64,000 nucleotides of DNA from a halophilic archaeon SHRA6 (GTDB taxonomy: Archaea > Halobacteriota > Halobacteria > Halobacteriales > Haloferacaceae): the NCBI GenBank assembly GCA_005239175.1, contig ML241294.1, positions 941,275 to 1,005,274 on the forward strand, in the 5' to 3' direction. The notes under the pieces are model-generated. The model searched no databases. It was not told the origin of the DNA and saw only the letters and a list, made by a program, of their open reading frames with translations. Position 1 is the first letter of the stretch; each line of letters opens with the position of its first letter. Below are positions 1 through 64,000 of this stretch, one piece after another. The translations under genes and the position numbers were made by a program.

Positions 1-805
1 GGTCCAAGGATTGGCGATCGTGTCAGCAACTCATATTGTATTCTGGTCGGCGGTATCGCTGCTCAAGTTTCAGCTTCGGAGCTGGGTAAAATAGGCACGG
101 TCAGGCTGTGGTCATTGGTGTCAGAGGCCCATCGAATAGCTCGGCGAGCACGCGGTCGCGATCGCTGGTCAGCAGGGTCTGTTTCAGAGGCTAATAACAT
201 AAGATATCTAGTAGTTATAGTATTATATAAGAAATAGTATCTAACATATTTTTGGTTTTGTGCTGTTCATGTATGTTTTATATAGTTGTAGCAGGTCGCT
301 GGAGGGAGATCAAACCGTTGGCCAGAGCGAAACTGCGTCGTTGGCGAGAGAGATCGCAGTATTCAGTCGCGGTTTCCCTGAACCCTCGCAAAAACTGTGC
401 CACGGACGGGGTTATTGTCGTACAGTCCCTGCGTGTAGCAGATTGTACCTATACATGACCAACGACGGTGTACTGCCGATTTTTACTAATATCTTGAATC
501 ACCGTCCCATCAAACACGATTTGACGTAGTGTCTGGCCAGTCGCTGGCTGCAGATCAATTAATATATAAAATAATTAATAATTTGCTGAGCGCTGCCATC
601 ACAAATATATAAGAAAATAATATACTAGTGAAATATGACATTTAAGCAAAGAGAGTTAGTGTCAAAAGCAGCCGCGGTGTTGCGTCTCGATCTCCGAGCG
701 TCACCATGTTTGTCACCGTCACGAAACGCTCCGACGGGGGCGATCGGAATCACCCACAACAGGGAGAACAACCGCCGGTAAGCCAGGTCACTGATTCGAT
801 AGTGT
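1..805. other. AT-rich stretch without a recognisable gene
   Basis: No open frame here has the look of a haloarchaeal gene. Positions 180-300 and 545-640 are very AT-rich. The element ATATAAGAAA occurs at about 226 and again at about 606, each followed by an AGTAT- or ATAT-like run, and may be promoter-like. On the minus strand between about 85 and 190 one short frame has normal haloarchaeal codon use (it contains TLLTSDRDRVLAELFDG) but lies between two stops. It may be the remains of a gene. I could not identify a family. Confidence 0.5.
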
Positions 806-1210
806 TCACTCGACCGGGACAACGGTCACCGGAACTGACGACTCGAGCGCAACCGACTGAGTGACGCTCCCGAAGAGCGCTTTGCCGGCCGGTGAGCGTT
901 TTCGTCCGCACATCACGACCTCGTCCACGCCTAAGTCGTCCGACATATCCACGATCGACGCCGCAACCGGAACGTACAGCTCCCGCTGTTCGACCGCAAT
1001 GCCAGCCGCAGAGAGGATGTCCGTTGCTTCAATCACACCTGGGCTCTCCTCGTCAAAGCTGTCTTCGCCTGCATTGCTCGGATCGTCATGATAGGCGTGA
1101 GCAACCGTCACGGTTAGCTCGTCGGTCTCGCCGGGAAGCCCCAAGACGTACCGAGCCTGAGAAGCTGCCCGATCGGTGTTGTCGTCTACCGGGAGTAGTA
1201 TCTCGTACAT
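806..1210 (-). CDS. Universal stress protein (UspA family)
   Basis: A 134-residue cytoplasmic protein of the UspA fold, the usual length for a single-domain Usp. The start at 1210 gives the typical N-terminus MYEILLPVDDN; the longer frame adds 34 residues that are not Usp-like. The segment DDLGVDEVVMCGRKRSPAGKALFGSVTQSV matches in order the family's nucleotide-binding region (G-x2-G-x9-G-[ST]), here GRKRSPAGKALFGSV, and the strand PVTVVPVE closes the fold. Usp proteins bind ATP or act as stress-linked regulators; no specific role can be read from the sequence. The gene stands alone, divergent from the thiolase at 1433, and carries the CGATCG-rich composition of the host background, so it lies just outside the catabolic block. 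Confidence 0.85.
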   Translation of the reverse strand: MYEILLPVDDNTDRAASQARYVLGLPGETDELTVTVAHAYHDDPSNAGEDSFDEESPGVIEATDILSAAGIAVEQRELYVPVAASIVDMSDDLGVDEVVMCGRKRSPAGKALFGSVTQSVALESSVPVTVVPVE

Positions 1211-1432
1211 CGCATGAGAGATACTAGCGTGTGTCGATAAATACGTTCCCCCGGACGGCAGTCGGATACGTCGACCGTCCACGGCCGATGAGGCGACCGC
1301 ACAGTATGACACAAACGGTCCTGAGGGAGTAGTCGTCGAAGTCGCACCGAGGAAAACACTGACCGAGCGTACTCGAAATTCCGTGTCGAGAGACCGTAAC
1401 AGCTACTATCGGGACGATAAAACTCAGTGAGT

Positions 1433-2599
1433 ATGCACGCAGTTCGCATAGCCGGTGCTGGTTCGACAGCGTTCGGTGCATCTCCTGGACGGACCGGGCG
1501 CGACCTCTTTGGAGAGGCAGCCCGTATCGCCATCAAAGACTCCGGCGTCCCGAGAGCGGACATTGACCGACTCTGTTACGGGAACTTCGTCGGGACGGTC
1601 ACCGAATCTCAAGGTCATCAAGCACCACTGATGACTGAGGCCGCGGGGGTGACTGCACCGGCAACGCGGTACGAGAGCGCGTGTGCGTCGGGCGGCGTCG
1701 CGCTGAAGAGCGCGGTGGAGGCAGTCCGGTCGGGAGCGATCGACGTCGCCCTCGTCGGCGGGATGGAGCGGATGCACAACGTCACGACCGAACAGGCGAC
1801 CGAGGGCCTGGCGATGGCGGCAGACCACCTCTACGAGAGTCGTGCTGGCGTGACGTTCCCCGGTGCGTACGCGCTCATGGCGCGCGCGTACTTCGAAGAA
1901 TTCGGCGGGACGCGAGCGGACCTCGCCGCGGTTGCGGTGAAGAATCACCGAAACGCCATCGGAAACGAGAACGCCCAGTTCCAGCGGGCGATATCCACGA
2001 CCGACGTCCTCGAAGCGCCCACGATCGCCGACCCGCTCGGACTGTATGATGCCTGTCCGATCACCGATGGAGCGAGTGCGTGTGTCTTGGTCAGCGAGGC
2101 GTACGCAAAAGAGCACGACCTGAACGCGTCAGTTACCGTCACAGGCACCGGACAGGGAACCGACTCGCTCGCCTTACAGCACCGAGAGTCGCTCACGCGG
2201 ACTCCTGCGACAACTCGAGCGGCGACGGCCGCCTACGACGACGCCGGAATCTCCCCAGCCGATATCGACCTGCTCGAAGTTCACGACTGCTTCACGATCG
2301 CCGAGGTAGTGGCGCTGGAGGGGTTGGGACTGTACGACCATGGAGCGGCCATCGACGCCGCAAGCTCCGGTGAGACGACGCGAGACGGCGACCTCCCTGT
2401 CAATCTCTCTGGCGGGCTGAAAGCGAAGGGTCACCCAGTCGGAGCGACCGGCGTGAGTCAAGTTGTCGAGTTGACGAAGCTGCTCCGTGGTGACCACGTC
2501 AACAGTACCGCGGTTCCCGACGCCTCCGTTGCTGTCGCCCACAACGCTGGTGGAACGGTCGCGAGTGCGACAGTTCACGTCCTCGAGGTGCGTCCCTGA
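1433..2599 (+). CDS. Thiolase family protein (SCP2-type, DUF35-dependent)
   Basis: A 388-residue thiolase of the archaeal/SCP-x type, acting on acyl-CoA in the cytoplasm. The nucleophilic Cys lies in ESACASGG (about residue 84). HDCFTIAEV and KGHPVGATG supply the other conserved Cys and His. The N-terminus AVRIAGAGSTAFG is typical. The ATG at 1433 is preferred; a GTG at 1427 would add two residues. The stop overlaps the ATG of the DUF35 gene (TGATG), so the two are probably co-translated and form the known thiolase/DUF35 complex arrangement. It could cleave 3-ketoacyl-CoA or perform a related C-C bond reaction in the catabolic block; the substrate cannot be assigned. Confidence 0.88.
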   Translation: MHAVRIAGAGSTAFGASPGRTGRDLFGEAARIAIKDSGVPRADIDRLCYGNFVGTVTESQGHQAPLMTEAAGVTAPATRYESACASGGVALKSAVEAVRSGAIDVALVGGMERMHNVTTEQATEGLAMAADHLYESRAGVTFPGAYALMARAYFEEFGGTRADLAAVAVKNHRNAIGNENAQFQRAISTTDVLEAPTIADPLGLYDACPITDGASACVLVSEAYAKEHDLNASVTVTGTGQGTDSLALQHRESLTRTPATTRAATAAYDDAGISPADIDLLEVHDCFTIAEVVALEGLGLYDHGAAIDAASSGETTRDGDLPVNLSGGLKAKGHPVGATGVSQVVELTKLLRGDHVNSTAVPDASVAVAHNAGGTVASATVHVLEVRP

Positions 2600-2982
2600 T
2601 GGGTGAACAGAGAGAAGACGGCTACGACGATCTGCTCGACGCGATCGAATCCAACACCGGCTACTATCTCTCGTGTCCGGCAGGCCACGGGTCGCTCCCG
2701 CCTCGACAGGTGTGTCCGACCTGTGGCGACGACGATCTGTCGACAGAGCCACTGCCTGACACGGGGACGGTCGTCACGTTCACCGAGATAGCCGTTCCAG
2801 CCCCGGCGTTCACCGGCCAGACACCCGTGGTGGTCATCGCTGACTTCGGCCCGGTCCGCCTCACCGGACGGCTCGTAGACGACTCAGACGCCCTCGAGGT
2901 GGGGAGTGAGGTGGTACCGACCGTCGCGACGTCTCCAGACGGTGGCCGTCATATCGGTGCTCGGCTTGTGTCCGAACGCTGA
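2599..2982 (+). CDS. Zn-ribbon OB-fold protein (DUF35)
   Basis: A 127-residue partner of the thiolase upstream. The first 50 residues hold a zinc ribbon with the conserved pairs SCPAGH and CPTCGDDDL. The first pair is altered: it has CPAGH rather than the usual CxxC. The remainder, from GTVVTFTEIAVP on, has the beta-strand pattern of the acyl-CoA-associated OB fold. Proteins of this family bind thiolases and help to bring in or pass on acyl-CoA substrates. The start codon overlaps the thiolase stop, giving a two-gene unit. The tandem repeat at 2988-3060 follows directly after the stop. Confidence 0.88.
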   Translation: MGEQREDGYDDLLDAIESNTGYYLSCPAGHGSLPPRQVCPTCGDDDLSTEPLPDTGTVVTFTEIAVPAPAFTGQTPVVVIADFGPVRLTGRLVDDSDALEVGSEVVPTVATSPDGGRHIGARLVSER

Positions 2983-2987
2983 TTTCG

Positions 2988-3060
2988 GCTCGCTCACCGC
3001 TCCGTACTGCGTCGTTTCCTCAGTGCTCGCTCACCGCTTCGTATTGCGTCGTTTCCTCAG
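2988..3060. repeat. Two-copy 36-base tandem repeat
   Basis: Two near-identical copies (2988-3023 and 3025-3060) of a unit that begins GCTCGCTCACCGCT and ends TGCGTCGTTTCCTCAG lie between the DUF35 gene and the gamma-carbonic-anhydrase-like gene. They differ at only a couple of positions (TCCGTAC versus TTCGTAT). The repeat precedes the probable promoter of the next gene (TATA-like CACTATAATG at about 3072-3081). No function is evident. Confidence 0.85.
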
Positions 3061-3103
3061 CGGTCCCGATACCACTATAATGTCTCCCTCTCATGGTAGC
3101 GCT

Positions 3104-3604
3104 ATGCAACGCACTCTCAATGAGGAGACACCGACTCTCTCCGAGTCGGCCTTCGTCTCGGAACTATCGTACCTGATCGGCGATGTCGTGGTCGGTGACC
3201 GTGCGAGCCTCTGGCCGTTTACCTGTCTGCGGGGAGACGGTGGCTCCACAGTCGTCGGCAGGGAGACGAACGTCCAAGAGTTCACGATGCTCCACGGTGC
3301 GATCATCGGCGATGAGGTCACGGTGGGTCACAACGCCGTCGTCGACTACGCGACCGTCGAGGACCACTCCCTCGTGGGGATGGGGAGCCGCGTCCTCCGG
3401 GACGCAACCGTTGAATCCGACTGCATCGTCGCCGCCGGTGCGGTAGTCCTCCAAGAGCAGACGATTCCGGAGGGACACCTCGCCTACGGCGCCCCGGCTG
3501 AAACGAAACCTCTCACCGACGACCAGCGCGAGGAAATAAACCGCGTCCACCAGCACTACGTCGACCTCGGCCGTCAGTACAAGACGGCCGGTGGGTTCGA
3601 GTAA
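3104..3604 (+). CDS. Gamma-carbonic-anhydrase-like hexapeptide-repeat protein
   Basis: A 166-residue left-handed beta-helix protein of the gamma-CA/PaaY/CaiE group. Hexapeptide repeats run from about residue 22 (YLIGDVVVGDRASL) to about 140 and end in the family-like PEGHLAYGAPAETKPL. The metal site normally has three His residues. Here LHGAIIG and VGHNAVVD give the first two, but the third, five residues after the GH, is Asp instead of His. This argues against classical carbonic anhydrase activity and for a thioesterase-like or other role. The ATG at 3104 lies about 27 bases after a TATA-like element, so the transcript is probably leaderless; an in-frame ATG at 3080 falls inside that element. 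PaaY-type proteins are often found beside CoA-dependent catabolic genes, as here. Confidence 0.82.
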   Translation: MQRTLNEETPTLSESAFVSELSYLIGDVVVGDRASLWPFTCLRGDGGSTVVGRETNVQEFTMLHGAIIGDEVTVGHNAVVDYATVEDHSLVGMGSRVLRDATVESDCIVAAGAVVLQEQTIPEGHLAYGAPAETKPLTDDQREEINRVHQHYVDLGRQYKTAGGFE

Positions 3605-3716
3605 CCGGATCAGTTGGGTGATCGAGTGCAGCTATCGAACGAACGTATTGACGAGTCGGCAACGATGATCCCGGTATTTTATATCTATTGCTGCAGCAAC
3701 CTTGAGGTACGCAACC

Positions 3717-5762
3717 ATGACAGAGGACACCCACGAAGAGTCATCCATCATCCACGAGCCGAGCCAGGAGTTCGTTGAGTCGACAAACGTCTACGAGTTC
3801 ATGCAGACGTATGGAATCGACGACTACGACGAACTCGTCCGTCGAACGACGGAGGAGGTTGACGGCGTCGAGGCGTCGGGCGTCGAGTGGTTCTGGGACA
3901 TCATGCCCGAGTACCTCGGTATCGACTTTTACGAGCCGTACGAGACGGTCCGTGACGACACCGACGGTCCGCAGTTCTCAGAGTGGTACCCCGGCGGTGA
4001 GATCAACCTCGCGCATAACGTGGTGGATCGCCACGCCGCCGCCGACGCCGAGGCGAGAAATAGCGTCGCGTGTCTCTTCGAGGGTGAACCGGGCGACGTC
4101 AGGGAGGTAACGTACCACGAACTCGCCCGGCAGTCAAACAAAGTGGCGAACTACCTCGAATCGGTCGGCGTCGAGACCGGTGACACCGTGGGGATGTATA
4201 TGCCGATGGTCCCGGAGGTCATCTCTATTCTGTACGGCTGTTTCAAGATCGGCGCCATCGCGGTCCCAATATTCTCCGGATTCGGTGTCGAGGCAACGGC
4301 CACGCGTATCGAAGATTCGGAGTGCTCGGTGCTTTTTACGGGTGATGGGTTCTACCGGCGCGGGAAGCCACTCACGCTCAAAGGGGCGGCCGACGACGCC
4401 ATCGCGGCGGCGGGACACGTCGAACACACGGTCGTCTTCGAGCGCCTCGGCGACGACGCCGAGGTCCCGATGGGAGAGCGTGACGAGTGGTGGGAGGACG
4501 CGATCGAAGGTCGCGATGACGAGTACGACACGAAATCGCTTCCCTCCTCACAGGAGTCGATGCTGCTGTACTCCTCGGGAACGACCGGCAAACCGAAGGG
4601 GATTGTCCATACCCACGCCGGCGTGCAGCTGCAGTGTGCCAAGGAGATCTACTTCGGCTTCGACCACAAGCCCTCGGATCGGTTCTTTTGGGTCTCTGAC
4701 ATCGGCTGGATGATGGGCCCCTGGACACTCATCGGCAACCACACCTTCGGTGGGACGGTATTCATGTACGAGGGGGCACCCGACCACCCTGAGCCGGACC
4801 GGTTCTGGGAGATGATCGACCGGCACTCGCTGTCGACATTCGGCATCTCTCCGACGGCCATCAGGGCACTGCGCAAACACGGTGACCGTCGGACGGGGTC
4901 CGACGAGCCATCCGACTCTGAGGGAGTCGGAGGTGACGAGTGGGTCGAGAGCCACGACCTCTCCTCGATACGTCTGCTGGGTTCGACCGGCGAGCCGTGG
5001 GACCCCGAGTCGTGGCAGTGGTTCTACGAACACGTCGGACAAAGCGAGGCGCCGATAATCAACATCTCCGGCGGCACCGAGATCTGCGGCTGTTTCCTCA
5101 TGCCGATGCCGACCCAGCCGCTGAAACCCACGTCGCTCGGCGGTCCGGGGCTCGGCATGAACATCGACATCGTCGACGACTCCGGGAACTCGATCGCCGA
5201 CAGTCACGAGCGCGGCTTCCTCGTCGCGCGCGACTCCTGCCCCTCGACCACGAAATCGCTGTGGTCCGGCGACGAGCGCTATCTCGAGGAGTACTGGTCG
5301 ACGTGGGAGGACCTCTGGGACCACGGCGACTGGGCACAGAAGGACGAAGACGGCTTCTGGTTCCTCCACGGACGAGCCGACGACGCGCTCAACGTCGCGG
5401 GCCGGAAGGTCGGCCCCGCCGAGATAGAGGGCGTTCTCACCGAACACGAGGCAGTCAACCAGGCCGCTGCCGTCGGCGTCCCTGACGAGACGACCGGGAC
5501 CGCGGTCGTGACGTACGTCGTCCTCGAAGGCGACTATGAAGGAAGCGAAGACCTCCGTGGTGAACTGTCGGCGCTCGTCGGCGAGGAACACGGGAAACCG
5601 TTCCGCCCGCGTGAGATCCTCTTCGTCTCCGACTTCCCAAAGACGCAGTCGGGTAAGGTGATCCGACGGGCCATCTCGTCGCTCTACCAAGGCGAAGAGC
5701 TGGGAGACATGTCGAGCATCGAGAATCCGGAGGCACTCGAAGAGATCGAAGGGGCGTCGTAA
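3717..5762 (+). CDS. AMP-forming acetyl-CoA synthetase-like acyl-CoA ligase
   Basis: A 681-residue ANL-superfamily ligase, about the length of acetyl-CoA synthetases. It activates a carboxylate with ATP and CoA through an acyl-AMP. The N-terminal acetyl-CoA synthetase domain is followed by the adenylation motif SSGTTGKPKGIVHTHAG (about residue 285), an ISGGTEICG loop, and the C-terminal domain with GRADDALNVAGRKVGPAEIE and the catalytic lysine region TQSGKVIRR. All key motifs are intact. The first 60 residues form an acidic extension. Start 3717 follows a TATA-like TTTTATATCTA. It is the likely CoA-activating step for the acid produced by the aldehyde oxidoreductase of this block. The exact acid (acetate, propionate or a branched short acid) is not determinable. 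Confidence 0.9.
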   Translation: MTEDTHEESSIIHEPSQEFVESTNVYEFMQTYGIDDYDELVRRTTEEVDGVEASGVEWFWDIMPEYLGIDFYEPYETVRDDTDGPQFSEWYPGGEINLAHNVVDRHAAADAEARNSVACLFEGEPGDVREVTYHELARQSNKVANYLESVGVETGDTVGMYMPMVPEVISILYGCFKIGAIAVPIFSGFGVEATATRIEDSECSVLFTGDGFYRRGKPLTLKGAADDAIAAAGHVEHTVVFERLGDDAEVPMGERDEWWEDAIEGRDDEYDTKSLPSSQESMLLYSSGTTGKPKGIVHTHAGVQLQCAKEIYFGFDHKPSDRFFWVSDIGWMMGPWTLIGNHTFGGTVFMYEGAPDHPEPDRFWEMIDRHSLSTFGISPTAIRALRKHGDRRTGSDEPSDSEGVGGDEWVESHDLSSIRLLGSTGEPWDPESWQWFYEHVGQSEAPIINISGGTEICGCFLMPMPTQPLKPTSLGGPGLGMNIDIVDDSGNSIADSHERGFLVARDSCPSTTKSLWSGDERYLEEYWSTWEDLWDHGDWAQKDEDGFWFLHGRADDALNVAGRKVGPAEIEGVLTEHEAVNQAAAVGVPDETTGTAVVTYVVLEGDYEGSEDLRGELSALVGEEHGKPFRPREILFVSDFPKTQSGKVIRRAISSLYQGEELGDMSSIENPEALEEIEGAS

Positions 5763-5902
5763 CGAAAGGCGACGGACGAACTGTGGCGACTGCGTTTTTA
5801 TTGTTTTCGTGGTGCCCGTTGCTTGGGTCGATCTGCGTGAGTTTGTGGAAAATGTGGAGTTGACGAGTCGACCGTTCGGTTCGGTCGATTCGGCTCCCGC
5901 AG

Positions 5903-6346
5903 TCAGTCCGATCGCTCGGCGTAGGGAGTTACGCCGGCGGCTTCCATCTGGGCGTGGAAGCGCTTTCGTCGGGCCTTTCGTTCCTCGGTCGCCATCCGGT
6001 CGTTGGTCCAGATCTGGCCGCTGGTGTCTTGATGGACCTCGCAGGTGTCGACCACATCGAGCGCCTCGACGCGCTCGCGCACCTCGTCGTTGATGTCGAG
6101 GAAGTACGTACACCGTTGTGAAGTAAGGAGGAGAGTCACTTCGACGTCACGGCCGTCGACCGCGATAGACTCGACGAGACCGAGGTCAAGGATGCTGATC
6201 GGGTGATCGCTCATGCAACTACAGGGGTCGAGCACCTTGTCCAGTTGCGCCTTCACCCTCGTCTTTCGCTCGTCGTCGAACGCTGTGTTCGGGGTGACGT
6301 GCGTGGCTTCTTCGGTCCGTGCGTAGGGGTCGGTGTGTCCAGACAT
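5903..6346 (-). CDS. DUF59/MIP18-family protein (metal-sulfur cluster assembly type)
   Basis: A 147-residue protein. The core from about residue 25 to 110 (VKAQLDKVLDPCSCMSDHPI, then SILDLGLVESIAV and VEVTLLLTSQRCTY) is the DUF59 fold with its DPE-like turn replaced by DPCSC and a conserved Cys in the final segment. DUF59 proteins such as SufT, MIP18 and PaaD help to mature metal or Fe-S enzymes. The start at 6346 is two bases beyond the stop of the amidohydrolase, so the two form one transcript. A pair of amidohydrolase + DUF59 genes is known from actinobacterial propane/acetone monooxygenase loci, where it is thought to help assemble the active enzyme. No such monooxygenase is in this window. 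Confidence 0.8.
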   Translation of the reverse strand: MSGHTDPYARTEEATHVTPNTAFDDERKTRVKAQLDKVLDPCSCMSDHPISILDLGLVESIAVDGRDVEVTLLLTSQRCTYFLDINDEVRERVEALDVVDTCEVHQDTSGQIWTNDRMATEERKARRKRFHAQMEAAGVTPYAERSD

Positions 6347-6348
6347 GA

Positions 6349-7479
6349 TCAGTCGTCGGAGGCGAGAGCCGAGCCGGCTTCGTACGTCGACCACGGTTCG
6401 GCGGGGAAGTCGTTGCCCTCTTGGCGCTCCGTGCGGAGCTGGTCCCACTTATCGCCCTTAATGTCCTTTTTGATCTGTTCGGGATCCTTATCGAGGAGCC
6501 GAAGCGCGTTCTTTCCGAGGATCTTCTCTTTCATCTCCTGGGTGACTTCGGGGTAGTCGTAGTCCTCAATGAGGTCTTCGGGCATCTCGAAGTTCTGGAT
6601 GCCGTCGATGGGGGGCTGGGGATGCAGTGCTGTCGCGCCGCCGGCGTAGACGATGCGGTCCGGTCCGGCCCAGTAGAGCATTTCACCGAGCGCCTTTGCG
6701 AACTTCCGCGGGCGGGTGTTGACGAGACAGGCGGTGTTCTCGAGGTTGGCGTAGACGTTGTCGTGGCTTGCCATCGCGAGCACCGTCTCCTCGACGAACG
6801 AGAAGCCCGCGTGGATGATCTCGAAATTGAGATCGGGGAATGAGTTGGCCGCGTCCTCAATGTCGTCCGGTTTGAAATAGCGGACGGGAGCCGTCGCGAA
6901 CGGGATGAACTTGTGAATGGCCAGCGTGTCGACCTCCGAGTCAGCGACCCGCTGGAGAAGCGGCCAGACGGCGTCTTCGGTCAGCTGGAGTGAGAGGTCG
7001 TTGCCGTTCTGGTAGCGTGCGGGGTAGAATTTAATTCCCTCAACCCCGTCTTTTGCGGCGAACTCCTCTATCTGGTCGCCCGCGTCGTCTTCTAGGGGAT
7101 TGACATCGACGTACATCGACACGCGTTCGGGGTTCTGCTCCATGAACTCGAACCCCTTCTCACGGGAGACGTAGCCGTCGTGGAAGTAGTCATCGAGCGG
7201 CAGGGAGTGGTAAACCGAGTAGTCGATCTGACTCTCCAAAAAGAGGAGCCGAGCGAGCTCTTCGGGCTGGTGGTCGCGGTAAAATACCTCTTTGGACGGC
7301 ACGTAGCCGTCGGGGAGGATCTTCGCCCCGAGCTCGTACGTCTCATCGTCCCAGACCTGTGCGTGTGGGTGTTTGTGATTCTCCGGCGTGTGGTTGAAGC
7401 AGTGTGACACGGAGTCCACTACAAGTGAGCCACTATCTAGCATCTCTTCTGAGAGATTAGCTGAATCATTATTAAACAT
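6349..7479 (-). CDS. Amidohydrolase family protein (amidohydrolase_2 type)
   Basis: A 376-residue TIM-barrel metal-dependent hydrolase of the amidohydrolase_2 (ACMSD-like) branch. The N-terminal strand VVDSVSHCFNH carries an altered HxH-like site. Later strands include GVEGIKFYPAR, LAIHKFIP, FEIIHAGFSFVE and RIVYAGGATAL, where the usual final Asp position reads AGG. The terminal helix is KILGKNALRLLDKD. Members hydrolyse or decarboxylate ring-derived acids, but the nearest relatives by context (next to DUF59) are those in alkane/ketone monooxygenase operons, whose role is unproven. It is first in a two-gene minus-strand operon and divergent from the SDR at 7632. Start 7479 is used; an in-frame ATG at 7443 is possible. 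Confidence 0.82.
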   Translation of the reverse strand: MFNNDSANLSEEMLDSGSLVVDSVSHCFNHTPENHKHPHAQVWDDETYELGAKILPDGYVPSKEVFYRDHQPEELARLLFLESQIDYSVYHSLPLDDYFHDGYVSREKGFEFMEQNPERVSMYVDVNPLEDDAGDQIEEFAAKDGVEGIKFYPARYQNGNDLSLQLTEDAVWPLLQRVADSEVDTLAIHKFIPFATAPVRYFKPDDIEDAANSFPDLNFEIIHAGFSFVEETVLAMASHDNVYANLENTACLVNTRPRKFAKALGEMLYWAGPDRIVYAGGATALHPQPPIDGIQNFEMPEDLIEDYDYPEVTQEMKEKILGKNALRLLDKDPEQIKKDIKGDKWDQLRTERQEGNDFPAEPWSTYEAGSALASDD

Positions 7480-7596
7480 TTGGGTAATCGGCGGGAAGTG
7501 TGCGTTCCGATAGTACTCGGCTGGACTTCGAGGTCGGCTTCAGTCGTCACGGGCGATCGAGCCGGCGTACGGCCAACGGGGCCGGAGCCCGAGAAA

Positions 7597-7606
7597 CACT
7601 TATATG
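7597..7606 (+). promoter_or_regulatory. Probable TATA element of the SDR gene
   Basis: The AT-rich run CTTATATGAG in a GC-rich context lies about 30 bases before the ATG at 7632. This is the usual archaeal spacing for a transcript with a very short leader. It sits in the 152-base gap shared with the divergent amidohydrolase gene. Confidence 0.5.
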
Positions 7607-7631
7607 AGCGGCAGTAGCAGCTTAGTTCGTT

Positions 7632-8387
7632 ATGTCCGAGCGTCTGCAAGGGAAGACAGCACTGGTCACCGGTGGCTCCTCCGGCAACGGACGGGCCATC
7701 GCTCGACGCTTCGCCGAGGAAGGGGCGAACATCACCGTCGCCGACGTCCGCGAGGACCCACGAATGGGCGGTGAGCCGACACACGACCTCATCGAGACCG
7801 AGGGCGGGAACGCACAGTTCGTCCACTGCGACGTCAGTTCGATCGACGACCTCCACGCAGCGGTCGACGCCACCGTCGAGGCGTTCGGCTCGCTGGACGT
7901 GATGGTCAACAACGCCGGCGTTGAGCGTCAAAAGCCCGTAGAAGACGTCACAGAGGAAGACTATGAGTGGCTCATGGACATCAACCTCAAGGGCGTGTTC
8001 TTTGGGTGCCAAGCGGCCGTCGAGGTGATGCGCGAGCAGGACGAGGGTGGCAGCATCATCAATATGTCCTCAATTGGCGGTATCCGCGGCTTAAACAACT
8101 CCTCACTGTACTGTACCTCGAAAGGCGGGGTGACGAACTTGACCCGGGAGTTAGCCGTCGAGCACGGTGAATATGACGTCCGCGTCAACGCCCTCAATCC
8201 AGGGTTCATCGAGACGGCGATGACGATGGAGGACGGTGACACGGCCGGCAGCATTCTCGATCAAACGCCACTGAGACGGTCAGGCCAACCCGAGGAGGTT
8301 GCAGACGCGGCGCTGTTCCTCGCGAGCGACGAGTCGTCGTTCGTCACGGGGCACAACCTCGTGATGGACGGCGGCTTCACCGCCTGA
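7632..8387 (+). CDS. SDR family oxidoreductase
   Basis: A 251-residue classical short-chain dehydrogenase/reductase that uses NAD(P). Visible motifs are the cofactor loop TGGSSGNGRAIA (residues 12-23), NNAG (about 94), the catalytic Ser in NMSSIGG, and the YxxxK pair in YCTSKGG. The C-terminus SFVTGHNLVMDGGFTA is typical of FabG- or glucose-dehydrogenase-like members. The Asn in GSSGNG replaces the more common Ile. It stands between the amidohydrolase and AOR1 and has its own promoter. It could oxidise an alcohol to the ketone or aldehyde used by the block; substrate unknown. Confidence 0.88.
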   Translation: MSERLQGKTALVTGGSSGNGRAIARRFAEEGANITVADVREDPRMGGEPTHDLIETEGGNAQFVHCDVSSIDDLHAAVDATVEAFGSLDVMVNNAGVERQKPVEDVTEEDYEWLMDINLKGVFFGCQAAVEVMREQDEGGSIINMSSIGGIRGLNNSSLYCTSKGGVTNLTRELAVEHGEYDVRVNALNPGFIETAMTMEDGDTAGSILDQTPLRRSGQPEEVADAALFLASDESSFVTGHNLVMDGGFTA

Positions 8388-8440
8388 ATCGGGGCGGGGT
8401 GAGCAACACTTATTATTTGGTGCCCGCGACATCTACGTGC

Positions 8441-10117
8441 ATGCTTCACGCAGAGGGACCCCTCTTAACAGTCAATCTCACCGATCGCTCGACAGAAACA
8501 ATCGACATCGACGAAATAAACGAGACATTCATCGGCGGGCGCGGCGTCGCGACACGGCTCGCTCACGACCGACTCCCGTTCGACGCCGACCCTCTGGGAG
8601 CGGCGAATAGGCTCTACTTCGCCACAGGACCCATGCAGTCGTCGACCATGTCGTTCACCGGTCGAATGAACTGCACGGGTGTTTCACCGCTCACGGGCGG
8701 ACTACTCTCGTCGAACGCCGGTGGATTCATGTCGCGTAACTTTGCCGCGACGGGCTACAGCGCCGTCGAACTCGTGGGCGCAAGCGACGACCTTGTCATC
8801 GTCCACGTCTCCGACACGGGCGTCGACTTCGAGCCCGTCCCGGATCTCGCGGGAGCGACGGTGCCGGAGACGCTGGAGTATATCGAGACCGCACACGGTA
8901 TGGAGAGCGATCACGTCGCTTGTATCGGCCCCGGCGGAGAAAATCAAGTCCGCTTCGCCTCTATCATAACCTCTGAGTCGAGAGCGTTCGGCCGTGGGGG
9001 GCTGGGTGCGGTCCTCGGGGCCAAGGGAGTCAAGGCGATCACGTTCGACGGCGGTTCGAGCCCGGAGATCGAGATCCCCACGATCCAGATGGACGTTCAC
9101 CGCGACGCAGCCACCTCCGACCACATCATGAAACGACAGGGAACGACATCAGTGACCGAACTCGCCAACGAGGTGTCGGCCCTGCCGACGAGGTACTTTT
9201 CCGAACTGGAATTCGAGGGTGCAGAGGGCATCAGCGGGGATAGAGTTGAAGAAAAGAAGTTCAAGAAGGGAACCTGTTCGTCGTGTGCGTTCGCCTGCAA
9301 GCTCCCCACGAAAGACGAAGAAAGAGGCGTGGAGACCGAGGGACCGGAGTTTGAGACAGTGATGTCGTTCGGGTCGAACGCTGGCGTTGACGATATCGTC
9401 GACGTGATGCAGTCGAACGAGCTGTGCGATAGATACGGACTGGATAGCATCACCTGTGGGAACGTCGTCTCTGCCTACTTGGCGAGCGAAGAGGAATTCG
9501 GAAACACAGAGCTTATTTTCGAAACGGTCGAGAAAATTGCGCATCGAGAAGGTATCGGCGATCTCCTCGCAGAGGGGATCGACCGGTTCCACCAGGAGTT
9601 AGGCGTCGAGAATTGGACCGTCAAAGGGCTCGACTTTGCCGCCCACGACGGCCGCACCCTGAACGGCCAGGGGTTGTCGTACGCGACGGCCACGAGGGGT
9701 GCAGACCACATGTTTACCACGATGTACGCTTGGGAGTATCCGCTTGTCGACGCCGAAGCGGCGTACGATCCGACGGGGCTAGAGGGGAAACCCGAGATGG
9801 TCATCGAGCAGGAGAACGCCCGCGCACTGGAGGACTGTGGTATCATCTGTCGGTTCTCGCGGAGCTTCATGACGCCCGAACGACTCGAGGGGCTGTTCTC
9901 GACCGACTACGAGTCGCTTCTGAGCGTGGGGTCGAAGGTCGTCGATCTCGAACGGCATTTCAACAACCGACGCGGTGTCGACCGTGAAGACGACACACTC
10001 CCCTACTCGCTTCCGGACTTCGAGGCGGCGCTCGACGAGTACTACGAACGCCGTGGCTGGACCAACGAAGGCACCGTGCCGAGCGGTCATGTCGACGCCG
10101 TCGCGAGCGCCGACTGA
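8441..10117 (+). CDS. Aldehyde:ferredoxin oxidoreductase family protein (AOR1)
   Basis: A 558-residue tungsten- or molybdenum-pterin enzyme that oxidises aldehydes to carboxylic acids with ferredoxin as electron acceptor. The N-terminal AOR domain is recognised by FIGGRGVATRLAHD and ATGPMQSSTMSFTGR, with SSNAGGFMSR. The 4Fe-4S cluster ligands CSSCAFAC lie at residues 279-286 and the fourth Cys is probably in EDCGIIC (about 465). The start at 8441 is preferred to an upstream start at 8399 because a TATA-like CTTATTATTT (about 8409) lies 32 bases before it. It is a close paralogue of the enzyme at 38566. It probably feeds the CoA ligase of the block. No molybdopterin synthesis gene is next to it; mobA is at 46221. 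Confidence 0.92.
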   Translation: MLHAEGPLLTVNLTDRSTETIDIDEINETFIGGRGVATRLAHDRLPFDADPLGAANRLYFATGPMQSSTMSFTGRMNCTGVSPLTGGLLSSNAGGFMSRNFAATGYSAVELVGASDDLVIVHVSDTGVDFEPVPDLAGATVPETLEYIETAHGMESDHVACIGPGGENQVRFASIITSESRAFGRGGLGAVLGAKGVKAITFDGGSSPEIEIPTIQMDVHRDAATSDHIMKRQGTTSVTELANEVSALPTRYFSELEFEGAEGISGDRVEEKKFKKGTCSSCAFACKLPTKDEERGVETEGPEFETVMSFGSNAGVDDIVDVMQSNELCDRYGLDSITCGNVVSAYLASEEEFGNTELIFETVEKIAHREGIGDLLAEGIDRFHQELGVENWTVKGLDFAAHDGRTLNGQGLSYATATRGADHMFTTMYAWEYPLVDAEAAYDPTGLEGKPEMVIEQENARALEDCGIICRFSRSFMTPERLEGLFSTDYESLLSVGSKVVDLERHFNNRRGVDREDDTLPYSLPDFEAALDEYYERRGWTNEGTVPSGHVDAVASAD

Positions 10118-10203
10118 CTGACCGCTCCATCTGTGATAGCTATTCTGCGGGCATCGCTCACTGAACCAGCATCGTCTGACATTCGGGATGACAGACGATC
10201 GGT

Positions 10204-10490
10204 TCAGTCACGTTCTTGATCGAGGACGCGTGCGACACCCAGTCGGTCGTGACTTCCGATCACGATCTGATCGACGTCATGTTCGTCGGTACGGTTGGGA
10301 TCGATGATACACTCGCCGTTCTCGATGAGTTGGACGAGACCGAGCTCGTCGCTGTTGTGGATGAAAGGGCATACTCGAGCGTGTTCTGCATTTGTGGTGA
10401 CTCGTCTAACCCGACTAGTGTGCGTCCCAAAGCGTATCGTACGCTACTGGGAGACACGAAAGTGTAGGTCACATGGGGACATGAAGGCAA
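10204..10490 (-). pseudogene. Decayed universal stress protein gene
   Basis: One minus-strand frame begins with a Usp-like N-terminus containing TLVGLDESPQMQNTLEYAL (about 10370-10430) but continues as low-complexity Ser-rich sequence. A neighbouring frame takes over near 10365 and reads SDELGLVQLIENGE, then DEHDVDQIVIGSHDRLGVAR, which is the typical C-terminal part of Usp, and stops at 10204. The middle of the domain (about 50-60 residues) is missing and the glycine-rich loop is cut short. This is therefore a frameshifted and internally deleted Usp gene. The plus-strand open frame at 10216-10467 is its antisense shadow. Confidence 0.7.
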
Positions 10491-10523
10491 AAGAAGGGAA
10501 AATCGATATCGGGACGCGCCGCT

Positions 10524-11516
10524 CTACTTTACCACGTCGATCTTCTTGCGATCGATCGACAGGGCCACTGCCCCGACCACCACGAGTCCCAGGATTATCT
10601 CCTGGATGAACGAGTCGATGCCGAGCAGATTCATCCCGTTGTTCAGGACCGCGATGACGAGCACCCCCAGAATGGTTCGGTGCGGCCCACCGACGCCGCC
10701 GGTCAGCGCCGTCCCGCCCATGACGATAGCGGCGATGCTGGGGAGCATGAGCCCGCTCCCGATGTTTGGAGACGCCGACGAGATGCGCAGTGTCAGCAGG
10801 ACGCCGGCGATACCACAGAGCAGTCCCGACAGCACGAACGGGTAGATCTTGTAGCGGTCGACCTTTGCACCGGCCAATTCGACGACACGCTCGTTCTCGC
10901 CCAGTGCGAAGCAGTACCGGCCGAACTTCGTCCGGAAGGCCAGCACGATGGTGCCGGCGTAGATGAGCAGCCCCCAGAGCACGAGGTTGGGGATACCTAA
11001 GACTTCGCCGTTTGAGATGACGCGGACCGCAGGGTCCCGGAACGTAATGGTCGACCCGCCGGTGATGATCTTCCCGATCCCGGCCATCACCGAGAGCGTC
11101 CCGAGCGTGACGAGGAACGAGGGTACCTTGAGCTTCGTGAAAATGACGCCGTTGAACAGGCCAGCGAGCATCCCAACGCCGATGGCGATTGGGATGGCTA
11201 GGAGGCCTAAACCGAACTTCGAAATCAAGACGACGGTCACGACGCCCGTCAGTAGCACGATCGACTCGACAGAGAGGTCGATGCTCTGCTGAAGAATAGG
11301 GAAGGTTCCCGCAAGCGCGACCAGCAACAGCGTGACCGCGTTCTTTGCGACGTTATCGATCAGATTACCCCCGGTCAAAAAGCGATCCGTCGTGAGCGAA
11401 AAGGTGATTATCAACCCGAACAGCATAACGAACGGCCCCAAATCCTGTATCCAGTCCTGGAGCGTGCGCTGCTCTCGTTGCTCGGTGATCCACTCGCTGA
11501 CGGTACTCGTACTCAT
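10524..11516 (-). CDS. ABC transporter permease (RbsC/MglC type)
   Basis: A 330-residue integral membrane protein of the ribose/galactose class of ABC permeases, with about eight to ten hydrophobic segments. Family features include LLVALAGTFPILQQSIDLSVE, where members often read GGIDLSVG, then PSFLVTLGTLSVMAGI and AGVLLTLRISSASPNIGSGLMLPSIAAIVMGGTALTGGVG. The ATG at 11516 is two bases beyond the stop of the ATPase gene; a TTG at 11522 is the only longer choice. It is the third gene of a minus-strand operon with the binding protein and a double ATPase. A single permease gene implies a homodimer. Confidence 0.9.
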   Translation of the reverse strand: MSTSTVSEWITEQREQRTLQDWIQDLGPFVMLFGLIITFSLTTDRFLTGGNLIDNVAKNAVTLLLVALAGTFPILQQSIDLSVESIVLLTGVVTVVLISKFGLGLLAIPIAIGVGMLAGLFNGVIFTKLKVPSFLVTLGTLSVMAGIGKIITGGSTITFRDPAVRVISNGEVLGIPNLVLWGLLIYAGTIVLAFRTKFGRYCFALGENERVVELAGAKVDRYKIYPFVLSGLLCGIAGVLLTLRISSASPNIGSGLMLPSIAAIVMGGTALTGGVGGPHRTILGVLVIAVLNNGMNLLGIDSFIQEIILGLVVVGAVALSIDRKKIDVVK

Positions 11517-11518
11517 TG

Positions 11519-13093
11519 TCAAATCATCTCCTGTATAAGCTCTTGTTCGGTCGGTTTGTTGCCCAGCGAGGCGTCGAAGGCCTCGCCGACGAACTCCCCG
11601 TTCGCCATCACGGCGATCCGGTTGGACATACCGATGACCTCGGGCAGTTCGTCACCGATGAAGACGATCGAGACGCCCTGGTCTGTCAATTCACGGCAGA
11701 GACGGTACACCTCCTCTTTGGCACCGACGTCGATGCCTCGGGTCACGTTGTCCATCACGAGCACAGGGGTCTCTTGGGCCAGCCAGCGGGCGATGACGAC
11801 CTTCTGCTGGTTCCCGCCGCTTAGTCCGTGCACTAGCGCTTTGGGCCCTGGGGTCTTGATCGACAGCTCTTCGATAGCGTCGAGGGTCGCCTCCTCCTCG
11901 GCGTCGAGATCAAGCAACGGTACGTTCCCGTGCATGTCCCGGACCATCGCCAAGGAAGTGTTGACCAGCACCGACTGGTAGAGTAACAAGCCCTCGGACT
12001 TCCGGTCTTTTGGAATGTAGCCGACACCCGCGTCGACCATATCGGAAACCGTTGGACGGTGCAGGGTGGTGCCGTCGACTGAGATCGAGCCCTGAGTTAT
12101 GTCGAGATCGCCCGCAAGTAGACGACCCAACCGCTGTTTGCCCGAGCCCTCGACGCCGACGATACCGAAGATCTCGCCTTCACGGACCGAAAACGAGACC
12201 GGCCCGACTACGTCCTCGTGAGCCGCCTTATCGACGGTCAGCGTCGTCTCCCCGAGTTCGGTGTCGCGCTGCTGGTCAGGGACTCGGTAGTACTCGTCAG
12301 CAGTCTCGCGGCCGACCATCGCCTGCTGCAGCGAGTCCGTGGTGGCTTCGGCCGCGGTCGTGTCGTCGACGCGCTCTCCATCTTTGAGAACGTAGATCCG
12401 GTCGGATATCTGCAGCACCTCGTCGAGTTCGTGGGAAACGAAGACGAACGTCGCCCGGTCCCGCAGATCGTTCACGAGGTCGAAGAGAATCTGGCGGCCG
12501 CTCTCCTCAAGTCCGGCCGTCGGTTCGTCGAGAAGGATGACGGGATTCTCGGATTTCTTCGAGACGTGAAACGACTTCGCAATCTCGAGCATCTGTCGCT
12601 CGTTGAACGTGTAGTCGCGTACGTGCTCTTGCATGTCGATGTTGATCCCCAGGTCATCGACAAAGGCTTGCGCCTCCTTGCGCATCTGCTCTTTTTCGAG
12701 CACACCGAAGCGCTCGATCTCCCGCCCGAGATAGAGGTTCTCGTACCCCCGCATGGTCGTGATAATATCCTGCTCTTGATGGACGAGCGAGACGCCGTAG
12801 TTCGCCGCCTCACGCGGGTTCTTGAACGTGACCGCTTCTCCATCAACGAACAGTTGCCCCTCGTCGGCCTGCAACACGCCGGTCAGGATTTTCAGGAGTG
12901 TACTCTTGCCCGCACCATTTTCTCCGACCAGACCGATGACTTCGCCGTGGTCGACTGCCAGCGACACGTCTTCGAGGGCCTGCACGTGGCGGAACGACTT
13001 CGAGATACCCTCGACACGGAAGCTGTGGTGGCCCCCGCCGATCGGGTCGGCTTGGTCCATGTCCGTCGCGTTGGTGTGTGTCTGTGTTGCCAT
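11519..13093 (-). CDS. ABC transporter ATP-binding protein, two domains (RbsA/MglA type)
   Basis: A 524-residue protein made of two ABC domains in tandem, as in sugar importers of the Rbs/Mgl group. The first domain has a complete Walker A, GENGAGKSTLLK (about residue 58), and a Walker B ending LLDEPTAG, with a divergent signature (FNERQMLEIA). The second has a degenerate Walker A, GVEGSGKQRLG, as is usual for this family, and a canonical signature LSGGNQQKVVIARWL. It energises uptake through the permease at 10524. It lies 17 bases downstream of the binding-protein gene in one operon. Confidence 0.92.
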   Translation of the reverse strand: MATQTHTNATDMDQADPIGGGHHSFRVEGISKSFRHVQALEDVSLAVDHGEVIGLVGENGAGKSTLLKILTGVLQADEGQLFVDGEAVTFKNPREAANYGVSLVHQEQDIITTMRGYENLYLGREIERFGVLEKEQMRKEAQAFVDDLGINIDMQEHVRDYTFNERQMLEIAKSFHVSKKSENPVILLDEPTAGLEESGRQILFDLVNDLRDRATFVFVSHELDEVLQISDRIYVLKDGERVDDTTAAEATTDSLQQAMVGRETADEYYRVPDQQRDTELGETTLTVDKAAHEDVVGPVSFSVREGEIFGIVGVEGSGKQRLGRLLAGDLDITQGSISVDGTTLHRPTVSDMVDAGVGYIPKDRKSEGLLLYQSVLVNTSLAMVRDMHGNVPLLDLDAEEEATLDAIEELSIKTPGPKALVHGLSGGNQQKVVIARWLAQETPVLVMDNVTRGIDVGAKEEVYRLCRELTDQGVSIVFIGDELPEVIGMSNRIAVMANGEFVGEAFDASLGNKPTEQELIQEMI

Positions 13094-13110
13094 GGGGTGT
13101 GAGATAGGGA

Positions 13111-14442
13111 TTATTTAAGCGGGTTCGATTGGAATTGGTCCTCGTACAGTTGCGTCGTCTCCTCCTGGACCGCACTGTCGGTGTAGGCGCCCGGTAGCGA
13201 ATAATCACTCGGTTTGTCATCTTCCTCCCAGTCGAGGATCTCCTTCATGTCGTCGAGGTTCATTGGCTGCATGTCGATCTGGGGATCCCAGGCGTCTTCG
13301 CCGGACTCGACGACGGACATCTTCTTCCAGTCGTAGGGCGTCTCGTCCGAGAAGATCGCCTCGTTGTAGTCGGCGGCGTCGACAACCGGGAGCCGATCGA
13401 TTGTGTCGGTCCAGTCGTCGGGGTTCTTGACGCAGACCGGCGCGTTGAACGACATCATCTTCTCCGCGTCGCTGAGCCTGTGCCCGTTGAGGTAGTCGTG
13501 ACACTTCGCGACCGACCAACCTGCCTGCCACGGGCCCATGCCCGAGACGGTCCCGGTCATCCGATCCTCGGCGATGGCCTCAAGTCCAGGCTCGCTGGCG
13601 TCGATACCGACGACGGGCACGTCGATATCGTTCTCTTCGAGGACGGTGATCCCGCCCAGTGCGACAGCGTCATTCTGGCCAAAGAAGCCGTCAATGTCGT
13701 CGCCGTACTGGGAGATCTTGTCATTCATTACATCGCGGGCGTCAGAGCGTATGAAGTTGCCCGGCTGGCGTGACCCCGCCATCTCGATGTCGGGGTACTC
13801 TTCCATCGCCAGATCGACACCCTTGTTCCGGCCAATGTTCGGGGCCGTGCCGCGGTTACCCTCGATGTGAACGAAGGTTCCGCTGCCCCCCATCGCCTCG
13901 AACAGCATCTTCGCAGCGCTGTACGCGTGGTTGACGAAGTGCGGCGTGAAGAACGTCACGTACTCCCCACCGGCGTCCTGCGGGACGTACCAGTCGGCAA
14001 TAGTGACGGCCAGTACACCCGGGGTACCTGCCCCCACCAGCGTCTCCGCCAGCGTGATCGCGGCAGCGTTGGTATATGTCTGGCCCACGATGAAGTCAGC
14101 TTCATTGGAGACCGCCGAGTCGAACTGCTGTTGCTGTGTTTGTACCTCGCCGTTGTTTGTCTGGACGTTTGTGTCGTAGCCGAAGGCCTCGGCGGCCTCG
14201 AGGTAGCCCTTCTCCCAGCTGAGCCAATAGGAGTTCTGTCGGTTCGCGATGGAGGCCATCGAAGTCTCCGAATCATTAGAGCCACCTGAGTCGTCCGAGG
14301 ACGACGAGCCGTCATCGTTCGAATCATCATCCTCCGAGCCACCTGTACACCCTGCCAAGCCACCCAGTGCAACCGCAGATCCTCCGACAGAGATCTTTTT
14401 CATAAACTGGCGCCTCATCTGGTTGGTGCTATCTTGTGCCAT
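13111..14442 (-). CDS. ABC transporter substrate-binding lipoprotein (RbsB-like)
   Basis: A 443-residue exported binding protein. The N-terminus has a twin-arginine-type start (MRRQFMKKISVGG) and a lipobox (GGLAGC), followed by a Ser/Asp-rich linker, so the mature protein is a membrane-anchored lipoprotein. The mature domain is of the periplasmic-binding type 1 class: VGQTYTNAAAITLAE, GSGTFVHIEGNRGT, FFGQNDAVALGG and VPVVGIDASEPGLEA follow the family pattern in order. Ligands of this class include pentoses, polyols, nucleosides and autoinducer-2; the ligand here is unknown. First gene of a three-gene import operon with a TATA-like element and palindrome at 14470-14497. Confidence 0.9.
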   Translation of the reverse strand: MAQDSTNQMRRQFMKKISVGGSAVALGGLAGCTGGSEDDDSNDDGSSSSDDSGGSNDSETSMASIANRQNSYWLSWEKGYLEAAEAFGYDTNVQTNNGEVQTQQQQFDSAVSNEADFIVGQTYTNAAAITLAETLVGAGTPGVLAVTIADWYVPQDAGGEYVTFFTPHFVNHAYSAAKMLFEAMGGSGTFVHIEGNRGTAPNIGRNKGVDLAMEEYPDIEMAGSRQPGNFIRSDARDVMNDKISQYGDDIDGFFGQNDAVALGGITVLEENDIDVPVVGIDASEPGLEAIAEDRMTGTVSGMGPWQAGWSVAKCHDYLNGHRLSDAEKMMSFNAPVCVKNPDDWTDTIDRLPVVDAADYNEAIFSDETPYDWKKMSVVESGEDAWDPQIDMQPMNLDDMKEILDWEEDDKPSDYSLPGAYTDSAVQEETTQLYEDQFQSNPLK

Positions 14443-14469
14443 GTTTGCGTCAGTATGCTGTGGAGACCC

Positions 14470-14497
14470 CTATGATATATAGTTTATGATCGATCAT
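14470..14497 (-). promoter_or_regulatory. Promoter and possible operator of the ABC import operon
   Basis: Read on the minus strand, AAACTATATATCATA is a strong TATA element about 30-40 bases before the ATG at 14442. Directly upstream is the perfect 12-base palindrome ATGATCGATCAT (14486-14497). It overlaps the expected TFB-recognition position and so could be a regulator site, for example for the IclR protein of this block. Confidence 0.5.
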
Positions 14498-14567
14498 GGG
14501 ATACGCTTCGGCGGCTGTCGCTCTCGCTGGGTGGATTTCGTTCCGTCTGCTCGCGCCTCGAGTCTGC

Positions 14568-15344
14568 TTAATACATCACTTTGCCCGCCGAGACGTTGAG
14601 ATCCTGTCCAGTTATCCGATCGGCGTCAGACGAGCAAAGGAACGCAACCGTATTCGCGACGTCCTCTTTATTCACCAGTTCCTGCCGAGGGCTCTGGTCT
14701 TCGGCGTCCGACCGAACCGCCTCGTAGGACCGGCCTGTCGCCTGGGCTTTCTCCTCGAAGACTCGCTGGATGCGGGGACCGTCAACCGATCCCGGACAGA
14801 TGGAGTTGACGTTGATGTCGTGGTCACCAACCTCGGCGGCGAGCGTTCGCGTGAATCCGATGAGCCCCATCTTCGAAGCCGCGTACGGTGTCCGCTGTGT
14901 GAGCGGCCGCTTCCCCGTCACTGAGGCGATATTGACGATTCGGCCGTATGACTGTTGTTTCATTGAGGGAAGCAGTGTTCGACAGGTGTAGAACGCCCCC
15001 CGGAGGTTCACGTCGAGAGTATCATTCCACTCCACCGAATCGATAGATTCGCACGGCGCAGTCGGTCCCGCGATGCCGGCGTTATTGACGAGCCACTCCA
15101 CGCTGCCGAACTCCCCGAGTGCGGCCTCAACCGTCGATTCGACGGACTCGAGATCGGTAACGTCGGTCTCTTCCGCGAGGGCACGCGTATTCTCGGCGTC
15201 GACGAGTTCGACGGTCTCCTGCATCTCGTCGGGGTTGAGATCAGCGACAACGATGTTGGCTCCGTGTCGTGCTAGCTCGACGCAGATTGCTTGGCCGATA
15301 CCACGGCCGCCACCGGTAACCAAAGCTGTGCTATCTTGCTGCAT
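14568..15344 (-). CDS. SDR family oxidoreductase
   Basis: A 258-residue classical short-chain dehydrogenase. The start at 15344 gives MQQDSTALVTGGGRGIGQAI with the NAD(P) loop TGGGRGIG; the longer frame adds 50 non-conserved residues. NNAG (about residue 90), the Ser in NIASVTGK and YAASKMG supply the catalytic set. The C-terminus ITGQDLNVSAGKVMY differs slightly from the common DGG ending. It is divergent from the DUF849 enzyme gene. A dehydrogenase next to a beta-keto-acid cleavage enzyme suggests that it makes the keto acid by oxidising a 3-hydroxy acid, an inference from position only. Confidence 0.88.
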   Translation of the reverse strand: MQQDSTALVTGGGRGIGQAICVELARHGANIVVADLNPDEMQETVELVDAENTRALAEETDVTDLESVESTVEAALGEFGSVEWLVNNAGIAGPTAPCESIDSVEWNDTLDVNLRGAFYTCRTLLPSMKQQSYGRIVNIASVTGKRPLTQRTPYAASKMGLIGFTRTLAAEVGDHDINVNSICPGSVDGPRIQRVFEEKAQATGRSYEAVRSDAEDQSPRQELVNKEDVANTVAFLCSSDADRITGQDLNVSAGKVMY

Positions 15345-15516
15345 ACTCTCTCGATCCCAATAGGAATAAATAAACATTAGGGTTTCACGCCAGGCTGTGC
15401 CCATCACGCACAGACGTACCACCTGGAAATCACCAGAAGACAACGTGGCATCATGAAACAACCGTCCCAGCCGCGCCCCCGGAAGAATTAACACGATGAA
15501 ATGGGTGGGTTGGGGT

Positions 15517-16371
15517 ATGCCATACAGTGGCTACGAAGATTACTTCGACCGAAAGCTCATCATCTCCGTCGCGACGACCGGGGGACATCAAGGGAAGGAG
15601 GCGAACCCGAACCTCCCGACCCAGCCCGTTGAAGTGGCACAGGACGTCGCCGCCTGTGAGGAGGCGGGGGCGTCGATTGTCCACCTCCACGCCCGTGACG
15701 AACACGGTGACAAGACGAAGTCGGTCGCTAGATACCAGGAGCTCAGAGACGCGATCGACGAGCACTGCAATGACATCATCGTCAACTTCACCACGGGCGG
15801 TGGTGGTATCTATCCGCGAGAAGAGCGCATCGCTCCGGTGATAGAGACAGAGCCACGGCCAGAGATGGCGACCATCGACCTCGGTCCCATCAACTTCGGC
15901 CAGACGCGGACGGCCGAGAACACGCGTGAACAGAGCGAGGAGTACGCCGAGCGAATGCGTGAGGCCGGGGTCAAACCCGAACTCGAACTGTTCAATCCGG
16001 GCCATATCCCGGAGGCGGAACATCTCATTAATGAGGGTCTCCTAGCGGAACCATACTGGGCGACGGTCATTTTCGGGATGCAAAACGGGATGCCACCCGG
16101 TCCCCGAAATTTGAGGGCCTTCGTCGACAACTTGCCCGACCCTGTCGAGTGGCAGTGCCTCGCCGTCGGCAAGCACCAACTCCCGATGACGACAGCGGCT
16201 ATCACGATGGGTGGGCACGTCCGTGTCGGGATGGAAGACAACGTCTACTACCGGAAAGGTGAACTCGCTGAGAGCAACGCACAGCTCGTCCGGCGGACCG
16301 CCCGCATCGCCGACGAACTCGAACGACCTGTTGCGTCCCCCGCGGAGACTCGCGAGATGCTCGGGATCTGA
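15517..16371 (+). CDS. Beta-keto acid cleavage enzyme (DUF849/BKACE)
   Basis: A 284-residue TIM-barrel zinc enzyme. BKACE proteins condense a beta-keto acid with acetyl-CoA and cleave it to acetoacetyl-CoA plus a shortened CoA ester or free product; Kce of lysine fermentation and the dehydrocarnitine enzyme belong here. Visible features are KLIISVATTGG at the N-terminus, the metal-binding IVHLHARDEHG (about residue 50), NFTTGGGG, and ELELFNPGHIPEA with a conserved Glu. HVRVGMEDNVYYRKGELAESN near the C-terminus is a very strong family signature. The ATG at 15517 is about 28 bases after an AT-rich element; an ATG at 15496 would add seven residues. Substrate unknown. Confidence 0.9.
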   Translation: MPYSGYEDYFDRKLIISVATTGGHQGKEANPNLPTQPVEVAQDVAACEEAGASIVHLHARDEHGDKTKSVARYQELRDAIDEHCNDIIVNFTTGGGGIYPREERIAPVIETEPRPEMATIDLGPINFGQTRTAENTREQSEEYAERMREAGVKPELELFNPGHIPEAEHLINEGLLAEPYWATVIFGMQNGMPPGPRNLRAFVDNLPDPVEWQCLAVGKHQLPMTTAAITMGGHVRVGMEDNVYYRKGELAESNAQLVRRTARIADELERPVASPAETREMLGI

Positions 16372-16735
16372 ATCACGAACGCTCCGTGACCCCCAGAAAC
16401 ACGATCGAATGTTGCACAAATATTCGGGAGACACGAATCGCACTTCAGCCGCCACCACATGCCAAATGCTCCGGCGTCTGTACCCGTTTCAGCCGGATTA
16501 GGCGCTAAAATAAGAAGAAGTTCAACTTACAACTGCTCAATCATGTGGATTTGGAGAGCCGACGAATGGCTGCCGTTCGATTGTCGCCGGAGATCGTTTG
16601 GGCAGACACGAATATTATATACGATGTGGCTATGTCTCATGGTTGCATGGGGGTTCAATTCCTAACCGATATGGAGAAACTATCCAATGATTCGGTAGAC
16701 ACGAACTTTATATACTATCCGGGGGATGCGTAAGC
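16372..16735 (+). promoter_or_regulatory. Upstream region of the IclR gene with a repeated promoter-like element
   Basis: The 9-mer AGACACGAA occurs three times in the same direction, at 16429, 16604 and 16697. In the last two it runs into a TATA element (AGACACGAATATTATATAC and AGACACGAACTTTATATAC). The second TATA lies about 26 bases before the IclR ATG at 16736, so that transcript is probably leaderless. The first TATA is placed the same way before an ATG at 16647, which opens a 28-codon frame ending at 16733. I do not claim that frame is a gene. A fourth AGACACGAA lies at 10452. Confidence 0.6.
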
Positions 16736-17503
16736 ATGAAGAAAAAAAGCGGCAGTCGGCAGGTCCAGGCCACGATGACCTCACTCGAGATTATAGAGAA
16801 ATTGCGTGAGTTGGACGGCGCTCGGGTAACAGAGCTTGCGGAGGTACTCGACCTGTCGGCAAGCACTGTTCACGCCCATCTCTCAACCCTCGTCGGTGCG
16901 GATTACGTCGTCAAATCTGGGGACATCTACCACCTTAGTCTCCATTTCCTCGGACTGGCTAACTACGTTCGCAACAGGCGAAATGCCTACGCGATCGCCG
17001 ACTCGTACACCGACCAGCTCGCACGAGAGACGGAGTTTCGGGCCGTCTTCGTCGTCGAAGAGAACGGCCGGGGTGTCTACATGTATACCTACTCCGGGAA
17101 GCACGCCGTCTGGAAGTACTCCACCGTTGGCAAACGGTTCCACCTCCACCAGACCGCTGCCGGAAAGGCGATTCTCTCCCGTCTCCCTCGAGAGCGAGTC
17201 ATCGACATCATCGAACAGTGGGGTCTCCCGGCGAGCACGGAGAATACCACCACTGATCAGTCCGTGCTGCTTGAAGAACTGGAAGCCGTCGCGGACCGGG
17301 GTGTCGCGTTCAACGACGAGGAGCAATTGGAGGGAGTGAAGGCCGTCGGCGTCCCCGTCAACGGTTCCGATGGGCGTGTCGTCGGTGCCTTCAGCGTCGC
17401 CAGTCCCGCGAACCGGATGACCGAAGATCGGTTTGAAGAGGAAATCCCGAAAATTCTCCTCGGCGTCGCAAACGAGTTCGAGCTCGAGAACTCGATGTCT
17501 TGA
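16736..17503 (+). CDS. IclR family transcriptional regulator
   Basis: A 255-residue regulator with an N-terminal winged helix-turn-helix (SLEIIEKLRELDGARVTELAEVLDLSAS, shown here as two parts: SLEIIEKLRELDG and VTELAEVLDLSASTVHAHL, residues 16-50). The C-terminal IclR effector domain has FRAVFVVEENG, LHQTAAGKAILSRLP (about residue 140) and VGAFSVASPANRM. Such proteins bind small acids or their CoA precursors and repress or activate nearby catabolic operons. It sits at the right end of the catabolic block and may regulate it. The repeated AGACACGAA-TATA elements before it suggest autoregulation. It differs clearly from the second IclR protein at 27912. Confidence 0.9.
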   Translation: MKKKSGSRQVQATMTSLEIIEKLRELDGARVTELAEVLDLSASTVHAHLSTLVGADYVVKSGDIYHLSLHFLGLANYVRNRRNAYAIADSYTDQLARETEFRAVFVVEENGRGVYMYTYSGKHAVWKYSTVGKRFHLHQTAAGKAILSRLPRERVIDIIEQWGLPASTENTTTDQSVLLEELEAVADRGVAFNDEEQLEGVKAVGVPVNGSDGRVVGAFSVASPANRMTEDRFEEEIPKILLGVANEFELENSMS

Positions 17504-18412
17504 TGCCCACAGATTCATTACAATCATATAATTGTAATTCCATGTGCGATCCGAATTAGTACGACCGTAGCTAACTTTACATTCGTTCTAATATAATGAC
17601 ACAATCCCCCCACCGGTAATCAAGACTTCAGACCGGCGTTGATAGATCAATCATAAGGAGTTTAGTTTCAGTCTGCGTCCGAATCCGATCGACTCAATTT
17701 TTTGATTGAGTACCCCATTGAAGATGGAGGACGGTAGCAGGATAACGGCGTAATGAGTTCAAGAAATCGAGGCGGTCTTGATTCCGAATGTTCTATTTAC
17801 AATAGCAGCCGCTTCGACTGCGATGCAGAGTGTATAGGCCTAGAGTTTGTGGAGTGAAAGCGAACACTCACCGCGATCATTGGGATCGGTATTCAATTTT
17901 GATGTGCCATACTATCATATTTATATACAAAGTAGTATTCTGATAGTTTGTATTAAAAGGAATCGCACGCAGTCCATAACTGGCTTCAAAAAGTCGATGT
18001 ACTTCTCTATTGAAATAAAAAAATAGTGCAGGGGTTCAAGCAGTTTTTGTAAACCAACGGATAAACTCGAGTTTTCATCTCAAAAGCCACTAATTCCGCT
18101 GGGATCCCTCAGTTCAATAGAGCACTACTTCAAATATTTGCGATAGAATGAAGCGATAATCGGGACAAAAGGCAAAATGAAGGAGGTACCTTTGTCGATC
18201 GACAGGTCGAACAACCACAGTAGTGATAAGTATTAATTGTATAATATTTTGAGAGATAGTATATATTTTTGATAGTTAATCAGAGAAACAACACATAGCT
18301 CACGGTGCTAGCTTCATGAAACGTACTCCACAATGTAATGAGCCCGATCGGAGCCAGCGACTCAGTTCGATCGCTGTGTCTGGAAACAAATAACAGCAAT
18401 ATGTACTGTTAG
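17504..18412. other. Long AT-rich gene-free stretch
   Basis: About 900 bases without a plausible coding frame, tRNA or clear repeat. It contains many A/T runs (for example near 17920, 18020 and 18240). It separates the CGATCG-poor catabolic block on the left from the CGATCG-rich background on the right, so it may be the junction of two DNA segments. No integrase, transposase or direct-repeat ends were recognised in it. Confidence 0.6.
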
Positions 18413-19669
18413 CTATACCATCATTGAACTAATAAATCCAACAATGATTCCCACGAGGATCAACACCGCGCTGTAGAGTAATACCGGTTTGACCAGTTTT
18501 CGCTCGACTGCCGCGGCGAAGAAGACCTTCACGAGGATTGACGCAACTGTTCCGGAGATGACGCCCCAGACTGCGGTTTCGGTCGTTATCTGTCCGGTAG
18601 CGACGAGCGAAATCGCTGTCGTCGCCGCGGTGCCAGAGGAGACGAGTCCCGCGAGGAACGTCGTCGCAATGAATCCACCCGCGCCGAGCGTCTCCTGGGC
18701 GGCCGCAGAGACGAGCAGCACAATGAGGAACAACAGCCCAAATGTGAGTGCGTTGCGGAGGCTAAAGGGCGATTCAAGATCGGCTTCGATCGTCGCAGAC
18801 CAGTCACTGGTCGCAATCGAAATAAGAATGCCCGTAATTGCGATCGCGCCCAGCGGTAACCCGACCGTCAAAATCGCGGAGGGCAAAAAGATCGCAACGA
18901 TGAGCGCGTTTCGGATCGCCATTGCGGCGTTCGCCAACAGGATTGCGCCGACTGCGAGCCCAACGAGCGACGAATCAGTACTCGCGCGCTTTGACATCTC
19001 GGCGATAACTGCGGTGGAGTTGACGAGCCCACCAAAGAAGGCGGTGAATGCGATCCCCTGGCCCTCGTAGCGTTTGACGAGGACGTAGTTGACAAAGCCG
19101 ATCGCGCTGATCGCGATCACGAGTAGCCAGATCATCCGTGGCTGGATGGCGTTCCATGGACCCATGGTTTCGGCGGGAAGGACCGGGTAGATGACAAATG
19201 CGAGGATCGCAAACTCGGTGGCCGAGCGAACCTCTTCGCGCGAAAGCCCCCACGCGAACTCGTGGAGTTCGCGTTTGAGTACCAAAAGCAGCGAGGACAA
19301 TACCGCAACGGTGACTGCCTCGATGTACAGCCCGGTGCCGACGAGCCCGCCAACGCCGTAGGCGACGAGCAGCGACGTGGACGTGGTCAACAACAGCCCG
19401 TCGTGGTCTTCTTGCACGAGGCTCCGGACTGCCAACAACACGGCGTGGGCGATCACGAGCAATCCGCCGACGAGCAACAGCTCACGGGAGTCCAAGACAA
19501 CAAACAACGATCCAAGCAGACTGACAAGCGCAAACGTTCGGATACCGGCGGACTTCTGTGACCACTCGCGTTCTAACCCCAGAAACATCCCGAGCGAGGC
19601 AGCAACGACGAGCTTTACCACTGATGAGTCGAGGTTCAACAGGACGACATCCTCGAATGGTGAAAGCAT
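18413..19669 (-). CDS. MgtC/DUF4010 family membrane protein
   Basis: A 418-residue polytopic membrane protein with roughly 11-12 hydrophobic segments. The N-terminal part (VVKLVVAASLGMFLGLEREW, then GIRTFALVSLLGSLFVVL) is the MgtC/SapB-like domain; the LGLEREW and RTFALVSLLG motifs are characteristic. The remainder, including FVNYVLVKRYEGQG and FFGGLVNSTAVIAEMSKRA, is the DUF4010 domain. MgtC proteins are linked to magnesium limitation and to ATP synthase control in bacteria; the function of the DUF4010 fusion is unknown. It stands alone, flanked by AT-rich DNA. Confidence 0.85.
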   Translation of the reverse strand: MLSPFEDVVLLNLDSSVVKLVVAASLGMFLGLEREWSQKSAGIRTFALVSLLGSLFVVLDSRELLLVGGLLVIAHAVLLAVRSLVQEDHDGLLLTTSTSLLVAYGVGGLVGTGLYIEAVTVAVLSSLLLVLKRELHEFAWGLSREEVRSATEFAILAFVIYPVLPAETMGPWNAIQPRMIWLLVIAISAIGFVNYVLVKRYEGQGIAFTAFFGGLVNSTAVIAEMSKRASTDSSLVGLAVGAILLANAAMAIRNALIVAIFLPSAILTVGLPLGAIAITGILISIATSDWSATIEADLESPFSLRNALTFGLLFLIVLLVSAAAQETLGAGGFIATTFLAGLVSSGTAATTAISLVATGQITTETAVWGVISGTVASILVKVFFAAAVERKLVKPVLLYSAVLILVGIIVGFISSMMV

Positions 19670-19855
19670 AGTATCAGAGACGATCGGCTAGTAGCAGTTT
19701 ATCTACGGTTCGATCGGTGATAAAACTATTGTTGACAACGTTTATCACATATATCTATATAGATTATTGAGGCCCACGACGATCGCCGGATCGATGAAGA
19801 GATTGCGTCTAATCCGTCGGGAGAAATGGCAAATCGTCTGGAGGAGCGATCGGGG

Positions 19856-20518
19856 CTACTGTTCGGCGATCTGCCAGTCATCGACGACGACGCCGTCAAC
19901 ACCTGCTGCACGGAGCCGATCGACGGTCACGCGATCTGGAACCGTCCAGGTGTTGACCGTGAATCCACGGTTGTGGGCATCATCGATCCGTGCCGCATCA
20001 ACCAGTGGATAGTGTGGATGGACCGCTGTACAGCCGAGCGCGTCGGCCACAGCGAGTGCGTCCGACCAATTATCCGGTGATCCCTCGTAGAAGAGATACG
20101 CGGTCTCGTACTCGGAAAGCGGCGCGATCGCGTGTGGATCGAACGAGGAGAACAACAACTCGTTGTCGACGGCCGAGACAATGTCGATCACGTCTGCGGC
20201 CATCCCGGCGTGTTTGAGCTCCACATTCACCGACAGATCCGACGGGATCGACTCGAGAAACGACGAGAACAGCGGAATCGTCGCGTCTGAATCGCCAATT
20301 GTGAGCGTTTTGAGCGACTCCCACGGAGTCGTTGGAACCGCACCCGACGCGTCGGTCAGCCGATCAAGTATCGTGTCATGGAACACAATGATCTCGCCGC
20401 TCGAACACCGCTGGATGTCGATCTCGACCATGTCGACGTGCGGTGCGGCGGCTCGAACCGCTTCGATCGTGTTCTCTGGGCCGTGGGCCAGACAGCCACG
20501 ATGGCCAATTACCTGCAT
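19856..20518 (-). CDS. ugpQ: Glycerophosphodiester phosphodiesterase (UgpQ-like)
   Basis: A 220-residue cytoplasmic GDPD enzyme that hydrolyses glycerophosphodiesters to glycerol-3-phosphate and an alcohol. The catalytic elements are the N-terminal GHRG followed by GPENTIEA (His and Arg), then EIDIQRCSSGEIIVFHD (Glu, Asp, His) and NVELKHAG. There is no signal peptide, so it acts on imported substrate. The ATG at 20518 is used; a GTG at 20524 overlaps the stop of the transporter ATPase gene. It is the last gene of a five-gene operon with a Ugp-type importer, the classic context for UgpQ. Confidence 0.9.
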   Translation of the reverse strand: MQVIGHRGCLAHGPENTIEAVRAAAPHVDMVEIDIQRCSSGEIIVFHDTILDRLTDASGAVPTTPWESLKTLTIGDSDATIPLFSSFLESIPSDLSVNVELKHAGMAADVIDIVSAVDNELLFSSFDPHAIAPLSEYETAYLFYEGSPDNWSDALAVADALGCTAVHPHYPLVDAARIDDAHNRGFTVNTWTVPDRVTVDRLRAAGVDGVVVDDWQIAEQ

Positions 20519-20520
20519 GG

Positions 20521-21639
20521 TCACTGAGTGACCCCCGAAGGCGCGATCGACGCCGTTGGGTCAGAGTGATAGATCGCCTCGCCGGTGTCTCGATCGAACA
20601 GGTGGAGGCGATCCGGATCGTATCCGAGTTCGACAGTATCTCCCGGAGTGATCGTTCGCCGTGGTTGGGCCTGAATCTTGAACTCGTGGCCCTCGATCTG
20701 ACCGTGCAGCAACAGACTATCGCCGAGGGGCTCAGTCACGCTGACGGTCGCCTCAAACGTTTCGGGGCTTGTGGCCTCGCGTTCGTCAGCGAGATACAGA
20801 TCCTCGGGCCGGATACCGAGGACAGCGGACCCGACCGAGAGGCTGTCCCCATCAGGTAGTGGAATCGAAAACGCCGGATGGCTCGCGATTCCGTCTGCGA
20901 CATCGACGGCGATCATGTTCATCGCCGGGTCGCCAATAAATTCGGCGACAAATCGATTCTCGGGGAAGTCATACAGCCGCTGGGGCGAGTCGACCTGCTG
21001 GAGCTGCCCACCATCGAGCACAACGACGCGATCGCCCAGCGTCATCGCTTCGGTCTGGTCGTGGGTAACGTAGACAGTGGTCGTCCCGAGTTCGTCGTGG
21101 AGCTTGGCGAGTTCGGCGCGCATCTGAACCCGAAGCTTCGCATCGAGGTTCGACAGCGGCTCGTCCATGAGAAACACCTGCGGGTCTCGACAGATCGCTC
21201 GACCAAGCGCGACCCGCTGGCGTTCACCACCCGAGAGCGCCCCCGGCTTCCGGCCGAGGAGATCGGTGATGTCGAGAATCTCTGCGGCCGACATCGCTCG
21301 CTCTTCGATCTCCTCGTCGGTGAATGATCCTGCTGACTTCATGCCGAACGTCATGTTCCGTTTCGCGGACATATGCGGGTACAGCGCGTAGTTTTGGAAC
21401 ACCATCGCGATGCCCCGATCGCTCGGCTCCTGGCCCGTCACGTCAACACCACCGATACGAATCGTTCCCTCCGAGACCGACTCGAGCCCGGAAATCATCC
21501 GTAGTGTTGTCGACTTTCCACACCCAGACGGTCCGACGACAACAATAAATTCGCCGTCGTCGACCTCGAGGTTGAGATCCTTCACTGCCACTACGTCATC
21601 GAACCGTTTCGTGATGTTTTCGAGTTGTATCCTTGCCAT
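20521..21639 (-). CDS. ugpC: ABC transporter ATP-binding protein (UgpC/MalK type)
   Basis: A 372-residue ATPase of the CUT1 carbohydrate importers. The nucleotide-binding domain has Walker A GPSGCGKSTTLR (residues 37-48), the signature LSGGERQRVALGRAI, Walker B VFLMDEPLSNLDAKLR and the switch His in YVTHDQTEA. Residues from about 235 form the regulatory TOBE/OB domain, with VLGIRPEDLYLADE. It couples ATP hydrolysis to the permeases at 21642 and 22530, with two bases between its start and the UgpE stop. The pairing with the phosphodiesterase supports glycerol-3-phosphate or glycerophosphodiester uptake rather than maltose. Confidence 0.92.
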   Translation of the reverse strand: MARIQLENITKRFDDVVAVKDLNLEVDDGEFIVVVGPSGCGKSTTLRMISGLESVSEGTIRIGGVDVTGQEPSDRGIAMVFQNYALYPHMSAKRNMTFGMKSAGSFTDEEIEERAMSAAEILDITDLLGRKPGALSGGERQRVALGRAICRDPQVFLMDEPLSNLDAKLRVQMRAELAKLHDELGTTTVYVTHDQTEAMTLGDRVVVLDGGQLQQVDSPQRLYDFPENRFVAEFIGDPAMNMIAVDVADGIASHPAFSIPLPDGDSLSVGSAVLGIRPEDLYLADEREATSPETFEATVSVTEPLGDSLLLHGQIEGHEFKIQAQPRRTITPGDTVELGYDPDRLHLFDRDTGEAIYHSDPTASIAPSGVTQ

Positions 21640-21641
21640 GG

Positions 21642-22523
21642 TTATTTCTGTTGGAGTCCGAACGTTTCAAGAAGCGGTTTGTGCAACACGACGAGGACAA
21701 TGAGCGGGGGAATCAACGCGATGATCGCTCCCGACATGATGAGTCCCCACTCGATCTGACCGGCTGCCGCCGTGCCTTCGAGGCTCTTGAGGCCGACCTG
21801 CAGCACCTGATTCTCTTTGTTGTTGATCACTGCCAGCGGCCAGAGGTACTGGTTCCACGCGTAGACGTACGTGATCACGCCCACGCCGGCGATCATGCCC
21901 TTCGACATCGGGATCAACACGTAGATGAGGAATTTTATCCCACCGATGTCGTCGAGTTTGGCTGCCTCAACCATCGACGCCGGGATCGACATGAAGTGTT
22001 GTCGAAACAGGAACACGGCGGTCGCACTCGCGAGGTACGGCACCGTGATCGCCCACATGGTGTTGATCCAGTCGAGGTTAACCATCAGTTCGAACAGCGG
22101 GACGATCCGGACCGGCACCGGCAACATGAGCGTGAACAACACGAACACGAAGACCGCGTTCTTGTACGGGAAGTCGTAGTAGACGAGCGCGAGCGCTGCG
22201 AGCAGCGACAGCGCGATCTTGCCAATCACGATCGCGATCGCCATGATGAACGAGTTGATCATGAACGCAAAGAGGTCGTGCTCGAACAGCGCTCGGGTGT
22301 AGTTGTCGACTCCCTGTCCGCCCGGCGCGAGGTTCGTCACCTCGTAGATCTGGCTGACTGACTGTGTGCTCATGAGTGCCGCGAGAACGATCGGCAGCGA
22401 CATGAGCGCGATCGAGCCGATCAGCCCAACGTGCATCCAGAGGTTATCGGGGAGCGATCCCCCGAGCGATCCGCCGGTGTATCGATCGACCGCGTCGCGT
22501 TCGGTAGCGTCGTGTTTAGCCAT
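21642..22523 (-). CDS. ugpE: Carbohydrate ABC transporter permease (UgpE type)
   Basis: A 293-residue inner permease subunit of CUT1 type with about six membrane segments. The cytoplasmic EAA loop reads EAAKLDDIGGIKFLIYVLIP, which is the contact site for the ATPase. A Ser/Gly-rich N-terminal tail of about 30 residues precedes the first hydrophobic segment. The gene is six bases downstream of the partner permease (22530) and two bases from the ATPase, so the genes are one transcript. The assignment to glycerol-phosphate compounds rests on the operon, not on this subunit alone. Confidence 0.9.
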   Translation of the reverse strand: MAKHDATERDAVDRYTGGSLGGSLPDNLWMHVGLIGSIALMSLPIVLAALMSTQSVSQIYEVTNLAPGGQGVDNYTRALFEHDLFAFMINSFIMAIAIVIGKIALSLLAALALVYYDFPYKNAVFVFVLFTLMLPVPVRIVPLFELMVNLDWINTMWAITVPYLASATAVFLFRQHFMSIPASMVEAAKLDDIGGIKFLIYVLIPMSKGMIAGVGVITYVYAWNQYLWPLAVINNKENQVLQVGLKSLEGTAAAGQIEWGLIMSGAIIALIPPLIVLVVLHKPLLETFGLQQK

Positions 22524-22529
22524 CTGTAA

Positions 22530-23435
22530 TCACCCGTAGTGTGCGTAGCGGTCTGTGACCCGGAGCTGAATGTACATGAGAACCCCGACGATGAGGAACA
22601 ACACGAGCGACTGTGCGGCCGCGTAGCCGAGGTTGAAGTTCTCGAAGGCGTCGATGAACAGCTTGTAGATGAGGATGTTCGTCGCGCCACCGGGCCCCCC
22701 AGACGTCATGAGGTCGATGATCGGGAACGTTGCGAAGAACGCGTAGATCGTGTTGATGACGATCAAGAAGACGAGCGTCGGCGACATCAGCGGAACGTAA
22801 ATCTTGAACAGCCGGTTGCTCCGACTGATCCCATCGAGCTGTGCGGCCTCGTCGATCGTGTTGGGGATGTTATTCATTGCGGCGACCATGAAGATAATAT
22901 TATATCCGAGTTGTTTCCAGATCGCGGTGATTGAGACGACAACAAACGCCATCGGCCCGCTCGTCCGCCAGTCAAGGCCGAGGTCCATCCCAAAGATCGA
23001 GCCGATCGACCTGATCCAGTAGGTCAAAATGCCAAGATCCGGCTGCAAGAGGAACAACAGGACGAGCCCGGCGACCGCCGGCGGCAGCGCGTACGGCCAG
23101 ATGGCCGTGATGAGGTAGATCGAGGTAAATCGATCGACCTCGTAGAGCATGAACGAGATAAACAGCGACAACAGCATCGTCCCGCCGACAACGACGAGTC
23201 CGAAGCCGAACGTGACGAACAAACTGTTCTGGTAGCTTCCAGAGGTGAACAGTCGGATGTAATTATACGTTCCCGCGAATCGCTCGCTGGTCAGCGTTGT
23301 CTGAAAGAAGCTCAACCGGAACGTATCGATTGCCGGCCAGTACAGGAACATGACGATAACGAAAAGCGTCGGCAACAAGAGCAACGCTGCCTCCTTGTTG
23401 TTCGTAAACACCTCCCGTGCTGATTGTTCGCTCAT
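22530..23435 (-). CDS. ugpA: Carbohydrate ABC transporter permease (UgpA type)
   Basis: A 301-residue permease partner of UgpE with about six membrane segments. Its EAA loop is EAAQLDGISRSNRLFKIYVP. The start at 23435 (MSEQSAREVFTNNKEA) is preferred because the longer frame adds 31 residues with no family pattern. The hydrophobic segment LLLLPTLFVIVMFLYWPAID and the following LSFFQTTLTSERFAG are typical of UgpA/MalF-like permeases. Second gene of the operon that starts with the binding protein at 24941; the 140-base gap between them is the longest in the operon. Confidence 0.9.
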   Translation of the reverse strand: MSEQSAREVFTNNKEAALLLLPTLFVIVMFLYWPAIDTFRLSFFQTTLTSERFAGTYNYIRLFTSGSYQNSLFVTFGFGLVVVGGTMLLSLFISFMLYEVDRFTSIYLITAIWPYALPPAVAGLVLLFLLQPDLGILTYWIRSIGSIFGMDLGLDWRTSGPMAFVVVSITAIWKQLGYNIIFMVAAMNNIPNTIDEAAQLDGISRSNRLFKIYVPLMSPTLVFLIVINTIYAFFATFPIIDLMTSGGPGGATNILIYKLFIDAFENFNLGYAAAQSLVLFLIVGVLMYIQLRVTDRYAHYG

Positions 23436-23576
23436 TTGTGTTGTGTATCTTGCCTGGGTCTCTTCAATGTATCCTTCGACCACGGTGAAGACGACATGTG
23501 TTTTTTGACAGTGATCTAAGACGATCACAAGCGGTCGTAGCCGATCGGCCCGAGAGCGAGCGATCGGTGCGCGGCG

Positions 23577-24941
23577 CTATTCGCTCTGGCGCTCGTTGTA
23601 GTCTTCCAGCGCCTCGTCGATCGTTTCTTTCGCGTCGTCGAGCGTCTCACCGACCGGATCGCCGTCAGCGATCGCAACGTAGCTCTCGGCGACGGTGGTT
23701 CGGAGGTCGAGGAACGGCCCGACGACCGCGCCACGGGTGGCTGCGGTGTCCTGATCGGCTTCGAGCTGATCGAGTGCGACACGGAAGTCTGGGTTTTCGT
23801 CGTAGAAGCCCTCTTCGGTGAGGTTCTCGATCGACTCCTCGCGGACCGGGAAGTAGCCGGTGTTTCGGTGCCAGCGGGACTGCTGTTCGGGTTCAGTGAG
23901 CCAAAGCAGGAACTCGATCGCCGCCTCCTCCTCAGCTTGCCCCTGCTCGTCGGGGACCCACAGCGATCCGCCGCCGATGGTCACGCCGGCCTGCTCGCCG
24001 CCGGGGACCGGCAGCCGTGCCGCGGAGGCCTCGAAGTCGTTGTCGGCCGCACCCTGCAGCATCGGGTTGATACTCGAGGTCGAGTACAGGACGATCGGTG
24101 CTTCCTGGGTGAAAAAGCCCTGCTGGGCCTCGCCCCACGCCTCGATTCCCGTCGAGAGCACGGCGTCTTTTTCCATGAGTTCCTGGATGAACTCAAAGAT
24201 AGTCGTGCCAGCCTCTTCGTTGATGAACGTCTCGGTCGGATCCCCGTCACGACCGTTGTCGTTGTTGACCAACAGTGCGTCCTGTCCGGCGAACCACTGT
24301 TCGACGAACCATGAGTGGTTCGGCCACGTGATGCCGTAGTTGTAGCCAGCGTCCATCAGCTGATCAGAGTAGTCGAGAACGTCCTGGAAGCTCCGTGGCG
24401 GCGAGTCAGGATCGATCCCAGCCTCCGAAAACGCGTCACGGTTGTACATCATGATCGCGTTCGAGGAGTTGAACGGCATCGAGTTCAGCGCGCCGTCGAT
24501 GCGGTAGTAATCGAGCACCGGGCTGAGGAACGAGTCCCAGTCGATGCGGTCTTCGGGGATCGCTTCTTCGATCGGCACGAACGCCCCGCTGTCGAGTGCG
24601 GTCTTCGTTCCCACCTCGAAGATCTGTGCGATTCCCGGCGGCTCGCCCGCGCGGACCGCGTTGATCGTCTGGTTCATCGTCTCTCGATACGACCCCTGCT
24701 CGATCGCCTCCACGGTGATCGTATCTGACTGCTCGCTGAAGTCGTCAGCGAGTGAAGCAACCTCAGCGCCAAGGTCGCCGCCGAGGCCGTGCCACAACTC
24801 GATCTCAACGCTGTCGACCGCGTCGAGGCCCTCCTCGTCATCACCACCGAGGCAGCCAGCCGTTGCGAGCGCTCCAATCGCCGCTGTCGTTGCCCCCGTT
24901 CGTCGCACGAACGATCGACGTGTCTGTCTATATGACGCCAT
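23577..24941 (-). CDS. ugpB: ABC transporter substrate-binding lipoprotein (UgpB type)
   Basis: A 454-residue exported binding protein. The N-terminus has a twin-arginine signal (TRRSFVRRTGATT) and a lipobox ATAGC at about residue 30, then an acidic linker, as is usual for haloarchaeal binding lipoproteins. The mature domain has the type-1 extracellular solute-binding pattern: IELWHGLGGDLGAEV, PFNSSNAIMMYNRDAF and a late GGGSLWVPDEQGQAEE segment. The LWHGL...ad pattern is common to UgpB proteins. The start at 24941 is preferred to an ATG three codons upstream. A symmetric promoter-like sequence lies at 24972-25017. Confidence 0.88.
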   Translation of the reverse strand: MASYRQTRRSFVRRTGATTAAIGALATAGCLGGDDEEGLDAVDSVEIELWHGLGGDLGAEVASLADDFSEQSDTITVEAIEQGSYRETMNQTINAVRAGEPPGIAQIFEVGTKTALDSGAFVPIEEAIPEDRIDWDSFLSPVLDYYRIDGALNSMPFNSSNAIMMYNRDAFSEAGIDPDSPPRSFQDVLDYSDQLMDAGYNYGITWPNHSWFVEQWFAGQDALLVNNDNGRDGDPTETFINEEAGTTIFEFIQELMEKDAVLSTGIEAWGEAQQGFFTQEAPIVLYSTSSINPMLQGAADNDFEASAARLPVPGGEQAGVTIGGGSLWVPDEQGQAEEEAAIEFLLWLTEPEQQSRWHRNTGYFPVREESIENLTEEGFYDENPDFRVALDQLEADQDTAATRGAVVGPFLDLRTTVAESYVAIADGDPVGETLDDAKETIDEALEDYNERQSE

Positions 24942-24971
24942 CGTGACCATATGTGGCTATCGTCGGGTAAT

Positions 24972-25017
24972 AAACGTTATGATAAAATCATTATATAATT
25001 TACGTGTGCGAACGTTT
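24972..25017. promoter_or_regulatory. Symmetric element around a palindromic TATA box
   Basis: AAACGTT (24972-24978) and its reverse complement AACGTTT (25011-25017) flank the palindrome TTATATAA (24991-24998). The three share exactly one centre of symmetry at 24994.5. It lies in the gap between the divergent ugp and ADH operons and could serve as a dyad operator over a promoter. The TATA is about 50 bases from the ugpB start. Confidence 0.5.
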
Positions 25018-25076
25018 GACACAGAGAAAAATAGCAGACGAAAGTTTATGAGAGACGGCTTCAACGATCAAGACGT

Positions 25077-25178
25077 ATGAGCCCAGCAGCCACACGTGGC
25101 GAGAGCATCGCCCGTGGAAATCCACCAGCGACAGCACTATTGAACCGATCGATCGACCACAGCGGTGAGAAAAAATGA
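25077..25178 (+). CDS. Possible 33-residue upstream ORF coupled to the ADH gene
   Basis: A short frame starts with ATG about 30 bases after a TATA-like AAAGTTTATGAG (about 25041-25052), the position expected for a leaderless start. It ends in TGA that overlaps the ADH start codon as ATGA (25175-25178). The peptide begins MSPAATRGESIARG and ends DHSGEKK, with no recognisable domain. If translated, it would couple ribosomes to the alcohol dehydrogenase gene, which has no good start signal of its own. The overlap could also be chance; no homology can be claimed. Confidence 0.4.
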   Translation: MSPAATRGESIARGNPPATALLNRSIDHSGEKK

Positions 25179-26389
25179 GCCTCGACGCCTACACCCTCGC
25201 GTTCCCAATCCAGGTCGAATTCGGATCAGGAACGATCGATCGGCTCGGCGGGCTCGTCGAATCTCAGGAGTGGGAGTCACTGCTCGTCGTGACCGACCCT
25301 GGGATCGTCGACGCAGGGATTCTCGACCCGGTAACCGCTGCGCTCTCGGAGACAGCGGTCGAGTACGATGTGTACGACGGCGTCCGACCGAATCCGACGG
25401 TGTCGATGGTCGAGGCGGCGACGGAGGCTGTCGCCGACGCCGGCGCAGATGCGATCGTCGCTGTCGGCGGCGGCAGTTCGATCGACACGGCCAAGTGCGC
25501 GGCGTTGATGACGACGAATCCCGGCTCGATCGTCGACTACGAGGTCACGTCCGCCGAAGAAGTCGCCGAAGGACCGATCGAGACCGCGCCGCTGCCGCTC
25601 GTAACGGTCCCGACGACCGCCGGAACCGGCAGTGAGGTGGATTACTGGGCGGTGATCACCGACGAAGAACGGGAGTTCAAAATGGCGATCGGCCAATCGC
25701 CGCTGTACCCCGGCGGGCCCTACCTCGGTGCGGAGGCCTCGATCGTCGATCCAGAACTCACGCGATCGCTGCCGCCAGGACAGACCGCCGCAACAGGCTT
25801 CGACGCCTTTTCGCACGCGCTCGAAAACCACGTCTCCTCAGCGTGTCCTGCATTTGTCAGGCCACTATCAAGTCACGTGATGGAAACCGTGCCGGCGTAC
25901 CTCGAACGCGCGTACACAGACGGGAAATCCGACATGGAGGCACGCGAGCAGATGCTGTATGCCTCACACCTCGCGGGGATCTGTGAGAACTTCGCGGGCT
26001 TCGGCGCAATTCACTCGCTCGCGGAGGTCACCGGCGGAATGTACCCCGAAATCCCGCACGGCGAGGCGATCGCGGCGTACACCCCGGCAGTGATGCGGTA
26101 CAACCTCGAGGCGGTGCCCGAGCGATACGCGGAGGTCGCCGAAGCAATGAGCGTCGACACGACAGCGCTGTCGACCGCTGAAGCCGCAGCCGAATCCGTG
26201 AGTGCCGTCGAGGACCTCATCGCCGCGGTCGACCTCCCGGAGAGCCTCGCAGCACTCGGCGTCGATCGTGACGACCTTCCAGAGATCGCCGAAAAATCGC
26301 TTGACACTATCGAAATTCACGACAACCCACGGGACGCCGACGCCGACGACCTGCTGGGTATCGCTACGGACGCCTACGAGAGCCGATGA
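25175..26389 (+). CDS. Iron-containing alcohol dehydrogenase
   Basis: A 404-residue group III (Fe-ADH) enzyme, an NAD(P)-dependent alcohol or polyol dehydrogenase in the cytoplasm. The N-terminal dinucleotide domain holds VAVGGGSSIDTAKC and TVPTTAGTGSEV. The C-terminal helical domain carries the metal ligands: Asp and His in TGFDAFSHALENHVS, and further His residues in GAIHSLAEV and IPHGEAIA. All are intact. Its stop overlaps the ATG of the aldehyde dehydrogenase (ATGA), so the pair converts an alcohol to an acid in sequence. The neighbouring Ugp-like importer and IclR gene suggest a polyol-derived substrate, by inference. Confidence 0.92.
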   Translation: MSLDAYTLAFPIQVEFGSGTIDRLGGLVESQEWESLLVVTDPGIVDAGILDPVTAALSETAVEYDVYDGVRPNPTVSMVEAATEAVADAGADAIVAVGGGSSIDTAKCAALMTTNPGSIVDYEVTSAEEVAEGPIETAPLPLVTVPTTAGTGSEVDYWAVITDEEREFKMAIGQSPLYPGGPYLGAEASIVDPELTRSLPPGQTAATGFDAFSHALENHVSSACPAFVRPLSSHVMETVPAYLERAYTDGKSDMEAREQMLYASHLAGICENFAGFGAIHSLAEVTGGMYPEIPHGEAIAAYTPAVMRYNLEAVPERYAEVAEAMSVDTTALSTAEAAAESVSAVEDLIAAVDLPESLAALGVDRDDLPEIAEKSLDTIEIHDNPRDADADDLLGIATDAYESR

Positions 26390-27891
26390 CCGACGAGGAA
26401 CCGCTCAGCCACGCCGACACGATCGCCGAGGTAACAGACGGACTGTCGTTCGGGCCGTGGATCGACGGGGGCCCTGCGGAGACAGCCGAGACGTTCGAGA
26501 CGATCGATCCAGCAACCCACGAACCGATCGCGGCGGTCGGTCGCGGCGACGCAAGCCACGTCGACCGGGCAGTGTCCGCAGCGTGGGACGCATACGATCG
26601 CGAGTGGGCCAAAACGACGTACGCCGATCGGGCACGGCGGCTGGTCGAGTGGATCAAGACGCTTCGAGATCACGCTGAGGAGCTGACGCGGCTGGAGTGT
26701 CTTGACACCGGCAAGCCGATCGCGGATACGCGCGCGGAGGTCGAAGGCGCGATCGATACCCTCGAGTATTACGCGTCGATCGCCCGCGGAGAGCGCGGCG
26801 CACAGATCCCCGCAACCGAGAACACGCACATCTACACCCGGCGAGAGCCCTACGGTGTCGTCGGCCAGATCGTCCCGTGGAACTTTCCGATCTGGTCGGC
26901 AGCCTGGAAGCTCGGGCCGGCGCTCGCGGCGGGCAACGCGGCAGTGCTCAAGCCCGCGACGGACGCGCCGCTTTCGATCATTCGGATGGTGCAGCTCTCC
27001 GCAGACATCCTCCCTGCGGGAGTTTGTAACGTCGTGCCCGGCTCCGGATCGACCGTCGGGTCGACGTTGAGCGATCACACAGATATTCGAAAGGTGTCGT
27101 TTACCGGGAGCGCCGAGGTTGGCGAGCAGGTGATGCGCGCGGCCGCACCGCAGATCGTTCCGGTAACCTTAGAGTTAGGCGGCAAGTCGCCGTTCGTCGT
27201 GTTTCCGGACGCCGATCTCGAGACCGCGGTCGACGCGGCGTCCAGCGGAATTTTCTACGGTACCGGCCAGATCTGTGATGCGCTTTCGCGGGCGATCGTC
27301 CACGAGAACATTGCAGACGAGTTCCTCACGCGGTTGTGCGAGGCGGCTGCCGGGTACGCGCCCGGCGATCCGCTCGAGGAATCGACGACGCTCGGGCCGC
27401 TGACAACCCGATCGGGCTACGACGATGTCCGCGAATACATGCAACTGGGGCGTGAGGAAGGCGCAACGGTGGCCACAGGCGGTGGGACGCCAGAGGACCC
27501 CAAACTGCGCGACGGGTGGTATGTCGAGCCGACGGTGTTCACCGAAGTCGACTCGGCGATGACGATCGCCCGCGAGGAGATCTTCGGCCCCGTGTTGACC
27601 GTCCAGACGTTCGAGACCTACGAGGAGGCGATCGAGATGGCCAACGACACCGACTACGGGCTCGCAGCGGGGATCGCGACAGAACGAACGTCGATTGCAC
27701 ACCGCGCGGCCGCGGATCTCCAGGCCGGGATTGTCTACGTCAACGCCTACGGTCCGATCCTGCCAGAGGCACCCTACGGAGGATTCAAACAGTCTGGGAT
27801 CGGCCGAGAGCTGGGAACAGAAGTCCTCGATCACTACCAGCAGACGAAGACCGTGTGTGTCACCCTTTCGGAGCCCACGATCGACGGGTAA
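26386..27891 (+). CDS. Aldehyde dehydrogenase, NAD(P)-dependent
   Basis: A 501-residue ALDH-superfamily enzyme that oxidises an aldehyde to its carboxylate. Motifs in order are VPWNFPIWSAAWKLGPALAA (substrate channel and cofactor region), FTGSAEVGEQVM, the general base Glu in LELGGKSP (about residue 265), the catalytic Cys in GTGQICDALSRA (about 300) and EEIFGPVLTVQTF. It resembles betaine-aldehyde-type enzymes, but in FxxxGQxCxA the final part is CDALS. It is co-translated with the Fe-ADH upstream. The IclR-family gene on the opposite strand ends 20 bases away. Confidence 0.92.
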   Translation: MTDEEPLSHADTIAEVTDGLSFGPWIDGGPAETAETFETIDPATHEPIAAVGRGDASHVDRAVSAAWDAYDREWAKTTYADRARRLVEWIKTLRDHAEELTRLECLDTGKPIADTRAEVEGAIDTLEYYASIARGERGAQIPATENTHIYTRREPYGVVGQIVPWNFPIWSAAWKLGPALAAGNAAVLKPATDAPLSIIRMVQLSADILPAGVCNVVPGSGSTVGSTLSDHTDIRKVSFTGSAEVGEQVMRAAAPQIVPVTLELGGKSPFVVFPDADLETAVDAASSGIFYGTGQICDALSRAIVHENIADEFLTRLCEAAAGYAPGDPLEESTTLGPLTTRSGYDDVREYMQLGREEGATVATGGGTPEDPKLRDGWYVEPTVFTEVDSAMTIAREEIFGPVLTVQTFETYEEAIEMANDTDYGLAAGIATERTSIAHRAAADLQAGIVYVNAYGPILPEAPYGGFKQSGIGRELGTEVLDHYQQTKTVCVTLSEPTIDG

Positions 27892-27911
27892 GGCGCACGA
27901 CAACAGCGGTG

Positions 27912-28712
27912 TTACGCTGTCGGCCACAGCGTTTCAATATCTGATTCGAACGTCTCGATCGCTCCAGCCAGCGTTGTAGAGATCTCCTCCTTGATCGTCG
28001 TGTCATCCAGACGGTAGGCCGGCCCGGATACGCTGAATCCGCCGATCGGTGACCCAAGTGGATCGGTAACCGCCATTCCAACGCTTCGAAGCCCCTCGGT
28101 GAACTCTTGATCGTCAATCGCGTAGCCGCGCTCGCGGACGGCCCTGAGTTCCTCAGAGAGCCGATCGCGATCGGTGATCGTGTTCTCGGTGTTCGCTGGC
28201 AGCCCCCACCGATCAACGATCGCTGAGACATGCTCTTCGGGGAGTGCCGCCAGGATCGCCTTCCCGGCCGCCGTCGAGTGCATGTGGTAGTACGTCCCGA
28301 CCCGAGCTCTGGCAGTCGGGGCCGATCGGGAGTCAACCTCGCCGTAGCGATTCTGTTCGTGATACGATTCGCTGATGGTGACAATACGCCCGTGTTCTTC
28401 GACGACGAAATCGACCTCCTCGCGTGTTTCGGTGGTGAGGACGTCGACCGTCTCCGCGGCTCGGCGGTGTTCCGGGCGTCGCTGCCTGGCGTATTCACCG
28501 AGGGAGAGCAGTTTGAGCCCGACGTGGTAGGTAGTGCCCTCTTTGATGAGATACCCAGCTTCGTGGAGGGTGACGAGATGTTTGTGCGCCGTGCTTGTCG
28601 CGAGGTCCAAGGCGTCGGCAATCTCCGTGACGCCAGCGCCATTGAGCTGCTGAATCGTCTCTAACACGTCGATCGATGTTTCGGTTGTCGAGAGGGTCGT
28701 TCGGGGGGCCAT
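27912..28712 (-). CDS. IclR family transcriptional regulator
   Basis: A 266-residue regulator. The winged helix-turn-helix covers about residues 14-65 (VLETIQQLNGAGVTEIADAL, then LATSTAHKHLVTLHEAGYLI). The effector domain begins near residue 80, with VDFVVEEHGRIVT, MHSTAAGKAILAALPEEHV and GGFSVSGPAYRLDD. The gene is convergent with the ADH-ALDH operon and likely controls it, the ugp operon or the exported phosphodiesterase at 29088. The upstream gap holds an AT-rich promoter-like run (GTTAAAATTTAAA at about 28729). Confidence 0.9.
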   Translation of the reverse strand: MAPRTTLSTTETSIDVLETIQQLNGAGVTEIADALDLATSTAHKHLVTLHEAGYLIKEGTTYHVGLKLLSLGEYARQRRPEHRRAAETVDVLTTETREEVDFVVEEHGRIVTISESYHEQNRYGEVDSRSAPTARARVGTYYHMHSTAAGKAILAALPEEHVSAIVDRWGLPANTENTITDRDRLSEELRAVRERGYAIDDQEFTEGLRSVGMAVTDPLGSPIGGFSVSGPAYRLDDTTIKEEISTTLAGAIETFESDIETLWPTA

Positions 28713-29087
28713 ATGACTACCATACCGAGTTAAAATTTAAAAATGTACGCATAAGGGAAGACTCGCATCCGAATAAACATTCCAGCGATCGTGTCGGAAA
28801 GCCGAATACGCGATCGATCAGTGATGAATATCACGACGAATCTGGAGAGTAATACGAAGAGAATCGCATTTATTACGGTTATACAAAACAAAGTGAGATA
28901 TATTCGTGATATTTGAGGCAGATTTCAATCGAGCCGAGAGTATAGTAATTGTGATACAAAGTGTGATTCTGGCAGCGACTAGATAGAAATATATATTCTA
29001 TATATCCATGTATGCGGGAAACTGCGACAAAACTGCTTCGGCATCAAATTCCCGATCGCTTTTCACGGCGGCCCTAGTTGTAGCGGT
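28713..29087. other. AT-rich intergenic region
   Basis: About 375 bases between divergent IclR and exported phosphodiesterase genes. It contains promoter-like A/T runs near 28730 and 28995 (AAATATATATTCTATATAT) but no open frame I would call a gene. Confidence 0.5.
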
Positions 29088-29912
29088 ATGAACACGGACG
29101 GTCCAACCAGGCGGGCACTGCTGGCGGCGATGGGCTCTTCGATCGCCGTGGCTGCAGCAGGATGTGTGGATTCAGATGGCGGAGAGGACTGTCCAGATCC
29201 CGACATCCCACCGCGAACCGAGTGGCAGATAAAGTCGGATCGTGAGGAACGAGAGGTCATCGCTCACCGCGGCTGTGCAGCCCAGTTCCCAGAGAACACG
29301 CTATACGCCTTCGAGCGCGTCTCGCCGTACGTTGACGGGATCGAATTGGACGTCCGACGGGCCGAGTCGGGCGAAATTGTTGTGTTTCACGACGAGACAC
29401 TCGATCGGCTGACAGCGTGTGACGGAGAAGTCGGACGGACGGATTACGAGGCGCTCGCCTCCTGTGAGGTTGGGTGTACCGGAGACGGCGTGCCGCGGCT
29501 CGGAGACGCCTTCGAGGTGATTCCGCCGGACGTGCGGGTGAACGTCGAGTTGAAAACAGCCGGGATGGCCGACGAGATAACGTCGATCGCGGCCGACGTC
29601 GAACACGAAGTACTGGTCTCGTCATTTCTGCCTGCGGCGCTGCGGGAGATTCGAGACGTCGATTCCTCGGTGCCGATCGCGCTCGTGACAGATCAGCGGC
29701 TCCGCGAAAGCCTCGCAGTCGCCCGCGATTTGGGGTGTTCAGCACTCCATCCCCGATACGATCTCTCTGAGCTCTCAGCGACGATACGGGAGGCACATGC
29801 GGACGGGATACGGGTCAAGGTCTGGACGATCGACGACGAATCCGGCGTTGACGCGGCCGTACAGGCGGGGGTCGATGGGATGTTCGTCGATCGGCTGGAC
29901 CTGTTTTACTGA
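29088..29912 (+). CDS. Exported glycerophosphodiester phosphodiesterase (lipoprotein)
   Basis: A 274-residue GDPD-family enzyme with a twin-arginine-like start (TRRALLAAMGSS) and lipobox AAAGC at about residue 24, followed by an acidic linker with two further Cys. It is therefore expected on the outer face of the membrane. The catalytic core matches the cytoplasmic enzyme at 19856: AHRGCAAQFPENTLYA, ELDVRRAESGEIVVFHDETL and NVELKTAGM. It hydrolyses glycerophosphodiesters outside the cell, giving products for the Ugp-like importer nearby. It stands alone with AT-rich DNA on both sides. Confidence 0.9.
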   Translation: MNTDGPTRRALLAAMGSSIAVAAAGCVDSDGGEDCPDPDIPPRTEWQIKSDREEREVIAHRGCAAQFPENTLYAFERVSPYVDGIELDVRRAESGEIVVFHDETLDRLTACDGEVGRTDYEALASCEVGCTGDGVPRLGDAFEVIPPDVRVNVELKTAGMADEITSIAADVEHEVLVSSFLPAALREIRDVDSSVPIALVTDQRLRESLAVARDLGCSALHPRYDLSELSATIREAHADGIRVKVWTIDDESGVDAAVQAGVDGMFVDRLDLFY

Positions 29913-30566
29913 GCGGGATGTCGAGTTGGGTGGGTAGGAACAGATTTCCCTAATAACGAGAGTGTAGATATTCATTACACCAATATACGCGTAATGGTCC
30001 GAAGGTCGAAAGTACCCTACAAAATATCAGTCTGTATAAAAATTACGCAGGAGATAGAAATAGTATCAAATTTATATACATTATATTTGTACGATATGTT
30101 TTAAATAATCGATGGTCGATTAGCTCTCGATAAGGGGTTGAACAAAGAAGTCATATGAAGAGAGGAGGTGGCCATAACGAGTAGAGCTCGCGATGAATAA
30201 AGGCGTTCTATCGAAAAGTGAGAGAGTGGCTGCTGAATGTAGCACAAAAGCTCTTGAAAAGGAGATATGAGAGCACTCAACAAAATTGAGATATCTTTTA
30301 TTCGATCGGTCAGTCACGTCATACTGAGAAAGATGGAGGCAGCTATATAAAGATATATTTCTTATACGTTGACCAAATATATTTTATTTTATATATACAT
30401 ATATAAGATAGACTAAAAGAGTAATACATGGTTGATTGAGCGATCGAAGTACCGAGATGTCTCTATGGAGTACCGATCGCTCACAAGCACGATGACTCGA
30501 GCGATCGCTCTCTTCGGTGTAAATAATGAAACTGAGAAATGTCGTCGTGAGACGACCGTTCAGTAA
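29913..30566. other. AT-rich gene-free stretch with GAGCGATCG inverted repeats
   Basis: No coding frame was recognised. A/T runs dominate 30040-30110 and 30330-30420. Near the right end an inverted repeat, GAGCGATCG(AA)GTAC (30438-30452) and GTACCGATCGCTC (30470-30482), could form a stem with an 18-base loop. A separate perfect palindrome GAGCGATCGCTC lies at 30499-30510. They lie downstream of the cold-shock gene and may act in 3' end formation or protein binding. Confidence 0.5.
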
Positions 30567-30761
30567 TTAGTTGCGGACGACGTTCGTCGCGCGTGGGCCC
30601 TTCGGAGCCTGTTCAATATCGAATTCGATCTCGGTCCCCTCGGTTAGATCCTCACCGCCAACGTCCTCCATGTGGAAGAAAACGTCCTCGTCAGCATCGT
30701 CCGTCGAAATGAAACCGTAGCCGCCTGTGTCGTTGAAGAAATCAACTTTACCGTTTGCCAT
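30567..30761 (-). CDS. cspA: Cold shock protein (CspA family)
   Basis: A 64-residue single cold-shock domain, the standard length. The start at 30761 gives MANGKVDFFNDTGGYGFIST. RNP1 is GYGFIS and RNP2-like residues are in DVFFHMEDV. The rest, LTEGTEIEFDIEQAPKGPRATNVV, is the classic C-terminal half. It binds single-stranded RNA or DNA and acts as an RNA chaperone in the cytoplasm. The upstream leader is about 15-35 bases with a TATA-like CTTATCCG on the minus strand. Confidence 0.95.
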   Translation of the reverse strand: MANGKVDFFNDTGGYGFISTDDADEDVFFHMEDVGGEDLTEGTEIEFDIEQAPKGPRATNVVRN

Positions 30762-30962
30762 TGCAACTAAACAAACCCTCGGGACACGGATAAGGGTTGG
30801 CATTCGTCTTCCATATGGGTTTGTTGATAGACGTATGTTCTGTAATTAGCGTTTAACAGTAATTTTTAACAGTATATGGTGATTTGCCGTAGAGAACCGC
30901 CAAAGTCGAGTACACAAGCAAAAACACTCGTCGAATCGGAAATTCGATCGCTGTGTGTGAGA

Positions 30963-31532
30963 TTAGGTACCAAAAGGCGGGGCGCGTTCGCCGGCCCGGA
31001 TCGCACAGTCGAGCCAGTTTTCTTCCGGCGGAAGTGGACACGAGAAGGCGTCGCTGAACGCGCAAAACGGCGAATACGCGAGGTTGAAGTCGATCGGGAC
31101 CGTCGCACCAGTCTCCAGTTCGGTGGTCGGCGTGAGTTCCATGTACCGACCCGTTCGGTAGCTCTGTTGGCCGGTCGTCTTATCGCGAAACGGGACGAAG
31201 ATCGACTCGTCTTCGGCGGTTTCCTGTTCGTACCCCGAAAGCGTGTGCGTGTCACCCGCCAGCTCGAATTCGAAGGACACCATCCGCAGGTATCGAACAT
31301 TCGGGCCGGCGGTCGTCTCAAGTTCGATCGGCTCGGGATCGTCGTGAACAGTCACCGTCGCCTCGACGCGGTAGGTCGGGTCAGGATCAAAATACGCGAG
31401 TCCATCGAACTCGTCGCGGTGTTCAGGTGCGATTGGCGATTGTGGGTGTTCCGCAAGGAACGCGTCCTTTTCGTCGCGGTTTTCGCGCAGTTCACGTCGC
31501 CAGGCGTCAACGTCGAACGATTGATCGGACAT
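30963..31532 (-). CDS. DUF1684 domain-containing protein
   Basis: A 189-residue soluble protein. The order of motifs fits DUF1684: an N-terminal helix WRRELRENRDEKDAFLAEHP, then FDGLAYFDPDPTYRVEA, FRDKTTGQQSYRTGRYM, IDFNLAYSPFCAFSDAFSCP and LPPEENWLDCAIRAGE. The last segments (NPYCAYS...CPxPPxEN in other members) are the best-conserved part of the family. Function is unknown; a role in carbohydrate or fatty-acid metabolism has been suggested only by context in other organisms. It is downstream of the HTH gene at 31581 with 48 bases between. Confidence 0.85.
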   Translation of the reverse strand: MSDQSFDVDAWRRELRENRDEKDAFLAEHPQSPIAPEHRDEFDGLAYFDPDPTYRVEATVTVHDDPEPIELETTAGPNVRYLRMVSFEFELAGDTHTLSGYEQETAEDESIFVPFRDKTTGQQSYRTGRYMELTPTTELETGATVPIDFNLAYSPFCAFSDAFSCPLPPEENWLDCAIRAGERAPPFGT

Positions 31533-31580
31533 ACCGGTTGTTGGGCCGACCGACCCAAAGAGCCAGTGGTATCTGGCGAG

Positions 31581-32288
31581 TCAGTCGAACGATCGGAGGT
31601 TTTCAAGCGCGGTCCCGATGTCGCAGGTCGAAATCGCGAGCGAAAAGCCGTCAACAGAGGCTAGCGCGGGGGCGTGCTCCCAGAGGTCATCCTCGGAGAG
31701 TCCGTGGAGAACGACCGCGTTTGGGGTGGGCGTGACGACGCGCATCGCGACAAGGGGGGATTCTCCGCGCGTGACGTCGGTAAACACGAGCGCGCGATCG
31801 GTACTCTGTCCGTACAGTCGGTAGAACTCCTCGCTCGAGAGTCGCGTGATCGCCTGAATGCTGTTGATGATTGTGTGACCGTTGACGTAGTCGCGATCGC
31901 CACTGGTAATCTCCGTCGCTTCGATCGCGTCGTAGAAGTCCGACAGCGAGATTGCGGTGCGGTACTCGCGGAGGTCCCGCACGATGTCGCTTTCGAACCC
32001 CGCAGTGAGCACGCGACCAAACTGGCGGATGCGCTTGCCGCCGCGCTCGTCGTCGATCGCCAACAGCGCGGTCACCATTCGGCGGACGACACCGATCCCG
32101 GGACTTTCCCGGCGGCCGCTTTCGTAGTCAGAGACGACCGACGACGAGACGTCCAGTTCGGCGGCAAGCTCGGTCTGGGAGACGCCAAAGTCTGTTCGCC
32201 ACTTGCGCAGCGTCGCGCCAGGGTCACCGCTCAGCGTGATCTCACCGGCGATTCGGCGGGCGAGTTCGTCCCGTGGGGCGTCGCTCAT
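31581..32288 (-). CDS. Helix-turn-helix (XRE-type) transcriptional regulator
   Basis: A 235-residue DNA-binding protein. The start at 32288 (MSDAPRDELARRI) is chosen because the longer frame adds 45 non-conserved residues. The XRE helix-turn-helix covers about residues 25-70 (RTDFGVSQTELAAELDVSSS followed by VVSDYESGRRESPGIGV). The C-terminal 140 residues (EITSGDRDYVNGHTIINSIQ, YGQSTDRALVFTDVTRGESP, FSLAISTCDIGTALENL) form a ligand- or partner-binding domain seen in many haloarchaea. It probably precedes the DUF1684 gene in one transcript. Target unknown. Confidence 0.85.
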   Translation of the reverse strand: MSDAPRDELARRIAGEITLSGDPGATLRKWRTDFGVSQTELAAELDVSSSVVSDYESGRRESPGIGVVRRMVTALLAIDDERGGKRIRQFGRVLTAGFESDIVRDLREYRTAISLSDFYDAIEATEITSGDRDYVNGHTIINSIQAITRLSSEEFYRLYGQSTDRALVFTDVTRGESPLVAMRVVTPTPNAVVLHGLSEDDLWEHAPALASVDGFSLAISTCDIGTALENLRSFD

Positions 32289-32497
32289 CCGAGCCACCCC
32301 GTGTCGGCGGTCATGTATGTCGCTGGATCGCATACCGGCAAAAGCGTATCGAACCCAAGGTTCGACAACTGCCGAATTTGCTGTCTCCGGCAGGCGATCG
32401 ATCGACTGTCTGTGGGAGGCCAACGGGACCCAACAGGAGCCAACGGGTGATCGGCCGGAACCCGAAACGCTTCGATGGTGGGCAGGGATCGATCGGC

Positions 32498-33019
32498 ATG
32501 AGCGAGATGAACGTCACCGTCCGTCCGTATCGACCGACCGATTCGACCGCACTCTGGGGACTCAAAGAGGGATTCGAGCGGGGGCTCGGCGAGGGAACCG
32601 GCGGTGAGTCGAAGGCCGCACGCTACGACGCGAAGCTAACTGAGACGTACCGCGATCGCTACCTCGCGTGGGTCGACCGCTGCGTCGAGGAGAATCCCCG
32701 AAACGTACAGATAGCGGTTGACGACGACGGGGAGATTGCCGCAGCGGGTGAACCGATCGGCTACGTCTTCGTCCTGCCGGCGTCGCTGTCGTTCATCTGG
32801 GACGCGGCCGTGTTGAACGAGCTGTACCTCCATCCGGACGCAAGGGGCACCGGGGTCGCCGATCGGTTGATGGAGGCGGCGATCGAGACTGCCGACGAAC
32901 AGGATCTCCCACTCGATCGGCTCGTTCTCGATGTCGATCGGAAAAATGAGCGCGCGAAGGCGTTCTACGAGAAACACGGCTTCGAACACTGGGGTGAAAT
33001 GGTCGCGCGGGATCTGTGA
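32498..33019 (+). CDS. GNAT family N-acetyltransferase
   Basis: A 173-residue acetyltransferase. Strand VTVRPYRPTDSTALWGLKE opens the GNAT fold, and the acetyl-CoA loop is LHPDARGTGVADRLMEAAIE (about residues 110-129), matching the R/Q-x2-G-x-G/A pattern. VDRKNERAKAFYEKHGFEHWG near the C-terminus is the typical final motif. The start at 32498 gives MSEMNVTVRP; upstream in-frame codons look non-coding. Acetyl acceptor unknown. It stands alone between divergent and convergent neighbours. Confidence 0.9.
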   Translation: MSEMNVTVRPYRPTDSTALWGLKEGFERGLGEGTGGESKAARYDAKLTETYRDRYLAWVDRCVEENPRNVQIAVDDDGEIAAAGEPIGYVFVLPASLSFIWDAAVLNELYLHPDARGTGVADRLMEAAIETADEQDLPLDRLVLDVDRKNERAKAFYEKHGFEHWGEMVARDL

Positions 33020-33048
33020 CGGCACCACGACCGGACAGCTAGTGAGGG

Positions 33049-34704
33049 CTACTGCCGACGGGCCAAGAGCGCGGCGCTCACGATCGCGACGATCGCCACG
33101 ACGGGGCCGAAGCCCGGGACGCTATCATCTTCAGCGTCGTCGGTCGTGTTCGCCGGCTCGCCGTCCCCGTCACCAGCCGAGTCGTCGGCGCTGTCGTTCT
33201 CGTCAGTTGGCTGTTCGTCATCGGTTTGCTGGTCGTCATCGCTCCCCTGCTCGGCGATCGCCTCAGCCGTGCTCGGCCGGAGCTGTTCGATCGCCTGTGG
33301 GGACGGGCCGTGGACGATCTCGACGGTCGTGCCCTCGAGATGGACGCCGTAGGCACCGCTGAACTCACTATTTTCGCCGAGGATGTGGATGCCGTCGTCA
33401 CGGACGGTTCCATTGTGGGCGTCCGCAGTCAGGATCGACAGATACGCCTCGTAGAATTCGGTGGCATCGTCTTCGCTCTCCCACTCAGTTACCCAGACGT
33501 AGCCGTTCTCGTCGTCGCCGCGGCGATATGGGTAGAGCTTGTCGTTTGCCCACCCATCAGACGGCGCTGAGACGTAGTTGAACCGCACGTAGGGGGCGTC
33601 TGCGCCGTTCGCAAACTCGTTCGGATCGACAACACCGGCACCGTACTCGCGAGACTGATAGTAAAACATCGCGTAGATCGACGCCTCGCCGACAGTGTCG
33701 GCCCCGTCAACTCCCTGCTCAGGGTACGTCTCCCAGTCGTCTGTGGCCTCGTCAGTGAAGTCGATCGGTGTTGGCTCACGATTGGTTCGGTGGGTCACCT
33801 GTGTCGTCGACTGTGGGGGGTTCTCCATTCGATCGTCCACGCCGTCCCATCCCTCACGTTCGACGATTTCATGGACGTATCCAGGGCCATCAGAATACGG
33901 GTGGAAGATAGTCACAAAAACGCCAAGGTTGAAATCGCTGCTGCCGCCACCTCCACCACCGGATGACGGCGGGCTGTGACAGCTCCACTCGACGCCACAG
34001 CGTTCTTCGTAGCGCTGTTCGATGTACCCCGCCTCGCCTTCGACGATCCCGTCGATCGCGAGATCTTCGTCCTGGGTCTCACCGCGATAGCGTTCGTCCG
34101 TCAGGTCGTAGTACTGGTCCTGCATTGCGTGGACGTGTTCGTGGACGAGCGTCGCGTCGTCGATCGTCACGTTGTCTGTATCGGGCGTGATGATGACGAT
34201 CTCATCGCGAGATGGTGAGTAGAAGCCGGCGACCGAGCTACCGAGAGTATCGCTGATTTCGTCGTCCGAGCTCGTCGACTCTCCGATGATCATGAGCCCT
34301 TTCCACACCTGATCGTTCCAGCGGTTGAATTCGTTGGGTTCATCGTTGCTGCTGTTCGACTGCTGGGATCGGTACTCCTCGCGGGTCATCACGTCGATCC
34401 CCACGTCTTCGCGGAACGGCCGATCGCGAATGTACTCCACGCGAGCCATCGACTGGGAGACGAACAGCTCCAGTTCCTCGTCGTCGAGGCCGTCGGATTG
34501 ATCAATGTCCAGTTCGTCGTCGTGACAGACACCGTTGACACAGCCGATCTGGCTGTCTTCGAATCCATCGTCGGTCTGCATTACGTCCGGACTGCCAGTG
34601 GCGGTCTCTGCGGTTACCGGCGCGAGTCCGGCGGTCGAAACGACGGCAACGGTCGCCATCCCGACGAGGAGGAACACGAAACAGACGGGGAGGAGTCGTT
34701 TCAT
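33049..34704 (-). CDS. Hvo_1808-type surface protein with HEHVH motif and PGF-CTERM tail
   Basis: A 551-residue exported protein with a Sec-type signal peptide (hydrophobic residues 3-28). A gluzincin-like metalloprotease motif HEHVH lies at about residue 188, and 30-40 residues later comes GIVEGEAGYIEQRYEE, where the Glu residues could complete a zinc site. Several Cys follow (RCGVEWSC). The C-terminus has an acidic Asp/Glu-rich linker and PGFGPVVAIVAIVSAALLARRQ (given in part: VPGFGPVVAIVAIVSAALLA), a PGF-CTERM signal for archaeosortase processing and lipid anchoring. The family is common in haloarchaea and of unknown function; peptidase activity is inferred from the motif only. Confidence 0.85.
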   Translation of the reverse strand: MKRLLPVCFVFLLVGMATVAVVSTAGLAPVTAETATGSPDVMQTDDGFEDSQIGCVNGVCHDDELDIDQSDGLDDEELELFVSQSMARVEYIRDRPFREDVGIDVMTREEYRSQQSNSSNDEPNEFNRWNDQVWKGLMIIGESTSSDDEISDTLGSSVAGFYSPSRDEIVIITPDTDNVTIDDATLVHEHVHAMQDQYYDLTDERYRGETQDEDLAIDGIVEGEAGYIEQRYEERCGVEWSCHSPPSSGGGGGGSSDFNLGVFVTIFHPYSDGPGYVHEIVEREGWDGVDDRMENPPQSTTQVTHRTNREPTPIDFTDEATDDWETYPEQGVDGADTVGEASIYAMFYYQSREYGAGVVDPNEFANGADAPYVRFNYVSAPSDGWANDKLYPYRRGDDENGYVWVTEWESEDDATEFYEAYLSILTADAHNGTVRDDGIHILGENSEFSGAYGVHLEGTTVEIVHGPSPQAIEQLRPSTAEAIAEQGSDDDQQTDDEQPTDENDSADDSAGDGDGEPANTTDDAEDDSVPGFGPVVAIVAIVSAALLARRQ

Positions 34705-34808
34705 ACCGATCGATAGGGACGGGGACTAAAGTACCTTGTCGCAAGCGAATGGCTCTCGACAAACCGCTCGCCGTCGAAGTTTTGCGGATCGATCACGAAC
34801 CGTTGGGT

Positions 34809-35399
34809 ATGCAGTTTGATCCGACTGAAACCGCGGCGATCGTGGTTGACATGCAAAACGGGTTTTGTCACCCCGACGGGAGTCTCTACGCGCCACCGAG
34901 CGAGGCGGCGATCGACCCGGTGACGGACGTGATCGAGACGATTCGTGCGGCTGGCGGGGCGGTCGTCTATACTCGCGACGTTCACCCACCAGAACAGTTC
35001 GATGACACCCACTATTATGATGAGTTCGATCGCTGGGGCGAACACGTCGTTGAGGGGACGTGGGACGCGGAACTACTCGAGGAACTCGATGTCCACGAGG
35101 AGGATCTCGTCGTGGAAAAACACACCTACGACGCGTTCTACCAGACGAATCTCGAAGGATGGCTGCGCGCACACGGCATTTCGGACCTGTTGCTCTGTGG
35201 AACGCTCGCGAACGTCTGTGTCCTCCACACCGCCGGCAGCGCGGGCCTCCGGGATTTCCGGCCGATCGTCGTCGAAGACGCGCTGGGGTTCATCGAGGAC
35301 GATCACAAGGCGTACGCGGTCGAACACGCCGACTGGCTCTTTGGCGAGACGACGACGCTGGATGCGATCGAACCGGTGTCCGGATCCACAGACCACTAG
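34809..35399 (+). CDS. Cysteine hydrolase (isochorismatase/nicotinamidase family)
   Basis: A 196-residue enzyme with the complete catalytic triad of the family: Asp in AAIVVDMQNGF (about residue 15), Lys in LVVEKHTYDAFYQTNLEGWL (about 105) and Cys in LLCGTLANVCVLHTAGSAG (about 140). Members hydrolyse amides such as nicotinamide, N-carbamoylsarcosine or biuret, or the ether of isochorismate. The ATG at 34809 places AIVVDMQNGF close to the N-terminus as in relatives; an ATG at 34749 would add 20 residues but sits near the predicted transcription start. Substrate unknown. Confidence 0.88.
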   Translation: MQFDPTETAAIVVDMQNGFCHPDGSLYAPPSEAAIDPVTDVIETIRAAGGAVVYTRDVHPPEQFDDTHYYDEFDRWGEHVVEGTWDAELLEELDVHEEDLVVEKHTYDAFYQTNLEGWLRAHGISDLLLCGTLANVCVLHTAGSAGLRDFRPIVVEDALGFIEDDHKAYAVEHADWLFGETTTLDAIEPVSGSTDH

Positions 35400-35437
35400 A
35401 TCGAACCATTTTCCTCACCAGCAAGCAATAAAGGCGT

Positions 35438-36346
35438 ATGACCCGCGGCGATCTCACGGAAGTTCCGGGCTGTAGCGACCTGTATTACCACGCAACCGGG
35501 ATGTACGACGTCGACGGCTACGGATCGGTGTACATTTTGGACACCGAACATCCTGCGGTGATCGACACCGGGATCGGCACCAACGTCGAGTCGCTCATGG
35601 ACTCGCTGTCGGCGCTCGACATCGGCGCGGACGAGCTCGAATACATCGTGCCGACGCATATCCACCTCGACCACGCGGGCGGGGCAGGCTTTCTTGCCGA
35701 ATCGTACCCGAACGCGACCGTGTTGGTCCACGAGCTTGGTGTCGACCACCTTGTCGATCCGAGCCGTCTCGTGGCGGGAACGAAAGCCGCCGTCGAAGAC
35801 CAGTGGGAATTCTACGTAGAGCCGAAGCCGGTGCCGGCCGATCGGATCGACGCGCTCGAAGGCGGTTCGACGATCGATCTTGGCGAGCGGACCCTGACGG
35901 CCCACCACGCGCCCGGCCACGCGCCGCACCAACTCGTCTTCAGTGATGATGGCGACAACGTGGTCTTTACCGCGGACGCGGCGGGGATCTGGGTGTCCGA
36001 ACGCAACGAAATCAGAGAAACCTCCCCGCCCCCACAGTTCGATCTCGATCAGTGTCTCGAGGACGTCTCGATGATCCAGGCGCTCGAACCGTCACAGCTC
36101 TGTTTCGCACACTTCGGGCCGGTGCCGTACGACGAGGAACTGTTGTCGGGGTACAAACGGACGCTCGTCGAATGGGTCGAAGCGGTCAGGCAACGACGGG
36201 CCGAATTCGACACCGACGAGGCGGTGGTCGACCACTTCGTCAACCATGTTGATACTGAGGGGCTGTGGAGCGATCGAAAGGCCCGCGACGAGACCAGAAT
36301 AAACGTCCGCGGCGTGCTGGCGTATCTCGATCGCGTCGATGCGTGA
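35438..36346 (+). CDS. MBL fold metallo-hydrolase
   Basis: A 302-residue metallo-beta-lactamase-fold protein. The metal site is YIVPTHIHLDHAGG (HxHxDH, about residue 70), with further ligands in HHAPGHAPHQLVF and VVFTADAAGIWV. The C-terminal half has a helical extension with a conserved LCFAHFGPVPYD segment, seen in haloarchaeal members of the glyoxalase II-like group. It probably hydrolyses a thioester or lactone. It lies 38 bases after the isochorismatase-type gene on the same strand and may share its transcript. Confidence 0.88.
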   Translation: MTRGDLTEVPGCSDLYYHATGMYDVDGYGSVYILDTEHPAVIDTGIGTNVESLMDSLSALDIGADELEYIVPTHIHLDHAGGAGFLAESYPNATVLVHELGVDHLVDPSRLVAGTKAAVEDQWEFYVEPKPVPADRIDALEGGSTIDLGERTLTAHHAPGHAPHQLVFSDDGDNVVFTADAAGIWVSERNEIRETSPPPQFDLDQCLEDVSMIQALEPSQLCFAHFGPVPYDEELLSGYKRTLVEWVEAVRQRRAEFDTDEAVVDHFVNHVDTEGLWSDRKARDETRINVRGVLAYLDRVDA

Positions 36347-36413
36347 TCGAACAGCGAACACGACCGGAGCGGGTGCGATCGAGCAGCCGAACACGACCGG
36401 AGCGGGTGCGATC
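36345..36413. repeat. Two-copy 32/33-base tandem repeat
   Basis: Two near-identical copies begin with GATCGA at 36345 and 36377 and end CGGAGCGGGTGC; a third copy begins (GATC at 36410) but breaks off. The shared core is CGAACACGACCGGAGCGGG. The repeat starts at the stop codon of the MBL gene and lies before the acyl-CoA synthetase gene. No function is evident. Confidence 0.85.
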
Positions 36414-36518
36414 CCCGCGTCGAAGCGTCCAAAGAGAACGCAACACAAGTTTATGACCGTGTAACCACGTGTTTTGCGTTCCAAACTATTTATGATGATA
36501 GGTAGAGTGGGTCAGAGC

Positions 36519-38483
36519 ATGAATTTCAGGGATCGTGAGGCGTCGTTCGAACACGAGATTTTCGAGCGGACAACGCTCATAGAGATGTTCGAGGCGAGCG
36601 TGGAGCGAAACGCCGATCGACCCGCGCAGCGGTACAAAGGCGGTGTGTACGATCGGACGCTCGCGAGTGCCGGCGTCGTCACACCGGCAGACCCAGAAAC
36701 CTATCGCGAGTTGACGTACGCGGAGATGCGATCGATCGTTCGCCGGCTTGCGACGGGATTTCGAGAACTCGGCGTCGAGGCGGGCGATCGAGTCGGTATC
36801 TTTGCAGAGACACGAATGGAGTGGGCGCACGCAGACTTTGCAGTCCTCGCTGCCGGCGGTGTCGTCACCACCGTCTACAGTTCCTCGTCGGAACAACAAG
36901 TCCGGCACCTGCTCGGGGACTCGGAGGCGTCGGGCGTCGTAGTCGAGGACGCAAACGCCCTGAGCCGCGTCCTCGCTGTCGAAGATGAGCTCTCCCTCTC
37001 GTTCATTATTGTTATCGACGAGATTCCCGACGGCAGCGGAATGGCTGGCGCAGTGCGCGACCGTGAGGACATCTACACACTCGGAGCGCTGTACGAAATG
37101 GGCGAATCCGCCTACGACGAGGATACCTACCAGTCGTGGCTCGACGAACGGACCCCTGCGGATCTCGCGAGTCTCATTTACACCTCCGGAACGACTGGCC
37201 AGCCGAAAGGGGTCCGGCTGACCCACTGGAACTTCCGATCGAACGTTAACCAGTCACTCCGTCGGTTCCTGCCGCGGCCCGACAAGGCCCCGGACGTACC
37301 GACGATCAGCCCTGGGACAAAGACGATCTCATTTCTTCCGCTCGCGCACGTCTTCGAGCGGATGGCCGGACACTTTTTGATGTTTGCAGCCGGTGCAACC
37401 GTCGCGTACGCCGAAAGCCCGGACACCCTCCGCGAGGATTTTCAGCTCGTCCGGCCAAACGTCGCAGGATCGGTCCCGCGGGTATATGAGAAGCTCTACG
37501 ATGCGATCCGCGCGCAGGCGAGCGAGTCCCCGATCAAAGCACACATCTTCGAGTGGGCAGTCGGAGTCGGGAAAGCGTACCACACTGCCGAAGAGCCGGG
37601 CACGCTCTTGAGTGCCAAACACGCGATCGCCGATCGGCTCGTCTTCGAACAGGTCAGAGCGGGCGTCGGCGGCGATATCGACTTCTTCATCAGCGGCGGT
37701 GGGAGCCTCTCGGCGGAGCTGTGTGCGCTGTATCACGGCATGGGGGTCCCAGTGCTCGAAGGCTATGGGCTGACAGAGACTTCGCCGGTCATCACCGTGA
37801 ACCCGGCAGAAGCGCCGAAGGTGGGGACGATCGGCCCGCCCGTCCACGAGGTTGAGGTGCAGGTCGACACGTCTGTCGCCGATGGAGTCACCGGCGATGC
37901 CGGCGGTGAGGTCGGTGAACTTCTCGTGAAAGGACCGAATGTGACCGACGGCTACTGGAACCTTCCCGAGGAGAGCGCCAACGCCTTTACCGACGAGGGG
38001 TGGTTCCGAACGGGAGACGTGGTCGAACTCCGGCCGGATGGGTACATCGCGTTCGAGGAGCGAGCCAAACAGCTGCTCGTCCTCTCGACGGGCAAAAACG
38101 TCGCACCGGGCCCGATCGAGGACGCGTTCGCAGCCAACGAGTACATCGAGCAGTGCATGGTTCTCGGGGACGGTCGAAAGTTCGTCAGTGCACTGTTTGT
38201 CCCGAACATGGAAGCCATCAACTCGTGGGCCGACCGCGAGGGCATCGATCTGCCAGACGAACGGGCAGCGATCGCCCGAGACGACCGGGTCAAATCACGG
38301 ATCCGTGAGGAGGTCGATTCGGTCAACGAGCGCTTCGAACCGTACCAGCAGATCAAGCAGTTCCGCTTGGTACCCGAAGAATTCACCGAAGAGAACGATC
38401 TGTTGACGCCGACGATGAAGAAGAAACGACGCAATATCCTCGATCGGTTCGCCGACGAAGTCACGCTTATTTACGAAGATTAA
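36519..38483 (+). CDS. Long-chain acyl-CoA synthetase (AMP-forming)
   Basis: A 654-residue ANL-superfamily ligase of the long-chain FadD type, activating fatty acids with ATP and CoA. The adenylation core YTSGTTGQPKGVRLTHWN is at about residue 210. The long-chain signature region includes SFLPLAHVFERMAGH, and YGLTETSPVITVNP and FRTGDVVELRPDGYIAFEER follow. The C-terminal domain ends in LLTPTMKKKRRNILDRF. The start at 36519 (MNFRDREASFEHEIF) lies about 30 bases after a TATA-like CTATTTATGATG, so the upstream TTG and ATG in the frame are not used. It precedes AOR2 on the same strand, separated by 82 bases with an independent promoter. Confidence 0.9.
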   Translation: MNFRDREASFEHEIFERTTLIEMFEASVERNADRPAQRYKGGVYDRTLASAGVVTPADPETYRELTYAEMRSIVRRLATGFRELGVEAGDRVGIFAETRMEWAHADFAVLAAGGVVTTVYSSSSEQQVRHLLGDSEASGVVVEDANALSRVLAVEDELSLSFIIVIDEIPDGSGMAGAVRDREDIYTLGALYEMGESAYDEDTYQSWLDERTPADLASLIYTSGTTGQPKGVRLTHWNFRSNVNQSLRRFLPRPDKAPDVPTISPGTKTISFLPLAHVFERMAGHFLMFAAGATVAYAESPDTLREDFQLVRPNVAGSVPRVYEKLYDAIRAQASESPIKAHIFEWAVGVGKAYHTAEEPGTLLSAKHAIADRLVFEQVRAGVGGDIDFFISGGGSLSAELCALYHGMGVPVLEGYGLTETSPVITVNPAEAPKVGTIGPPVHEVEVQVDTSVADGVTGDAGGEVGELLVKGPNVTDGYWNLPEESANAFTDEGWFRTGDVVELRPDGYIAFEERAKQLLVLSTGKNVAPGPIEDAFAANEYIEQCMVLGDGRKFVSALFVPNMEAINSWADREGIDLPDERAAIARDDRVKSRIREEVDSVNERFEPYQQIKQFRLVPEEFTEENDLLTPTMKKKRRNILDRFADEVTLIYED

Positions 38484-38565
38484 TTTTTTCGGGACAGTCA
38501 CCGCGTACGAGTATATTCGCAAACGCGCCACGACGTTTATCATCGTTGTTGTAGAATAGACACCT

Positions 38566-40257
38566 ATGAGACACGCGACAGGCAAGCTACTCTCGATCGA
38601 CGTGGACGAGCGTCAGGTCGAACACGAACAAATCGACGACGTTCTCGCGTCCTTCATCGGAGGGCGCGGGGTGTGTACAAAGCTGGCGAGCGATCGGATC
38701 CCACGAGACGCCGATCCGCTTGGGCCCGAAAACCGGCTGTATTTTGCGACAGGCCCGATGCAGCAGTCGACGATGTCGTTTACCGGCCGAACGAATGCAA
38801 CGGGCGTTTCACCGCTAACGAACGGACTGCTCTCGTCGAACGCTGGTGGGTTCATCTCGCGAAATCTCGTCGATACCGGTTATGCGGCGATCGAACTGGT
38901 CGGTGCGAGCGAGGAGCCGGTTATTATCCACGTGACCGATGAGGACGTAACATTCGAGCCGGTCGCAGAACTCGCAGGGGCGACGGTTCCCGCGGTGACA
39001 ACCCACGTTGAAAAAACGCGTGGACTTGACGAAACACACATCATTGCGATCGGTCCCGCTGGCGAGAACGAGGTTCGGTTCGCGTCGATCATGACGACCG
39101 AGTCGCGAGCGTTCGGCCGCGGCGGATTGGGAGCGGTGATGGGTTCGAAGAACGTGAAGGCGATCACCGTGGAAGGTGATTCCGCGCCTGAACTCGAACT
39201 CGACTTCCCTGCGGCGGCCGGAGAGATCCACCGCGAGGCCGCAACGAGCGATAGCATCATGAAACGGCAGGGAACCGCGAGCGTGACCGAATTGGCCAAC
39301 GAAACCGATGGACTGCCAACCCGGTACTTTTCGGAGACATCCTTCGAGAGTGCAGAACAGATTAACGGCGACGCCGTCGAATCGAAAAAGTACAAGAAGG
39401 GGACGTGCTCGTCGTGTGCGTTCGCCTGTAAGCTGCCGACGAAAGACGACGTCCGCGGCGTCGAGACAGAAGGCCCGGAGTTCGAGACGATCATGGCGTT
39501 CGGCTCGAACACCGCAACCGACGACATCGTCGATGTGATGCAGTCAAACGAGCTGTGTGACATCTACGGGCTCGACACCATCTCCTGTGGGGACACGATC
39601 GCCGCCTATCTCGCGAGCGAAGACGAGTTCGGGAACACAGAACTCATCCACGAGTTGATCGAAAAGATCGCCCGCAGAGAGGGGGTTGGCGATCTGCTCG
39701 CGGAGGGCGTCGATCGCTGTCACGAGGCGCTCGGCGTCGAGAACTGGTCGGTGAAGGGCATGGAGTTCCCCGGTCACGAAGGCCGGCGGCTCCACGGTCA
39801 GGCCCTGTCGTACGCCGTGGCAAACCGCGGCGCAGATCACATGTACGCGACGTTTTACGCCTGGGAGTATCCGCTCGTCGACAGCACTGAGGCGTTCGAT
39901 CCCGAGGGAATTACCCCCGAGAAGGCGCGAGCGATCGTTCGACAGGAAAACGTCCGGGCGCTCGAGGACTGCGGCGTTATTTGTCGGTTCTCCCGCGGAA
40001 TGATGAGCGAAGATCGCTTCGAAGCGCTGTTCGACGCTGAGTTCGAGACGCTGCTTGCGGTGGGCGATCGGATCGTCACGCTCGAGCGGGCGTTCAACAA
40101 CAACCGCGGCTTCGATCGCTCCGTCGATACCCTGCCATACGCCGACGAGATCGAGGGACTGGCCGAGGGAATCGACGCGTACTACGAGGCGCGCGGGTGG
40201 ACCACAGACGGGCTGGTCCCGGACGGCGCTGCCGACGCAGCCCCAGCAGACGACTGA
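38566..40257 (+). CDS. Aldehyde:ferredoxin oxidoreductase family protein (AOR2)
   Basis: A 563-residue tungsten- or molybdenum-pterin enzyme closely similar to AOR1 at 8441 along its whole length. The N-terminal AOR domain has FIGGRGVCTKLASDRI and ATGPMQQSTMSFTGR. Cluster Cys residues CSSCAFAC are at 281-288 and the fourth is probably in EDCGVIC. It oxidises aldehydes to acids with ferredoxin. Its ATG follows a TATA-like GTTTATCAT by about 28 bases. The stop overlaps the start of the cyclase-family gene (TGATG), so those two are co-translated. Unlike AOR1, it is rich in CGATCG and has the composition of the host background. Confidence 0.92.
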   Translation: MRHATGKLLSIDVDERQVEHEQIDDVLASFIGGRGVCTKLASDRIPRDADPLGPENRLYFATGPMQQSTMSFTGRTNATGVSPLTNGLLSSNAGGFISRNLVDTGYAAIELVGASEEPVIIHVTDEDVTFEPVAELAGATVPAVTTHVEKTRGLDETHIIAIGPAGENEVRFASIMTTESRAFGRGGLGAVMGSKNVKAITVEGDSAPELELDFPAAAGEIHREAATSDSIMKRQGTASVTELANETDGLPTRYFSETSFESAEQINGDAVESKKYKKGTCSSCAFACKLPTKDDVRGVETEGPEFETIMAFGSNTATDDIVDVMQSNELCDIYGLDTISCGDTIAAYLASEDEFGNTELIHELIEKIARREGVGDLLAEGVDRCHEALGVENWSVKGMEFPGHEGRRLHGQALSYAVANRGADHMYATFYAWEYPLVDSTEAFDPEGITPEKARAIVRQENVRALEDCGVICRFSRGMMSEDRFEALFDAEFETLLAVGDRIVTLERAFNNNRGFDRSVDTLPYADEIEGLAEGIDAYYEARGWTTDGLVPDGAADAAPADD

Positions 40258-40919
40258 TGGGGACCCACGATCTCTCGCGGCCGCTCCGTTCAGACATGGT
40301 CGTCTATCCGGGAACGCCACCGGTGTCGATCGAACCCGCCGCGACGGTCGACGAGAGCGGATTCCGAACGACCGCGATCGAACTCGACTCACACACAGGA
40401 ACCCACATGGACGCGCCGGCGCACATGGTCGAAGACGGCCGGACACTGGATACGTATCCGCCGGAGACGTTTCGCTTCGAGGCGGCGGTCGTTGACTGTC
40501 GACCCCTCGACGATCGCCAGCCGATCGATCAATCGCTGCTAGCCGATCGCACAGCGAATATCAAGCCCGGCGATCACGACATGGTGATCCTGCGGACTGG
40601 CTGGGAAGCCTACTGGGGCGACGATCGCTACTTCGATCACCCATATCTGACGGGCGACGCAGCGGCGTGGCTCGCCGAGCGAGACCTCCATCTCGGCGTG
40701 GATATGCTCAACGTTGACCCAACGCCAACCGCAAACGCGGCCCCCGGAGAGCCGTCGACGTATCCAGCCCATCACGGGCTGTTCGCGGCCGATCGGCTCA
40801 TCGTTGAGAACCTCTGTGGATTGGCGGAGCTTGGCGATCGTGTCGAACTGCATGCATATCCGCTAGCGATCGAAGCCGCCGACGGCTCACCGGTTCGGGC
40901 AGTCGCGATCGACCAGTAG
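40257..40919 (+). CDS. Cyclase family protein (kynurenine formamidase-like)
   Basis: A 220-residue metal-dependent hydrolase. The signature of the family, SHTGTHMDAPAHM (H-x-G-T-H-x-D-x-P-x-H), lies at about residues 44-56 and is complete. A late DMLNVDPT and PAHHGLFAADRLIVENL match the second half of the family. Members open lactams or hydrolyse N-formyl or cyclic amides (formamidase, isatin hydrolase, polyketide cyclases). The ATG overlaps the stop of AOR2, which is the strongest hint that it acts in the same pathway. Substrate unknown. Confidence 0.88.
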   Translation: MGTHDLSRPLRSDMVVYPGTPPVSIEPAATVDESGFRTTAIELDSHTGTHMDAPAHMVEDGRTLDTYPPETFRFEAAVVDCRPLDDRQPIDQSLLADRTANIKPGDHDMVILRTGWEAYWGDDRYFDHPYLTGDAAAWLAERDLHLGVDMLNVDPTPTANAAPGEPSTYPAHHGLFAADRLIVENLCGLAELGDRVELHAYPLAIEAADGSPVRAVAIDQ

Positions 40920-40969
40920 GACGGTACGTGCACCAACTAGGCTATTAGCTCACAGCGCATCTCATCCCC

Positions 40970-41515
40970 ATGGCACGGATCGACTACGCGGACGCCGAGG
41001 AGCTGCCAGCAGCGTACCAGGATCTGCTCGTTTCGGCGCTGCAGGGCAGACCGGTCAACGTCTACAGCGCGATCGGCAACAATCCCGAGGTGCTCCATGG
41101 AATGCGGACATTCCTCGGGTCGCTGTGGCAGGACTCGGGGCTCACCGACCAGAGCCGTGAACTCGTTATTCTGACCGTCGCCCGCGAGGCACCCTCGCCG
41201 TACGAATGGCACCAACACGTGAACGTCGCGCGGGATGTTGGTGTCAGCGACGCGGACATCCGGGCGATCGGTGCGCGCGAGTACGAAGCGTTCGACGATC
41301 CAGAGGCGCTGCTTTTGACGTACGTCCGCGCGGTCGTCGACGGCGGGGTCACTGACGAACTGCACGACCGCGTCGCCGAACGGTACAGCGAGGCAACGAT
41401 CGTCGGAATCGCCGGCCTCGTCGGGGGCTATCTCGGCCTATCGCGGATGCTTTCGGCGTTCGATGTCGAGACCGAAGAGTCGTTCGTGGGTTGGGAACTC
41501 GAAACAGAGACATAA
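40970..41515 (+). CDS. Carboxymuconolactone decarboxylase family protein
   Basis: A 181-residue all-helical protein of the CMD/AhpD fold. The core LTDQSRELVILTVAREAPSP with YEWHQHVNVARDVGVSDADI (about residues 60-105) is the family signature. The variant has YEWHQH in place of the CxxC of AhpD-type peroxidases, and I see no Cys in the whole protein, so it is not a thiol peroxidase. C-terminal GIAGLVGGYLGLSRMLSAFD is typical. It follows the cyclase gene by 50 bases on the same strand. Role in the AOR2 pathway is possible but not shown. Confidence 0.88.
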   Translation: MARIDYADAEELPAAYQDLLVSALQGRPVNVYSAIGNNPEVLHGMRTFLGSLWQDSGLTDQSRELVILTVAREAPSPYEWHQHVNVARDVGVSDADIRAIGAREYEAFDDPEALLLTYVRAVVDGGVTDELHDRVAERYSEATIVGIAGLVGGYLGLSRMLSAFDVETEESFVGWELETET

Positions 41516-41728
41516 AATCGGGCTGCTGGTTGATCAGAGAGTCACGCAAACTTGAGCGCGTACGAGGCTGAATCCAGTACTGTATCGACGCATATGGGTT
41601 CATCACCCGTGATCAAACCGTTGTTTGGTGAGATTCAGGATAATCACGGTGAAATGGATCAAACTCGGTATGATTCGGTTATACGATATTCCTCATTTAT
41701 CCATACGGACCAGGTCTTATCAGACGGA

Positions 41729-41965
41729 ATGTCAAAAACAGAAAACGCGATAGACGCAGCACAGAACGCCGGGATCGATACCGTGGCGCAGGGACCGCCT
41801 GGCGGCCTTCCCGATGTCGTCCCTGGTTTCGTTAGCGATTTGCTCGCCACAATCAGAGAGGGCGCGTCGGGTCTGGGAGAGAGCATCAGTGAGCTTGCCT
41901 CTGGCGCAAATCCAGCCGAGGTTGCCGCCGTCGCCGCGGATGTCGCCGCAGTCATCCCACTGTAG
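41729..41965 (+). CDS. Small hypothetical protein (first of a pair)
   Basis: A 78-residue protein starting MSKTENAIDAAQNAG. A PPGGLPDVVPGFVSDLLATI segment rich in Gly, Pro and hydrophobic residues is followed by an amphipathic Ser/Ala/Glu stretch and a hydrophobic end (VAAVAADVAAVIPL). No family was recognised. The longer open frame from 41552 adds 59 residues with non-haloarchaeal composition. An AT-rich TATACGATATTCCTCATTTA lies about 30-50 bases upstream. Another small frame begins three bases after its stop, so the two may be one unit. Confidence 0.5.
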   Translation: MSKTENAIDAAQNAGIDTVAQGPPGGLPDVVPGFVSDLLATIREGASGLGESISELASGANPAEVAAVAADVAAVIPL

Positions 41966-41968
41966 CCC

Positions 41969-42133
41969 ATGGCGGCTGGCGAGGACCACACAATAACCGA
42001 GCGTGTGGAGCTGTCGGTGCAGGATGCCGGAAAGATCGAGCAGGAAGACGAGATAAAGTATGATCCTCACACCCGTCGAATCAGACGACACGATGGTCAC
42101 AGTTCAGAACAGCGAACGGGTGGCATACTCTAA
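41969..42133 (+). CDS. Small hypothetical protein (second of a pair)
   Basis: A 54-residue frame with ATG three bases beyond the stop of the 78-residue gene. The first half is acidic (MAAGEDHTITERVELSVQD, KIEQEDEIKYD) and the second basic (HTRRIRRHDGHSSEQR). GC-rich third positions support coding. No family was recognised. It lies just before the large exported lipoprotein at 42200. It may be chance, but the tight spacing suggests a small operon. Confidence 0.35.
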   Translation: MAAGEDHTITERVELSVQDAGKIEQEDEIKYDPHTRRIRRHDGHSSEQRTGGIL

Positions 42134-42199
42134 TGAACGTACATATACCCCAACAGACCCAAGTGATGCTTCCTTCACCCAGAGACGGTGATCGATAGA

Positions 42200-44284
42200 A
42201 TGCCGATCGAGAACCCAACCGCGATCGACCGACGGACGTATCTCGCGTCGATTGCTGGGGCCGGGACTGCTTCGCTTGCTGGCTGTTCACTGTTCGACAC
42301 CGGTGACGATAACGAGGTTTCAGACGTCGACGATCGCCGAGCGCGGGAACTCGCCGAGCAGTTCGCGCCCACGCTGTACTTCGACAAAAACGAGCGGTGG
42401 TTTCCGACAGATCCTCGACCATTCGAGAGTGACCTCGATGGTGAAACGATCGTCGACGGGTTCGACGCGCTCGACGGCTACGTCGATCAGGGTGGTGCCG
42501 ACGACCCGCCCGCACCAACCGGCTTCTACAACGTCGTGGAGTACGAGGAGTCACCGCTGGCAGTCGTCCAGTTTTGGTTCTACTCGGTGTTCGATCAGTT
42601 CACGGCAAACTTCCACTGGCACGACTGGGAGCTTCTACAGGTGTTCGTAGACACCGACACTGAGGAGTCACAACTCCACGTGGCGAGTTCACACTCTCGG
42701 AAGGTCCCGAACAACGAGTTCCTCGATCCCGAGCGAACCAGACCGCGGATCCTCTCCGAACTCGGATCGCACTCCAGTGGTCTCTCGACCAACGACGACG
42801 CCGAACACTTCCAACGAGTCCAGCTGGACGGCAGCGTCGCCGACATTACAAACAGCGTTATCGACGGTATTGACGCCGTTGCAGCCATCCCACTGGCGTA
42901 CGGTCTTCCGCGGGACGAAGGCTTTGCGCTCCCGTACGCGGTTCCCGAACTCGATGGAAAGCCGTTTTACGAGCACGACCGCCTGCCGTCCGTAGATACC
43001 TCAAATCTTATTCCTGAGGAGCTGACGATCCACTCGTTTGACGAGCTGCAATCGCCGCCGAATCTCTCGGAACGGGAGACGGGCTACCGGTTCGATTACC
43101 AGGACGCTCAGGATAAGGAGACCGACGTGGCCTACGAACTGCGTCCGAGTGCCGACCTCGAACACATCAAAGATTTCATTGGGCCGCAGTTGAGCTTCGA
43201 GTTCTCCATCCCGGAGTTCGCAGAGGACGCCGTTGCCAGCCATATCACCACTGCGGGCGTCCCGTGGAAAGACCCGCGTTATCAGAACCCAGCATCTGAC
43301 ATCAGCGAGCCGGAACACCGGCAGGCGCTGGCCGATCGCTACGACGCCATCGGCGAGCCGTCTCCTGTCAGCCAGGTTGCCGCTTGGGTGACGAACGCCG
43401 TCTTCGAGGAGGATGCTCCAGAGGATGAGGGACTGACGACCGTCTCCTCGCCGCTTGAGATGTTCGCGCTGCTCCAAAGCGACCCTGAAGCCGTCCCGAC
43501 GTTCAACGGTATCGCTATCGTCCAAGATGTCCCTGCGGGCGACCACGAGTTGACAATAAACGGTGCAGGCGTCGCTCCCCACTCGGAAACTGTGACCGTT
43601 ACCGAGGAGGAAGCGGTGACACCAGCCGGTGTCGAGGGTGAAATCCCGCTTGTCGCCCGCGAGAACGCGGTAAAGATGGAGATTGATCCGAGCGAGGCGG
43701 ACAGCGATTTGCGCAGACTCAGAGTCGAGGACGACTTTGCAGGGCGCATGTACGACGCACCGCTTTCAGGTTCGGACGCCGTCTACATCCACACCGGTGG
43801 GGCGTACACGACGGAAGTCAGAGACAGCGATGACGAGATCGGCGCGTTCCGCGTCAACCCTGACGACCAAACGCGCGTGCGGGTAGATAATCCACGCACT
43901 GGGAAGGCACCGCTGGCGGAATACATTGCAGAGGTCGCCGCAGAGACCCGAGACGAGGTGGCGACCGTCGAGAGTGACAGCGACGACGATGACGACGATC
44001 AGCAGGATGGTGGCAGCGAAGATACCGCTGTAACCGATCTCAAGGATGCTCTAGACGCGGTTGCCAACGCTGCGCGGCGTGCGGCGGCGGCCGCAGATGC
44101 CGGTGAGAGGGGTCAAGCCGATCAGAACCTTGATGTGGTGATTGAACGGTTGAACCGCGTCGAAACCAGACTAAAAAAGGCAACAGACTCGCTCCCGGAG
44201 AGCCTCACTCGGGCCACGAGCAACCGCCTCGATCAGGCGCGTCGCCGAAGCGACCAAGCGAAAGTCGCCGAGAAGCTAAACTAA
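42200..44284 (+). CDS. Large exported lipoprotein of unknown function (VPS62/NPP1-like N-terminal region)
   Basis: A 694-residue protein with a Tat-like signal (DRRTYLASIAGAG) and lipobox SLAGC at about residue 30. The region from about 50 to 250 (EQFAPTLYFDKNERWFPTDP, VQFWFYSVFDQFTANFHWHD, WELLQVFVDTD, HVASSHSRKVPNNEF) recalls the NPP1 or VPS62-like fold, in which HDWE-type motifs hold a metal. This is a tentative resemblance. The middle has a domain with a YHN-like HELTINGAGVAPHSETVTV beta pattern. A Asp/Gln-rich linker (DSDDDDDDQQDGGSE) then joins a helical C-terminal domain (LKDALDAVANAARRAAAAAD). No start other than 42200 or 42188 fits. Confidence 0.7.
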   Translation: MPIENPTAIDRRTYLASIAGAGTASLAGCSLFDTGDDNEVSDVDDRRARELAEQFAPTLYFDKNERWFPTDPRPFESDLDGETIVDGFDALDGYVDQGGADDPPAPTGFYNVVEYEESPLAVVQFWFYSVFDQFTANFHWHDWELLQVFVDTDTEESQLHVASSHSRKVPNNEFLDPERTRPRILSELGSHSSGLSTNDDAEHFQRVQLDGSVADITNSVIDGIDAVAAIPLAYGLPRDEGFALPYAVPELDGKPFYEHDRLPSVDTSNLIPEELTIHSFDELQSPPNLSERETGYRFDYQDAQDKETDVAYELRPSADLEHIKDFIGPQLSFEFSIPEFAEDAVASHITTAGVPWKDPRYQNPASDISEPEHRQALADRYDAIGEPSPVSQVAAWVTNAVFEEDAPEDEGLTTVSSPLEMFALLQSDPEAVPTFNGIAIVQDVPAGDHELTINGAGVAPHSETVTVTEEEAVTPAGVEGEIPLVARENAVKMEIDPSEADSDLRRLRVEDDFAGRMYDAPLSGSDAVYIHTGGAYTTEVRDSDDEIGAFRVNPDDQTRVRVDNPRTGKAPLAEYIAEVAAETRDEVATVESDSDDDDDDQQDGGSEDTAVTDLKDALDAVANAARRAAAAADAGERGQADQNLDVVIERLNRVETRLKKATDSLPESLTRATSNRLDQARRRSDQAKVAEKLN

Positions 44285-44320
44285 AATCGATTATCCGATC
44301 CATATGTGCGGCCAAACGTT

Positions 44321-44674
44321 CTATACTCCAGGGACCCCGAACGCCCCGACACCAAGCCGGAAGACGGAATTAACGACAAAGAGAATAACCAGGGCAGCGA
44401 TCCACGCCACGCCGCCGATGGTGGCTGCTTTCACCCAGCCGCAGGGATACCGCCACTTGATGACGCCGACCCACACGACCAACGCGATGATGGGGCCGAT
44501 GAGCGGAATCCACGCGGTAAGCGCCCACCCGAGCGCGCCGAGCAGCGCGGTAATTACTGCGTGACTGTAGTCGTCGACATCGACGACGAAACGAGCACTG
44601 ATGTAAATTGCCAGTCCACCAATGAGCAGGGCAATAATGAACGCAACGATTGATCCAACAAAAGGTACGGGCAT
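44321..44674 (-). CDS. Small membrane protein of unknown function
   Basis: A 117-residue protein with three or four hydrophobic segments: VGSIVAFIIALLIGGLAIYI, AVITALLGALGWALTAWIPL, IGPIIALVVWVGVIKW and KAATIGGVAWIAALVILFVV. The start at 44674 (MPVPFVGS) opens on the first segment; the upstream part of the open frame is antisense to nothing conserved and looks non-coding. There is no clear domain. It lies between the large lipoprotein (convergent) and the thiolase (same strand). Confidence 0.75.
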   Translation of the reverse strand: MPVPFVGSIVAFIIALLIGGLAIYISARFVVDVDDYSHAVITALLGALGWALTAWIPLIGPIIALVVWVGVIKWRYPCGWVKAATIGGVAWIAALVILFVVNSVFRLGVGAFGVPGV

Positions 44675-44783
44675 ACTACAAAGAATATGGCCATTTATGT
44701 AAAAATTCCTAAAATGATTAGTGTCACAACTACGAGAATTATTTACTAGCGTAGCCAAACAGTAACCCGATCGTCCCCGATAT

Positions 44784-45926
44784 TCACCGACTGAACTCGA
44801 TCGCCGCGCCCTGCCCAAACCCAACACACAGCGTCGCGAGCCCGCGATCGGCGTCGCGTTTTTGCATTTCATGAATGAGCGTAACCGGTAGCCGTGCACC
44901 CGAGGCTCCGAGCGGATGGCCGATCGCGATTGCGCCGCCGTTGACGTTGTACATCTCGGGGTCGATTCCCAGTTCGTCGCGGGCGTAGACACACTGGCTT
45001 GCGAACGCCTCGTTGAGCTCGACGAGGTCGTAGTCGTTGATCGATCGGCCAGCGCGTTCGAGGAGGCTCCGGGTCGCCGGGACGGGGCCGATTCCCATCA
45101 CCGTCGGGTCGACACCGGCGACGGCATTCGTGCCAATCTCAGCGAGGACGTCGAGCCCGTGGTCCTCGGCGAAGGCCTTGCTCGTTACGAGGGTCGCCGA
45201 CGCGCCGTCGGATATCTGCGAGGAGTTCCCGGCGGTGACGGTGCCGTCGCCGGTGAACGCCGGCGAAAGCCCAGCCAGCGTCTCGATCGACGTGTCCGGA
45301 CGGATCCCTTCGTCGGCGTCGACGAGGCCGTCATCGGTTTCGATCGGGACGATCTCGTCGTCGAACCGGCCGGATTCAGTCGCCTCGGCGGCGCGCATGT
45401 GGCTCCTGTAGGCATACTCGTCTTGGACCTCTCGGGGGACATCGTACTCTTCGGCGACCTTTTCGGCGGTCATCCCCATCTGGAGCTGAAAGATGTTGTA
45501 CTGCTCGGAGAGTTCCGGATGGAGGTGCTGGTAGGAGTCACCGTCCATCGGAACCCGCGACATATTCTCAACGCCACCAGCGATGATCGCCTCGCGATTG
45601 CCCGCCGCGATCGCGTCGCTCGCGGAGATGATCGACTGCATTGACGAGGCACACCACCGGTTGATCGTCGTCGCGGGAACGCCCTCGCCGAGTTCGGACA
45701 GCAGCGCAATGACCCGCGCGACGTTGTTGTCCTGTTCGGTCCGCTGTTGGGCACAGCCCCACATCAGGTCGTCAACGTGCTCGCCTGTGAGGCCGGTTTC
45801 GGACAGGATGTGATCAATAAGCGCGATCGAAAGGTCCTCGCTTCTGACGTCTGCGAAGACGCCGCCGCCTTTCCCCTGTGGGGTTCGGTAGGCCGCCGCG
45901 ATTACCGGGGTCGTGGTGTCTGTCAT
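44784..45926 (-). CDS. Acetyl-CoA C-acetyltransferase (thiolase)
   Basis: A 380-residue degradative-type thiolase that cleaves 3-ketoacyl-CoA or condenses two acetyl-CoA. The complete triad is present: nucleophile Cys in [10 protein letters not shown] (about residue 90), His in [13 protein letters not shown] (about 340) and the proton-donating Cys in CVGFGQGAA close to the C-terminus. The N-terminus [22 protein letters not shown] and [19 protein letters not shown] are typical. It differs from the SCP-type thiolase at 1433, which has a DUF35 partner. It stands alone; the tandem array at 46024 lies upstream. Confidence 0.93.
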
Positions 45927-46023
45927 ACCGGACGATTATTCTTCACGATCTTAAATCAGCCTGAAACTGCGAGGAATCGACCGCGAGTTCACCGACGCCA
46001 GCCCCCAAGAGGATCCCATCACT

Positions 46024-46176
46024 CAGCTACAACGGTGTGCGTTTGACCTGTTAGCCAGCCATAGTGGTATGCGTTGGACCTGCCAGTCAGCCATAATAGT
46101 ATGCGTTTGGCCTGTTAGCCAGCCATAATGGTATGCGTTTGGCCTGTCAGCCAGCTACAATAGCGTGCGTAGAACC
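46024..46176. repeat. Five-copy 32-base tandem array
   Basis: Units begin with CAGC at 46024, 46056, 46088, 46120 and 46152, so the period is exactly 32 bases. The last copy is incomplete. A typical unit reads CAGCCATAATGGTATGCG followed by TTTGGCCTGTTAGC. The copies differ at several positions, so the array is not recent. It lies between the thiolase and mobA genes. Its units resemble those of the array at 61191. Confidence 0.9.
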
Positions 46177-46220
46177 AATAGTGAGCGTGCACTGGACGGG
46201 ATAACCACCTCCGAATCGAC

Positions 46221-46877
46221 TTACTGAGGCCGCTTTTGTTGATCCAGCAGATCGTCGGGGGTGTTGATGTTCGTAAACGCCCTGTCGGGGACGTGGGCAA
46301 AGACCTCTGGTTCGGGGATGACGATCGGTTCGAGTTCGTCAATAAATCGGGGGAGGGAGGGATCGCCCGAGCGGATGGCCGTCGTGCAGGCATTTTGGCC
46401 GGCCCGAACGTGGATCGCAGCCGGAAACGGCTGGGCCTGCCCATCGACCTGCGCGAGCGCGCCAGTGTGATTCCGTGCACGGCTGAACAGTGTCTCGACG
46501 AACGCGGTCGGCACATACGGCATATCGCACGGGAGGAGTGCCGCATAGGCCGCGGCTGTCTCAGAGAGGGTGTCACGGAGTCCGAACACTGGGCCTCGTC
46601 CAGAGATTCGATCGGGAATGAACTGTACATCGAAATCCGAGAGAACGGACTCAAACTCCTCAACTTGCCGATAGCGACAGCTCACGAACAATTCGTCGAC
46701 GATCGGGACGAGCGTCTCAACGGCGTGGGCGAGTAGTGGTGTCCCCGATAGCGGCGCAAGTGCCTTGTCGATCGTCGGGAATCGGGCGGATTCACCGCCG
46801 GCGAGAACGATCCCGGCGCGACCGGTATCGGGTTTGAGCGGTTCGGTTGGACCAGACAGCGGGCGATCCTCAGCCAT
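46221..46877 (-). CDS. mobA: Molybdenum cofactor guanylyltransferase
   Basis: A 218-residue nucleotidyltransferase that adds GMP to molybdopterin to give the dinucleotide cofactor. The GTP-binding loop is IVLAGGESARFPTIDKALAPLSG (residues about 23-45; the usual RxGxDK is RFPTIDK, keeping the Lys). The metal-binding Asp is in LLPCDMPYV. The C-terminal part FAHVPDRAFTNINTPDDL has the NxNTPEDL motif of MobA proteins. It may supply cofactor to molybdo-enzymes; tungsten AORs use the simpler bis-pterin, so a direct link to the AORs here is open. A TATA-like element lies at about 47110 on this strand. Confidence 0.88.
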   Translation of the reverse strand: MAEDRPLSGPTEPLKPDTGRAGIVLAGGESARFPTIDKALAPLSGTPLLAHAVETLVPIVDELFVSCRYRQVEEFESVLSDFDVQFIPDRISGRGPVFGLRDTLSETAAAYAALLPCDMPYVPTAFVETLFSRARNHTGALAQVDGQAQPFPAAIHVRAGQNACTTAIRSGDPSLPRFIDELEPIVIPEPEVFAHVPDRAFTNINTPDDLLDQQKRPQ

Positions 46878-46892
46878 CGATCGTCGATATCT

Positions 46893-47087
46893 TCATTCGG
46901 TTGTTGCCGGCGCGTCCGTCCGGGGCGCGCAAACAAGTTCACGATCAATGCTACCGAGCGGACGAGCGGACCACTGGCCGTCGAGGTCGATCGGTTCGCG
47001 GATCCTGTGATCACGCGCACAGCCGTGGGCCCTGTGGCCACACGAATGCCCGCGAGTTACTGAATGGGCCATATCCCTGCGACCCAT
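46893..47087 (-). CDS. Possible small Cys/His-rich protein upstream of mobA
   Basis: A 64-residue frame starting MGRRDMAHSVTRGHSCG and ending 15 bases before the mobA start. It has a Cys/His cluster in GHSCGHRAHGCARDH that could bind a metal, then a polar tail without recognisable family. The ATG at 47087 lies about 26 bases after a TATA-like CACTATATGAG (about 47108-47118, minus strand), a leaderless arrangement. That promoter could equally serve mobA with a longer leader. No homologue is known to me. Confidence 0.35.
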   Translation of the reverse strand: MGRRDMAHSVTRGHSCGHRAHGCARDHRIREPIDLDGQWSARPLGSIDRELVCAPRTDAPATTE

Positions 47088-47505
47088 GGTTGAGCCGTGC
47101 TGAACCGTCTCATATAGTGATCGTTTGTATACGATCGCAGCAGACAATCGGTGATTCATACAGTTGTTTCGTGTTGTGCTGACTGCCTGTATGAATAAAA
47201 CGCTGACCGTTGAAATAATACAATTACATAGGCCCTGAGTAGATATCTGTCCAATATATACACGTATGTATTGACCTTATATTTGTATTCGCGGATGAAT
47301 CTCGAATAGAACTGTCTGATTGTCGCGGGACCTTCGGTCGTTTCGAAATTCAGTATACGACCCACTCGCCGTTCACTGTCCGATCGCGGGCGACTCCGAT
47401 CGCTCGCGCCGAGGGGGTCAGCGTCCGGGCGCTGGCCACGGTGACGCCCCCAGCGTGCCAGTCGCTTCGACGCGCTTAACCGCATACACCGAGAAGTTTT
47501 GTGAG
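47088..47505. other. Intergenic region between mobA and the AAA ATPase gene
   Basis: Positions 47200-47300 are AT-rich and promoter-like. A GC-rich section from about 47390 to 47460 contains complementary runs (GGGGGTCAGCGTC and GGTGACGCCCCC) that could fold. An AT-richer CGCTTAACCGC at about 47474-47484 lies some 25 bases before the ATPase ATG at 47506. Nothing else was recognised. Confidence 0.45.
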
Positions 47506-49002
47506 ATGAGTGACCCGGCCTTGGACGTGGTCGAGTTCGTGTTAACCGCACATCTCTACACGGAAAATCGATCACTTGATGAGAACGATCTCCCGCCACG
47601 ATTCAGGCGGGTCTTTTGGACCGAAAGTGACGAAGAAGGCGATCCCGGCGGGGTCGAACGGCCCCTGAAGGTGACAGACACGATCGCGAGAACAGCCACG
47701 GGGGTCGAACAGCCGTGGGAGGCAGTCTCGGAGCTGTTGTTTACCCAGCGAGCAGACTTCACCGGCGAGATCAGCCTCACACAGCCGGATATGGCGATCG
47801 AGTGGTTCCTCAACCACGCCGAAGAAGGTCGACTCCAAACCAACCCCACGCTGGCGGCTGCGATCGAATCCCACGAGACGTTCGACGCCGACGTGAGCCA
47901 CGAAGAGGCGCGCGAGAATACCCGGCCAATCAAAGCCGATCGGGTCTGGATCGACGCGCTGTTAGAGGAGTACTTCGACGAGGAAGACGACGCGGAGATG
48001 CTCGATCTCGTCAACGTCCGTGCACCGGAAGAGATCGAAATGACGCTCGACGATCTGGTGTTGACCCAGGATCAAGAAGACGAGATCGCCAAGATCGTCA
48101 AAGCAATCGAACACCGCGACTACCTGGCGGCGATCGGCCTTCGCGAGATCGGCAAACTGCTTTTCGTCGGCCCACCCGGCACCGGCAAAACGACGATCTC
48201 ACGGGCGATCGCCCACGATCTCGGGTTGCCGTTCGTCGAAGTGAAGCTCTCGATGATCACGAGCCAGTACCTCGGCGAGACGGCAAAGAACGTCGAGAAA
48301 ACCTTCGAGGTCGCAAAGCGGCTCTCGCCGTGTATCCTCTTTATTGACGAGTTCGACTCGGTCGCAAAGACCCGTCGCAGCGACGAACACGCCGCGCTCA
48401 AACGCGCGGTCAACACGCTGTTGAAGTCGATCGACGACATCTCGTTGATCCGTGACGACGTGTTGTTGATCGCGGCGACGAACCACCCCGACCAGCTCGA
48501 CGCAGCGGCGTGGCGGCGGTTCGACGAGATCGTCAACTTCCCAAAACCCGACGTGGGGATGCGCGCAGACATTCTGCAGGTTATCACCAAACAGATGGAC
48601 ATCGACGAGTTCGATCCCGCAGAGGTCGCCGAGCTCACGAGCGGACTCACCGGCAGTGATCTGCGGCTCGTCCTCCGAGAGGCGGTGCTGGAAGCACTTA
48701 CTGAAGAGCGCATGCAGCTTACCCAGGCAGACCTGCTTTCAGCAGTCGAGGACTTCGAGGAACGCGACAACCTCAAGAATATGGACATGATCGACGGCGA
48801 CGGCGCGGCGATCACCGGCGCGAGTGGTGATGGCCACGGTGGCCATGATCATAGCGACGATGCACACGACCACGATCACGATCACAGTGATGACGCGCAC
48901 GATCACGACCACGACGAGCACAGTGACGATGCGCACGAAACCGACGGCTCCGAAGACGCTGACACCGGCGATCGGGCCGAACCAACGGACCCAATTCGCT
49001 GA
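47506..49002 (+). CDS. AAA family ATPase with His/Asp-rich tail
   Basis: A 498-residue AAA+ protein. The N-terminal 190 residues (LDVVEFVLTAHLYTENRSLD onwards) are a helical adaptor domain without recognised family. The AAA module has Walker A GPPGTGKTTISRAI (about residue 223), Walker B CILFIDEFDSVA, sensor 1 IAATNHPDQLD and an Arg-finger region RRFDEIVNFPKP. The last 65 residues are an array of HDHSDDAHDHDHDHSDDAH type, with over a dozen His and many Asp, a likely metal-binding tail. The start at 47506 follows a weak TATA. It is joined to the MBL gene five bases downstream. It resembles proteasome-activating and Cdc48-type AAA proteins but lacks a second AAA domain. Confidence 0.88.
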   Translation: MSDPALDVVEFVLTAHLYTENRSLDENDLPPRFRRVFWTESDEEGDPGGVERPLKVTDTIARTATGVEQPWEAVSELLFTQRADFTGEISLTQPDMAIEWFLNHAEEGRLQTNPTLAAAIESHETFDADVSHEEARENTRPIKADRVWIDALLEEYFDEEDDAEMLDLVNVRAPEEIEMTLDDLVLTQDQEDEIAKIVKAIEHRDYLAAIGLREIGKLLFVGPPGTGKTTISRAIAHDLGLPFVEVKLSMITSQYLGETAKNVEKTFEVAKRLSPCILFIDEFDSVAKTRRSDEHAALKRAVNTLLKSIDDISLIRDDVLLIAATNHPDQLDAAAWRRFDEIVNFPKPDVGMRADILQVITKQMDIDEFDPAEVAELTSGLTGSDLRLVLREAVLEALTEERMQLTQADLLSAVEDFEERDNLKNMDMIDGDGAAITGASGDGHGGHDHSDDAHDHDHDHSDDAHDHDHDEHSDDAHETDGSEDADTGDRAEPTDPIR

Positions 49003-49007
49003 GCGCG

Positions 49008-49859
49008 ATGGAGGTCACACTACTCGGAACCGGCGACACGACCGGGACGCCGACCGTCGGCTGTGAGTGTGACACCTGCACGGAAGCCCGCAAGCGCGGC
49101 ATCCACCGAAGTCGGTTTTCTGTCCACGTCCGCAACGAGCGAACCGACGAGTCACTCCTCGTCGACCTCAGCCCTGACTTTCGACATCAGTTTCTGACGA
49201 CCGACGCATCGCTTCCCGACGAGGCGATCGTCACCCACATCCACTTCGATCACCTCGACGGACTGGGCAACGCCTACCGGGTGTTTGACGACCTTCCAGT
49301 CCACGCGGCGAATACAGTCGATCCAATCACTGAGGAGTCGGTCGCCAACACGATCCGCCGGAAGTACGACTACCTCGATCGAATCACCGTCGTCGATCAC
49401 GATCCGTTCGAGCCGTTCGAGGTCTGTGGGTTCTCGGTACGATTACTCCCCGTCGACCACCCACCGCTTATCTGTTTCGGGCTGACGATCGAAGACCCCG
49501 AAACGGGCGCAAAACTCTCGCTGTCTGGTGATTCGAGCTACGACATACCCGAGGACTCTCGGACAGCGCTCGCCGATCCAGATCTGTTTTTGGCCGACGC
49601 GATCGTTCCTGCATCGCTGTGTGAGCACCACCCGCTTGGCGGGAAAGACTACGATGACGAGGGGACGCCGCGGACGTTCGGTTCGAAACACATGACCCGA
49701 GAGGGCGCACTCTCGCTGGCGGCAGAACTCAACGCGACGGAGACGCGGCTCGTTCACACTGCGCATTTTTATCCGGTCGAGGAGGCCTTCGAGGAGCCGC
49801 TGGCGGTCGACGGCGAGCGCTATCGGCTGGACGGCTCTGGTGTCGATCGGCTCTGTTGA
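49008..49859 (+). CDS. MBL fold metallo-hydrolase (PhnP-like)
   Basis: A 283-residue metallo-beta-lactamase-fold protein of the PhnP/RNase Z-like branch. N-terminal VTLLGTGDTTGTPTVGCECDTC has the TGTxxGxPxxGC-x-C pattern with Cys residues that in PhnP hold a structural zinc. The active-site motif is VTHIHFDHLDGL, and further ligands are in LLPVDHPP, LSGDSSYD and VHTAHFYPV. PhnP hydrolyses cyclic phosphodiesters. It starts five bases after the AAA ATPase gene, so both are one transcript. The substrate is not predictable. Confidence 0.88.
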   Translation: MEVTLLGTGDTTGTPTVGCECDTCTEARKRGIHRSRFSVHVRNERTDESLLVDLSPDFRHQFLTTDASLPDEAIVTHIHFDHLDGLGNAYRVFDDLPVHAANTVDPITEESVANTIRRKYDYLDRITVVDHDPFEPFEVCGFSVRLLPVDHPPLICFGLTIEDPETGAKLSLSGDSSYDIPEDSRTALADPDLFLADAIVPASLCEHHPLGGKDYDDEGTPRTFGSKHMTREGALSLAAELNATETRLVHTAHFYPVEEAFEEPLAVDGERYRLDGSGVDRLC

Positions 49860-49880
49860 ATCAGCTATGTCTGGGGCGAG

Positions 49881-50840
49881 TTACCCGAACCGATCGAGCC
49901 CTGCCTGTCGTTTCACCACCCCATCCGGGTCGCGGACCCACGGCGATCGATCGTCCCTGAGCGCCGCGAGGTCGACCGCTGTCGGGTCGGCCGACTCGTG
50001 GCGGGGACAGTCGGCCCCACAGTCGGAGGCGGGATCGACAATGCGATCGTAGGCCGAACAGTAGGGCAGTCCAGCCTCGGTCGCCTCGGCGTGTTCGCAG
50101 GCCGGCATATTGTACGTCCGCCAGCCCTTCCCATAGGCCCGTTCGGCGATCCGGAGCCGCTTCCGGCGCTTAGCGTCGGGTGTCACCGTCTCGATGTCCG
50201 TCGAAAGTGGGTTGTACGCGATCGGTTCGACGCCCGACTCGTCGACTGGGAGTGGTTCTGGCTCACGGATTACCACTAATTCACGCCCGTCGGGGTCGAA
50301 TCGCCAGACACCCACCTCGGGCGGAAGGCGGTTCAGGTGTGCGCGGGTGACGTAGCTTTCGGTTGCGAGGATTACCTTTTCAAAAAGGGCAAGGGAGACA
50401 TCAAGGCGCAACTGGCGTTCGAGATCGCCCGGCCGACCCAGATCCGGCTTGTTTTCGATCGCGACGAGGCCGTCGAACCAGCCCTCGGGGTACCGGGTCG
50501 CCTGACGGACGTACCGGCGGCCGCCGCGGCGCTCGGCCTCAAAAAAGCCAATGTCGATCGCCCGATCGGTCACACTTCTGGCGCGATCGGGGTGGCAGTC
50601 GAACGCGCTTCGCGGGCGGACCGCCGCCCCAGTACCGACGTCGCTTTCGATCGCTGCGAGCGGGATTGCCGCAGAAGTAATCGCCGTCCGGCGATCGAAC
50701 GCAGGGCCCGGTTCGAGGAGGCACACGTCGACGATCCGGCTGCCGGGCTCGGCGACCGCGCCGCCGAGTTGGCGAGCGATGACGGCGTCAGTTTGCGCTT
50801 CGAGGTGGGCGCACAACGCGAGCTCGAAGCCGAACTCCAT
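49881..50840 (-). CDS. DUF5787 family protein with nuclease-like residues and Cys cluster
   Basis: A 319-residue haloarchaeal protein of unknown function. WFDGLVAIENKPDLGRPGDL contains Asp123, Glu129 and Lys131 in a D-x5-E-x-K arrangement flanked by a hydrophobic strand, followed by helix LERQLRLDVSLALFEKVILA and strand. This is the layout of a PD-(D/E)XK nuclease core. Cys residues at 248, 261, 274 and 278 (ACEHAE, YCSAYD, DCGADCPRHE) plus Cys10 recall the Fe-S or zinc cluster of Cas4/AddB-type nucleases. The family name is recalled from memory; the nuclease idea is my inference. It is convergent with the MBL gene. Confidence 0.65.
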   Translation of the reverse strand: MEFGFELALCAHLEAQTDAVIARQLGGAVAEPGSRIVDVCLLEPGPAFDRRTAITSAAIPLAAIESDVGTGAAVRPRSAFDCHPDRARSVTDRAIDIGFFEAERRGGRRYVRQATRYPEGWFDGLVAIENKPDLGRPGDLERQLRLDVSLALFEKVILATESYVTRAHLNRLPPEVGVWRFDPDGRELVVIREPEPLPVDESGVEPIAYNPLSTDIETVTPDAKRRKRLRIAERAYGKGWRTYNMPACEHAEATEAGLPYCSAYDRIVDPASDCGADCPRHESADPTAVDLAALRDDRSPWVRDPDGVVKRQAGLDRFG

Positions 50841-50915
50841 ACGAAGTCGGGGGGTTCTGTGGGCAAAAACCGATCGGCCACTGAGACCCGATCGGCCGGT
50901 AATCTACGACACGTA

Positions 50916-53207
50916 TCAGTCGTCGTCGCCGATGATACCCTCCGCGACTGCCATGTCGTCGACGCTCGGGTCATCCGCGGACGACCGAAGGACGAACCGC
51001 TTGCGGAGCAGGTCGGCCACGTAGATCACCGTCCCGGCAATGATCAGCGTGTCACCGGGCAGCCGTGCCCAAAATAGCGTCTGGACGATCGGCTGCTCGT
51101 AGAACGCGAGGCTCCGTGCGGCGGCGTAGCTCTCGGTGAACGCGACGTCCAACTGGAGGAATCCGACCGGCAACACGGAGACGAACACCATGAGCGCGAG
51201 GCCAACGTTCCAGCACCAGAATGCCGCCCGCAGCCACGAGCCGTCCCAGCGCTTGGGATCGATCGACAGCTGCAGCATGTACGCAACCATTCCCAGCGCG
51301 AGGAAGCCGAACGCGCCGAACATCGCCGCGTGAGCGTGGCCAACGGTGAGGTACGTGCCGTGTTCGTAGTAGTTGATGATCGGGAGGTTGATGAAGAAGC
51401 CGAGCACACCCGCGCCGACGAAGTTCCACACACCGCTTGCGACGATGAACATGAACGGCAGTTTGTACGGGAAGCTCCCGGTTTCGGTCATCGCGCGGTA
51501 CTGACCGATCGCCTCATAGAGGATGAACACAAGCGGCAGCAGCTCGAGCGTCGAAAAGACGCTGCCGATCGGCACCCAGTAGTCGGCCAGGCCGATCCAC
51601 CAGTAGTGGTGGGAAACGCCGATGACGCCGGTACTCATCACCAACAGCGCCTGTAACATCACCGCCTTCTCGGCGCTGCGGCGGGTGAGGAGGTTCATCG
51701 AAACGAGCGTGAGCCCGATGATCGCGACGATGAAGAACTCGAAGGCCCCCTCGACCCACATGTGGACGACCCACCACCGCCAGAACTCGGTGACGGCGAT
51801 ATTTGTCGTCGGGGTGAAAAGAAAGCCCGCGATGAAGAGAACGGTAATCGACCCGCCCGCGTAGAGAATCATGTGCGCGAGCCCGTAGATCGGCTCACGA
51901 TCCAACAGCGGCTTGAGCCCGCGAATCGCGAGGATCGCCCAGAGGATAAATCCGACGAGTAGGCCGCCCTGCCAGACCTTTCCGACCTCTAAGTACTCAA
52001 GGCCCTCGTTGCCGAGTAGCCACCACAGCTCACCGGGAAGGTAGCCGTTCGCCCCGAGCCAGATGCCGCCCATCCCACCGACCACGACCACGACGAGCGC
52101 ACCGAGGAGGACGTTTACGTACGTTTCCTGGCGCGTCGGCTCGTGGCCGGTGAGAAGCGGCGGGAGGAACAGCCCCGCGCCGAGCCACGTCGAGGCAATC
52201 CAGAGAATCCCGAGGTCGATGTGCCAGGTCTTCGCGATCGAGAAGGGCAAAAGCTGGAGGATATGCACCCCAAACAGCTGTTCGATCCCGAAGAATCCCG
52301 CCCGCTCGATGTAAAAGTGTGCGAGGAGCCCGCCCAAAAGCACCTGCGCGAGAAAGAGCCCGGCGGCGATCGGGATGAACCGCAGCGCCGCCCGCTGGCT
52401 CGGGAAGACACTCACGTCGCCCGGTTCGGGCACAGAAATGCCCTCGGCGGACGGCTCGGGGAGCTTAACGGACTTGTACAGCAGGATCGCCGCGCCCGCC
52501 GCACCAACGAGCAACACCATGGCGATCACACTCCAGATCATTGCTGAGCCGGTGGCGTCGTTGCCCGCAGCCGGCGAGTAGGGCCACTCGTTCGTATAGG
52601 ACTGTTCGCTATCGGGGCGATCGGTATGGGCAAACCACGCGGTCCACAGCGCAAAGTCCGCGAAGTCCTGGGCTTCCGCTTCCGAATCGATCATCTCAAC
52701 GGGAACGCCCCGATCGTGATCGCCCGCGTGGTACCGCTCGACGTAGGTTTCGCGGACCTGTTCGTGGGCGTACTGTTCGGCGGCGGAGTACTCGATGGTC
52801 CCGCTCTCGTCGTAGGGCTGATCGAGGTCCTCGCGGACGATTGTGTCGATCCGAGACTGTTCGCCCGAATCGAGCGCCTCATAGGCTTCGCCGTACTCCG
52901 CATCGGCGTAGTACGTCCGCATGTGCTCGGTTTTGAGCTCCAGCGTCTCGGCGGTGTAATCCTCGCCGTAGTACGCGCCGTTGCCGAGAATCGATCCGTG
53001 GTTCATTAATCCATACTGCTGGAAAGCCTCTTTTCCGTCTTGGATTTCGACGCCGGTCGCGACCGTCTCGCCGTCTGGCCCGACAATCTCTTCGGGGATC
53101 GGCGGCGCTTCTTCATAGGCAAACCACGCCCCAGCCCCCATCACCACGAGGTTGAAAATGAAGGCCACGACGATGACTTTCGCGATCGTCTTGCGTGTGA
53201 GTTCCAT
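50916..53207 (-). CDS. norB: Quinol-dependent nitric oxide reductase (single subunit, qNor)
   Basis: A 763-residue membrane enzyme that reduces NO to N2O with quinol. The first TM segment and a 200-residue extracytoplasmic domain (the NorC-like part, lacking a CxxCH haem site) are followed by about 12 TM segments of the haem-copper superfamily. Haem and Fe-B ligands are visible in FGVHILQLLPFSIAKTWHID, VVHMWVEGAFEFF (with the family Glu), GVSHHYWWIG and VGHAHAAMFG. The absence of CxxCH in the N-terminal part marks it as qNor and not a two-subunit cNor. The start at 53207 (MELTRKTIAKVI) opens at the first TM; the longer frame adds 19 residues. It is divergent from the gene at 53375. Confidence 0.93.
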   Translation of the reverse strand: MELTRKTIAKVIVVAFIFNLVVMGAGAWFAYEEAPPIPEEIVGPDGETVATGVEIQDGKEAFQQYGLMNHGSILGNGAYYGEDYTAETLELKTEHMRTYYADAEYGEAYEALDSGEQSRIDTIVREDLDQPYDESGTIEYSAAEQYAHEQVRETYVERYHAGDHDRGVPVEMIDSEAEAQDFADFALWTAWFAHTDRPDSEQSYTNEWPYSPAAGNDATGSAMIWSVIAMVLLVGAAGAAILLYKSVKLPEPSAEGISVPEPGDVSVFPSQRAALRFIPIAAGLFLAQVLLGGLLAHFYIERAGFFGIEQLFGVHILQLLPFSIAKTWHIDLGILWIASTWLGAGLFLPPLLTGHEPTRQETYVNVLLGALVVVVVGGMGGIWLGANGYLPGELWWLLGNEGLEYLEVGKVWQGGLLVGFILWAILAIRGLKPLLDREPIYGLAHMILYAGGSITVLFIAGFLFTPTTNIAVTEFWRWWVVHMWVEGAFEFFIVAIIGLTLVSMNLLTRRSAEKAVMLQALLVMSTGVIGVSHHYWWIGLADYWVPIGSVFSTLELLPLVFILYEAIGQYRAMTETGSFPYKLPFMFIVASGVWNFVGAGVLGFFINLPIINYYEHGTYLTVGHAHAAMFGAFGFLALGMVAYMLQLSIDPKRWDGSWLRAAFWCWNVGLALMVFVSVLPVGFLQLDVAFTESYAAARSLAFYEQPIVQTLFWARLPGDTLIIAGTVIYVADLLRKRFVLRSSADDPSVDDMAVAEGIIGDDD

Positions 53208-53374
53208 CAGGTGAACGTTCCCGTGCGATCGCGTTAAGCCGAGTCCGAATTGCCACGCGATCAAAAAGGGTCACGAACAGGTTCGGGTCGGCGGATACAT
53301 GGACAACAGCGTGCTGTCGACTGGGGAGTCGATCGGGTCGAAACCGGTATCCGACGAGGAAGCCTACGATCGGT

Positions 53375-53770
53375 ATGCACCGGTGGACGCGGTATACCAT
53401 CTGGGCGATCGGGATCATCGTTGTCGGCCTGCTGGCGCTGGGTGCGCTGCCCGGGTTGACGGGTTCGGGCCCGACGTACCACCTGACCGTCGAGGCCACG
53501 ACAGACGACGGTGGGGAAGCGACGAACGTGACCGGTGTCTCCGAGCGTCGCTATCCATATCTCGTGAGCGCGCTCGAATCCGAAGACGGTCGATCAGATG
53601 GCTACCAGCGCGGCCTCGGCGGCCTGAAAGACGCGTTTACCCACTCGCCGTTCGACGAGTTCGACTCGCTAACCCAGCAGACCCCCGACGCGGCTCGCGA
53701 CGACGGCGATCGGGTGCTCGTCGAGCACGACGGACAGTATTATCTCGTTTCGATCACGGAGGGCACGTAA
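53375..53770 (+). CDS. Membrane-anchored protein of unknown function
   Basis: A 131-residue protein with one N-terminal membrane segment (WAIGIIVVGLLALGALPGL, about residues 10-28) and a soluble domain outside the cell. The domain contains TYHLTVEATTDDGGEATN, VSERRYPYLVSALESED and a final VEHDGQYYLVSITEGT. No Cys and no catalytic motif are seen. The stop overlaps the start of the NUDIX gene (TAATG), so the two are co-translated. A longer frame fused with NUDIX from 53299 exists, but in a different reading phase for this part. Confidence 0.8.
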   Translation: MHRWTRYTIWAIGIIVVGLLALGALPGLTGSGPTYHLTVEATTDDGGEATNVTGVSERRYPYLVSALESEDGRSDGYQRGLGGLKDAFTHSPFDEFDSLTQQTPDAARDDGDRVLVEHDGQYYLVSITEGT

Positions 53771-54405
53771 TGAGCGACGACAGCCATCACGGCGGGGATG
53801 GGACGGCCGACGAGAAGAATCACAGCGAGGGCACAAGGGCCGAGGAAAGACACCACAAACAGGCACTTTCGGAGCCCGAGTGGGACGTGCTCGAATCAGT
53901 GCCAGAGTACGAAACCGGCTGGTTCACCGGCGGCTACGATCTGGTCGAACAGCCGGACGGGACGACAAAGCGGTACTACTGGGCAGAACTACCGCCCGCG
54001 GTCGTGATCGTCGCGGTGACAGACGACCACGTCCTGTTCGTCGAGCAGTACCGGCCGACGATCAGAGAGACCCAACTGGAGCTGCCGGCGGGCATCGTCG
54101 AGTCGGGCGAATCGTACACTGCGGCGGCCGAACGCGAACTCCGCGAGGAGACCGGATTTACGCCAGACGCGGTCTCGCTGTTGCAGACCTGTTGGTGTAC
54201 GACTGGGCTGTTGCGGCACCGGCGAGGGTTCGTCTTCGCCACAGGGCTCACGCCGGGCGATCGCGCCCTCGATACCAACGAGTTTCTGGTCCCGCGAGCA
54301 ATTCCGATCGAGGAGGCGATCGACACAGCCCGAGAAGCGCCGACGAACGATGCGACACTCGAAGGCGTCCTCTTGGCTGCTCGCGATGGGCTGTTGGCCG
54401 AGTGA
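53770..54405 (+). CDS. NUDIX hydrolase (ADP-ribose pyrophosphatase-like)
   Basis: A 211-residue hydrolase with a His/Glu-rich N-terminal tail of about 35 residues. The Nudix box GIVESGESYTAAAERELREE, continued by TGF, fits G-x5-E-x7-R-E-x2-E-E-x-G and lies at about residues 112-134. The preceding VLFVEQYRPTIRETQLELPA is the typical substrate-binding strand of ADP-ribose pyrophosphatases. The start at 53770 is chosen because the open frame before it encodes the other gene in another phase. It hydrolyses nucleoside diphosphates linked to another group, probably ADP-ribose. Confidence 0.9.
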   Translation: MSDDSHHGGDGTADEKNHSEGTRAEERHHKQALSEPEWDVLESVPEYETGWFTGGYDLVEQPDGTTKRYYWAELPPAVVIVAVTDDHVLFVEQYRPTIRETQLELPAGIVESGESYTAAAERELREETGFTPDAVSLLQTCWCTTGLLRHRRGFVFATGLTPGDRALDTNEFLVPRAIPIEEAIDTAREAPTNDATLEGVLLAARDGLLAE

Positions 54406-54466
54406 ACGAGCACCGTTTGGGTGATCGGCCGACGCGGCTTTGTGACCCCGGCGAGTAAGGCCGCCG

Positions 54467-56908
54467 ATGACCGGAGCCAGTGATGGATCGTTGCCACCAG
54501 CGGTTTGTACGGCGTTGTTCAACGACGACAGCTATCGGTGGCTTCTCGCAGCCAACGGATTGATCGTCGAACGGAACGACACCGCAGCGACGCTCGGAGG
54601 GAGTCAGCGTGCCTCAGTGTGGAGCGACGGCGACTGGTGGGACGAGGCCGATCGCGATCGCCTAGCCGAAGCGATCCAACGAGTAGTCGATCGTCCGGAG
54701 ACAGGCCGTCCCACAACGACGATCGAAGCGAGCATGATCGTTCCATCTGATGACGGTGAGTCTCGCTCGAACGACCCAGCCGAGACCAACCAGATGATCC
54801 CGGTCGAGGTACAGGTTGAAGCAATCGGGCCCGATCGGCTGCTGGCGACCGCCGAAGACATTGGCGAGCGGGCACAGTTGGCCGATCGGCTCAGACGATC
54901 CGAAGAACTCCACCGAGTCACACTCAACAACATGACCGACACGGTGTTGGTTACTGACGCCGACGGGGAGTTTACGTACATCTGTCCGAACGTGCAGTTC
55001 ATTTTCGGGTACACCGTCGAGGAGATCGAAGCGTTCAGTACTGTCGACAAACTGCTTGGGGAGAGATTGTTTGATCCAGATCGGCTGGACGAGAAAGGGG
55101 TCTTGACGAACATCGAAACGACGACCACTGACGCGTTCGGACACGAACACACCCTGCTTATTAATGTTAAGCGTGTTGATATTCAGGGCGGCACAACGCT
55201 GTACAGCTGTCGGGACATTACGACAAGAAAGCGCCGAGAGACGGCGGTATCTGTCGTACACGATACCGCAAAACAACTCCTATACGCCGGAACTCGCGAA
55301 GAGATCGCGTCACTGACAATCGACGGGATCGACCGAGTTCCCGGATTCGATGCGGCGATCATGTATCGTTACGACGGCGAGACAAACAAACTCGTCCCCT
55401 CATCCCACACCGATGCAGCGACCGCGTCGTTCGGGCAAGTCACACCGGTTGCGATCGGCGACAACGAGTTGAGTCGAGCGTTCCTGGACGCGGAGTTGCG
55501 GACCGGGTCGATCCTTTCGGCCGCTGGAACGCAGGTGTGCGTACCGATGGACGAACACGGTGTGCTCGTGGTCGATCCATCCGACAGTGAACCGATGGCC
55601 GCCGCGGAGGGAGCGACGGACATCGCGATCGAGATTGCCGAACTCTTTGCCGCAACGGTCGAGGCAGCCTTCGATCGCGTGACTCGTGAGGAGCGACTTC
55701 GTGAGCACGACCGAACGCTGCAGTCGCGAAACGAGCGCTTAGAGCGTATGAATGAGATCAATACCCTCATCCGGTCGGTCGATCGGGACCTCGTAACCGC
55801 CGAATCGCGGTCAGCGATCGAGCGAGCCGTCTGTGAGCAGCTAACTGCCGATCGGTTCGCGTTCGCGTGGATTGGCTCGTCAGTCGGAGAGGGTGCACTC
55901 GAGCCGCGGGCGTGGGCCGGCAGTCCGGGAGCGTATCTCGATGCGATCGAGGGTGATCCCAACGAGCCGGGCACGGAGGCACACCGTCGTGGTGAGCCGA
56001 TGGCGATCGACAACGTCGCGGCTGAGCCGCGGGGAGCCGCATGGCGACGGACGGCACTCACCTACGGCTATCAGTCCGTCGCAAGTGTCCCGCTGACAGT
56101 CGATGGGGTGACACATGGCGTATTAACCGTCTACGCCGCTAGCCCCGACGCGTTCAATGGAGAGATATTCGAGGTTCTCACCGAATTAGGCCACACTGTC
56201 GCCGCGGCAATAAGCGCGGTCGCACGGAAGGCGGCGCTCGTCGGCGACGGAGCGACAGAAACGGTCCGACGGTACGAAACCGACGCCCCGGCAGGGTTTG
56301 TCGGCCGAGTCGCAGCCGAACTCGAGACCACGATCTCAGTGGTCGGAATGGACGCTGACGGCCGGACGTTGTTCATCGACGCGGCGAGTGTTCCCGCCGA
56401 GCGGGCCCGTCAGGTAATTGTGGATCGATCGGGCGTCGAAGACGTAACGATCGTTTCCGAGCGCGACACAACAGTCTCGCTTCGGGTTCGGTTCCAATCA
56501 GGCACAGAATTCCTGCCGGCAGCGCTCGCGGATCACGGCGTCCGAGTCGAGCGTTTTACGAGCGACGCCGAGCAGACTACGCTCATTGTCGCTGTTGGTG
56601 AACCGACGGGCGTGACTGCAGTGAATGCAATTGTCAACACTCATCTTCCGAACGCTCGGCTCGTCACGCAAACCAAACGATCGGGTGCCGTCGACAACGA
56701 CCGCACACAGCCCTCCTTGACTGACAAACAGCGCGAGGCTGTACGGACCGCGTACCACGCGGGATACTTCGAAATCCCACGGGCATGTTCGGGTGAAGAC
56801 GTCGCCACAGCCCTCGATATCTCCCCACAGGCATTTTATCAGCGGCTCCGTGGCGCACAAAAGCGGCAGTACAAAGCGATGTTTGACCGATCAGTTCAGG
56901 ATGTGTAA
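54467..56908 (+). CDS. Bacterio-opsin activator-type regulator (PAS-GAF-HTH_10)
   Basis: An 813-residue sensor-regulator. Residues about 20-130 form a weak N-terminal PAS-like part; a PAS domain follows at about 145-260 (LNNMTDTVLVTDADGEFTYI, then FIFGYTVEEIEAFS). Two GAF-like modules come next (from about 270 and 445, the latter with VASVPLTVDGVTHGVLTVYA). A Bat-type dimer or regulatory section precedes the C-terminal HTH_10 (LTDKQREAVRTAYHAGYFEI, CSGEDVATALDIS, FYQRLRGAQKR). It likely senses redox, light or small ligands and regulates transcription. No receiver domain and no kinase domain are seen. It stands alone. Confidence 0.92.
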   Translation: MTGASDGSLPPAVCTALFNDDSYRWLLAANGLIVERNDTAATLGGSQRASVWSDGDWWDEADRDRLAEAIQRVVDRPETGRPTTTIEASMIVPSDDGESRSNDPAETNQMIPVEVQVEAIGPDRLLATAEDIGERAQLADRLRRSEELHRVTLNNMTDTVLVTDADGEFTYICPNVQFIFGYTVEEIEAFSTVDKLLGERLFDPDRLDEKGVLTNIETTTTDAFGHEHTLLINVKRVDIQGGTTLYSCRDITTRKRRETAVSVVHDTAKQLLYAGTREEIASLTIDGIDRVPGFDAAIMYRYDGETNKLVPSSHTDAATASFGQVTPVAIGDNELSRAFLDAELRTGSILSAAGTQVCVPMDEHGVLVVDPSDSEPMAAAEGATDIAIEIAELFAATVEAAFDRVTREERLREHDRTLQSRNERLERMNEINTLIRSVDRDLVTAESRSAIERAVCEQLTADRFAFAWIGSSVGEGALEPRAWAGSPGAYLDAIEGDPNEPGTEAHRRGEPMAIDNVAAEPRGAAWRRTALTYGYQSVASVPLTVDGVTHGVLTVYAASPDAFNGEIFEVLTELGHTVAAAISAVARKAALVGDGATETVRRYETDAPAGFVGRVAAELETTISVVGMDADGRTLFIDAASVPAERARQVIVDRSGVEDVTIVSERDTTVSLRVRFQSGTEFLPAALADHGVRVERFTSDAEQTTLIVAVGEPTGVTAVNAIVNTHLPNARLVTQTKRSGAVDNDRTQPSLTDKQREAVRTAYHAGYFEIPRACSGEDVATALDISPQAFYQRLRGAQKRQYKAMFDRSVQDV

Positions 56909-56984
56909 TAGTCAAGGCTTGTTATTCTTATTCCTTTAATTGTAAAATATAACTGTTATATCTGCAGGCAAATATTGCAACACC

Positions 56985-57161
56985 ATGTCCGAGCAGGATA
57001 CTGACCACTCGTCACGATTCTGGGATAGCGGGTACGACACCACGACCCCGACAACGTTTGAGTGTCTCAACTGTGGGGCGACGATCGTCTCTGAGGATTC
57101 AATTGGGACGTGTGAGCGTTGCGGCGGTGGACTCCGCAATAAGTCGATGCCCATTGAGTGA
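56985..57161 (+). CDS. Rubrerythrin-like zinc-ribbon protein
   Basis: A 58-residue protein too short for many gene calls. It has two CxxC knuckles, ECLNCGATI and TCERCGGGL, as in the rubredoxin-like end of rubrerythrins, and ends NKSMPIE, a pattern common to short haloarchaeal members. The first 22 residues are polar (MSEQDTDHSSRFWDSG). The ATG follows a TATA-like GTTATATCT by about 25 bases, so the transcript is leaderless. It ends three bases before the glutamate dehydrogenase ATG, so both are one operon; it may be a small metal-binding regulator or electron-transfer partner. Confidence 0.85.
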   Translation: MSEQDTDHSSRFWDSGYDTTTPTTFECLNCGATIVSEDSIGTCERCGGGLRNKSMPIE

Positions 57162-57164
57162 GTC

Positions 57165-58472
57165 ATGCAACGGCACACTACGCAGTCAGCCGACGCCGAG
57201 AGGACGAGTGAGACGACCACAAACGAACCGTCATCGACACTTGAGGACGCGCTGTTACAACTCGAACGCGCCGCCGAACTCGTCGATGTCGATCCAAACG
57301 TGATAGAACGGCTTCGACACCCGACACGCGTCGTACAGGTATCGGTGCCGCTTCGGCGTGATAGCGGCGAGGTCGAGGTGCTCTCTGGCTATCGAGCCCA
57401 ACACGATGACGTTCGGGGACCGTACAAAGGAGGCCTGCGCTATCACCCGGCAGTAACAGCCGAAGAGTGCACCGGCCTTGCGATGTGGATGACCTGGAAG
57501 TGTGCGGTGATGGACCTCCCGTTTGGCGGCGCAAAGGGCGGAATCGCCGTCGATCCAAAGACGCTCTCTGCAGCCGAAACCGAGCGACTCACACGACGGT
57601 TTGCTGAGGAAATCCGCGACGTCATCGGCCCGACGCGAGATGTGCCCGCACCGGATATGGGGACAGACGCCCAGACGATGGCGTGGTTCATGGACGCGTA
57701 CAGCATGCAGGAAGGAGAAACGATTCCCGGTGTCGTTACTGGCAAGCCACCAGTCATCGGTGGGAGCGAAGGTCGAGAAGAAGCACCGGGACGGAGTGTC
57801 GCGATCGTTGCCCGTGAGGCAGCACGATACTATGGAAAGTCGATCGACGGACTGACCGTCGCGGTTCAGGGCTTCGGCAGCGTCGGGGCGAACGCTGCGC
57901 GATTGCTCGACGAGTGGGGTGCAGCGGTCGTCGCCGTCAGTGACGTTGGCGGAGCAGTGTACGATCCGACGGGACTAGAGTTATCGGCGATTCCCGACCA
58001 CGAAACGCAACCCGAAGCAGTCACAACCTTCGAAGGTGCGCCGGAACAGCGCTCAAACGCAGAGTTGTTGGAACTAGACGTAGACATATTGATTCCTGCC
58101 GCGATCGGCGGCGTGATCACGGAAGCGAACGCGGATGTCATCGCTGCCGACATTATTGTCGAAGGAGCTAACGGCCCGACGACGTTCGATGCGGACGCGG
58201 TACTTGAAGACCGAGGTGTACCGGTTATCCCCGACATTTTAGCTAACGCCGGGGGTGTAACCGTTTCGTACTTCGAATGGCTCCAGGACATCAATCGCCA
58301 ATCGTGGACCGAAGCAGAGATCGAAGCCAAACTTACGACGAAGATGCAATCCGCCTGGGAAGACGTTGAGGCGGTCTACGATCCTGCGATGATGACGTGG
58401 CGAGATGCAGCGTACGCGGTTGCATTGTCTCGAATTGCTCGCGCGAAGGGCGCTCGCGGGCTCTGGCCCTAA
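57165..58472 (+). CDS. gdhB: Glutamate dehydrogenase (Glu/Leu/Phe/Val dehydrogenase family)
   Basis: A 435-residue NAD(P)-dependent enzyme that interconverts glutamate and 2-oxoglutarate plus ammonia. Residues 88-100 include [13 protein letters not shown], followed by the substrate-binding lysine region [15 protein letters not shown] (about residue 124), and the Asp in [17 protein letters not shown]. The Rossmann domain has [20 protein letters not shown]. All key residues are intact. It is co-transcribed with the 58-residue zinc-ribbon gene, an arrangement also seen elsewhere in haloarchaea as far as I recall. Cofactor preference cannot be read with certainty. Confidence 0.93.
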
Positions 58473-58558
58473 CGTGAACGATCGCGGATCGGGTGAGACG
58501 TAGCTTTTGTATTTCACACACCCAATGTCGAAGTCCGTGGAATTCTCGCTTTTTTAGA

Positions 58559-60766
58559 TCACCGACTCCGCCGGGAAGCGATCAAAATGCTCAACAAAAG
58601 GGCCACGATCGCCACACCCGATGTGAACCCCGGCACGGTTCCATCAATCCCGACGGCATCACCAGTGCCCCCGTCTGTGACCTCGATCGTCACTGACTGA
58701 TCGCCGATCGTCACCGTGTGAGTGCCCGGTTCGTCGAACGACTCCGTCACCACGATCGTCTCGTTCGCGCCGCGGTCAAGATGAACAGTACGACTATCCC
58801 GTTCGGTTCCGTCCACGGCGATTGAAAACTCCCCACGGCCGGGAATTGACGCAGTGTTCTCGACGCTGGCGACAACCTCAACTGACTCGTTTGGGCCGAC
58901 AGTTGAGCGGTTCACAGCGATCGAACCGACAGACAGCGGTGCTGGCGGTTCGACGCTGACGACGAAGCGGCTGTCTCCGGCAACGACGGGGTACCGTCCG
59001 GGCGAGTCGAACGTATGCTCGAACGCGGCCACGGTGCGCTCGCCTGGGTCGAGCGTGCCGGCGTCACTGGCGCGGATCGAATCGTTGACGGCGAAATCGA
59101 CAGTGTACTCCCCAGCAGTACCCCCGTAGTTTTCCACTGGAATTTCGAGTGCGATCGACTCGCCGGTTACGAGCCGGATCGGTGTCTGAGAGAGGCTCGC
59201 TGTCGTGGTTCGGTACGGACCGCCAACACCGATCGTCGCTGGCTGGCGGGCTTCAATTCGGGCAGGGAGCGAACCGAACGTCGTGTCGTGCTCAGTTCGG
59301 TCCCACATCGACGGGACCGCTCGTGTCGATACGTAGCGGTCGTGTGCCGTGACTGATTCTGATCCGCCGGCGTCGTCAACGGCAGCCCGGAAGCTATCGG
59401 CAGTCACCGGCTCCGAACGGGCGTTGAGTGCGGAAAAAACGCGATCGATCGACGCCGATCCCTCTGATTCGATCCGGAGCTGCCGATCGAGTTCGCCGGC
59501 CACGAGCGCGCCTTTGCGATACTGTGCGCCGGGCGTCCAGGTCTCGGGCTCTGCGAGGACCGCCTCCTCGTAGGCGGCTGCCTCTCCGCGGGCAAGCTCA
59601 CGCTGAAACCCCTCGAACCGGATGTCACCGGCTTCGAGTGTCAACCGAGCGGCGTAGTAGCTCGCGCCGCCCTCGATGAACCACTGGGTGTCAGCTGTTG
59701 ATTCAAACCCCTGTCTCGTGTGGACGTATTCGTGCAGCCAGACGTTACTCGGGTCTTCGAGGCGCTCGTCGTCACCGACCCACATGTCAGCGTCGCCAGC
59801 TTGTAACCCTCGGACGGCCCACGGAACGCCCTCCGTTGGTGCAGCGACGACGAACACCTCCGAATCACGGTCACCCACGCGTAATGCGTCGGAAGCGAAC
59901 GCAATCTGATCGAGGATTGCGTCGGGATCGGCCGCGAGTTCGGCATCATCGGGGACAATCAGCCGAATCGTTTGCTCGTGGGCGGTCCGCGTGTGTTCGG
60001 TGTGTTCGCCGAGAAAGACTATTGACTCGCCGGTTGCGCCGGGACCGTCGAACGAACGCGATCGATCGACGCCGACGCGGGCAGTGTTGCCGGTCCACGC
60101 CCAGGAGAGTCCGGGTCCGATCGGTCGAACGATCGCCCAGTCAGCAGTCTCGGCCAACTCTAGGCGGCCGTCTGCGGCGATCGGCCCCTCCTGTCTCGTC
60201 GTCCGATTCGATGGCAATCGATACGTGATTGACGGAGACTCGGTGGTCTCATCCCACGCATACTCTCGATCGTCAGTCGATTCGAAGCCACTGGTCGAGA
60301 CGACCGACGCGGCAGAAGGCATTGTGGCACTGAGCCGAGTCACCTGGTCGGGAAGTGCATATTGGAGTTCGACCGTGAACGCACCAACCCGTTCTGGGGT
60401 TCGATTGATCTGCATCGACTGTTCGATATTCTCTCGATCGTGAGTCGATGCGTGGACGTCGGTGTCGTCGGTCCTCGGAGGGTCGGTCGGTCCGGCAGTG
60501 GGATCGATCGCTGCGGTCTGGTTCGCGACAGCGGTGTCGATCGCCGCGGTCTCGTTCGCGACAGCGGTGTCGATCGACTGGTCAGCGGGGCCTGTCGCGA
60601 CGGCGGTGTCGATCGACTGGTCAGCGGGGCCTGTCGCGACGGCGGTGTCGATCGACTGGTCAGCGGAGGCTGGCGAACTGGCGGTGGGGCTGACGATCGG
60701 CGGGATTGCGATCGAGAGACACAGCAACAAACAGAGACAACCAATCAAAACCCGAAGACAGCGCAT
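58559..60766 (-). CDS. PGF-CTERM surface protein with HEYVH motif and CARDB-like domains
   Basis: A 735-residue exported protein. A hydrophobic signal (residues 5-25) is followed by a 13-residue repeat (ADQSIDTAVATGP, three copies, then NETAAID variants) and a Thr/Asp linker. A metalloprotease-like core has VWLHEYVHTRQGF (HEYVH at about residue 345) and, 20 residues on, WFIEGGASYYAARL, giving the HExxH...E pattern of gluzincins such as M1 peptidases. Two CARDB-like beta domains with EIPVENYGGTAGEYTVDF and VASVENTASIPGRG follow. The end, VPGFTSGVAIVALLLSILIA and RRSR, is a PGF-CTERM anchor. Peptidase activity is inferred; it may process or bind surface material. Confidence 0.85.
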   Translation of the reverse strand: MRCLRVLIGCLCLLLCLSIAIPPIVSPTASSPASADQSIDTAVATGPADQSIDTAVATGPADQSIDTAVANETAAIDTAVANQTAAIDPTAGPTDPPRTDDTDVHASTHDRENIEQSMQINRTPERVGAFTVELQYALPDQVTRLSATMPSAASVVSTSGFESTDDREYAWDETTESPSITYRLPSNRTTRQEGPIAADGRLELAETADWAIVRPIGPGLSWAWTGNTARVGVDRSRSFDGPGATGESIVFLGEHTEHTRTAHEQTIRLIVPDDAELAADPDAILDQIAFASDALRVGDRDSEVFVVAAPTEGVPWAVRGLQAGDADMWVGDDERLEDPSNVWLHEYVHTRQGFESTADTQWFIEGGASYYAARLTLEAGDIRFEGFQRELARGEAAAYEEAVLAEPETWTPGAQYRKGALVAGELDRQLRIESEGSASIDRVFSALNARSEPVTADSFRAAVDDAGGSESVTAHDRYVSTRAVPSMWDRTEHDTTFGSLPARIEARQPATIGVGGPYRTTTASLSQTPIRLVTGESIALEIPVENYGGTAGEYTVDFAVNDSIRASDAGTLDPGERTVAAFEHTFDSPGRYPVVAGDSRFVVSVEPPAPLSVGSIAVNRSTVGPNESVEVVASVENTASIPGRGEFSIAVDGTERDSRTVHLDRGANETIVVTESFDEPGTHTVTIGDQSVTIEVTDGGTGDAVGIDGTVPGFTSGVAIVALLLSILIASRRSR
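60565..60690. repeat. In-frame 39-base tandem repeat
   Basis: Units beginning GATCGACTGG at 60572, 60611 and 60650 repeat every 39 bases inside the gene at 58559, coding for the 13-residue repeat ADQSIDTAVATGP. Shorter degenerate copies continue to about 60500. The third copy is partly diverged (GCGGAGGCTGG). The repeat lies right after the signal peptide. Confidence 0.9.
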
Positions 60767-60841
60767 ACGCTCACCAGCAACCGGGAATAAAAAAGCGCTC
60801 GGGATGGACCCGCGTCGGCGCTCGACGGCGGGAACTGTGGG

Positions 60842-61147
<306 letters not shown>

Positions 61148-61190
61148 CTACAGCACGATCGTATTAAACAGTGTCGGGACCTGCCACATC

Positions 61191-61390
61191 GATCGCACAG
61201 CCGATGTGGGTGCGTGACTGGTCCACGGCGATCGCTCAGCCGAGGTGGATGCGTGACTGGTCCACAGCGATCGCACAACCGGTGGATGCGTGACTGGTCC
61301 ACAGTGATCGCTCAGCCGAGGTGGGTGCGTGATGGTCCACGGCGATCGCACAACCGATGTTGGTGCGTGATGGTCCATGGCGATCGCGAC
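61191..61390. repeat. Five-copy 37-39-base tandem array
   Basis: Units start with GATCGC at 61191, 61230, 61269, 61306 and 61344; a sixth begins at about 61382. Units 1 and 2 are 39 bases, the others 37-38 through small deletions. A typical unit is GATCGCTCAGCCGAGGTG followed by GATGCGTGACTGGTCCACAGC. The array fills the gap between eIF1 and the transglutaminase-type gene. Units share CAGCC..GTGG.ATGCGT and TGG.CC with the array at 46024. Confidence 0.9.
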
Positions 61391-61431
61391 CAGATACGAA
61401 TAAGCGCTGCGGCAGTGACCAGACAAAACGG

Positions 61432-63720
61432 TCACCGGCCGAACAGCGACCGAATCGAGACGAGTTCTCGGACAAGTCCGTCAACATCGTCAACGACAGC
61501 GTCAGCAGTCATGCGATCGATCTGGGTCCCGTATCGCGCACGTTCATACGTGACCCGGATATGATCGAGCCGATCGTCACCGGGGCGAACCGACGCCAGA
61601 TACGTCCGCATGGTTTCACCAGTCCGCCGCGGGCGGTACCGCAGCGCAAGCGCGGTCTCAAGTCGATCGACAGCGCGTTCGACATCGGCGGCCGGAGAAC
61701 GGTCCCCCCACTGATGGCGAACCCAAAGCAGCCGATACCCCCGTGCGGTGTAGCCCAGTCGGCGCGCGCCGATGGCCGCCCCGAGCAGTCCCATCCCGAG
61801 GAGACCGTACGTTTCGGTCGGGATCCCACCGTCGTCAGGCCCCTGGCTGGAGCCGGTGGTCCCAGGCGTCGCAAACTGATCGCCGACGGTTTCGACCGAC
61901 CCGCGATCGGGCTGTCCGCCTAACGCGCCTGAGGGAACCGAGCCGTTGGTGGCGTTTGTGTCAGTCGAGCCGTTCGCCTCGATGTCGGTGTCAGTTTCGG
62001 AGGCTTCCGCCTCAGAGTCGGACGTCTCAGCGTCTTCGGTGTCGCCAAACTCCGGCTGTGTGTCGGCGGCGGCAGCCGCGCTCTCTTCGGTGTCGACGCC
62101 CTCGCTTCCGGACTGTCTGGCCTCTGACAGACGGCTATCGCGGGCGTCGTCGTAGGCTCCGCGTGGCGTTGGCTCGAAGGCGATCCACCCGTGGCCGGGG
62201 AAGTACACCTCAACCCACGCGTGGGCGTTCTGCCCGCGGACAACCCACGTGTCGTCGTCAACCTGTTGGCCCTGCGAGTAGCCGGTGACGAACCGCGCGG
62301 GAATCCCCTGGGTCCGAAGCATAGTCACCATGGTCGTCGCGTAGTAGGTGCAGTAGCCGGCGTCCATCTCGAAGAGGAACGCGTCGGCGATGTCACCCTC
62401 AGGCCGGGTCACCGACAGCGAGTACTCTCGCTCGGTTCGGAGATACGTCTCGACGGTTTGTGCGACTTCGTAGGGCGTCTCGTCGTCTTCGGTGAGATCG
62501 GCGGTGAACGCGCCAACCCGATCGGGTGTCGTCTCCGGAAGCTGAGTGTATCTCGATCGGATCTCGGCGGGATAGGCGGTGCCAGCAGCCTGTAGTTCGT
62601 CACTGTCGGCATCCGGGCGCTGGCTCACGACGACGTACTCGTCGCCCGCGGCGATCGGTTCACCAAGCTGGAGGTCGCCGGTTTCTGTCACCTGCGTTCG
62701 ATCCTCAACTCCGCTGACGCGTTCGGGCCGCCAAGCCGCCGGCAGGGCCGTCATCGTGGATTCGGCACGGATTCGCTGGGTGAGCTCACGGCTCTCGCCG
62801 GGCGGTCCCGAAAGCGGGCCATCGTAGGCGGTCGACTCCCCCGTCCGGACCCATCCGTCACCTGTGTATCGATCGTAGCTGGCAGTGCGCCAGTAGGCCT
62901 CCTCCTCACTTTCGACCGTGAAGCGAACCTCAGGCGAGAGTTCGATCGAGCCGACGACTGCGAGTTCCTCCTCGCTGGCGACAAGATTCGCTTCGGAGTC
63001 GACCGCGTCGCGATCGGCAAACAGCGGCTGTGTGGCCCCGCCCGGAACGACGGTAACCGTTGCCGAGAGCAACAGCGCCGCGAGCACGACGGTTGCCGTC
63101 GTGTCCCAGTGCGCGCGGAGCCCACCGGCAGCCGTCCGAAACGAGACCGCGATCGCCGCTCCAGCGATCCCTACTGCGGTCACGAGAAAGCCCGCATCGC
63201 CCGTCAGCACAAAGAACAGCAGCGTTGAGCCCGCGGCAGCGGTTGCGAGTACGTCACGGCCGCGGACAAGCAGGTACCACGTCAGAAACGTCGGGACCGG
63301 CGCGATCGAGATTGCCCAGATACGCGCGGCCGTCAGCCTGAGCACTGAGAATCCCGTCAGAAGCGACGCCGTGTCAGTGAGCACGCGATCGAGAGTAAAC
63401 AGCGATCGCTGGCTGGCCGGGATCGCGAGCAGATAGGTGCCAAACCCAAGACAGAGCAACACCCCCGAGAGTATCAATCCCGTCCGGAGCGAGACGGTTC
63501 GACCAGTTATTGTTGCCGCGAAAATAGCGATAACGAGAACGACGGTGAGCCTCCACGTGCCACCAACGATGCCGGTCACCGAATAGAACACCGACAGCGT
63601 CGCCACCAGGAGGGCCACAACGCCGATCGCCGGCGGGCGGAATACCCCTGCAACAGCGTCCGCATCGGGCTCGGTCGACCGGCTCCGGGCCACACGCGAG
63701 AAGATCGCCCGTACGCTCAT
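61432..63720 (-). CDS. Transglutaminase-like membrane protein (TgpA type)
   Basis: A 762-residue protein. About six or seven TM segments fill residues 28-225. The external domain holds a transglutaminase core: Cys in GYCTYYATTMVTMLRTQGIP (about residue 460) and His in QNAHAWVEVYFPGHGWIAFE. The usual FDPTP is FEPTP, so the catalytic Asp is replaced by Glu. After a Ser/Thr/Glu-rich linker a further TM segment and a cytoplasmic DUF4129-like tail follow (VERAVDRLETALALRYRPRR). The gene follows a probable DUF58 gene with a four-base overlap (63717-63720), as is common for this family with MoxR ATPases. Function in the cell surface is unknown. Confidence 0.88.
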   Translation of the reverse strand: MSVRAIFSRVARSRSTEPDADAVAGVFRPPAIGVVALLVATLSVFYSVTGIVGGTWRLTVVLVIAIFAATITGRTVSLRTGLILSGVLLCLGFGTYLLAIPASQRSLFTLDRVLTDTASLLTGFSVLRLTAARIWAISIAPVPTFLTWYLLVRGRDVLATAAAGSTLLFFVLTGDAGFLVTAVGIAGAAIAVSFRTAAGGLRAHWDTTATVVLAALLLSATVTVVPGGATQPLFADRDAVDSEANLVASEEELAVVGSIELSPEVRFTVESEEEAYWRTASYDRYTGDGWVRTGESTAYDGPLSGPPGESRELTQRIRAESTMTALPAAWRPERVSGVEDRTQVTETGDLQLGEPIAAGDEYVVVSQRPDADSDELQAAGTAYPAEIRSRYTQLPETTPDRVGAFTADLTEDDETPYEVAQTVETYLRTEREYSLSVTRPEGDIADAFLFEMDAGYCTYYATTMVTMLRTQGIPARFVTGYSQGQQVDDDTWVVRGQNAHAWVEVYFPGHGWIAFEPTPRGAYDDARDSRLSEARQSGSEGVDTEESAAAAADTQPEFGDTEDAETSDSEAEASETDTDIEANGSTDTNATNGSVPSGALGGQPDRGSVETVGDQFATPGTTGSSQGPDDGGIPTETYGLLGMGLLGAAIGARRLGYTARGYRLLWVRHQWGDRSPAADVERAVDRLETALALRYRPRRTGETMRTYLASVRPGDDRLDHIRVTYERARYGTQIDRMTADAVVDDVDGLVRELVSIRSLFGR

Positions 63721-64000
63721 ACAGACACCTCCGCACGGGCGGGCTCATTCGTCGATTGGTCTGCTGTACCCTCACCGCCAGGGATCGCTCCCGTGACTGG
63801 ATCCGGATCGGTTTTGAGGTCCGCAAAGCGCCGTGGTATCTCACCGATGCGGATCGTCGTGTGTTCGCGGCCGGCATCGACCACGATATCGGCATCTGGA
63901 TCGGGGACTGTCCCTGGGCCGACGGTCGCGAGCCGAGCTAACAGCGCCATCGTATCGGTGCGTGAGCCGGCGGCTGACAGCGTTCCGTTCGGCAACGAGA
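63717..64000 (-). CDS. C-terminal part of a probable DUF58 family gene (cut by the window end)
   Basis: The frame is open to the window end, and the part seen (about 94 residues) is not a whole domain. It contains LARLATVGPGTVPDPDADIV, HTTIRIGEIPRRFADL and a Pro/Glu-rich tail. Its stop overlaps the start of the transglutaminase-type gene. In other haloarchaea the gene before such a protein encodes a DUF58 protein, so that is the likely identity; the sequence alone does not prove it. The Met at 63995 is probably not the start. Confidence 0.5.
   Translation of the reverse strand, partial: SLPNGTLSAAGSRTDTMALLARLATVGPGTVPDPDADIVVDAGREHTTIRIGEIPRRFADLKTDPDPVTGAIPGGEGTADQSTNEPARAEVSV

Follow-up and report, generated by a model that had tools for sequence, protein, structure and literature searches.

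Two questions are raised by a locus of the halophilic archaeon SHRA6 (phylum Halobacteriota, class Halobacteria): what an AAA ATPase does with a C-terminal tail rich in histidine and aspartate, and why its gene lies immediately upstream of that of a metal-dependent hydrolase. We refer to the whole stretch of DNA that was analysed, 64,000 nucleotides, as the window; it comes from a genome of 3.36 Mb in five contigs and lies on one of these. The first-pass annotation of this DNA suggested that the ATPase may insert metal into the neighbouring enzyme or remodel it. The two features from which that suggestion started, the His/Asp-rich tail and a PhnP-like hydrolase of the MBL fold encoded 5 bp downstream, are confirmed by the open reading frames and by Pfam.

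The ATPase and its neighbour

The ATPase, a protein of 498 amino acids with a single AAA module, is encoded on the plus strand from the ATG at 47506 to the TGA at 49002. A mechanical list of open reading frames opens this frame earlier, at TTG 47320. We prefer ATG 47506 as the likely start because the orthologues align from the same residue and M1 is invariant among them. Pfam finds an AAA domain (139.4 bits) and AAA_lid_3 in the protein, and together with the alignment this places the AAA module, including the lid, at residues ~180-420 (48043-48765, plus strand). In the nomenclature generally used for such proteins, it comprises a Walker A motif GPPGTGKT at residues 222-229, a pore loop YLG at 255-257, a Walker B motif FIDEFD at 279-284, and the triplet RRF at 337-339. 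Residues K228, L256, G257, D281, E282, R337 and R338 are identical in all 108 orthologues compared (67 from the class and 41 from outside it), and at the pore position 255, Tyr is found in 106 of these and Phe in 2. By what is generally known of AAA proteins, this anatomy would be that of an active threading ATPase.

The AAA module is preceded by an N-terminal domain that belongs to no named family according to the searches performed (residues ~1-165; 47506-48000, plus strand). A Pfam search at E≤5 gave nothing for it, and comparison with PDB sequences at E≤1 returned one match, with an E value of 0.8. In the AlphaFold model, the pLDDT averaged over blocks of ten residues is 75-95 across residues 1-130, except for 57 at residues 41-50. 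The model of the ATPase is weak as a whole (mean pLDDT 65.7, pTM 0.46), and a Foldseek search with it returned AAA proteins throughout the best 50 of 1610 rows. The N-terminal domain and the AAA module are conserved across the phylum, the orthologues from outside the class being 38-55% identical in this region. In a wider scan of contigs that included the Walker A pattern, at least five loci, among the 80 listed, matched both parts.

The tail comprises the residues that follow R420 (48766-48999, plus strand) and reads GHGGHDHSDDAHDHDHDHSDDAHDHDHDEHSDDAHETDG. Its His/Asp-rich stretch covers residues 443-478 (~48832-48939, plus strand). The tail is predicted to be disordered, with pLDDT below 50 over residues 424-492 and 494-498.

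A spacer of 5 bp (49003-49007) separates the stop codon of the ATPase gene from the second gene, which occupies positions 49008-49859 of the same strand and encodes a hydrolase of 283 amino acids, assigned by Pfam to Lactamase_B_2. In the 70 MBL proteins that are members of such gene pairs, 35 from the class and 35 from outside it, C19, C21, C24, H77, H79, D81, H82, H151, D175, H250 and H253 are all identical. By analogy with PhnP, we take C19, C21, C24 and H253 to form a structural site, and H77, H79, D81, H82, H151, D175 and H250 to form the dimetal site. The top fold match of the MBL model is 6b9v, titled a new diphosphatase of the PhnP family, and the next of PhnP type is E. coli PhnP itself (3g1p). 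These observations suggest that the MBL is a putative PhnP-like phosphodiesterase with a dinuclear metal centre. The other genes near the pair all lie on the minus strand, namely a MobA-like nucleotidyltransferase gene (46221-46877), a DUF5787 gene (49881-50840) and a NorB-type nitric oxide reductase gene (50916-53264).

Distribution of the gene pair and of the tail

The ATPase is present in all 292 sampled genomes of the class (E≤1e-60) and the MBL in 291 (E≤1e-30); both belong to the core gene set of the class. The exception is a genome of one contig with 99% completeness (G002), in which no MBL was found at E≤1e-20 either; its ATPase keeps the tail though no MBL was detected. In the sample of the whole phylum, the ATPase was found in 316 of 392 genomes (E≤1e-45), leaving 76 without it. 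Among 20 listed phylum genomes that lack the ATPase, 2 encode the MBL, both of one genus (G297 and G354), and no relative of the ATPase was found in the stretches around their MBL genes (L239 and L240). The MBL of these two loci is 58% identical to that of locus L116, and the next open reading frame, with a GHVDHGKT motif, resembles that of a translation GTPase.

For analysis of gene order outside the class, we used 41 genomes with the ATPase, each from a different genus of the phylum sample. In 35 of these, the ATPase gene is followed on its own strand by the MBL gene, at distances of -4 to 142 bp, and within 100 bp in 33. An MBL was detected anywhere in the genome (E≤1e-10) in 36 of the 41, so that it adjoins the ATPase gene in 35 of the 36 genomes that encode both; in the remaining five, it was not detected. 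Within the class, one genome from each of 37 genera was analysed, and the MBL gene was found within 1.5 kb downstream in 31 and within 100 bp in 24. Among the window locus and the further high-scoring loci of the family, it occurs in the downstream flank of 8 of 30. In flanks of up to 3 kb around 20 loci from outside the class, the MBL was the sole neighbour family to recur in most of them (17/20). No third conserved member of the operon emerged, the other groups (the 15 largest were examined) occurring in at most 7 of the 20 loci and consisting of open reading frames antisense to the MBL gene, upstream genes or genes on the opposite strand. The gene pair that the first-pass annotation had pointed to in a single genome is conserved well beyond haloarchaea.

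The tail has a narrower distribution. We examined 67 C-termini from the 292 class genomes, namely those of the window locus, 29 other high-scoring family loci and 37 loci chosen one per genus, which together cover 45 of 77 genera. In all 67 orthologues, R420 is followed by a tail of 24-80 residues with 3-13 His and one or more HxH; HxHxH occurs in 63 of the tails and Cys in none. Histidine makes up 14.7% of the residues after R420 vs 1.6% in the body of these proteins. As a control, 34 of 35 MBL proteins of the class lack HxH in the C-terminal 80 residues. Outside the class, none of the 41 orthologues has an HxH after R420, and they end 5-16 residues past this position with one His or none. 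Such enrichment in histidine, with HxH in 67 of 67 sequences of the class and in 0 of 41 outside it, leads us to reject a chance origin of the tail. Haloferax profundi is a named example of an organism with a tail-bearing orthologue, and Methanoculleus sp. MH98A (Methanomicrobia) and an ANME-2 archaeon are examples with a tail-less ATPase adjoined by the MBL. The outcome that the first-pass annotation had named as refuting its proposal, orthologues without the tail and a pair that is not conserved, is contradicted on both points.

For a tree we left out the tail and used 86 sequences, namely 45 class orthologues out of the 67 and the full set of 41 from outside the class. A branch with support of 100/100 separates all tail-bearers from the rest. 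This split corresponds to one change, most simply a single gain of the tail at the root of the class without subsequent loss. The gene pair is, on these comparisons, older than the tail, since the two genes are adjacent in the tail-less genera from outside the class as well. Nor is the tail tied to the adjacency of the genes. In 28 of the 67 class loci (22 of the 30 family loci and 6 of the 37 chosen one per genus), the downstream flank, ~1.5 kb long (1.2 kb in L030), contains no MBL gene, and all 28 ATPases are tailed.

A similar tail was sought in the other AAA proteins of two genomes and found in none of the five examined in the window genome, a set from which an open reading frame of 729 amino acids (C1 ~152000) was left out, and in none of the six of Haloferax profundi. 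This rules out the tail as a common trait of AAA paralogues in these two sets.

Several further His-rich proteins were observed in the window genome. An Lpd-like pyridine nucleotide-disulphide oxidoreductase (L211:1495-2976, minus strand; C1 ~602880-604358) has a C-terminal HDHDHGHDH tail and ends in NHDHDHGHDHDHDHGHDHDHSHD. A search of 44 genomes for its relatives gave 28 matches in 21 genomes, and all 19 sequences examined, including the copy of the window genome, carry at least two extra His; this oxidoreductase may represent a second soluble haloarchaeal enzyme with a conserved His tail. A protein with the Pfam domain MoCF_biosynth (MoaB/MogA-like) has a very His-rich N-terminal extension (L230:1306-2010, plus strand; C2 ~928773), and a reading frame at C2 ~386955 (L223) contains a HDNDHGHDHDHG stretch close to its start. 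A sequence at C3 ~60161-60307 (L233) resembles a membrane protein, contains a long His-rich stretch and, from its appearance, perhaps belongs to a metal transporter.

The probable orthologue Cdc48d and the role of the tail

The family of the window ATPase is almost certainly that of Haloferax volcanii Cdc48d (HVO_1907). The window protein shares the two descriptors of Cdc48d, being a haloarchaeal AAA protein with a histidine-rich C-terminus, and the tail is found at 67 of 67 class loci. We make the assignment because, among the seven AAA proteins examined in H. profundi, the orthologue of the window protein is the only one with a His-rich C-terminus; the orthology is derived from these C-termini and from H. 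profundi, the sequence of HVO_1907 itself lying outside the comparison.

The published record on Cdc48d, as represented by the portions of papers at hand, concerns protein purification for the most part. Together with PitA, another His-rich protein, Cdc48d is reported as a major contaminant in nickel-type purification from H. volcanii (PMC6985049), and both proteins were found on nickel resin in another study (PMC11241148). The essential genes could reportedly not be fully deleted in H. volcanii, and a truncated cdc48d whose product lacks the His-rich C-terminus was constructed (strain H1424; PMC6985049). In strain H1895, the genes for PitA and Cdc48d were swapped for orthologues with fewer histidines (PMC11169840). 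Cdc48d is further reported to be the product of HVO_1907, a gene bound by the regulator CdrS, as are panA and psmB (PMC8406309), and to be linked to the ubiquitin-like SAMP1 at K350 (PMC5587910). The corresponding position is Arg in H. profundi and varies among the orthologues aligned, so that it speaks neither for nor against the assignment to Cdc48d. The name cdc48d has also been given to a heat-shock induced gene on pNRC200 of Halobacterium NRC-1 (PMC1971269). This gene probably encodes a different protein, for which reason its induction is set aside here: no plasmid record covers 80% of the ATPase, pNRC200 perhaps not being among the records. Titles and the opening parts of abstracts retrieved in our literature search mention no link between the ATPase and an MBL, and the MBL of a study on hypochlorite is, according to the part of that source at hand, HVO_1041, a different protein.

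This record bears on two remarks of the first-pass annotation. It knew of no tails of this kind on AAA proteins, which is correct only in part, since such a C-terminus has been described for Cdc48d, if as a purification nuisance. Its description of the tail as metal-binding-like fares better: the tail is real and conserved, and the probable H. volcanii orthologue is reported to bind nickel resin (PMC11241148; PMC6985049).

We tentatively favour a reading, which could well be correct, in which the ATPase and the MBL form an ancient functional pair to which a metal-binding tail was later added as an accessory buffer or sensor. The locus would represent, in its haloarchaeal version, a two-gene module that is old in the phylum. 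One gene would encode a threading or remodelling ATPase with one AAA module and its own N-terminal domain, the other a PhnP-like phosphodiesterase with a dinuclear metal centre. The conservation of the pair suggests that the two proteins probably work together; the ATPase ring would most likely bind and remodel the MBL itself, in which case the two would be in contact, or a client that the MBL also processes. In the ancestor of haloarchaea, the ATPase would have gained, once, a flexible His/Asp tail that may bind transition metals, as the nickel-resin binding reported for the probable orthologue indicates. By buffering or sensing metal locally, the tail could, in an accessory role, tune the machine when metal is a stress. 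It would be dispensable both for the essential function under laboratory conditions, as reported for H. volcanii Cdc48d, and for the existence of the pair. A bolder and unlikely version assumes a hexamer and has the tails of the ring form a metal-binding crown, with metal gating the remodelling or activation of the phosphodiesterase; if this were true, a metal sensor built into an unfoldase would have been added to the ancient ATPase/MBL pair at the origin of haloarchaea.

A strong rival, which we consider less than probable but take seriously, attributes the tail to a general habit of haloarchaea: it would be a cytosolic metal sink or an appendage that provides charge or solubility, with no role in the machine, and the gene pair would be a separate matter. 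This rival is strong because the Lpd-like oxidoreductase and its relatives also carry extra His, at least two beyond the conserved core in the 19 class sequences. In the DNA of the window genome, moreover, the HxHxHxH pattern matches 33 times vs 12 for the backward control, and the matches include the Lpd-like enzyme at its C-terminus and the MoaB-like protein at its N-terminus. Similar His stretches thus occur on further soluble proteins encoded by this genome, PitA is reported as a second His-rich protein in H. volcanii, and truncation of the Cdc48d tail was possible (PMC6985049). The tail may, then, have nothing specific to do with the AAA machine. A mere habit would not, however, readily account for a tail retained at all 67 loci from 45 genera after a single gain, or for its restriction to this one protein among the six AAA proteins examined in the window genome and the seven in H. 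profundi.

Improbable, in our assessment, is the proposal of the first-pass annotation that the ATPase acts as a metallochaperone and loads metal into the neighbouring MBL through its tail. The genes are adjacent, the MBL has a metal site with invariant ligands, and the probable orthologue reportedly binds nickel resin, all as this proposal would have it. Nevertheless, none of the 41 ATPases from outside the class is tailed, yet 35 of them are paired with MBL proteins that keep the same ligands. Conversely, the tail is retained even when the MBL is not nearby or undetected, as in the 28 loci described above and in G002. A strain with a tail-less Cdc48d was, furthermore, built although the gene could not be deleted (PMC6985049). 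We do not favour metal insertion into the MBL because the tail is independent of the MBL and because the C-terminus of Cdc48d can be removed.

We likewise assign a low probability to the view that places the ATPase in the Cdc48/AMA network, as an unfoldase linked to the proteasome, and takes its link to the MBL to be one of position only. Cdc48d has been discussed with proteasome genes, CdrS targets it along with panA and psmB (PMC8406309), and the reported link to SAMP1 (PMC5587910) agrees with such a role. Against it, a C-terminal HbYX motif is found in none of the 108 ATPase sequences, the single AAA module and orphan N-terminal domain do not correspond to a two-module Cdc48, and positional linkage alone does not easily explain retention of the pair across the phylum. 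The notion of the tail as a repeat artefact, drifting DNA free of selection, is very improbable: imperfect tandem repeats of 33-36 bp do run through the window tail, and its present length in this genome may reflect expansion, but the copies over the His region match at only 65-78%, synonymous Asp codons are mixed over residues 441-485 (GAT 8, GAC 8), and HxH is conserved throughout the class.

The literature at hand mentions this ATPase, which a model archaeon reportedly cannot do without, for the most part as a purification contaminant. The class-wide tail and the phylum-wide MBL partner suggest concrete functions for both, and natural tail-less orthologues beside the MBL exist, for example in Methanoculleus. 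Should the coupling hold, it would establish a new pairing of an AAA ATPase with a phosphodiesterase, conserved across a phylum of archaea.

Relation to known systems

Cdc48/p97 proteins are recognized by two tandem AAA modules and the Cdc48 N domain. The window ATPase has one AAA stretch and an N-terminal domain without a family, and it scores 140.7 bits of the 802.65 set for the CDC48 model; we do not count it among these proteins. The same holds for proteasome-activating nucleotidases (166.7 of 500 bits), with the TIGR01242, Pan1 and Pan2 models also below their cut-offs.

The best NCBIfam match of the AAA module is IetA, the ATPase of the anti-phage system IetAS (194.6 of 510 bits; residues 164-415), which is also its best match in PADLOC (217.7 bits; residues 162-421). 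The partner gene in that system encodes the serine protease IetS. The window ATPase differs in having the MBL as its downstream neighbour and in being present in every one of the 292 sampled class genomes, and we do not assign it to IetAS.

His-rich metallochaperones such as UreE, in which the His-rich stretch sits at the C-terminus, have such a stretch in common with the window protein. The enzyme module of the latter is an AAA ATPase, and Pfam found no metallochaperone domain in it.

The MBL shares with the PhnP-family structures 6b9v and 3g1p, the latter being among its first six folds, the MBL fold, the HxHxDH motif and the CxCxxC motif with a further His, at 22-24% identity in the fold alignments. 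It thus has the features of the broad PhnP family. PhnP in the strict sense is a different matter, as the score against the equivalog model is 50.1 of 272.25 bits; the best NCBIfam model, PRK02113, is also below its cut-off (94.2 of 386).

AMA ATPases of Archaeoglobus and methanogens are likewise archaeal AAA proteins from overlapping taxa. Going by the part of their description at hand, they are set apart by a C-terminal HbYX motif (PMC4192671), the motif found in 0 of 108 sequences here. The known protein to which the window ATPase probably corresponds is Cdc48d of H. volcanii, a haloarchaeal AAA ATPase with a histidine-rich C-terminus as well, which the portions of the literature at hand treat as a contaminant or as a Cdc48-type protein, with no mention of the MBL gene in those portions. 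The ATPase as such is, accordingly, already known; what appear to be undescribed, as far as the literature searched goes, are the class-wide tail of single origin, the orphan N-terminal domain and the MBL partner that accompanies it across the phylum.
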